Positions 1-33,098 of a stretch of 33,098 bases of DNA are shown here, piece after piece (the first letter of the stretch is position 1; every line of letters begins with the position of its first letter). Made by a program: the position numbers and the translations under genes. The DNA is from an uncultured OCS116 cluster bacterium (GTDB taxonomy: Bacteria > Pseudomonadota > Alphaproteobacteria > Rhizobiales > TMED25). The DNA is taken from assembly GCA_902613795.1 (NCBI GenBank), contig CACMIP010000007.1:1-33098 (forward strand), read 5' to 3'. The notes beneath the pieces are model-generated. The model searched no databases. It saw nothing but the letters and a program-made list of their open reading frames with translations, and had not been told where the DNA came from.

Positions 1-3000
1 AGAAGCAGCTGATAGATCAACCGTTAGCGCTTTCGAACTAACAGACTCAGCACCGTTTGAACTTGTTGCGTTAAAATCAATAGTCGGCAAGCCATCGTTA
101 TCTGTAATTGTATAAGTATGAGTATCGTCTGAACCAAGGGTTGCATTCGATGGATTAGAGAGCGTCAAAATAACGGTCTCATTTGCCTCATCTAGTGAGT
201 CATCATCTATGCTTGCTATAGTTATAGTTCCTGAGGTATTACCTGCTGATATCGTCAACGTACCGTTCGCGAGCGTGTAGTCAGTCCCGCCACCCGTCGC
301 TGTACCTGTCACAGCGAAATCGACTGTAATATCTTTTGCTGAGGCAGCGGATAAGTCGACTGTAACCGCTTTTGAATTGACTGACTCGGCTCCGCTTGAA
401 GCAGTGACATTAAAATCAACAGTTGGCGCCGCGTCATTATCAGTGATGGTATAGGTGTGAGCATCATCTGATCCAAGGGTTGCATTACTTGGATTAGATA
501 ATGTTACGATGACCGTTTCGTCAACCTCATCTAACGTATCGTCAACAATACTTGCTATCGTAATAGAACCGCTTGTACTCCCAGCTGGTATGGTTAAAGT
601 TCCATTTGCTAATGTATAATCTGTTCCGCTACCGGTTGCTGTCCCAGTTACGGTGTAGTCCACAGTAATATCCTGTCCCGAAGCTCCGGATAAATCAACG
701 GTTAAAGCTTTTGAGTCTACTGACTCTGCACCACTGGAAGATGTTACATTAAAATCAACTACTGGCGCGTCATCATTATCGGTTATGGTGTAAGTATGTG
801 TATCATCGGAACCAAGGCTAGCATTTGTCGGATTGGATAGCGTGACAATTACGGTTTCATCAGACTCATCTATAGCATCATCCACAATACCCGCTATGGT
901 GATAGTACCGGAAGTATCGCCCGCTGATATAGTCAATGTTCCATTTGCAAGCGTATAATCTGTGCCACTACCAGATGCTGTTCCCGTTACCGCATAATCT
1001 ACTGTTACGTCTTGGCCAGAAGCAGCTGAGAGGTCAACCGTTAATCCTTTTGAGCTAACCGATTCAGCGCCAGACGAGCTAGTAGTATTAAAATCAACTG
1101 TTGGTGCATCATCATTGTCTGTGATCGTGTATGTATGAACCTCATCGGTACCTATTGTGGCGTTTGATGGATTAGATAACGTAACGATGACTGTTTCATT
1201 TGCTTCATCTAAGGCATCATTCACAATGCCCGCAATTGTTATGGTACCGGTATTATCACCTGCTGATATGGTAAGCGTCCCATTGGCTAAGGTATAGTCT
1301 GTACCACCGCCTGTTGCTGTTCCTGTTACAGCATAATCTACTGTTACATCTTGGCCAGAAGCAGTTGAAAGATCTACCGTTAACGCGGCTGAGCTCGTTG
1401 ACTCCGCGCCAGATGATGAAGTTGTATTAAAGTCAATCTCTGGCGGACTATCATTATCTGTTATGGTATGAGTATATGTGACATCGCTATCTAAAGTGGC
1501 ATTTAATGGATTAGATAAAGTCAAAATAACAGTCTCATCTGCTTCATCAAGCGCGTCATCGATGATACCAGCTATGTTAGTTGTGCCTGAAATATTACCA
1601 GGGTTTATTGTTAGCGTTCCATTTGGTAATGTATAGTCTGTACCACCGCCCGTTGCTGTACCCGTTACAGCATAATCAACAGTTACCACTTTACCTGAAA
1701 GAGCCGATAATTTTATCGTCACTGTTTTCGATGATACAGACTCAGGATCAGTTGAGCTTGTTGTATAGAACTCAACCGTCGGTGCATCATCATTATCAGT
1801 TATTGTGTAGGTATGTGTATCATCACTTCCAAGGTTAGCATTCGATGGGCTTGAAAGTGATAAAATTACCGTTTCATTATCTTCATCTAAGGCATCATCG
1901 ACGATACTCGCAATCGTAATGTTTCCTGAGGTATTCCCTGCTGGTATTGTGAGCGTCCCATTAGCCAATGTGTAATCTGTACCACTTCCTGTTGCAGTAC
2001 CCGTAACGGAAAAATTAACCGTTACGTCAGCGCTATGTGATGAAGATAAATCTACCGTGATAGCTGCAGAAGATGCTGACTCAGATCCTGATGACGATGC
2101 GCTGTTAAAATCAACAGTTGGAATAGAATTGTCTGCAGCGGTGTCATTGTCTACAATAGTATAAGTGTGTACGTCATCCGATCCTAATGTGGCATTTGAT
2201 GGATTAGATAAGGTAACGATAACTGTCTCATTACTCTCAGCCGCGCCATCATCGACTATACCTGCAATTGTTATGGTGCCCGTCGTGTTACCTGCGGATA
2301 TAGTTAGCGTCCCGTTTGCTAGTGTATAATCTGTTCCGCTACCGGTTGCTGTACCTGTCACTGCAAAATCCACGGTCACATCTTGACCTGAGGCCGCTGA
2401 TAAATCAACGATTAAGGCCTTGGATGAGACAGACTCTGCGCCGTTTGATGTTACAGCATTAAAATCAACCACTGGCGCGTCATCATTATCAGTGATGGTA
2501 TAGGTGTGAGCATCATCAGAACCAAGACTTGCATTGCTTGGATTAGACAAGGTAACAATCACTGTTTCATTAGCTTCATCCAAAGCATCATCAACAATAC
2601 TAGCGATGGTTATTGTGCCGGATGTGCTTCCTGCTGGAATTGTTAGCGTCCCATTGGCCAATGTGTAATCTGTACCACTTCCTGTTGCCGTGCCAGTTAC
2701 CGTATAATCAACAGTGATATCTTTCGCCGATGTAGCTGAAACATCAACTGTAAGATTTTTTGAGCTTACAGACTCTGCGCCAGAAGAGCTAGTTGAATTG
2801 AAGTCAACCGTTGGTGCATTATCATTATCAGTGATGGTATAGGTGTGTGCATCGTCCGAGCCAAGTGTTGCATTGCTTGGGTTGGATAATGTGACAATAA
2901 CCGTCTCATCGACTTCATCAAGCGCGTCATCGACAATACTGCTGATAGTAATAGTACCGGATGTATTTCCAGCTGTTATTGTTAGTGTTCCATTGGCTAA

Positions 3001-6000
3001 GGTATAGTCTGTGCCACCACCCGTTGCTGTTCCCGTTACAGCGTAATCTACTGTTACATCTTGGCCAGAAGCAGCTGATAGATCAACCGTTAGCGCTTTC
3101 GAACTAACAGACTCAGCACCGTTTGAACTTGTGGTATTGAAGTCAACGACTGGCGGATTATCATTATCGTTTATTGTATATGTGTGTACATCATCAGATC
3201 CAAGTGTTGCATTAGTCGGGTTGGATAACGTGACAATCACAGTTTCGTTTGCTTCGTCTAGGGTATCATTTACAATACCTGCAATTGTAATTGTACCAGA
3301 TGTATTTCCTGCACTAATTGTTAAGGTACCATTTGCTAGTGTATAATCTGTTCCACCACCAGTTGCTGTTCCTGTTAAAGCAAAATCCACGGTCACATCT
3401 TGACCTGAGGCCGCTGATAAATCGACTGTTATTGCTTTGGATGAAGTAGACTCAGCGCCATTGGAAGTTGTTGTATTAAAATCTACAATGGGTGCGTCAT
3501 CATCATCGGTTATGGTGTATGTATGGGCATCATCAGAGCCCAGGCTTGCATTACTTGGGTTAGACAATGTGACAATCACGGTTTCGTTTGCTTCGTCCAA
3601 CGCATCATCAACAATACTAGCAATGGTTATCGTGCCAGTTGTATTTCCAGCGGGTATTGTTAGTGTTCCATTTGCTAATGTGTAATCTGTACCACTGCCT
3701 GTTGCCGTGCCAGTTACCGTATAATCAACAGTGATATCCTTTCCTGATGTTGCCGAGATATCAACTGTTAGATCTTTTGAGCTTACAGACTCAGCGCCAT
3801 TTGAACTTGTGGTATTGAAATCAACAACCGGTGCATTGTCATTATCAGTAATTGTGTAGGTATGCGCGTCGTCTGAGCCAAGTGTTGCATTATTTGGGTT
3901 GGACAATGTAACAATTACCGTCTCATCGACCTCATCAAGCGCGTCATCAATAATACCTGCGATGGTAATTGTTCCAGATGTATTTCCTGCAGGTATTGTT
4001 AACGTCCCGTTTGCGAGTGTAAAATCAGTCCCGCTTCCTGTTGCTGTGCCTGTTACGGTATAATCAACGGTTACATCTTGACCAGAGGCAACAGAAAGAT
4101 CAACCGTTAACGCTTTCGAGCTAACAGACTCAGCACCGTTAGAACTTGTGGTATTGAAGTCAACGACCGGTGGATTATCATTATCGGTGATTGTGTAAAT
4201 GTGCACGTCATCAGAGCCTAATGTAGCATTTGATGGATTTGACAACGTCAAGATTACCGTTTCATCTGCTTCATCTAATGTATCATTTACAATGCTTGCT
4301 ATTGTTATTGTACCAGATGTATTACCCGCAGATATGGTCAGTGTCCCGTTAGCTAATGTATAATCTGTCCCGCTTCCTGTTGCGGTACCCGTTACTGTAT
4401 AATCAACAGTAACGTTCTGCCCCGAGGCGGCAGATAAATCAACAGTAATTGCTTTGGATGAGGTAGACTCAGCACCATTGGAGGTCGTAGTATTGAAATC
4501 AACAACTGGTGCATTGTCATTATCAGTGATGGTATAGGTGTGTGCGTCATCCGAGCCAAGTGTTGCATTGCTTGGGTTAGACAATGTAACAATCACAGTT
4601 TCATTTGATTCATCTAAAACATCGTCAAGAATATTTGAAATGGTAATAGTACCCGACGTAGTTCCAGCTGCTATGGTAATATTTCCATTATCTAGTGTAT
4701 AATCTGTACCACTACCGGATGCAGTCCCAGTAACGGTAAAGTTCACTGTTACATCTTTGCTAGAGGTCGCAGATAAATCAACTGTCAAATCTTTTGATGA
4801 AACAGACTCTAACCCAGACGAACTCGTTGTATTAAAGTCAACAACTGGGGGATCATCATCATCAGTGATTGTATATGTATGAGTGTCATCAGAACCTAAT
4901 GTAGCATTTGTTGGGTTTGATAATGTTACAACTACTGTCTCATCCACCTCATCCAATGCATCATTTACAATACTAGCTATTGTAATTGTACTGGTAGTAT
5001 TGCCTGCTGAAATTGTGAGTGTTCCGTTGGTAAGGGTGAAATCCGTTCCACTGCCGGTAGCCGTTCCGGTAATCGCATAATCAACCGTCACATCCCTACC
5101 TGATACTGGCGTCAGATCAACAGTTAATGCTTTTGAGGATACGGACTCAGCTCCTGAGGAGGTAGTTGTATTGAAATCTACAACTGGTAAGTTGTCATTA
5201 TCTAAAATAGTGTATGTATGGACAGTATCAGATCCAAGTGTTGCATTAGTCGGGTTGGATAACGTGACGATCACAGTCTCATTATTTTCATCAAGTGCAT
5301 CATTTACTATTCCAGCGATTGTTATATTTGCTGAGGTATTACCAGATGTTATTGTTAATGTCCCGTTTGCCAGGGTATAATCGGTCCCGCTTCCTGTCGC
5401 TGTACCGGTGACGGTATAATTCACAGTAACGTTCTCCGAATAAGAATCAGATAGGTCAACAGTCAAATTAGCCGATGATGTCGACTCAAGTCCATTTGAG
5501 CTTGTTAGGTTAAAATCAACTGTTGGCTCCTGCTCGACAGCAGTAAAAACTCTTATGTAATCACCATATGTACCATTTTTAACACCGATCCTAAGAGTTT
5601 TACTATCTGAGCTAATTGAAACCCAGTCATGGGAAATTGTTGAGAATGATGTTGTATCAGTATAGAGATTTAGGTTCTCAAGCTCCCTTGCGTTAAATCC
5701 ATCATTACTTGACACAGGATATGTAGCGCCACTTTTAGAAACGTTAGAAAGGAAAATAGTTTTACTTGGATCATCTGAAAAACCATAAATTTCATTTTCG
5801 AATACGATTTCACCTACTTTGTCTGATCTATCCGATTTTGAGTGGTTGTCATTTAAGAAAATAAGATAGGAATTTATTGGAGTGGATGATGTATTTATTG
5901 AGACATTTGTATTACCATCATCATCAAAATCCATCGTCAGCGTTCCGGCATTTGAAATATTCTCCCTCTCAAGAGATACGATAAAATCGAAACCCGAATC

Positions 6001-6195
6001 AGAACGCTGCCCATTACTATTTTGTTTCCTAGATCTAAAGTCTGTAGCTGAATGTTTTTCTTCAACAAAGCTATTAACCGAAGAAATTCCATTAGCTGCG
6101 AAGGAATACCCGAGGAATATGAACTGAAAAATGAATAAAAGCCCAAATAGTAATGGCACTCTCATCAAAAGTGTATGTATATTTAAGTTATTCAT
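1..6195 (-). CDS. Giant secreted Calx-beta repeat protein (5' part, runs off the left edge)
   Basis: The frame is open for 2065 codons from ATG at 6195 to base 1 and continues beyond the window. Residues 1-33 form a signal peptide: a hydrophobic core ending YSFA, with likely cleavage before ANG. Residues about 35-225 are a beta-rich region with GEIVFENEIYGF and GDYIRVFTA. This loosely resembles an uncharacterised domain of other secreted proteins. From residue 226 there are 16 complete Calx-beta units of about 113 residues plus part of another. Each runs VDFN, AESVSS, TVDLS, TGTATGSGTDYTLANGTLTI, LDExxETVIVTLSNPxNATLGSD, YTITDNDN. Calx-beta domains bind calcium and occur in large surface or adhesion proteins, so a role in adhesion or as a cell-surface stalk is inferred. 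Codon phase checked at four places along the array agrees, so I see no frameshift. G+C is about 42% in a sample, above the neighbours. No strong ribosome site precedes the ATG. Confidence 0.88.
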   Translation of the reverse strand, partial: MNNLNIHTLLMRVPLLFGLLFIFQFIFLGYSFAANGISSVNSFVEEKHSATDFRSRKQNSNGQRSDSGFDFIVSLERENISNAGTLTMDFDDDGNTNVSINTSSTPINSYLIFLNDNHSKSDRSDKVGEIVFENEIYGFSDDPSKTIFLSNVSKSGATYPVSSNDGFNARELENLNLYTDTTSFSTISHDWVSISSDSKTLRIGVKNGTYGDYIRVFTAVEQEPTVDFNLTSSNGLESTSSANLTVDLSDSYSENVTVNYTVTGTATGSGTDYTLANGTLTITSGNTSANITIAGIVNDALDENNETVIVTLSNPTNATLGSDTVHTYTILDNDNLPVVDFNTTTSSGAESVSSKALTVDLTPVSGRDVTVDYAITGTATGSGTDFTLTNGTLTISAGNTTSTITIASIVNDALDEVDETVVVTLSNPTNATLGSDDTHTYTITDDDDPPVVDFNTTSSSGLESVSSKDLTVDLSATSSKDVTVNFTVTGTASGSGTDYTLDNGNITIAAGTTSGTITISNILDDVLDESNETVIVTLSNPSNATLGSDDAHTYTITDNDNAPVVDFNTTTSNGAESTSSKAITVDLSAASGQNVTVDYTVTGTATGSGTDYTLANGTLTISAGNTSGTITIASIVNDTLDEADETVILTLSNPSNATLGSDDVHIYTITDNDNPPVVDFNTTSSNGAESVSSKALTVDLSVASGQDVTVDYTVTGTATGSGTDFTLANGTLTIPAGNTSGTITIAGIIDDALDEVDETVIVTLSNPNNATLGSDDAHTYTITDNDNAPVVDFNTTSSNGAESVSSKDLTVDISATSGKDITVDYTVTGTATGSGTDYTLANGTLTIPAGNTTGTITIASIVDDALDEANETVIVTLSNPSNASLGSDDAHTYTITDDDDAPIVDFNTTTSNGAESTSSKAITVDLSAASGQDVTVDFALTGTATGGGTDYTLANGTLTISAGNTSGTITIAGIVNDTLDEANETVIVTLSNPTNATLGSDDVHTYTINDNDNPPVVDFNTTSSNGAESVSSKALTVDLSAASGQDVTVDYAVTGTATGGGTDYTLANGTLTITAGNTSGTITISSIVDDALDEVDETVIVTLSNPSNATLGSDDAHTYTITDNDNAPTVDFNSTSSSGAESVSSKNLTVDVSATSAKDITVDYTVTGTATGSGTDYTLANGTLTIPAGSTSGTITIASIVDDALDEANETVIVTLSNPSNASLGSDDAHTYTITDNDDAPVVDFNAVTSNGAESVSSKALIVDLSAASGQDVTVDFAVTGTATGSGTDYTLANGTLTISAGNTTGTITIAGIVDDGAAESNETVIVTLSNPSNATLGSDDVHTYTIVDNDTAADNSIPTVDFNSASSSGSESASSAAITVDLSSSHSADVTVNFSVTGTATGSGTDYTLANGTLTIPAGNTSGNITIASIVDDALDEDNETVILSLSSPSNANLGSDDTHTYTITDNDDAPTVEFYTTSSTDPESVSSKTVTIKLSALSGKVVTVDYAVTGTATGGGTDYTLPNGTLTINPGNISGTTNIAGIIDDALDEADETVILTLSNPLNATLDSDVTYTHTITDNDSPPEIDFNTTSSSGAESTSSAALTVDLSTASGQDVTVDYAVTGTATGGGTDYTLANGTLTISAGDNTGTITIAGIVNDALDEANETVIVTLSNPSNATIGTDEVHTYTITDNDDAPTVDFNTTSSSGAESVSSKGLTVDLSAASGQDVTVDYAVTGTASGSGTDYTLANGTLTISAGDTSGTITIAGIVDDAIDESDETVIVTLSNPTNASLGSDDTHTYTITDNDDAPVVDFNVTSSSGAESVDSKALTVDLSGASGQDITVDYTVTGTATGSGTDYTLANGTLTIPAGSTSGSITIASIVDDTLDEVDETVIVTLSNPSNATLGSDDAHTYTITDNDAAPTVDFNVTASSGAESVNSKAVTVDLSAASAKDITVDFAVTGTATGGGTDYTLANGTLTISAGNTSGTITIASIDDDSLDEANETVILTLSNPSNATLGSDDTHTYTITDNDGLPTIDFNATSSNGAESVSSKALTVDLSAAS
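2401..4500 (-). repeat. Higher-order repeat with a three-domain (about 1017 bp) period
   Basis: By eye, sequence near 2400-2500 matches that near 3419-3520 and 4436-4530. Sequence near 3060-3170 matches 4076-4186, and 2740-2950 matches 3757-3967. The offset is always about 1017 bp, three Calx-beta units. Similarity at this offset looks higher than between adjacent units, which suggests that blocks of three domains were duplicated together. Confidence 0.65.
3067..3132 (-). repeat. 66-bp exact copy of window bases 1-66
   Basis: Bases 1-66 and 3067-3132 are identical in a direct comparison and diverge at the next base (67 versus 3133). The offset of 3066 bp is in frame and equals nine domain units. 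The left copy may extend beyond the window. Identity that includes silent positions points to recent duplication or gene conversion within the array. Confidence 0.85.
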
Positions 6196-6299
6196 TCAAT
6201 TGCCGCATTTGAATAGAATCATTTCTTATCAAAATTATTTTCAAACTTGGTAAGTTAACAACGGGTAAAAATTCAATCCGCCTGTGGAAAACTGATATT

Positions 6300-6328
6300 A
6301 GGAGGTATTTATTTTTGAGGGCATGTAG
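6300..6328 (+). promoter_or_regulatory. Ribosome-binding region of the Kef-type antiporter, with a start-stop codon pair
   Basis: A full AGGAGG lies at 6300-6305, 23 nt before the antiporter start, and a second site, GAGG, at 6317-6320 is 8 nt before it. Between them and the start, ATG-TAG at 6323-6328 forms a minimal start-stop pair directly abutting the real ATG at 6329. The GAGG site decides the start used here. Any attenuating effect of the start-stop pair is speculation. Confidence 0.4.
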
Positions 6329-7879
6329 ATGGAATTAGTTTTAATTTGGATGACTGGAGCATTCTTAGTTGGTCAAGTATTTCGTATTATATCCCTTCCA
6401 CCACTAGTGGGATTTATTTTATCTGGCTATCTATTCACTGTTATTGGTATGTCAGATGATATTGGACTCCTGGAACTGCCAGCTGAAATTGGTGTAGAAT
6501 TATTACTATTTTCTATTGGTTTAAAAATAAAACCATCTGCATTTCTTAACAGGTATCTTATTGCAGTTGTTCTATTGCATACTCTCTTCATAACTGTATT
6601 ATTTTTTCTTTTATCGGGTATTAATATTCCACTCGAAGAAAAAATAATAATTTGCATAGCGCTATCATTCTCGAGTACTGTTATCGCCACAAAGTCACTC
6701 GAAAGCAGAAAAGAGCTTACATCCTTTCATGGCCGCTTATCAGTACTAATTATTATTTTTCAAGATATAATTGCTCTTTTTCTTTTGGGCTATATGCAAT
6801 CCAGTAGTCTGACTATTAGCACATTGTACCTACTTATCTTGCCAGCTTTTATTCCAATAATAAAATTTGTGCTCAATAGAATTGAGGATGATGAAGAATT
6901 GCTTCTTCTGGCAACAATTCTGATATCACTATTTCTTGGATCTTACTTATTCAAATATTTCGGACTCACAGGTGAAATTGGTGCTTTAGTTGTGGGGATA
7001 TTACTTTCAGGCTATAGCTCCGCTGAAAAGCTCTCAGAGAAAATATGGAGCTTACGGGAAATATTATTGTTAGCTTTTTTTATTTCCATTGGTATGCAAA
7101 TCACAATTACAAATGATACAATCGGTATGTTTTTAATTCTTATGTCCTTATTAATCGTCAAATCAGTAATATTATTTTTCCTTCTAATTTCTTTCAAACT
7201 TCGTTCTTATACATCCTTTTTAATGATTGTATCTCTATCTACTTTCTCCGAATTTTCGTTGATTGTATTGTCAATATTAACGAAACAAACAACTATTGAT
7301 GGCGGTATTATTTCCGCGATTATACTTTCTGTTAGTATCAGTTTTATTATTGCGGCTATCTTAAATAAGCATGCGCATAGATTATATGAATTGTGTGAAA
7401 AATATCTGATTAAGATTGAACGAAAAACACATCACCCAGACGAGGAGCCACACACATGTGGAGATGCTGAAGTTATGATACTTGGGCTAGGTAGATTTGG
7501 TGGAGCAATATTTGACTTAATGAATAGAAATGAAATTAAATCAGCTGGATTTGATAGTAACACGGATTTAGTTAAAAAATTTATTAAGAAAAAAAGAAGG
7601 GCCGCATTTGCTGATGCAGAAGATCCTGGATTTTGGTCTAAACTTAGATTTGGTAAATTAAGAGTTATTATATTGGCCCTACCTGAATATGAAGCCCAAA
7701 AAAGATCAATTATACAAGCAAGGAAATATGGCTTTGATGGAAAAATCATTGTTCCATCAAGGACTAAAGAGGATACACATGAGCTCGAAGTACTGGGCGC
7801 CGATGTTATTTTTGACGCATATGAAGCAGCAGCCATTGGTATATCTGATAGCTTAGTTAAGAATATTGATAATTCTTAA
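6329..7879 (+). CDS. Kef/YbaL-type monovalent cation:proton antiporter (CPA2 family) with TrkA-N domain
   Basis: This 516-residue inner-membrane protein has about a dozen hydrophobic segments in residues 1-350, as in the Na+/H+ exchanger domain of CPA2 antiporters. The family segment FSSTVIATKSL (about 112-122) followed by a QDI motif (about 144-146) is present. A cytosolic C-terminal domain begins near residue 383 with GLGRFGG, the nucleotide-binding glycine motif of RCK/TrkA-N domains, and ends with RTKEDTHELEVLGAD, also typical. Family members exchange K+ or Na+ for protons and are gated by nucleotide or glutathione adducts; the ion here is not determined. Length is close to KefB/YbaL-type proteins. 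The gene stands alone, divergent from the Calx-beta giant and 27 nt before the sirtuin gene. Confidence 0.88.
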   Translation: MELVLIWMTGAFLVGQVFRIISLPPLVGFILSGYLFTVIGMSDDIGLLELPAEIGVELLLFSIGLKIKPSAFLNRYLIAVVLLHTLFITVLFFLLSGINIPLEEKIIICIALSFSSTVIATKSLESRKELTSFHGRLSVLIIIFQDIIALFLLGYMQSSSLTISTLYLLILPAFIPIIKFVLNRIEDDEELLLLATILISLFLGSYLFKYFGLTGEIGALVVGILLSGYSSAEKLSEKIWSLREILLLAFFISIGMQITITNDTIGMFLILMSLLIVKSVILFFLLISFKLRSYTSFLMIVSLSTFSEFSLIVLSILTKQTTIDGGIISAIILSVSISFIIAAILNKHAHRLYELCEKYLIKIERKTHHPDEEPHTCGDAEVMILGLGRFGGAIFDLMNRNEIKSAGFDSNTDLVKKFIKKKRRAAFADAEDPGFWSKLRFGKLRVIILALPEYEAQKRSIIQARKYGFDGKIIVPSRTKEDTHELEVLGADVIFDAYEAAAIGISDSLVKNIDNS

Positions 7880-7901
7880 TTCATAGTAATCGTGATATAA
7901 T
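7873..7901 (+). promoter_or_regulatory. Candidate sigma-70 promoter for a leaderless sirtuin mRNA
   Basis: A perfect TATAAT lies at 7896-7901, with TTCTTA (3 of 6 to the -35 consensus) at 7873-7878 and a 17-nt spacer. The predicted start of transcription, about 6-7 nt past the -10 box, falls on or beside the ATG at 7907. No Shine-Dalgarno sequence precedes that ATG. A leaderless transcript is therefore inferred. Confidence 0.4.
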
Positions 7902-7906
7902 TTCTT

Positions 7907-8659
7907 ATGACTGAAAATACTCTATACATAACAGGCGCGGGTGTAAGTGCGGAAAGTGGCATACCAACTTTCCGGGGGAACGACGGGTTTTGGACTATTG
8001 GTAGTGTAAATTATACACCGCAGGAGATGGCGACACGTCATATGTATCAGAACAATCCAGAAGAGTTTCTTCTATGGTACTTTAAAAGATTTGCATCATA
8101 TCGAAATGTCATGCCAAATAAAGTCCATCATTTTTTATCAAACAAAAGACTTATTACACAAAATGTTGACGGCTTGGACGGCAAAGCAGGAAACCAAGAC
8201 TATATTCCGATTCACGGCAGACTTGATAAAGCTCTGATTTATGATGAGATGGATAATTTATTAGAGCTAACAGATGCTCCATGGGATGCGATTGATGAAC
8301 TAACTGACGGAGAAAATAATGACATCAAAATAAAACTCCTTGATGCATTTAAAATATCAAAAGAAACAAAAAAGCCAGAGATGGGGAAGTCTCTGCGTCC
8401 TTTTATATTGTTATTTGATGAGTATTACACAGATCAATATAGAATGTCTGAAGCCGAGTCTTGGATGAGAAATGCCGAGCACTATATATTTATGGGTACA
8501 TCCTTCAGTGTAAATATAACAAATATAGCTTTAAGGTACGCAGTACAAAATAATGCGCTTATTGAAATAGTTGATCCTGAACCTGTTGATTTGGGAATAC
8601 CAAATATAAAATATCACAAATCAAAAGCCCAAGACTATATTCTAAATAAATTCAGTTGA
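7907..8659 (+). CDS. Sir2-family NAD+-dependent protein deacylase lacking zinc-ligand cysteines
   Basis: The 250-residue protein carries the sirtuin signature: GAGVSAESGIPTFRG at residues 10-24 (NAD binding), TQNVDGLD at 84-91, the catalytic histidine in IHGRL (H103), LRP at 163-165 and GTSFSV at 197-202. Sirtuins remove acyl groups from lysines using NAD+. Canonical members hold a structural zinc with four cysteines after the catalytic histidine. This protein contains no cysteine at all, and residues 110-160 carry an acidic insert instead. It therefore belongs to, or resembles, zinc-less Sir2 subgroups. It starts 27 nt after the antiporter gene and is followed 10 nt later by the LysE-type exporter. 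Substrate is unknown. Confidence 0.88.
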   Translation: MTENTLYITGAGVSAESGIPTFRGNDGFWTIGSVNYTPQEMATRHMYQNNPEEFLLWYFKRFASYRNVMPNKVHHFLSNKRLITQNVDGLDGKAGNQDYIPIHGRLDKALIYDEMDNLLELTDAPWDAIDELTDGENNDIKIKLLDAFKISKETKKPEMGKSLRPFILLFDEYYTDQYRMSEAESWMRNAEHYIFMGTSFSVNITNIALRYAVQNNALIEIVDPEPVDLGIPNIKYHKSKAQDYILNKFS

Positions 8660-8669
8660 TGATTGAATA

Positions 8670-9269
8670 ATGAGTATTGAAGTAATTTTCGCACTGTTTA
8701 TTTTTGCATTCGTTGCCTCAATAACGCCGGGTCCGAATAATATCATGCTAATGGCTTCTGGAACCAACTTTGGCTTTCGTAAAACTTTTCCCCACATACT
8801 AGGTATCAATATTGGATTTAGCACACTCGTCTTTGGTGTCGGAATTGGTCTGATGGAAGTATTTAATGCAATTCCTTTTACACAAATAATTCTTAAATTT
8901 CTATGCGGAGGTTATCTAATATATCTATCATACAGAATTGCAGTATCCTCATCAGGCATTGAAAAAGATGGTGAACAAAAATCAAAACCATTATCATTTT
9001 TGCAGGCTTTACTATTTCAGTGGGTAAACCCAAAAGGTTGGAGCATGTCATTGACTGCAATTTCTATATACTCACCAACAAATTCATTATCAGGTATTAT
9101 CCTCGTAACCGCGGCCTTTTCACTTGCAAATCTACCATGCCAATGTTTATGGGCTTTACTTGGCCAACAATTTCGTCGTTTTATGACTAATAGCAGATTG
9201 AAAATATTCAATTATTCTATGGCAGGCCTTCTGTTACTTACACTTTTTCAAATAATAATAATTAGCTGA
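8670..9269 (+). CDS. LysE/RhtB-type amino-acid exporter
   Basis: This 199-residue integral membrane protein begins with a hydrophobic helix and the family hallmark TPGPNN (about residues 19-24). About six hydrophobic segments follow, as in LysE/RhtB translocators, and WVNPKGW near residue 116 is also typical of the family. These proteins export amino acids or their derivatives across the inner membrane; the substrate cannot be deduced. It lies 10 nt after the sirtuin gene on the same strand without a clear ribosome site, so the two may be cotranscribed. The next 93 bp before the AbrB-type gene hold no convincing hairpin terminator. Confidence 0.88.
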   Translation: MSIEVIFALFIFAFVASITPGPNNIMLMASGTNFGFRKTFPHILGINIGFSTLVFGVGIGLMEVFNAIPFTQIILKFLCGGYLIYLSYRIAVSSSGIEKDGEQKSKPLSFLQALLFQWVNPKGWSMSLTAISIYSPTNSLSGIILVTAAFSLANLPCQCLWALLGQQFRRFMTNSRLKIFNYSMAGLLLLTLFQIIIIS

Positions 9270-9362
9270 GCTTGATGGTAATTTTTCATCATAATTACGG
9301 CTTGTAATAATTATATATTGTATTACTTTAAAGGTACCTATTAATAACCAAATTCACACTAG

Positions 9363-10412
9363 ATGCACAATTTCATTGTTAAGAATATTATATCTTTATT
9401 AATGGGTTTTGTTGGTGGGTATATTTTTGCTTATTATAATTTTCCTCTGCCATGGATGCTTGGCTCTTTTACGATTTCACTTTTTTTATCAATACCTATT
9501 GGTTACTTTGACATTGACAATAGGCTACGAAGAGTTGCTTTACCAATTCTAGGTGTTTTAATCGGTACCTCTTTTACACCCGAAATTTTAGAGCAAATCT
9601 ACAACTGGCCCAAAGGAATCTCCCTTGTATTCATCTATGCCTTTGTTGTGTCCATAATCGGTTACATTTACTATCGTAACATCGCCAAATGGGATGTTGT
9701 AACATCAATATTTTCTGCACCCCCAGGTGGCTTAGCAGAATTAGTATTTATTGGCTCTGATGCTGGTGCAGATGAGAGAAAAATGATACTTGTACACTCA
9801 CTACGGATTGCTCTAGTGGTCATTACCAGTGCTATAATCATTAAATTCTATTTCAATACAGATTTTGCTCGCATTATTATAGAAAATCCTCCGCTACACC
9901 TTATTGGTTTTGCGGATTGGTTTATCATGCTGTTCTGTGCAGTGGTAGGTAGTATTTTAGGTTTGAAGTATAAATTACCCGGAGGCGCTCTCTTTGGCGC
10001 ACTTCTGCTAAGTGCCTTTTTTCACCTCACATCATTAACGGAAGTGAAACCACCCTCTTTTATTGTTGCTTCAGCACAGATTATACTTGGCACAAGTCTT
10101 GGGGTAAGATTTCATGGCATCACAAAAAAAGAATTCAAAGATACCGTTACTCATGGCTTCGTTATGGCAATCATAATGATAAGCACAGCTCTAGCCATCG
10201 GAGTTATAAGTAGTAATATCGTAGATATAGATCCAAGAGCCTTGTACTTATCTATGGCGCCCGGTGGATTTACCGAAATGCTTCTACTTTCACTTGCAAT
10301 CGGGGTAGAGTCGGCTTTTATAGCAACTTGTCATTGTCTAAGAATTTTTTTAATATTATCATGCATACCGTTTGCATCATATGTGACAAAAAATAAGAGG
10401 AGTCATAAATGA
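9363..10412 (+). CDS. AbrB-family membrane protein (internally duplicated)
   Basis: This 349-residue protein is almost entirely hydrophobic helices. It shows the two-fold repeat of the AbrB (PF05145) family. PLPWMLGS (28-35) corresponds to LPGGALFGALL (205-215), and APPGGLAELVF (119-129) to MAPGGFTEMLL (298-308). The family was named for a supposed link to ammonia monooxygenase regulation, but it is better regarded as putative transporters of unknown substrate. The stop codon overlaps the next start by 4 nt (ATGA), so translation is probably coupled to the downstream tartrate-dehydratase-like enzyme. Uptake of that enzyme's substrate is a reasonable but unproved role. Confidence 0.85.
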   Translation: MHNFIVKNIISLLMGFVGGYIFAYYNFPLPWMLGSFTISLFLSIPIGYFDIDNRLRRVALPILGVLIGTSFTPEILEQIYNWPKGISLVFIYAFVVSIIGYIYYRNIAKWDVVTSIFSAPPGGLAELVFIGSDAGADERKMILVHSLRIALVVITSAIIIKFYFNTDFARIIIENPPLHLIGFADWFIMLFCAVVGSILGLKYKLPGGALFGALLLSAFFHLTSLTEVKPPSFIVASAQIILGTSLGVRFHGITKKEFKDTVTHGFVMAIIMISTALAIGVISSNIVDIDPRALYLSMAPGGFTEMLLLSLAIGVESAFIATCHCLRIFLILSCIPFASYVTKNKRSHK

Positions 10413-11563
10413 AAATTATTGACATCGTGGAAAACTCAATAAAGCTTAATCTTTCTCTAAGTAATTCAATGTTCTCATTTAAAGAAATGACAACATCAAT
10501 TGTCAAAGTAGTAATAGATGATGGTGTAAATACACACACAGGTTATGCATTCAATTCTACGGGTAGGTATGCATGCGGTGATCAAATGCGCAATAGATTT
10601 ATACCTCGGCTTTTGAATGCTAATGATAACGATCTGCTTGATGATGAAGGATGCATAGATACAATGAAGGCCCTTCATGTAATGCTTGTCGGAGAAAAGC
10701 CTGGTGGTGACATGGAAAGATCTGTTCCCATTGGGACAATAGAAACAGCCTTATGGGATGCAATTGCAAAATCACAAGACCTGCCACTATATCAGCTATT
10801 ATCAATTAAATTTCCCAATTATAAATCAACTAATAAGATGTTTTGTTATGTTGGTGGTGGTTATTATGACGTGGGCAAGACCATTGATGATCTTAAAGAT
10901 GAGATAAAAAGAAATTTTGATAATGGTTATCGTTTAATGAAAATAAAAATAGGTGGCGCCCCCATAAAAGAGGATATTATGCGAGTCGAAGCGGCCATTG
11001 AAGCAACGGGCTCAGCAGAAAAAGTCGCTTTAGATGCAAATGGTGGCCTCAGAGAAAGCAATTATCTAAGCTATGCAAAAGAGCTATCTTCATATGGTTT
11101 AAAATGGTTTGAGGAGCCAGCACATCCATCAAATTTTTCAAGATACAATGAATTTATAAATCAATATGGCAATGCAGTTGCAGGAGGCGAAAATCTATAC
11201 TCGATTCAAGATTTTCTAAATCTAGCTAGATACGGTGGCTTTCGTGAGAGCCAGGACATAATTCAAATAGATGTACCCCAGAGTTATGGAGTCAGTTATT
11301 TCAATGAGGTACTAAAGGAACTAAAAGCAATTAATTGGAATGTAAGTTCGATTATGCCACATGGTGGCAACCAGATGTCACTTCATATAGCATGCGGTTT
11401 TGGTCTTTCAATGTGCGAAGCGTACCCAAATGTATTTGGAGTTTTTTCGGGTTATGATGATGATTACCAATTAAATGATGGATATCTCGAATTAAACGAT
11501 AATCCTGGGATTGGTTTTGAAGGTCAAAATGACCTCTTCAATTTATTTAAGAATATAAAATAA
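10409..11563 (+). CDS. D-tartrate-dehydratase-like enolase superfamily enzyme
   Basis: This 384-residue protein is in the mandelate racemase/muconate lactonizing group. Catalytic elements are visible: KIK (K178, K180), metal ligands D209 (LDANG), E235 (WFEEP) and E261 (GGEN), and H318 in MPHGGNQMS. Segments MTTSIV, GYAFNSTGRY, GEKPGG with ERSVPIGT, MKIKIGGAPIKED and GIGFEG match what I recall of Bradyrhizobium D-tartrate dehydratase. The five key residues all lie four positions before its K184, D213, E239, E265 and H322, as remembered. That enzyme dehydrates D-tartrate to oxaloacetate using Mg2+. The exact acid-sugar substrate here is not certain. The gene overlaps the AbrB-type gene by 4 nt and abuts the flavin hydroxylase gene with no gap. 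Confidence 0.82.
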   Translation: MKIIDIVENSIKLNLSLSNSMFSFKEMTTSIVKVVIDDGVNTHTGYAFNSTGRYACGDQMRNRFIPRLLNANDNDLLDDEGCIDTMKALHVMLVGEKPGGDMERSVPIGTIETALWDAIAKSQDLPLYQLLSIKFPNYKSTNKMFCYVGGGYYDVGKTIDDLKDEIKRNFDNGYRLMKIKIGGAPIKEDIMRVEAAIEATGSAEKVALDANGGLRESNYLSYAKELSSYGLKWFEEPAHPSNFSRYNEFINQYGNAVAGGENLYSIQDFLNLARYGGFRESQDIIQIDVPQSYGVSYFNEVLKELKAINWNVSSIMPHGGNQMSLHIACGFGLSMCEAYPNVFGVFSGYDDDYQLNDGYLELNDNPGIGFEGQNDLFNLFKNIK

Positions 11564-12709
11564 ATGCAGAAATATAAGATTGCGATCGTTGGTTCAGGTA
11601 TAATTGGTATGACATTAGCCCTACAATTGAGCGCAATTAATCATATAAATGTTACTTTGTTTGGGAAAAAGCCGAAATATAGCGAATTTAAAACTACAGC
11701 AATATTGACAACCTCATTTGAAATATACGAACGACTTTTAGACCTAAATAAGTCACATCCACAAATCTCAAAGTTAAAAAAATTTAAAATCATAGATGAA
11801 TTAAAAACAAAAAAGAAAATTATAGACTTTGATGCTACAGAAATTAATCTCGATTGCTTCGCCTATAACATACGAGATAATTTCCTGGCCGACAGACTTT
11901 ACAAAGAAATAAAAAATAATGATTCTATTATTTTTAAAAATGAATTTATAGAAGGTCTAGAGGATAACCTAAGCAAAACAATTCTAAATACATCAGACGA
12001 GACGGCGGAATTCGATTTGGTGATTGGTGCAGACGGACGCAATTCAATTATAAGAGAATTAGCTGAAATAAATTACTCCAAAAAAATCTACAAAGAGAGT
12101 ATTTTAGTTACCGAAGTTAATCATAGTATTCCAAATAACAACACCAGTTTTGAAATCCACCGAAATGGTAGTTTACTTACATCTGTTCCAACAACTAATA
12201 AAAAATCAGCAATTGTGATGATTGATGCTACTGAAAAGATTAATAATATTGACACGGATAATCTAAATAAAATAATCCATGATGGCCTCTCTACATACCT
12301 TGGAAATACAATCGTAAACGATAAATATTCGATATTTCCAAGCGAAACTATTAATGCCGAAAAATTATATAGAAATAGAGTAATGCTGGTTGGGGAGTCC
12401 GCGCATGTAATACCGCCTATCGGAGCTCAAGGCCTTAACCTGGGATTACGTGATATAATTACTTTTTACAATTTATTGTTAGACAGTAATGAAAAAGACC
12501 CTGGTACAAAAACCATTTTAAGTACATATAATAATATGCGATGGCTCGATATTTATAAAAGGTATAAGTCTGTAAATTTACTGTATCAAAGCATGATGAA
12601 TAACAATATAGGATATTCAGCTATAAGAAATATTGGCTTCTTGACTTTGAAAAAGTCAAGGAGAGTCCGAAATATACTCCTGACAGAGGGTTTGTCATTT
12701 AATAAATAG
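11564..12709 (+). CDS. UbiH/Coq6-like FAD-dependent hydroxylase
   Basis: The 381-residue protein has the three signatures of aromatic-ring flavoprotein hydroxylases: a dinucleotide-binding GSGIIG at 10-15, the DG motif GADGRNS at 155-161 and the FAD-ribityl motif GESAHVIPPIGAQGLNLGLRD at 277-297. The last motif normally begins GD; here aspartate is replaced by glutamate (E278). GQGLNLGLRD-type sequence is typical of ubiquinone-ring hydroxylases (UbiH, UbiF, Coq6), so a role in ubiquinone synthesis is likely. Its position directly after a sugar-acid dehydratase also allows a catabolic monooxygenase. It starts on the base after the previous stop codon, and an acyltransferase gene follows 10 nt later. 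Confidence 0.82.
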   Translation: MQKYKIAIVGSGIIGMTLALQLSAINHINVTLFGKKPKYSEFKTTAILTTSFEIYERLLDLNKSHPQISKLKKFKIIDELKTKKKIIDFDATEINLDCFAYNIRDNFLADRLYKEIKNNDSIIFKNEFIEGLEDNLSKTILNTSDETAEFDLVIGADGRNSIIRELAEINYSKKIYKESILVTEVNHSIPNNNTSFEIHRNGSLLTSVPTTNKKSAIVMIDATEKINNIDTDNLNKIIHDGLSTYLGNTIVNDKYSIFPSETINAEKLYRNRVMLVGESAHVIPPIGAQGLNLGLRDIITFYNLLLDSNEKDPGTKTILSTYNNMRWLDIYKRYKSVNLLYQSMMNNNIGYSAIRNIGFLTLKKSRRVRNILLTEGLSFNK

Positions 12710-12719
12710 TGCATTTGAC

Positions 12720-13586
12720 ATGAAAAGAATAAGGCAATTTATTGAATATTTATTTATACTCTTTTTTTATTACTTGATTTCACTATTCCCAGTGGCAATA
12801 GGGTCAAAGATAACAGGCTATCTATGCAGGTTGGTATTTATGTCTCTCTCTCGAAAGAGAAAAAATAGGCTTAAGAGCCAACTTTGTAAATATATGAATT
12901 TAAGCGAAAAAGAGTCGCATCAATATGCTAAATTAGTTTATTACCATTTTGGTCAGAATGTGGCCGAATTAGCAATGATAAAAACGATGCTGAAAAAGAA
13001 AAACTTCATCTATCCCAAGCTACCACATCAAGATAAAAAAGGTAATATTTATGTCGCAGCACATTTTAGTAATTGGGAAATCAATGGTGTACCATCATAC
13101 CAATCAGGTCAAAAAACTGCCTGCGTATATAGACATATAAGCAATCCATTCATTGATAGTTTTGTACTTAAACGAAGATCAAAAATCTTCACAGGCGGTT
13201 GTTACGAAAAATTTAATGTAACAGCAATGGATCTTACCAAATTAGTAAATAATAATATTAATATTGCTTTGGTTTGTGATGAAAGACGCTTCAATGGAGT
13301 CAAAATAGATTTTTTAGGGCATGAGGCCTATTGTAATACAATTCCAGCCGTACTGGCGCGCAGAACTGGCGCCGATATTTATACAATAAGAGCTAATAGA
13401 GAGAAAGACTCCAATTATACATTTGTTATTGATAAAATTGACATGGGAAAAAACAAGGATAAAGATAATACTATCTTGAACATCACAACTAAAATAAATA
13501 ATATTTATAGTAATTGGATATTATCAGATCCTTCCGAATGGTGGCTATGGAACCACGAGAAATGGAAACAAAAAAATGAAGAATAG
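12720..13586 (+). CDS. LpxL/HtrB-type lysophospholipid (lipid A) acyltransferase
   Basis: This 288-residue protein has an N-terminal membrane segment (about 8-26) and the catalytic H-x4-E/D motif HFSNWE at residues 115-120. Further family marks are the LVCDERR-type segment near 185, ARRTGA near 211, and the C-terminal WWLWNHEKWK. Enzymes of this family add secondary acyl chains to lipid A at the inner membrane, though some members acylate other lipids such as ornithine lipids. It is slightly shorter than the roughly 300-residue enterobacterial enzymes. Its 3' end overlaps hspQ by 11 nt, suggesting coupled expression. Confidence 0.85.
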   Translation: MKRIRQFIEYLFILFFYYLISLFPVAIGSKITGYLCRLVFMSLSRKRKNRLKSQLCKYMNLSEKESHQYAKLVYYHFGQNVAELAMIKTMLKKKNFIYPKLPHQDKKGNIYVAAHFSNWEINGVPSYQSGQKTACVYRHISNPFIDSFVLKRRSKIFTGGCYEKFNVTAMDLTKLVNNNINIALVCDERRFNGVKIDFLGHEAYCNTIPAVLARRTGADIYTIRANREKDSNYTFVIDKIDMGKNKDKDNTILNITTKINNIYSNWILSDPSEWWLWNHEKWKQKNEE

Positions 13587-13908
13587 TAAGAAAGCTACAT
13601 TTAATATTGGGCAAATTGTAAAACATAAATATTATCCATTCAGGGGTGTTGTATTTGATGTAGATCCTGAATATGCAAATACAGAAGAATACCTTATGTC
13701 AATACCTCAAAAAATTAGACCCACGAAAGATCAGCCATTCTATCATCTATTAGCAGAAAATAGTGAAACTGAGTATATTGCCTATGTATCAGAACAAAAC
13801 CTTGAATTAGACGACTCAGATGAACCCATTACACATGACGAGTTATATAACTTTTTTGATGAGTATGTTGATGGTACCTATAAATCAATAAAAAATCTCA
13901 AACACTAA
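13576..13908 (+). CDS. hspQ: HspQ heat-shock/hemimethylated-DNA-binding protein
   Basis: The 110-residue protein has the HspQ/YccV fold signature. This comprises FNIGQIVKHKYYPFRGVVFDVDPEY at about residues 9-33, RPTKDQPFYHLL at about 48-59, and YVSEQNLELDD near 74-84. HspQ is known as a heat-shock protein that binds hemimethylated DNA in E. coli and acts as an adaptor for the Lon protease. The gene begins inside the end of the acyltransferase gene (11-nt overlap) and ends 2 nt before the stop codon of the convergent IalB-like gene. No room for a separate terminator is left. Confidence 0.9.
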   Translation: MKNSKKATFNIGQIVKHKYYPFRGVVFDVDPEYANTEEYLMSIPQKIRPTKDQPFYHLLAENSETEYIAYVSEQNLELDDSDEPITHDELYNFFDEYVDGTYKSIKNLKH

Positions 13909-13910
13909 TT

Positions 13911-14396
13911 TTATTTATTATAAGCCTTTGTGAAACCAATTAGTGAAACTGAGGCGTCAATAGCTTTACCATTGACAGATATGAACCTCATTTTAATTAC
14001 ATTCCCGTCCTTTAACTGTTGTACAGTTGTATCATCAATTTCCAATAGTCCTTGGCACCCCTGTACGTTATAACATGCGTTATAAGGCATTGAGTTTGTT
14101 TGATTATCATCAATTTGATATAATACACCGCTTTGCAGTTTTACTCCGAGCGGTGCATGAATAAATAATTTCTTTTGCTGGCTATTGAGCTCCACAACTC
14201 CAACACGAGAAAACCAGACGGTTTGATCACCATAATCCATATTCTGTCCATAGCTTATCTGACAAATGGTGTTGGTATCTTTCGTTTCACAAATCTTATC
14301 CCATGAAGGTTTAATATCGTGATTATCGGCATATGCAGTTGACATAACAAACAAAAAAACAAAAAATGCTATTATATATTTATTTGGATGTAACAT
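13911..14396 (-). CDS. IalB-family (invasion-associated locus B) periplasmic protein
   Basis: I choose ATG at 14396, giving 161 residues, although an in-frame TTG lies four codons upstream at 14408. Residues 1-23 form a signal peptide ending STAYA, with cleavage before DNHD. The mature part starts with W-x3-C and a second cysteine (DKICETKDTNTICQIS). It also contains FIHAPLGVKLQSGVLYQID and a C-x4-GC pair. These fit the IalB family of small secreted alphaproteobacterial proteins. IalB was first linked to erythrocyte invasion in Bartonella, but homologues are common in free-living species and their biochemical role is unknown. The gene is monocistronic and convergent with hspQ. Confidence 0.82.
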   Translation of the reverse strand: MLHPNKYIIAFFVFLFVMSTAYADNHDIKPSWDKICETKDTNTICQISYGQNMDYGDQTVWFSRVGVVELNSQQKKLFIHAPLGVKLQSGVLYQIDDNQTNSMPYNACYNVQGCQGLLEIDDTTVQQLKDGNVIKMRFISVNGKAIDASVSLIGFTKAYNK

Positions 14397-14456
14397 TATA
14401 AAGTTCAAAAATTTTAAAAAGACACAATGTCTAAAAGAAATAATAACAGATTTTAA

Positions 14457-16265
14457 ATGACATTAAACATAAAAATTAAAACGTGGTTTATGATTTTAAT
14501 CATCCTTTTGGTTATTGTGTTAGCAAACATTGTTTCTGCGACTGAAATTTATGAACAAAATTCCATATCAATGCATGGGGAACCAAGTCTTGGTTCGAGA
14601 TTCGACAGCTATCAGCATGCAGATATAAATTCAACTCAAGGTGGTACTCTAAAGCTGTCTTCACTTGGGAGTTATGACTCAATGAACCCCTTTATTATAA
14701 AAGGAAGATCTGCATATGGTATTCGAAATTTTATATTTGAAAGCTTGTTATCTCGAAATTATTCTGAACCTTTTTCATTATACGGGTTAATTGCGGAGAA
14801 GATAATATACCCTGAAGATCGTAAATGGATTGAATTTCATATAAATGAAAAAGCTCATTTTTCAGATGGAAATAAAATCAAACCAGATGATGTACTATTT
14901 TCCTTTTACCAGTTAAGAGAATTTGGAAGACCTAATCATCGAAGTTATTACTCAAGAGTGAAGAAGGTTACAATAACATCCGATAGCAGCATAAAATTTT
15001 TAATAAATGATGATGATAATGATAGAGAGTTAATCTTAATACTGGGTTTAATGCCTATTTTACCCGAACATATTTATGGCAATGGAAAATTTTTGGAAGC
15101 GAATCTAGATACACCGATTGGGTCAGGTCCTTATACAGTTCACAAAATAGATCAAGGTAAAAATATCACTTATGCCAAAGATCCAAATTATTGGGCTGAA
15201 GATCTTAGCATAAATAATGGCATGAATAATTTTGAAAAAATTTCTATCGATTATTATCTCGATGATAATTCAAGATTTGAGGCTTTCAAAGCCGGTCTTT
15301 TTGACCTTTACCAGGTATGGGATCCCACAAGATGGAACAATTTAAAATCCGAAAAGAAAGTAATAAATGGTGATATAAGGCTCTTGAATATTTCTAAAAA
15401 GACGCCTGCTGGAATGCTTGGCTTGGCCATGAATACAAGAAAAGAGAAGCTATCAAATATAAATATCAGGTCTGCGCTATCCTCACTCTTTGATTTTGAA
15501 TGGATAAATAAAAATCTTTATCATGGCTTATATAACAGGACAGAAGGTTTTTACGATAATTCATATTTATCATCTGTAAACACTCCTATTTCCTCACAAG
15601 AGGCAAGTCTTATGGGTACGAGTGCCGTCGAAATGTATAATACAAACTATGCTAATTTTAAGTTATTAAAAAAGAAGAATATGAGAGATAAGTTGCAAGA
15701 TGCCATGAAAATCTTTCAGTCTAATGGCTATATTCTAGAAAATTCAAAGCTTATTGATGCAAAAACACAGGAACCATTTGTTATTGAATTTTTAATATCA
15801 GACAAAAGACAAGAAAAATATGCCCTTAATTATAAAAAAAATCTTGAGAAAATTGGTATTGAACTGATTATCACGATGGTCGACTCTACACAGTACCAAA
15901 AAAGGAAACAAAACTTTGACTTTGATATAATTGAGCATTTTTGGTACGCATCGCTATCGCCAGGTAATGAGCAATACTTTTATTGGGGGAGTAAGAGTGC
16001 AGACGATATAGGGAGCAGAAACTATGCAGGAATCAAAGATCAAAATATTGATAAAATGATAGATAATTTGATTGCCAGTAAAGAAAAAGAGGATTTTATT
16101 GCTGCGGCTAAGTCACTAGATAGGCTGTTGATTTCAGGTCATTACATCATACCTCTATTTCACTGGCCGCACCAATGGGTTGCAACAAGCAATCGAGTAA
16201 AGCAACCAGTAACATTATCACTTGATGGTTATAAGATTAATAGCTGGTCTATTAATGATGAGTAA
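14457..16265 (+). CDS. YejA-like periplasmic oligopeptide-binding protein (SBP family 5)
   Basis: This 602-residue protein has a signal peptide (about 1-28, cleaved after VSA) and the solute-binding family 5 fold. The early sequence is characteristic of the YejA group: MHGEPSLGSRFDSY, QGGTLKLSSLGSYDSMNPF, GRSAYGIRNFIFESLL and EPFSLYGLIAE. FSDGNKIKPDDVLFSF near residue 138 is the usual family-5 signature. YejA delivers peptides to the YejBEF ABC transporter. No permease or ATPase gene lies in this window, so it is an orphan here. The last 14 nt overlap the end of convergent mfd. An alternative is a binding protein for another ligand, but overall similarity favours peptides. Confidence 0.85.
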   Translation: MTLNIKIKTWFMILIILLVIVLANIVSATEIYEQNSISMHGEPSLGSRFDSYQHADINSTQGGTLKLSSLGSYDSMNPFIIKGRSAYGIRNFIFESLLSRNYSEPFSLYGLIAEKIIYPEDRKWIEFHINEKAHFSDGNKIKPDDVLFSFYQLREFGRPNHRSYYSRVKKVTITSDSSIKFLINDDDNDRELILILGLMPILPEHIYGNGKFLEANLDTPIGSGPYTVHKIDQGKNITYAKDPNYWAEDLSINNGMNNFEKISIDYYLDDNSRFEAFKAGLFDLYQVWDPTRWNNLKSEKKVINGDIRLLNISKKTPAGMLGLAMNTRKEKLSNINIRSALSSLFDFEWINKNLYHGLYNRTEGFYDNSYLSSVNTPISSQEASLMGTSAVEMYNTNYANFKLLKKKNMRDKLQDAMKIFQSNGYILENSKLIDAKTQEPFVIEFLISDKRQEKYALNYKKNLEKIGIELIITMVDSTQYQKRKQNFDFDIIEHFWYASLSPGNEQYFYWGSKSADDIGSRNYAGIKDQNIDKMIDNLIASKEKEDFIAAAKSLDRLLISGHYIIPLFHWPHQWVATSNRVKQPVTLSLDGYKINSWSINDE

Positions 16266-19200
16266 TAAATTTTCCTAAGCTATCAATTATATCTATAGCT
16301 GATTCTGACATAGGGGTTTCTTTATCAAAGCATTTTACAAATAGAAGGTTATTTTTTTTTATTTGTGCAAAGCTATGATTTTTCGCAATCCAAGCAAATA
16401 GGTTATCTTGCTCTGCAAAACGCTTTTCATTGAAGGATATGTTTACTCCCGCTTTAGAGAATTCAACTTTACTTATATTCAGATTTTTGCATTTTAATTT
16501 GAGGGATAAAATCATCAATAGCTCACTCACCTCTTTTGGCAACATACCAAATCTATCTATCAACTCGTCCTTCATTTCATCAAGTTCGTTTTGTTGGCGA
16601 GACTCTGAAAGCCGCCGGTATATGCTCATTCTAGCTTTTATATCATTTATATAATCTTCTGGAATATAATAAGAATTATTTGTTTTAATAATGGGTGACC
16701 AATCTTTTTCTTCTGAGGGTTTATTTTTAATATTATTAATTTCATCCTCTAGCATTGTATTAAATAGCTCGATGCCGACATCTTTTATATGCCCTGATTG
16801 CTTGCTACCTAATAAATTACCTGCACCGCGTATGTCCAAATCGTGAGATGCGAGTATGAACCCCATACCTAAACTATCTAAATTTTGTAAAATTTGGAGC
16901 CTTGCTAGTGCATTCTTTGTAATATTACGGCGAGGTAGTGTTATGTATGCTGATGATTGAATTTTTGAACGGCCCACCCTACCCCTTATTTGATATATTT
17001 GGGATAAGCCAAAATTATGTGAGTTTGTAATTATGATCGTATTCGCATTTGGTATATCAAGACCTGATTGCACAATAGACGTTGCAATTATCAAGTCATA
17101 TTTATTTTCATAAAAATCATCCATTATCCTTCTTATTTCATCATTCTTCAGTTTTCCATGAGCAATTACATATTGTACCTCAGGGATATTTTTTTTGACA
17201 AAGTCTTCGATCTTTGAAATATCCTTTATCTTTGGACATATTATAAACGATTGACCATTTCTCTCTTTTTCCTTTAAAATTGCCCCTCTCACTAATGATG
17301 GCTCAAAGTAATTGACCGTTGTCCTGATTGGTAACCTACCCTCCGGTGGGCTAAAAATTAATGACATGTCGCGTATTCCATGGAGAGAAAGCTGCAAACT
17401 TCGTGGTATTGGAGTTGCAGACATTGATAATACGTGCGCCCTAAGAGAGTGCCGCTTGAGATACTCTTTCTGTTTAACACCAAAATTTTGCTCTTCATCT
17501 ATTACAATTAATCCTAAATTTTTAAATTTAATTTCATCGCTTAATAGTGCATGAGTACCAATAATTATGTCCGTTTTTCCATTATGTGTATTTTCTAAAA
17601 TTTCATTTCGCCTCCTTTTAGAGTCAAACCTACTTAAGCAATCAATATTTACTGAAAATTTCTTAAACCTGTCATTGAAGTTTTCAAAATGTTGTCTTGC
17701 AAGTAATGTCGTTGGGGCTAATACTATTACTTGATATCCGCTCGATGCTGTCAGAAAAGCAGCTCTAAGAGACAGCTCTGTTTTTCCAAAACCAACATCA
17801 CCGCATATTAGCCTGTCCATTGGGGTACCCTTTTTTAGGTCGTCTATGATATCATTCTCTGCTTTTTCCTGATCGGTTGTTTCAGAGTATGGAAAGTGGG
17901 ATATAAATTCATTATACCTGCTATCGGGAGTAATAATAGGTGCCGCTGACATTTTTCTCTTTGCTTCGAGATTTATTAATTCAAATGCTATCTCTTTTAT
18001 TCTGTCTTTTGCTTTAGCTTTTCTGTACTGCCAACTCGCTGCACCTAATTTATCAAGCTCGATACTATCATTATTAGAATGGGAATATAATGATAGCAAA
18101 TCAATATTCTCGACAGGAAGATGAACCTTATCATCACCCCTATATTTTAACTCTAGGCAATCATACGTAACTGAATTTGTTGTAATTTTTTTTAAACTTT
18201 CAAATTTACCAATTCCATAATCTCTGTGAACAATAAAATCTCCTACATTAAGTGAGGTAATTTCTTTTAGGTAGTTTATAGATTTCTTTTTATTTTGATT
18301 TTTAACATTACTCTTGATATTGAATATTTTATCATACGACAGGTAGAGAAAATCATTGGTAATAATATTTCCTACTTCGATTTTGTTTGTTATGTATATG
18401 TTGCTATTTCCATTAATTCCGTCCTGATTATCTATTATTTTTACTTCATCAAATTTTGGGGCAACGTTCGTAATATAGGATGCTGCATTTTTTGTATTTT
18501 GCGCAGTAATTAATATTGGAAATTTTTTTCTGTACCTACTGATAATACTTACAATATTTTTTTGTTTTTTTTCAATTCCAACATTTCCCACAAGATCGCT
18601 GTCATCAATTGAGTCAATGCTTGCATCAAAAAAAACATAGTTTTCAATATTATTAATATTTGGGTTTTGTGATGTTGAAAGAACAAGAATTTTATTTTTT
18701 AATATTTTATTTAACTCACTTGTGCTCAGGTAAAGTTCATGCGGGTTCAATGGCTTCATCATATCCTTTACAAACTCATCGCTTTCATTCAAATTTGATT
18801 TATATGCATAAACCTCACTTATGCTTTTCATAGCTAGATCTGCTTCAAACGTAGCAGTCTCAGAAATGGCAATTCGCGAATTTGGAACAATGGAAGTAAT
18901 CGCATCTAGTTTTTCAAAAAAAAGTGGTAAATATTGCTCTAAGCCATTTAGCCTTAGTCCTGATGTAACGCTTTCATATATATAGTCTTTTCCCTTTCTC
19001 TTAAAGTTATGAATATACGAACGTCGAAAATTATTTATATTATCTTCAAAGAAATATATCTCTGAAAATGGGTATATATTTATAGTTTTTACAGATTTAA
19101 TAGTTTTTTGATTTTGAAAATCAAAATATCGAATCGAGTCAATCCTATCACCAAAAAAATCTAATCTAATCGGGTAGTTATAATTTGGGCTAAATATATC

Positions 19201-19701
19201 AACAATACCACCCCGATTTGCATATGTTCCGACCTCAATTACATTATCAACCTTTTCATATCCTATTTTCTCAATGTATTCTATGAGATCTGAGTATATT
19301 ACATTTTCACCGATCTCAACCTTTCGTTCCTTGTATATTTCAAAATCTTGAATCCGTTGTAATAGACTGTTTATGGTTGTTATAAGTATAAATTTATAAT
19401 TGTTCTTAATATACTTTTTAAGCTTTATGATATTATTTATTCGTGAAGCTTTAATAGATCTTGATGGACCAAAATTGTCATAAAAGGGACAATCCCACTC
19501 GCTTAATTTTACAACTTTTACAGTCTTATTGATAAATTTTATTGATGAATAACACTGATTAACTTCATCATTAGAATTAACTATATAAATTAAATTTTCA
19601 TTATTATTATTATTATGATATTGCAAGAGGGCAAGCGTTTGAGAGCTACGCGGCGCACCTTTTATGCAAATATTTTTATGCAATTCATCAGCTGAGAACA
19701 T
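16252..19701 (-). CDS. mfd: Transcription-repair coupling factor Mfd
   Basis: The 1149-residue length is essentially that of E. coli Mfd. The order of parts is as expected: UvrB-homology N-terminal region; an RNA-polymerase-interacting domain with FIVHRDYGIGKF near residue 490; and a RecG-like helicase with Walker A GDVGFGKTEL near 630, DEEQ in the DEAD-box position, SATPIPR, and TRG-type motifs including IRGRVGRS. Mfd displaces stalled RNA polymerase from DNA lesions and recruits UvrA. Its start overlaps the end of sdhE by 14 nt, so the two are cotranscribed. Its end overlaps the convergent peptide-binding protein gene by 14 nt. The protein is unusually rich in N, K and I, as expected for an AT-rich genome. 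Confidence 0.97.
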   Translation of the reverse strand: MFSADELHKNICIKGAPRSSQTLALLQYHNNNNNENLIYIVNSNDEVNQCYSSIKFINKTVKVVKLSEWDCPFYDNFGPSRSIKASRINNIIKLKKYIKNNYKFILITTINSLLQRIQDFEIYKERKVEIGENVIYSDLIEYIEKIGYEKVDNVIEVGTYANRGGIVDIFSPNYNYPIRLDFFGDRIDSIRYFDFQNQKTIKSVKTINIYPFSEIYFFEDNINNFRRSYIHNFKRKGKDYIYESVTSGLRLNGLEQYLPLFFEKLDAITSIVPNSRIAISETATFEADLAMKSISEVYAYKSNLNESDEFVKDMMKPLNPHELYLSTSELNKILKNKILVLSTSQNPNINNIENYVFFDASIDSIDDSDLVGNVGIEKKQKNIVSIISRYRKKFPILITAQNTKNAASYITNVAPKFDEVKIIDNQDGINGNSNIYITNKIEVGNIITNDFLYLSYDKIFNIKSNVKNQNKKKSINYLKEITSLNVGDFIVHRDYGIGKFESLKKITTNSVTYDCLELKYRGDDKVHLPVENIDLLSLYSHSNNDSIELDKLGAASWQYRKAKAKDRIKEIAFELINLEAKRKMSAAPIITPDSRYNEFISHFPYSETTDQEKAENDIIDDLKKGTPMDRLICGDVGFGKTELSLRAAFLTASSGYQVIVLAPTTLLARQHFENFNDRFKKFSVNIDCLSRFDSKRRRNEILENTHNGKTDIIIGTHALLSDEIKFKNLGLIVIDEEQNFGVKQKEYLKRHSLRAHVLSMSATPIPRSLQLSLHGIRDMSLIFSPPEGRLPIRTTVNYFEPSLVRGAILKEKERNGQSFIICPKIKDISKIEDFVKKNIPEVQYVIAHGKLKNDEIRRIMDDFYENKYDLIIATSIVQSGLDIPNANTIIITNSHNFGLSQIYQIRGRVGRSKIQSSAYITLPRRNITKNALARLQILQNLDSLGMGFILASHDLDIRGAGNLLGSKQSGHIKDVGIELFNTMLEDEINNIKNKPSEEKDWSPIIKTNNSYYIPEDYINDIKARMSIYRRLSESRQQNELDEMKDELIDRFGMLPKEVSELLMILSLKLKCKNLNISKVEFSKAGVNISFNEKRFAEQDNLFAWIAKNHSFAQIKKNNLLFVKCFDKETPMSESAIDIIDSLGKFITHH

Positions 19702-19960
19702 TAATTTGATTTACTTTAAGATATTCCCTAATTTTAATTATAATATCAATTAAAGACTTATCATTTGGAACTTCAAACTTGACAATCCATTTGTAGATGT
19801 CAGGGTCTTCTGAATTTAATAGTGCCTCAAACTCAGCTATCTCATCTTCTGACATTTGGTTAATATTATCCGAAATAAAATTACCAAGTATTAGGTCCAG
19901 TTCTTTTGTACCTCTGTGCCAAGATCTGTAGATTAGTCTATTTTGAAATTCGTTTTTCAT
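19688..19960 (-). CDS. sdhE: SdhE flavinylation factor (succinate dehydrogenase assembly)
   Basis: The 90-residue protein has the conserved RSWHRGTKELD motif at residues 12-22. Its RGxxE core is needed for covalent attachment of FAD to the flavoprotein subunit of succinate dehydrogenase. LLNSEDPDIYKWI at about 47-59 is also typical of the family. The size matches SdhE/DUF339 proteins. It lies divergent from recG with a 67-bp gap and overlaps mfd by 14 nt. This recG/sdhE/mfd arrangement is common in alphaproteobacteria. Confidence 0.93.
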   Translation of the reverse strand: MKNEFQNRLIYRSWHRGTKELDLILGNFISDNINQMSEDEIAEFEALLNSEDPDIYKWIVKFEVPNDKSLIDIIIKIREYLKVNQINVLS

Positions 19961-20027
19961 AAAAATTAAAATAATATTAGCGTACTTAATAAGTTATGTC
20001 TCATTTGCAAAAATTACAATTTTTATT

Positions 20028-22112
20028 ATGGAAAATCATGTAATTAATGGATTATTCACAGACTTGTCAATCATCAAAGGCGTTGGCGAGCAAAGCTATA
20101 ATAAGTACTGCAGATTACTAGGAAAAGAGAGAGTTCGCATAATCGACCTGTTATGGCATTTTCCAAACAAGATAGTCCAGAGGAATAATATAACAAAAAT
20201 TAGAGATCTCAAGGGCGGTGAGATTCAAACAGTTTGTGGTAAAATAGAGAAACACAAGAAGGGCTTCAGAAACGCACCCCATCAATTTGATATTTATGAT
20301 GGCACCGGAATCTTAAATCTTATTTACTTTAAGTTACCTTTTTATATGGAGTCAAAGTTAAAGGTTGGGGATACAAAGTATATTTCAGGTAAAGTAAAAG
20401 AGATTGGTTCAAAGAAACAAATTGCTCATCCTGATTTAATGCTGTCATACGATGAATTTTCAACTCAAAGAGAATTTGAGCCGCTATATTCACTTACTGC
20501 CGGTTTATCAAATAAGCAAATCATACAAACAATAGATAATATATTTCAGTTTATAGATAAAATGGAACCCTTCGTAGATTGGCACAGTGAGTCTTTTCTA
20601 AATAAAAATGGATGGAAAGGAATTATTGAAACCTTTAGAGACATTCACATACCAAATAAAGATTATTTTAATGCAACTAACGATGAAAACCCAATAAGGA
20701 GGCTAGCCTACGATGAAGTGCTTATAAATCAGATTAAAATTGAACACATAAGAAGACTACGTATGAAATCGAATGGTATAGTAATGTCTAGCGAAAATCC
20801 AATTATTGATAAATTAAAAAGCGCGCTTCCTTTCAAGCTTTCGGAGTCTCAAAATATAGCGATAAATCAAATATATGCTGATATGTCAAAACCAAATCAA
20901 ATGATTAGACTCCTGCAAGGTGATGTTGGAAGCGGTAAAACGATGGTATCTTTTTTCTCAGGATTGAAATGTATTTTTTCTGGTTACCAATTCGCACTAA
21001 TGTCACCTACAGAAATACTTGCAAAACAGCACTACGAGAATTTCAAAAAATTTATATTGGGCTCAAATATCAAATGTTGTCTATTAACCTCAAGCACGAC
21101 TACAGATGAACGAAAAGATATATTAGAAAAAATCAGAAATGGTAATGTGCAAGCCATCATTGGAACACACTCGCTATTCCAGGAGAATATTAGATATAGC
21201 AGCCTTGGCTTGGTAGTTATAGATGAGCAACACAGATTTGGGCTTCACCAAAGACTATCATTACAAAGAAAATCGGTGGCAGGTAAAGCTGACTTGTTAT
21301 TGATGACTGCGACACCAATACCAAGAACACTAATTCAAATAAAATATGGTGATATTGATTTATCTGAGCTTAAAAACCTACCAAACAAGAAAGAGGTCAA
21401 AACCACCATTATATCTATATCAAAAGTCACAACCATGATAGATAAGCTAAACTATATCTGTAATAGCAAAAATAAAGTTTTTTGGGTATGTCCCCAGATT
21501 CAATCCAACGAGAATAATATGTCAGTAAACGATCGCTATGATTTTTTGAAGCAAAATATGAAACATAACATTTCAATTGTTCATGGAAAGATGACAGAGA
21601 AAGATCGCGATATTCAAATGAATGACTTTCTTGAGGACAGAACCAATATACTTGTAGCAACATCTGTTATTGAAGTTGGTATTGATATTAAAGCTGCAAA
21701 TATTATTGTAATTGAGAATGCAAATAATTTTGGTTTAAGCCAAATACATCAATTAAGAGGCCGTGTTGGGAGAAATGATCAAGAATCATGGTGTATATTA
21801 TTACATGATAACACTCTCAATGAAGTTTCTAAAAATCGTCTGAAAATTATTAAAGAAAGTAGTGATGGATATCAAATTGCAAGAGAGGATATGCTATTAC
21901 GAGGCTATGGTGACATATTTGGATACCGGCAATCCGGGTTTAGAGATTTTAAGGCATTAAATGAAACTCTAATTAGCGAAATCGGTAAGAAGGCAGAAGA
22001 TGACAGCAAGCGCATTCTTGATAGAATATTAAACAACATGGAACAGAAATCAAGATACAAAAGGTTATTTGATTTCTACGAAGCGCACGAATATAAATAT
22101 ATAATAAGTTAG
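20028..22112 (+). CDS. recG: ATP-dependent DNA helicase RecG
   Basis: At 694 residues this matches RecG of E. coli almost exactly. The N-terminal wedge domain contains an OB fold (about 60-150) for branched DNA. The helicase part has Walker A QGDVGSGKTM near residue 297, DEQHRFGLHQR (motif II), ATPIPRTL (motif III) and HQLRGRVGRN (motif VI). The C-terminal GYGDIFGYRQSG is a RecG hallmark. RecG remodels stalled replication forks and Holliday junctions. It is transcribed away from sdhE-mfd and ends 4 nt before the end of the convergent DUF502 gene. No clear ribosome-binding site precedes the ATG. Confidence 0.97.
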   Translation: MENHVINGLFTDLSIIKGVGEQSYNKYCRLLGKERVRIIDLLWHFPNKIVQRNNITKIRDLKGGEIQTVCGKIEKHKKGFRNAPHQFDIYDGTGILNLIYFKLPFYMESKLKVGDTKYISGKVKEIGSKKQIAHPDLMLSYDEFSTQREFEPLYSLTAGLSNKQIIQTIDNIFQFIDKMEPFVDWHSESFLNKNGWKGIIETFRDIHIPNKDYFNATNDENPIRRLAYDEVLINQIKIEHIRRLRMKSNGIVMSSENPIIDKLKSALPFKLSESQNIAINQIYADMSKPNQMIRLLQGDVGSGKTMVSFFSGLKCIFSGYQFALMSPTEILAKQHYENFKKFILGSNIKCCLLTSSTTTDERKDILEKIRNGNVQAIIGTHSLFQENIRYSSLGLVVIDEQHRFGLHQRLSLQRKSVAGKADLLLMTATPIPRTLIQIKYGDIDLSELKNLPNKKEVKTTIISISKVTTMIDKLNYICNSKNKVFWVCPQIQSNENNMSVNDRYDFLKQNMKHNISIVHGKMTEKDRDIQMNDFLEDRTNILVATSVIEVGIDIKAANIIVIENANNFGLSQIHQLRGRVGRNDQESWCILLHDNTLNEVSKNRLKIIKESSDGYQIAREDMLLRGYGDIFGYRQSGFRDFKALNETLISEIGKKAEDDSKRILDRILNNMEQKSRYKRLFDFYEAHEYKYIIS

Positions 22113-22116
22113 GTGA

Positions 22117-22728
22117 TCAATCAGGATTAACTAGACCGGCTGATATAATTAATTTTGCAGCATCCTCAACTGACATATCAAGGATCTTGACATCTTTTTC
22201 TGGCAAGAATAATAGAAATCCTGATGTTGGATTCGGAGTTGTTGGTAAAAAAACTGACAAATACACCTCGTTATCTTTTGATATTTTTTTTAGTAACTCA
22301 CCTTTTGTATCAGTAGATACAAAGCAAACGGAATGAACACCTTTTCTGGGGTATTCAATAACCGCAGCCTTTGAAAAATTTCTTCCATCTTCAGAAAAAA
22401 CTGTCTCAAAAATTTGCTTTAAACCTTTGTATATACTTCTCAAAACAGGTGTTTTATTTAGCAAAGACTCACCAAATCTTAAAAAACCCGTACCAAGAAA
22501 ATTAGCCGCAAGAAAACCAAAAAATGTCAGAAGGATGAAGCCGATAATGAGCCCAACTCCAGGAATTGAGAAAGGTAAAAGATTTTCAGGTAAGAATTTA
22601 TTCGGTAATAAAGGTGTAAAAATTGCATCAATTTTATTTATAAACCACCACCCGACAGCAAGAGTAATAGCAACAGGAGCAGACACCACAAGACCAGTTA
22701 AAAAATATGAACGAATTTTCTTTATCAT
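22117..22728 (-). CDS. DUF502 membrane protein
   Basis: The 203-residue protein has two transmembrane helices, at about 9-30 (FLTGLVVSAPVAITLAVGWW) and about 53-77 (IPGVGLIIGFILLTFFGFLAA). They are followed by the family segments TPVLRSIYKGLKQIFETV (about 94-111) and FLPTTPNPTSGFLLFLP (about 159-175). DUF502 proteins are widespread inner-membrane proteins of unknown function and are often near recG in alphaproteobacteria, as here. The gene follows the SPOR/TPR gene by 15 nt on the same strand. Confidence 0.9.
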   Translation of the reverse strand: MIKKIRSYFLTGLVVSAPVAITLAVGWWFINKIDAIFTPLLPNKFLPENLLPFSIPGVGLIIGFILLTFFGFLAANFLGTGFLRFGESLLNKTPVLRSIYKGLKQIFETVFSEDGRNFSKAAVIEYPRKGVHSVCFVSTDTKGELLKKISKDNEVYLSVFLPTTPNPTSGFLLFLPEKDVKILDMSVEDAAKLIISAGLVNPD

Positions 22729-22743
22729 TATCTACAACCTAGC

Positions 22744-23799
22744 TTACTTCACGCTCTCAACAGTAAAGGAATAATTATTCTTTGTTAAACTTTCAGCTAT
22801 TTTATCCATCCTCGATTTGTTTGCAAAAGGTCCTATAATAATATCAAATACCTTTGAACCATCATTTTGAATTTTTTCAATCAACTGAGGCCTAATTCCA
22901 CTCAGGGCTCTAAAATTATCATTGACTACCCTATTTATTTTAACTTTAGCAGAGGATAAGTCTAGACCTTTGCTGATAAGAATGTAATTAACTTGTTCAT
23001 TATATATTCTATCGACATTTTCTTTTATTTCTGAATTTTCGTTTTGGATAATTTCAAAACGCTCTGCGTCCTCTTGCTTAAGCACCCTATTTTCTTTTTC
23101 TTTGCTTGGGTCAATGGTTTGCGCAGCGCTTAGGTCAACAATATCTCTTGCTTTGGAGCCTTCACTTATATCTGAGGTATCTTCAGAGTCAAAGTTTAGA
23201 ATATTGTTATATAAATCAGTATCTCTTAAAACATAATTATTATCAGGAATATCTGGGACCTCTATCTCTTCTCTGCCAAAAAAATTATCAACATTTAGAG
23301 AAAATCTATTTTTAATATTATTTATTTTATTCTCAACAGCAATATCCTCGATATTTTTAGCATCTAATTTTTCTTCGATTTCATCAATTTTTGATAACTT
23401 CTCTATGGAGTTTTCATCTTTTATTGCCAGTTCCTCTTGTCCAATTTTGGAACGCGCCAAAGACCTTGTTTCCAATGCTATGATCTTTTCATCATCGGTT
23501 AGCAGGTCGAGCCAAAGAGAATTTGTAATATCTGTAATTGCGGCAATATAGTTATTAGACTCATAATTTGAGAGCCCCCTGTAGAAAAATGAGCGTGTCA
23601 GAAGAACATCATCAAGACCACCGGACTTTATCAAATCATCTAAGATTGAAATCGAGAGTTCATACTCCTCGTTAGAATATAAATCAATAGATTTTTCAAG
23701 ATCATCTATGTAAACACTCGAGGCGGCGTCCTTGGGATTGTAATTAACGATTAAGAATATATAAAAAAGGAATGTCAGTATTTTTTTTGATATTTTCAT
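22744..23799 (-). CDS. Exported TPR protein with probable C-terminal SPOR domain
   Basis: The 351-residue protein starts with a signal peptide or anchor (about 1-27). Residues 30-130 look like TPR helices (IDLYSNEEYELSISILDDL, RSFFYRGLSNYESNNYIAAI). A long charged, low-complexity middle follows (about 130-265). Residues 270-350 resemble a SPOR domain: YILISKGLDLSSAKVKINRV, then DIIIGPFANKSRMDKIAESL. SPOR domains bind denuded peptidoglycan at division sites, so a role in envelope or division is inferred rather than shown. It is transcribed with the DUF502 gene and divergent from the CPBP-family gene. Confidence 0.65.
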   Translation of the reverse strand: MKISKKILTFLFYIFLIVNYNPKDAASSVYIDDLEKSIDLYSNEEYELSISILDDLIKSGGLDDVLLTRSFFYRGLSNYESNNYIAAITDITNSLWLDLLTDDEKIIALETRSLARSKIGQEELAIKDENSIEKLSKIDEIEEKLDAKNIEDIAVENKINNIKNRFSLNVDNFFGREEIEVPDIPDNNYVLRDTDLYNNILNFDSEDTSDISEGSKARDIVDLSAAQTIDPSKEKENRVLKQEDAERFEIIQNENSEIKENVDRIYNEQVNYILISKGLDLSSAKVKINRVVNDNFRALSGIRPQLIEKIQNDGSKVFDIIIGPFANKSRMDKIAESLTKNNYSFTVESVK

Positions 23800-23892
23800 A
23801 TGTTACTAGATAATGAAATTAACAGATATTGCTTGAATATAAATTATATTTTAATAGAACAATATTTAATAAAACATTTATTAAGTTAAAAA

Positions 23893-24549
23893 ATGAAAAA
23901 AATCTTATTAAATAGAAAATACAAGCTTTTCGAATTGCTAATAATTGGCCTATTTATCCCAACCCTTGTTCTATTATATCGTTTAGCAGAAAATGTAATT
24001 TTGATCTTGTGGTTAATCACTATATATGGAGGTTCTATTTATATAAAATATCTCAACAGAGCTAATCTCAAAGAAATACTAAATTTTCATGCTTTCACGA
24101 AGAAAAATATTAATATCATACTAATACGGTGGATGTTACTAACAATTGTGATCTACTTGATAACTTTTTATTTTTATAATGATAAATTATTTACAATACA
24201 AAAGCAGAATCCCTATTTTTTGATTGTTATCTTTTTTGTTTATCCAATCCTATCGGCGCTGCCGCAAGAATTTATATTCACCACCTTCTTTTTTAGTAGA
24301 TATGCAGACATAATACCTGAAAAACTTCAAATCTTGACGAGTGCAATAATATTTACCTACGCTCATGTCCTTTTCATAAATTTCATTGCTCCATTTTTAT
24401 CGTTATTTGGTGGGCTAATATTTGCAAACACATACAAAAAAACAAATTCACTTGCCCTTGTCACGTTTGAGCATTCTTTATATGGAAATTCATTATTTTT
24501 TATGGGTCTTGGTTACTATTTTTGGGGTGGCTCTGTTGCTATTACATAA
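23893..24549 (+). CDS. CPBP-family intramembrane protein, degenerate protease motif
   Basis: The 218-residue protein has about six to seven hydrophobic segments. It shows the three-motif pattern of CPBP/Abi (CAAX-protease-like) proteins: PQEFIFTTFFF near 124-134, FTYAHVLF with H158, and FEHSLYGN with H194. The first motif is normally EExxxR. Here it reads Q125-E126 with threonine at the arginine position (T130). Both membrane histidines are kept. Active family members cleave prenylated or other membrane peptides; with the altered motif activity is uncertain. It ends in an 8-nt convergent overlap with the DUF4359-like gene. Confidence 0.7.
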   Translation: MKKILLNRKYKLFELLIIGLFIPTLVLLYRLAENVILILWLITIYGGSIYIKYLNRANLKEILNFHAFTKKNINIILIRWMLLTIVIYLITFYFYNDKLFTIQKQNPYFLIVIFFVYPILSALPQEFIFTTFFFSRYADIIPEKLQILTSAIIFTYAHVLFINFIAPFLSLFGGLIFANTYKKTNSLALVTFEHSLYGNSLFFMGLGYYFWGGSVAIT

Positions 24550-24889
24550 AATTTTGATTGACGCCACTTATTGGAATGAATTTATTAAATGCACCTATTA
24601 TAATTATATCGTCAGCATTATAACCAAACGTTCGTAAAACGGACGCATCTAACCTAAATCTGGATAAGATAATATAATTATCATGTTTTATAATATTATT
24701 ATTTGATTGCAAGATTAGAAATGAAATACCGGATGCTAGATTAGCTGTATCATTATCTTCGCTGATTTGCAAAACGTAATCTCTTATATAACTTGAAATA
24801 TATTGGTCAAAATCACTTTTTGATGGATTGGTTATGGATAATACTAGAAAAATAAATAGGCCCAAACCATATATAAAAAATTTTTTCAT
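24542..24889 (-). CDS. Small exported protein, DUF4359-like
   Basis: The 115-residue protein has a signal peptide (about 1-19) followed directly by TNPSKSDFDQY. Its C-terminal half has NYIILSRF and IIIGAFNKFIPI. This arrangement (TNPS-x-aromatic after the signal, NY-x2-S mid-protein, a G-x-F near the end) resembles the DUF4359 family of small exported proteins of unknown function. I am only moderately sure of the family. The ATG overlaps the stop of the upstream amidohydrolase gene by 4 nt, so it is the second gene of that operon. GAAGG sits directly against the ATG. Confidence 0.6.
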   Translation of the reverse strand: MKKFFIYGLGLFIFLVLSITNPSKSDFDQYISSYIRDYVLQISEDNDTANLASGISFLILQSNNNIIKHDNYIILSRFRLDASVLRTFGYNADDIIIIGAFNKFIPISGVNQNFM

Positions 24890-26262
24890 CCTTCTTTTTT
24901 TTCCACTTGTATTTCCCGAAATTGATGCATAATTCTATGGCCACTAGCGGCAAGAGTTTCGAGCTTTGTATCAAGATCTTTGGAGATCAACTGCCCATCA
25001 CGCTTCAAAATTACTCCATTAATAATTACAGTATCAACATCATTCGAGTTTGAATGGAAAACAATGGATGAAATGGGATCGTGCATGGGAATAAAATTTA
25101 TTTTATTTTTTTTGAACATTATTAAATCAGCTTTCTTTCCAGGGGTAATCGAGCCAACTTTATCATCTATTCCAAATGACTTTGCAGCGCCAATTGTTAA
25201 CCATTCAAAAGCTTGCCTCGTTGTTACGCTCATTGAGCTTGGGGGTGAATTATTTCTCTCGTAATTTTCGAGTGTAAATTCATGCCTGACAGCCTGAAGC
25301 GCAAATCTTATTACGTTCTGCATATCGGCCGCCATAGCCGACTCAATATCAGACCCAAAATTAAAAGTGCCACCTCTTTCTATTAATCTCTTGGTGAGCG
25401 GATTGCCAAATCCCATCTGCAATTCTTCCTCAGGGGTAATAGAAAATGTACAAGACGAGTCAACCAGCAAATCCAACATTTCGTTCGGTATATTATTTGC
25501 GTGTACAACATTTGTATTCTTATTCAATAGATTTTCTTTTTTTAGTTCGCTAAATCCATGTGGGGTGAGAAAATTGCCACCTACATGCATACTAATTATT
25601 AAATTAAGATCGCGAGCCAACGAGAAATCAGATTTACAAACTTCGAGTGTTGACTGTTGAGGGCCAAGAACAGCCATGCCGAGTGTTAGCATATCCTCAT
25701 TTGAAAAATAACCCTTCTTAAGTCGGATGATTTCATCCCGAGGATGAGGTATCTCACTATAATGAGGCATTCCTTCTTTTGGTTTGTGTTTTGGAGATCC
25801 ATGCAGGAAAATTGCCCTCACTTTTGAGTCAATCAGACCATTTATCGCAGCATCTGTATGATCTGGAGTTGGGTTATTATGACACCAATCTACAATTGTG
25901 GTTGAACCAGTATTAATCTGATAGAGGGCACCAATGTAATTTCCAATATACATGTCATCTGGTTCATAAAATGAAGCTAAACCAGCATGAATAGAAGCCA
26001 AATAATCGGATAAAGTCCAATCGGTTGCAATCCCTCTCAAACCTGTTTGCCATGTATGAATATGCCCATTAATAAACCCAGGGCAAATTAGGTAATTTTT
26101 TGCGTCTATTATTTCTGCATTCGTGCTAATTGAGGGCTCTACTCGCTCAATTGCCCCATCATTAATAAGTATATCAGTATCCAATAGATCACCGATATTC
26201 TCATCCATAGAAATCAGGTGTGCATTTTTTATCAATATTTTATTCATAGGATTACAGCCCAT
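24886..26262 (-). CDS. Metal-dependent amidohydrolase/deaminase (TRZ/ATZ-type)
   Basis: This 458-residue protein of the amidohydrolase superfamily has a beta-sandwich N- and C-terminal part (residues 1-60 and about 385-430) around a TIM barrel. Metal-site residues visible are H67 and H69 (GHIHT), H226 (SMHVGGN), H254 (VVHAN) and D305 (FGSDIES). The segment GKKADLIMFK is the usual C-terminal hallmark of cytosine-deaminase-like and chlorohydrolase enzymes. Most relatives have HxxE after the third histidine; here the sequence is HVGGN, so the usual catalytic glutamate is absent from that spot. This fits a distinct subgroup of unknown substrate. A second in-frame ATG at 26247 (MNKILI) is the more usual family start. 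The operon continues with the DUF4359-like gene. Confidence 0.85.
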   Translation of the reverse strand: MGCNPMNKILIKNAHLISMDENIGDLLDTDILINDGAIERVEPSISTNAEIIDAKNYLICPGFINGHIHTWQTGLRGIATDWTLSDYLASIHAGLASFYEPDDMYIGNYIGALYQINTGSTTIVDWCHNNPTPDHTDAAINGLIDSKVRAIFLHGSPKHKPKEGMPHYSEIPHPRDEIIRLKKGYFSNEDMLTLGMAVLGPQQSTLEVCKSDFSLARDLNLIISMHVGGNFLTPHGFSELKKENLLNKNTNVVHANNIPNEMLDLLVDSSCTFSITPEEELQMGFGNPLTKRLIERGGTFNFGSDIESAMAADMQNVIRFALQAVRHEFTLENYERNNSPPSSMSVTTRQAFEWLTIGAAKSFGIDDKVGSITPGKKADLIMFKKNKINFIPMHDPISSIVFHSNSNDVDTVIINGVILKRDGQLISKDLDTKLETLAASGHRIMHQFREIQVEKKEG

Positions 26263-26371
26263 CTACATACGGTATATTAACATATTAATGTTGCTCGCCA
26301 ATTATAAAAAAATGATAATTATGAAATTAAGGGGTTGCATTTATAATGGAAAGGAAATCAATTTTTATATT

Positions 26372-26662
26372 TTAAAACAATAATTTAATCTTTTTTATGA
26401 ATCTTCTTTGATAACTTATAAAATATGAAAACTGCCCAAATGGTATTGCTGTTATTATAATGATTACCTGGTATAAAATAAAAATACTTACGACTCTTAA
26501 GATTAATATTAAAATACTATTATCTATAAACTTTAACAAAAAGGTGGTGAGTATATCAGAGGCATATAGTGCAATTACACCACTTAATGAGAATACCAAA
26601 AAAACTAGAGCTAATTTTGTGATATTATTAACACCAAATAATTTTAAGAGTTGACTGATCAT
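26372..26662 (-). CDS. Small membrane protein, DUF6787-like
   Basis: The 96-residue protein has two to three hydrophobic segments (about 17-35 and 47-78) and a basic C-terminus (RRFIKKIKLLF). The pattern KLFGVNNITKLALVFLVFSL, then SG-x-IALYAS, then YQVIIIITAIPFGQF, resembles the DUF6787 family of small membrane proteins with no known function. It stands alone with the amidohydrolase gene 109 bp downstream on the same strand. The assignment is from pattern memory only. Confidence 0.55.
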   Translation of the reverse strand: MISQLLKLFGVNNITKLALVFLVFSLSGVIALYASDILTTFLLKFIDNSILILILRVVSIFILYQVIIIITAIPFGQFSYFISYQRRFIKKIKLLF

Positions 26663-26686
26663 GAAATTCCTACCAATTTATTATGT

Positions 26687-26875
26687 ATGACAAAAACATC
26701 TTGGCTAATACTGATTTTACTTCTGGTTTTAATCATTGGCACATATATCTCCCGTAACAGTAATTTGCCTACACCACCTCATTATGAATGCAAAGAAAGT
26801 CTTTTCGAGTATGTGGTATTTAACAAATGCACTTATAGAAACCAATATGAGGACTACTCTTCAGAGCCTGCGTAG
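26687..26875 (+). CDS. Short single-span membrane peptide, unknown
   Basis: I choose ATG at 26687, giving 62 residues. An in-frame TTG at 26651 would add 12 and overlap the start of the DUF6787-like gene. One hydrophobic segment (about residues 4-20) is followed by a short outward part with two cysteines (HYECKES, FNKCTYR), possibly a disulphide pair. It is not recognised. It ends with a 22-nt convergent overlap with the 51-residue ORF. No clear ribosome site is visible, so this may be chance coding. Confidence 0.35.
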   Translation: MTKTSWLILILLLVLIIGTYISRNSNLPTPPHYECKESLFEYVVFNKCTYRNQYEDYSSEPA

Positions 26876-27009
26876 ACGCCTGCTGTTTCTGGCCAAAGCG
26901 CTTTTACAATCTTAAAATGTGAAATATCGATAGTATTATCTATAAAACGACGACATACATCGCGCATCATTATTTGTTCTTCTGTGAGATCTTGGTCAAA
27001 GACACTCAT
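26854..27009 (-). CDS. 51-residue ORF resembling an acyl-CoA dehydrogenase N-terminus; small protein or gene remnant
   Basis: The ORF begins ATG at 27009 and ends TAG at 26854, 29 nt after the katG stop on the same strand. Its first half, FDQDLTEEQIMMRDVCRRF, closely resembles the first helix of acyl-CoA dehydrogenases. The rest (DISHFKIVKALWPETAGVY) does not continue that fold. Either it is a truncated remnant of such a gene or an unrelated small helical protein read through from katG. A TATAAT on the minus strand (27038-27043) precedes it by about 28 nt. Confidence that it is translated is low. Confidence 0.3.
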   Translation of the reverse strand: MSVFDQDLTEEQIMMRDVCRRFIDNTIDISHFKIVKALWPETAGVYAGSEE

Positions 27010-27038
27010 AAACCTATCCGTATTAAATATTATGGATA

Positions 27039-29171
<2,133 letters not shown>

Positions 29172-29177
29172 TCATTA

Positions 29178-29225
29178 CTCCTGAAAATATGTTATATAAT
29201 AGAATTAAAAATTATGTTGTGTAAA
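29178..29225 (-). promoter_or_regulatory. katG promoter and ribosome-binding site
   Basis: Read on the minus strand, TTTACA (29225-29220, 5 of 6 to consensus) is followed after 18 nt by TATTAT (29201-29196, 5 of 6). Transcription would start near 29189. AGGAG at 29182-29178 lies six bases before the ATG at 29171. No clear OxyR-type site was recognised. The 104-bp gap also has to serve the divergent hydrolase gene. Confidence 0.55.
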
Positions 29226-29275
29226 GTCAAGCTTTTTGCTTTAAAATATAAGTTTTACAGACGCTAATAATTGAT

Positions 29276-30259
29276 ATGGATAAAAATTACTTAAAAATGG
29301 GACCCCATGACGTTGGCGGAGAAGAATCACTGCCAATTGACACCACTGATAATAATATGACGCACTGGGAAAAATATGCAAATGCTCTTCGCATTGTGGT
29401 TTCCTCAAAACGTATCATTACGCTGGATGAACTTAGATACCACACTGAAGCGCTTGGTGACCAATATTTTGAAATTGGATATTTTGAGAGGAACTGTTTA
29501 TCACTTCACAATATTTGTATCCAGAAGGGAATTTATGATATGGAGCTTTTTCAGAAAATAAAATCAAAAAAAATTTCTGAATTTGATGTGCCAATTGTGG
29601 ACCTGCCAGATGTGGCTACTATCAATCACATACATGATGGCAAACCACACTTACATAATGTGTCAGATTTTCAAGAAGATGAAAGTGGCGATGGACCACC
29701 TGATTACTATTTTGATACACTCGCGATTGCGCAAATATTCATTGATCAAGGGTTGATTACGAATGATGATATTGCCTTAAAAATTGAGCAGTTTGATAAT
29801 GTTTTTCCCAATAGAGGGAAAGCTGTTGTAGCTAAAGCATGGCATGATAACTTATTTAAAGAAGAGCTCATCAAGGATGCAAAAAAAGCAATATCTGATA
29901 TTGGTATAGAACTTGAGACTTTTGCTGATATTATATGCATGCCCCAAACAGATACTGTTCACCACATTGTTGTCTGCACATTATGCTCTTGCTACCCACG
30001 TACTTTACTCGGTATGCCACCTTCTTGGTATAAATCAAGAAGTTACCGATCTAGGGTTGTGCACGAGCCACGTGAGGTATTGGCAGAATTCGGTACAATT
30101 GTACCCGAAAGCAAAGAAATCAAAGTTCATGACTCAAACGCTGATATGAGATATTTAATTTTACCGCCAAGACCGTCAAATACCGAAGACTTATCCGAAC
30201 AAGAATTATCAAAACTTGTGGAACGAGATTATCTTGTCGGGGTAAGATTACCAAAGTAA
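29276..30259 (+). CDS. Thiocyanate hydrolase/nitrile hydratase: N-terminal beta half fused to the catalytic cobalt-type subunit
   Basis: This 327-residue protein joins two parts. Residues about 8-95 match the N-terminal half of the nitrile hydratase beta subunit (ScnB in thiocyanate hydrolase), including MGPHDVGGE at 8-16. Residues about 141-327 are the catalytic subunit (NHase alpha, ScnC). Its metal claw C234-T-L-C237-S-C239 has two cysteines that are oxidised in known enzymes and bind non-corrin cobalt in the CTLCSC class. Also present are PPSWYKS, YRSRVV, PREVLAEFG and RDYLVGVRLPK. CYPR after the claw, and PHDVGGE, resemble thiocyanate hydrolase as I recall it more than classical nitrile hydratase (CYPW). 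A linker at 115-140 is histidine-rich (HIHDGKPHLH). Reaction: thiocyanate to carbonyl sulfide plus ammonia, or nitrile to amide. The partner gene follows after 4 nt. Confidence 0.85.
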   Translation: MDKNYLKMGPHDVGGEESLPIDTTDNNMTHWEKYANALRIVVSSKRIITLDELRYHTEALGDQYFEIGYFERNCLSLHNICIQKGIYDMELFQKIKSKKISEFDVPIVDLPDVATINHIHDGKPHLHNVSDFQEDESGDGPPDYYFDTLAIAQIFIDQGLITNDDIALKIEQFDNVFPNRGKAVVAKAWHDNLFKEELIKDAKKAISDIGIELETFADIICMPQTDTVHHIVVCTLCSCYPRTLLGMPPSWYKSRSYRSRVVHEPREVLAEFGTIVPESKEIKVHDSNADMRYLILPPRPSNTEDLSEQELSKLVERDYLVGVRLPK

Positions 30260-30263
30260 AGCT

Positions 30264-30548
30264 ATGGATTCAAAATTCAAAATAAATGATGAAGTAATCG
30301 TCGATAGCAGGAGTTCAACCGGTCATTGCAGGACGCCTGCATATATTAGAGGAAAAAAGGGTATTATTGAGAGAATTTGTGGTAGGTTCCCCAATCCAGA
30401 AGAGATCGCTTTGTGCAAAAAAGATCCAAAAATAGTAACGCTGTACAGATGCCGCTTCAAGCAAATGGATGTTTGGGATAATTATTCAGGTAAAGATTCT
30501 GATACGATAGAGCTTGAGATATATGAACATTGGCTAAACGATGCATAA
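30264..30548 (+). CDS. C-terminal half of the nitrile hydratase beta subunit (ScnA-like small subunit)
   Basis: The 94-residue protein is the SH3-like C-terminal domain of the NHase beta subunit. It has KFKINDEVIVDSR, GHCRTPAYIRGKKGIIER and a final IELEIYEHWL in the expected order. This corresponds to the small alpha subunit of thiocyanate hydrolase. It starts 4 nt after the fused gene and is presumably translated with it. With the fusion it would rebuild a complete alpha/beta enzyme. It carries no metal ligands of its own. Confidence 0.85.
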   Translation: MDSKFKINDEVIVDSRSSTGHCRTPAYIRGKKGIIERICGRFPNPEEIALCKKDPKIVTLYRCRFKQMDVWDNYSGKDSDTIELEIYEHWLNDA

Positions 30549-30560
30549 AGTGGATAATAT

Positions 30561-31070
30561 ATGATTACCGGAATTAGCAGAATTGGACATGTAGGTATTC
30601 GTGTTACAGACATAAAACGATCACTAGATTTTTATAAAAATATTTTAGGTTTCAAGCTCACCGCTTATTGGGAGGATAATAAGCAATGCTTTGTAAGGAT
30701 TAATGATATGCACCACGAAATTGTATTCTTCGAGGTTGATGAAAAGGTTAATCGCCAGAATATTGACCAAACGGACACAGCAACAAGACCAAATACTGGC
30801 TTAGATCATATAGCCTTTGAAATCAAAGAACGTCAAGATTGGTTAAACGCAATTGAAACGATGAAATCAAATAATGTTAAATTTGTTGTTCCGCCATGCG
30901 TTCATGCATATGAGTCAGGTTTCTTCACAGAAGATGAGGCTCAGTTTTATGGTGGTGCAGGATCGCACTCATTTTATATCATTGATCCAGATGGAAATAG
31001 ATTAGAGTTTTACTGGGGCTCAATGAGGGTTACAAAGAAATCACTGGCAGCGCCAAACCCCGAATTTTGA
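30561..31070 (+). CDS. VOC-superfamily (glyoxalase/extradiol dioxygenase-like) protein
   Basis: The 169-residue protein has paired beta-alpha-beta-beta-beta modules. Candidate metal ligands are the histidine in RIGHVGIRV (about residue 9), the histidine in GLDHIAFE (about 88) and the glutamate in DPDGNRLEFYW (about 152). This two-His-one-Glu pattern fits a ferrous iron or other divalent-metal site, as in catechol 2,3-dioxygenase-type proteins. The substrate is unknown. It is the third gene of the hydrolase cluster, 12 nt downstream of the small subunit. A link to the products or maturation of the hydrolase is only a guess. Confidence 0.82.
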   Translation: MITGISRIGHVGIRVTDIKRSLDFYKNILGFKLTAYWEDNKQCFVRINDMHHEIVFFEVDEKVNRQNIDQTDTATRPNTGLDHIAFEIKERQDWLNAIETMKSNNVKFVVPPCVHAYESGFFTEDEAQFYGGAGSHSFYIIDPDGNRLEFYWGSMRVTKKSLAAPNPEF

Positions 31071-31074
31071 TTTA

Positions 31075-31530
31075 TTATTCTTTTGGCTCAATAGATATAT
31101 CGTCTGATACTATCGCGTTTGTCATCTCTTGAATCTGATTAAAGGTCGCTGGAAAAACACAATGAGTGTGCCCGGCTGCCGACCAGATCTTATCAAAACG
31201 TGCAAGAGCAGAGTCCATAATTATTCCAATATTTTCCGGTAAGCCAATTGGCGATACGCCACCAATAGAATAGCCAGTAATATCCTTTACCGTATCTGCA
31301 TCAGGACGCTTTACTTTACCATCAATGTTAAGCACTTGAGAAATCTGACTCGTATCACAAAGCATGTCACCAGAGATGAGGCAGACGATTGGGGTTGCCT
31401 CACCGTCATTTTGAATGATAAATATTAATGTCTTTACAATTGCCCCAACTGGAACACCGAGTGCTTTTGAAGCATCCAATGCGGACCTAGCTGTATCAGT
31501 TAGCTCAACTACTTGTTCTGTGTGCCCCAC
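31075..31530 (-). CDS. YbaK/ProX-type aminoacyl-tRNA deacylase, start probably frameshifted
   Basis: From GTG at 31530 the product has 151 residues and matches the YbaK/EbsC editing domain: ARSALDASKALGVPVGAIVKTLIF, ISGDMLCD, RPDADTVKDITGYSIGGVSPIG and HTHCVFPATF. These proteins hydrolyse mischarged tRNAs such as Cys- or Ala-tRNA(Pro). Family members have about 20 more residues at the N-terminus. The codons upstream, down to 31602, read as a plausible start helix (SNLERKSVLKVINLLSEV) in the same frame but contain no start codon. An ATG at 31606 leads into that frame only if one base is skipped. Hence a frameshift or sequencing error is likely. The end lies 4 nt from the convergent VOC gene. 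Confidence 0.8.
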   Translation of the reverse strand: MGHTEQVVELTDTARSALDASKALGVPVGAIVKTLIFIIQNDGEATPIVCLISGDMLCDTSQISQVLNIDGKVKRPDADTVKDITGYSIGGVSPIGLPENIGIIMDSALARFDKIWSAAGHTHCVFPATFNQIQEMTNAIVSDDISIEPKE

Positions 31531-31665
31531 TTCGCTGAGTAAATTAATGACTTTGAGAACAGATTTTCTTTCTAAATTACTGATAAAATCCTCACTTTTG
31601 CTTCATTATACATCGCAGAAAGACTCATTCAAGCATTGGGCTACTTTATAAAAAGATTACTTCAT

Positions 31666-32205
31666 TTAGTTATATTTTGATAAATGATAACCTTTTTCAG
31701 ATTTATTTACTGTATCGAAATATTCGCCAAAAAGGTGAATAAATAATCCATTTAAATATGGGCACATAATCGAGGTTTGTGCTGGCCTGCAATCCTTTTC
31801 ATTGTCAATTTTCCCTCCAGATTGAATTATGGCTATTGCATCTGGTGTAGAATAGAGAAAGTTATTCCTTTCATCTCTATCCAGATTATTGAAAAGATAC
31901 ACCTCTTTCAATGACATAATTGCATCCTCTTCTTTCATCATTAGCTTGCTAGCCTCAATATGAGATGAATCACACATCAAGACAATGTTAACATCGTCCA
32001 GAAAAATACTTTGCTTACTTTGAGTCTCTATTAAATTAACGACATCGGAAATTTTTGATATTTTCTCAACATCAACTTTGTAATCTTTGCCATCCGCTTT
32101 GTTGAATATGAATATATTATTCTTGCTACCCAAACAAAATTTCTTAAGATTTGCCCTAAATTGGTCTAATGTCTTTGGAGTCTGTATGTCCTTTATTCTT
32201 TGCAT
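31666..32205 (-). CDS. Uncharacterised 179-residue protein downstream of glmS
   Basis: I do not recognise this family. The protein has no signal peptide or membrane segment. An N-terminal region (about 12-60) is alpha/beta with NNIFIFNK and YKVDVEKI. The centre has IVLMCDSSHIEASKLMM and the C-terminal third has CRPAQTSIMCPYLNGLF with two cysteines. ATG at 32205 is the first start after an in-frame TAA. It follows glmS after 69 bp on the same strand and precedes the YbaK-type gene, so it may be cotranscribed with both. The composition resembles a cytosolic enzyme or binding protein rather than a chance ORF. Confidence 0.6.
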   Translation of the reverse strand: MQRIKDIQTPKTLDQFRANLKKFCLGSKNNIFIFNKADGKDYKVDVEKISKISDVVNLIETQSKQSIFLDDVNIVLMCDSSHIEASKLMMKEEDAIMSLKEVYLFNNLDRDERNNFLYSTPDAIAIIQSGGKIDNEKDCRPAQTSIMCPYLNGLFIHLFGEYFDTVNKSEKGYHLSKYN

Positions 32206-32274
32206 TGTGGTCAGAATTTAGCATGGAGGTGGTTGATAAGACTTTGTTAATAATCTCAACAGCATCGTTCAAAA

Positions 32275-33098
32275 CTACTCTACGGTTACAGCTTTTGCAA
32301 GGTTCCTCGGTTGATCAATATCCGTCCCCCTTAATTTCGCCACGTGATAAGCCAAAAGTTGCAGCGGTATTGACATAATGATAGGTATATTCAATTTACC
32401 ATTAACCTCAATATTAATTCCGTTCAATTTCAAACCTTTTAATTGATCATTTTGAACCTTACCCACAAGGATAATTTTACCCCCGCGCGAATATACCTCA
32501 TTCATATTTGATAGGTTTTTCACGTAGAATATATCATCAGGAGCCAAAACAATTACCGGTAACTTTTTGTCAACCAACGCTATTGCGCCATGTTTGAGTT
32601 CACCTGATGCAATACCTTCCGCGTGTATGTATGAAATTTCTTTTAACTTTAATGCGCCCTCGAGAGCAAGTGGTAATGTTGCGCCGCGTCCCATAAAGAT
32701 CGCACTTGATGATTTGTGGATATCTTTTGCGATTTTTTTAATATCATTTTCGTACTTCAGCACATCCAAAACTTGACTTGGTATATGGACTAGTTCCTCT
32801 ATGAGAGCTTTCTCTTGCGAAGCATTAATGTGCCTTTTTTTCTTTGCCAGAAATAATACCAAGCTTGCCAGGGTTGCTAGCTGGCAAGTGAATGCTTTTG
32901 TCGAGGCCACACCAATCTCTTGGCCAGCAAATATTGGTAGTACAAGGTCAGACTCCTTTGCAATGGATGACTCTACTGTATTGACAACAGAGACTATTTT
33001 TTGATCGTTTTCTTTTGCATGCCGAAGTGCTGCAAGTGTGTCAGCAGTTTCCCCTGACTGAGAAATAAATAAGGATAAAGTCTTATTGTCGAAAAACA
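32275..33098 (-). CDS. glmS: Glucosamine-6-phosphate synthase GlmS (3' part, runs off the right edge)
   Basis: The visible 274 codons cover the C-terminal isomerase half. SIS-domain motifs are clear: FISQSGETADTLAAL near the edge, IGVASTKAFTCQLA, IFMGRGATLPLALEGALKLKEISYIHAE, GELKHGAIALVD, and a conserved C-terminal tail RGTDIDQPRNLAKAVTVE that closes over the active site. GlmS makes glucosamine-6-phosphate from fructose-6-phosphate and glutamine, the first step towards UDP-GlcNAc for peptidoglycan and lipid A. The glutaminase domain and start lie outside the window. The frame is open through base 33098. Confidence 0.96.
   Translation of the reverse strand, partial: FFDNKTLSLFISQSGETADTLAALRHAKENDQKIVSVVNTVESSIAKESDLVLPIFAGQEIGVASTKAFTCQLATLASLVLFLAKKKRHINASQEKALIEELVHIPSQVLDVLKYENDIKKIAKDIHKSSSAIFMGRGATLPLALEGALKLKEISYIHAEGIASGELKHGAIALVDKKLPVIVLAPDDIFYVKNLSNMNEVYSRGGKIILVGKVQNDQLKGLKLNGINIEVNGKLNIPIIMSIPLQLLAYHVAKLRGTDIDQPRNLAKAVTVE

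Follow-up and report, generated by a model that had tools for sequence, protein, structure and literature searches.

A putative cobalt-type nitrile hydratase of marine bacteria in which the N-terminal half of beta is fused to the alpha subunit

Introduction

Nitrile hydratases (NHases) and the thiocyanate hydrolase ScnABC are the closest described systems to the gene pair reported in this study. The CTLCSC claw is taken by us to be the Co-type motif, distinct from the Fe-type, and the selectivity of ScnABC for thiocyanate presumably arises from the pairing of ScnB Arg90 with ScnC Arg136. PDB titles exist for mutants of this kind, R136W (3vyg) and aW116R (3vyh). With reference to the accessible portions of the literature, it can be observed that ScnABC reportedly has an activator, P15K, that in Co-type NHases the activator swaps alpha subunits (PMC3511329), and that Comamonas testosteroni Ni1 is reported as a precedent for maturation free of an activator. 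The same portions describe an engineered beta-alpha fusion NHase that is still dependent on P14K (PMC4709657) and eukaryotic fusion NHases whose activators are given as undiscovered in the available text of a review (PMC7193024), and beta-alpha fusion genes are stated, in the part of the source at hand, to be absent from prokaryotic datasets (PMC3323583).

In this study, we analysed a window of 33,098 nucleotides from an uncultured OCS116 cluster bacterium (contig CACMIP010000007.1), near the end of which a first-pass annotation had proposed a rearranged thiocyanate hydrolase or nitrile hydratase. At its other end, the window (1-6195 (-)) carries an open-ended giant repeat protein of 2065 aa in the window, with repeats of about 100 residues that look Calx-beta-like by eye.

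Results

The anatomy first claimed for the pair, beta-N fused before a cobalt-claw subunit (CTLCSC at 234-239) and beta-C as a gene of 94 residues, is confirmed by the open reading frames and Pfam (Table 1). The NHase_beta_N match in the 327-aa protein scored 43.4 bits against a cut-off of 21.5, the NHase_alpha match spans aa 149-323, and Arg23 of betaC aligns with the Arg of the NHase beta GHTRLP, which we take to be betaArg157; the positions of Arg54 in betaN and Arg23 in betaC are presumably those of the catalytic arginines of NHase beta. Pfam and alignment thus find the CxLCSC alpha claw, together with beta N- and C-domains bearing both conserved arginines, as expected of the NHase/SCNase superfamily, and unlike in classical nitrile hydratase there is no whole beta subunit in one gene. 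Only 4 bp separate the stop of the first gene from the start of the second, so that the two frames are probably translated together. The genome itself is 1.32 Mb (completeness 97.29) and displays a single NHase_alpha and a single NHase_beta_N match, both in the 327-aa gene, with no second NHase_beta_N match at E<=1, and a single NHase_beta_C match.

Table 1. Features of the gene pair in the window, and an amidase gene of a related locus
Feature	Position	Strand	Basis or remark
Fused betaN-alpha subunit	29276..30259	(+)	327 aa; coordinates include the stop codon
NHase beta N-terminal domain, aa 9-97	29300..29566	(+)	Pfam PF21006 (NHase_beta_N) 4e-11; ScnB/NHase-beta alignment; weak fold match, Z about 7
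PHDVGG motif	aa 10-15 of 327-aa protein		Inside the NHase beta N-terminal domain
Leu53-Arg54	29432..29437	(+)	Alignment: Leu53 at ScnB Arg90 position, Arg54 at ScnB Arg91 position
Linker, aa 98-148	29567..29719	(+)	Between betaN and alpha domains
H118-I-H120-D-G-K-P-H125-L-H127 in linker	29627-29656	(+)	Where unfused alpha subunits have their His-rich N-tail
NHase alpha domain, aa 149-327	29720..30256	(+)	Pfam PF02979 1.9e-67; fold matches
Metal claw C234-T-L-C237-S238-C239-Y-P-R242	29975..30001	(+)	Read from sequence
Separate NHase beta C-terminal subunit, 94 aa	30264..30548	(+)	Pfam PF02211 (NHase_beta_C) 1.1e-17; carries GHCRTPAYIRGK
Amidase of L013	L013:7314-8654	(-)	Between tandem fused copies; Pfam

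AlphaFold2 was run on the fusion chain alone, with an alignment of 23 rows and betaC not in the model. The best model reached a mean pLDDT of 80.9 and a pTM of 0.74, with mean pLDDT values of 67.7-70.4 for the other four. Its alpha part resembles NHase alpha at a Z of about 23 and ScnC at a Z of 21.8 (rmsd 2.1 over 188), and residues 28-99 resemble NHase beta 3a8m at a Z of 7.2 (rmsd 2.8 over 72), a value of about 7 being in the range where a match can mean only a common arrangement and is not decisive alone. The N-part nevertheless falls in the NHase-beta/ScnB family, as had been supposed, since it carries HDxGG and an invariant Arg equivalent to ScnB Arg91.

A search with the fused sequence met 132 relatives, of which the best 80 were kept and gave 78 distinct loci, among which the share of fusions is biased upward by the choice of query, and each locus was classified by reading all frames with betaN, betaC and alpha profiles made for this analysis. 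We observed betaN and alpha in one frame in 24 of these 78 loci (best 80 of 132 relatives), coming from many separate assemblies, which rules out a missed stop or an assembly join as the source of the fusion and shows that the survey of genomes suggested at first pass does meet the same fusion recurrently. In 52 of the 78, betaN, betaC and alpha are separate genes in that order. The partition seen in the pair was rightly called unusual at first pass. The remaining two do not hold the full set, as L025 is without betaC and L051 has alpha only, at a contig edge. BetaC lies directly downstream in 19 of the 24 fused loci and is absent near the fused gene in five (L018, L021, L022, L023 and L024). 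By record title, the fused loci come from OCS116, Rhodobiaceae, other Hyphomicrobiales/Alphaproteobacteria and SAR116, as well as from MAGs titled Rhodospirillaceae and Arenicellaceae and from gammaproteobacterium TMED78, two of the sources being gammaproteobacterial MAGs, and the 52 three-gene loci are mostly titled as Alpha- and Betaproteobacteria.

Pairwise dN/dS against L001 and L005 was 0.06-0.12 in betaN, linker, alpha and betaC, and 0.05-0.12 against L006, with dS >1; against L007 and L010, where dS is saturated in several parts, the maximum was 0.22 (linker, L010). Judging from these ratios, betaN, linker, alpha and betaC are all under purifying selection, and the claw residues and Arg54 are invariant across 23 fused rows. 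The fused arrangement is real, conserved and recurrent in bacteria.

Some irregularities were noticed among these loci. Five loci counted within the 52 (L052, L054, L055, L060 and L075) are four-gene clusters, betaN-betaN-betaC-alpha, with an extra betaN-like gene in front that may be a paralogue or an activator. Seven loci (L027, L031, L032, L035, L040, L041 and L053) come from MAGs titled Bordetella parapertussis, Chitinophaga or Modestobacter, and since L031, L035 and L053 group with Betaproteobacteria rows in the alpha tree, such labels look doubtful.

Samples of genomes give a view of how frequent the fusion is. In the order sample (199 genomes), six genomes of family f1 hold a match in frames of 327-335 aa; G000, G054, G003 and G178 were read as fused, G091 and G125 were judged by frame length, and G054, G003 and G178 are probably the same records as L001, L011 and L012. 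G153, of the same genus, and 77 further genomes of this sample are without a match. The class sample (385 genomes) contains 140 with a match at 1e-40, and among the matches listed an open frame spans both parts in G000, G603, G719 and G808, twice each in G603 and G719, and the match in G766 spans both parts with a TAG inside. In the phylum sample (398 genomes), 35 have a match at 1e-60, and a span of both parts was seen in the window's own genome only.

For the trees, we used alpha domains with a minimum length of about 150 aa and discarded near-copies above 88% identity. In the first maximum-likelihood tree (87 rows after one long classical row was left out), all 15 fused rows lie on one side of a branch supported at 99/92 and found in 100% of 200 bootstrap trees, the same group having a support of 87 in a quick tree, and the fused clade joins the Betaproteobacteria-type three-gene clade (with L049) at 100/98. 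In the enlarged tree (86 rows, classical rows thinned to 12, two long rows dropped), the split-beta clade stands apart, at 100/100, from the classical rows together with L108, the fused group of the window, now 16 rows, sits inside the split-beta clade at 97/79, and a second fused group of five rows (family f153: G603, G719 and G808) is placed elsewhere among three-gene rows at 100/98. A single origin of all fusions, with the 21 fused rows held together, was rejected (p-AU 0.0042; group chosen after a first tree). From these trees, the fusion seems to have arisen at least twice, the second time in another alphaproteobacterial family. Counts of changes alone cannot separate gain from loss of the fusion; the fused rows nest among betaN-betaC-alpha operons, which makes fusion with displacement of betaC the simpler reading, and the most fitting account is that the fusion descends from a three-gene betaN-betaC-alpha operon, with betaC moved behind it or elsewhere in the genome. 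In L108 (G041:C21), a CYPW alpha of the classical clade precedes betaN and betaC, each in a frame of its own, possibly an independent split of beta or a frameshift.

Two loci resemble what an intermediate might look like. In G766 (L176:7506-8492, G766:C14), a single TAG plus three codons is all that parts betaN from alpha in their shared reading frame; betaC is missing at this site and occurs in a three-gene cluster on another contig. In L025, which lacks betaC, betaN and alpha are adjacent. Both arrangements plausibly represent a step towards fusion. The sole betaC match of each f153 genome lies away from the fusion; G808 and G719 have it within a three-gene cluster, and G603 has it beside a betaN at the end of the stretch examined. 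G572 combines a single fused copy with a betaC that belongs to a three-gene cluster. G573 has a pair of fused copies along with a betaC standing alone and a whole-beta NHase, and L013, L015, L016 and L017 each harbor two fused copies with one betaC. Pairs of fused copies with one betaC, and betaC genes placed elsewhere in the genome, suggest that betaC may be shared in trans. A search for betaC in G575 and G576, whose completeness is not given, found none in either, and five fused loci have no betaC nearby, so that a dependence on betaC may not be strict.

A His-rich N-tail occurs on most unfused alpha subunits of the family and on ScnC (MSADHDHDHDHDHDHK), and in the fusions this tail forms the linker, as HIHDGKPHLH in the window and HADHHGHDHDHT in L161. 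The two bacterial fusions, though of separate origins, are both joined at a His-rich stretch matching the alpha N-tail, and the accessible text on the opisthokont eukaryotic fusions likewise describes a His-rich stretch at the joint (PMC3323583; PMC2603476). The 40 aa that precede alpha contain at least 4 His in 26/29 fused, 56/62 split and 37/42 classical alphas. The linker as a stand-in for a missing activator was therefore rejected, the tail being as frequent in classical alphas; the (His)17 of a eukaryotic fusion is also reported, in the available part of the review, as unnecessary for metal incorporation (PMC7193024).

Discussion

We consider it likely that the gene pair encodes a non-corrin cobalt hydratase of the NHase superfamily with the composition (betaN-alpha)+betaC and a small nitrile as substrate. 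One enzyme would be formed from the fusion chain and the separate betaC chain, and by analogy with the beta halves in NHase and ScnABC, betaN and betaC would close over the alpha claw. The claw cysteines would bind non-corrin Co(III), two of them becoming oxidised, and a metal-bound water or hydroxide would hydrate the C-N triple bond, so that a small nitrile would be converted to an amide that an amidase might then cleave. As betaN is covalently tied to alpha, the textbook swap of free alpha subunits by an activator would presumably not work, and it is plausible that the joint dictates a putative assembly path, as the first-pass annotation suggested.

The same annotation had pointed to thiocyanate from PHDVGGE and CYPR. 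As a thiocyanate hydrolase, the pair would convert SCN- to carbonyl sulfide and ammonia, the fusion being a rearranged ScnB+ScnC and betaC being ScnA, a reading that we judge unlikely. It has the split beta in its favor, together with CYPR as in ScnC (Arg136), PHDVGGE as in ScnB, the position of ScnC within the split-beta part of the tree, although its branch is long and uncertainly placed, and a betaC that matches NHase beta (7e-9) and ScnA (8e-8) about alike. CYPR, however, was found in 29/29 fused and 59/61 split-beta alpha domains (the two others being one CYPK and one CYPW, L108) and in 0/20 whole-beta domains, near-copies included, of which 18 have W and 2 have H after CYP; 23 alpha domains left unclassified have 17 W, 2 R (L025 and L051), 2 F and 2 H. 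Being common to the whole split-beta clade, CYPR is a marker of the clade and not of the substrate, and it was rejected as evidence for thiocyanate. PHDVGGE is present in 25/28 fused, 2/66 split and 0/20 whole-beta rows, a likeness to ScnB that is real at the sequence level and by itself silent on substrate. Among the two pocket arginines of ScnABC, Arg242 (of CYPR) is present but the Arg90 equivalent is replaced by Leu53, and other than ScnB only 2/97 fused or split betaN rows (L024 and L072) display Arg at that position.

Searching the pair against the ScnA/B/C and NHase alpha/beta families, as proposed at first pass, upheld the membership of the superfamily but not the assignment to ScnC. 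The ScnC equivalog TIGR03887 scored 172.4 bits against a cut-off of 291.45, short by 119, and 0/398 genomes of the phylum sample reached that cut-off. The nitrile_alph equivalog TIGR01323 scored 218.7 against 249.85 bits, short by 31, and is exceeded by the split-beta relatives L100 (255.1) and L034 (264). PDB sequence matches were better to NHase than to the thiocyanate hydrolase, both for the alpha part (NHase alpha 1.6e-55 vs ScnC 1.2e-38) and for the betaN part (NHase beta 8e-7 vs ScnB 0.028).

The genomic context also bears on the substrate. In L013, L015 and L016 (titled SAR116) and in L017 (titled Alphaproteobacteria), the two fused copies flank an amidase gene, identified by Pfam in L013 and by clustering in L015, L016 and L017, and an amidase-family gene is found beside the fused copy of L018, again by clustering. 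Such a position favours a pathway from nitrile through amide to acid and speaks against thiocyanate. The three-gene clusters of L052, L054, L056 and L078 also have amidase-like genes at a distance of 0.7-4 kb; the association with an amidase is strong only in the five fused loci just named. Four amidase-family proteins, of which one is GatA-like, are encoded in the window's own genome, all of them away from the fusion and none close to the L013 amidase (best 28.5% identity). A small nitrile is accordingly the favoured substrate in our reading of these sequences, and thiocyanate is possible, without an indication for it.

Other neighbours recur around these loci. A VOC gene is found downstream in the window and L001-L006, a peroxidase-family gene upstream in the window, L001-L010 and L020, and an acyl-CoA dehydrogenase near the OCS116 fusions L002-L010 and L020 (by clustering) and near L022 (L022:3456-4649 (+)). 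The UbiD decarboxylase family appears near six three-gene loci (by clustering; e.g. L052:3334-4764 (-)) and near the G766 pair (L176:5954-7354 (-)). The recurring UbiD and acyl-CoA dehydrogenase neighbours have no clear link to the enzyme, and five neighbour genes scanned in the second fusion group held no common hint of a substrate.

With regard to maturation, an activator was searched with TIGR03889 in 21 genomes, and 7 of them gave a match over the cut-off. Nine fusion-only genomes (G000, G054, G091, G125, G003, G178, G577, G578 and G579) displayed no match at E<=1, G577-G579 being counted as fusion-only provisionally. Five further genomes showed split-beta genes and no classical NHase, and none of them exceeded the cut-off; G034 had no match, and G403, G564, G572 and G574 stayed below it (E 0.02-0.6, mostly their own betaN genes). 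Altogether the activator was over the cut-off in 0/14 genomes where only the split-beta or fused enzyme type was seen, and it was found in the classical-type genomes that were searched. The absence of a recognisable activator gene fits a chain in which no free alpha could be swapped in the textbook form. The engineered fusions that need their activator speak against an easy activator-free maturation, and a diverged activator may have been missed by the models.

Two activator candidates were dropped. The window's own genome gave no TIGR03889 match at E<=1, and its only CobW-family hit belongs to a frame recognised by eye as Era. A 389-aa protein encoded downstream of alpha in 10 Betaproteobacteria-type loci (L026:7525-8694 (+)) gave no match in Pfam (1e-6), NCBIfam (1e-3) or PDB (E<=1); it has a HELGH-like stretch by eye.

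It could be argued that the fused N-part is itself a tethered P14K-like activator, a relative of beta-N and not structural beta-N, because TIGR03889 weakly matches betaN genes (one at 5e-4) and found no free activator gene. We regard this as highly improbable: the N-part aligns with ScnB and NHase beta, retains HDxGG, a structural motif, together with the conserved Arg54, and is not matched by TIGR03889 at E<=1. Beta would also lose its N-half, as no second NHase_beta_N match (E<=1) exists in the window's own genome. A decaying or non-functional remnant, which the failure to reach either equivalog cut-off might suggest, is scarcely credible with purifying selection in all parts and an invariant claw and Arg54.

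Within the preferred reading of a nitrile-hydrating cobalt enzyme, a bolder proposal is that the marine fusion clade represents an activator-independent cobalt hydratase, which would mature as one betaN-alpha chain, be closed by a small betaC lid that paralogous chains could share in trans and act on a nitrile of the oligotrophic ocean that is used by no characterised member of the family. We put this forward tentatively and lean against it as a whole; the idea of the shared lid comes from the two fused copies with one betaC in SAR116 loci.

The beta-alpha fusion has so far been treated as a eukaryotic character, and bacterial fusions are found here. Our literature search, which covered titles, abstract openings and selected passages and had most subscription papers outside it, found no published description of the bacterial fusion, no biochemical work on any member, and no paper linking nitrile hydratase with SAR116. 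Since two bacterial fusions have separate origins, the architecture appears to arise readily and is weaker evidence of single descent. As naturally occurring proteins, the bacterial fusions could serve to test how cobalt is inserted if alpha is not free to swap, and the wider split-beta clade is easily misread as thiocyanate hydrolase from its CYPR motif.

Compared with ScnABC of Thiobacillus thioparus (PDB 2dd4), the pair shares a beta in two chains, the CTLCSCYPR claw, PHDVGGE and the His-rich N-tail of the catalytic subunit, but ScnABC consists of three separate chains whereas betaN and alpha here form one ORF, Arg90 of ScnB is a Leu, and the score with the ScnC model is far below its cut-off. 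We take the order of the thiocyanate hydrolase genes to be scnB-scnA-scnC, that is betaN-betaC-catalytic. The review, in its available part, writes it as alpha-beta-gamma-activator (PMC7193024). The likeness to ScnABC accordingly holds for the partition and may hold for gene order. Classical Co-type NHases, such as those of Pseudonocardia thermophila (1ire) and Pseudomonas putida (3qxe), share the alpha fold, the claw and the beta-N and beta-C domains, and are the best PDB sequence matches of the fusion; they differ in a single gene for the whole beta, in CYPW or CYPH instead of CYPR (20 whole-beta loci) and in forming a separate clade in the tree. The eukaryotic fusions (Monosiga and others; PMC2603476, PMC3323583), as described in the accessible passages, also place beta sequence before alpha, with the His-rich joint in opisthokonts, but they fuse the whole beta, whereas here only the N-half is fused and the C-half is a separate gene. 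The engineered fusion NHase (PMC4709657), as far as its available text goes, is alike in its covalent beta-alpha chain, but it is man-made, contains the whole beta and requires P14K.
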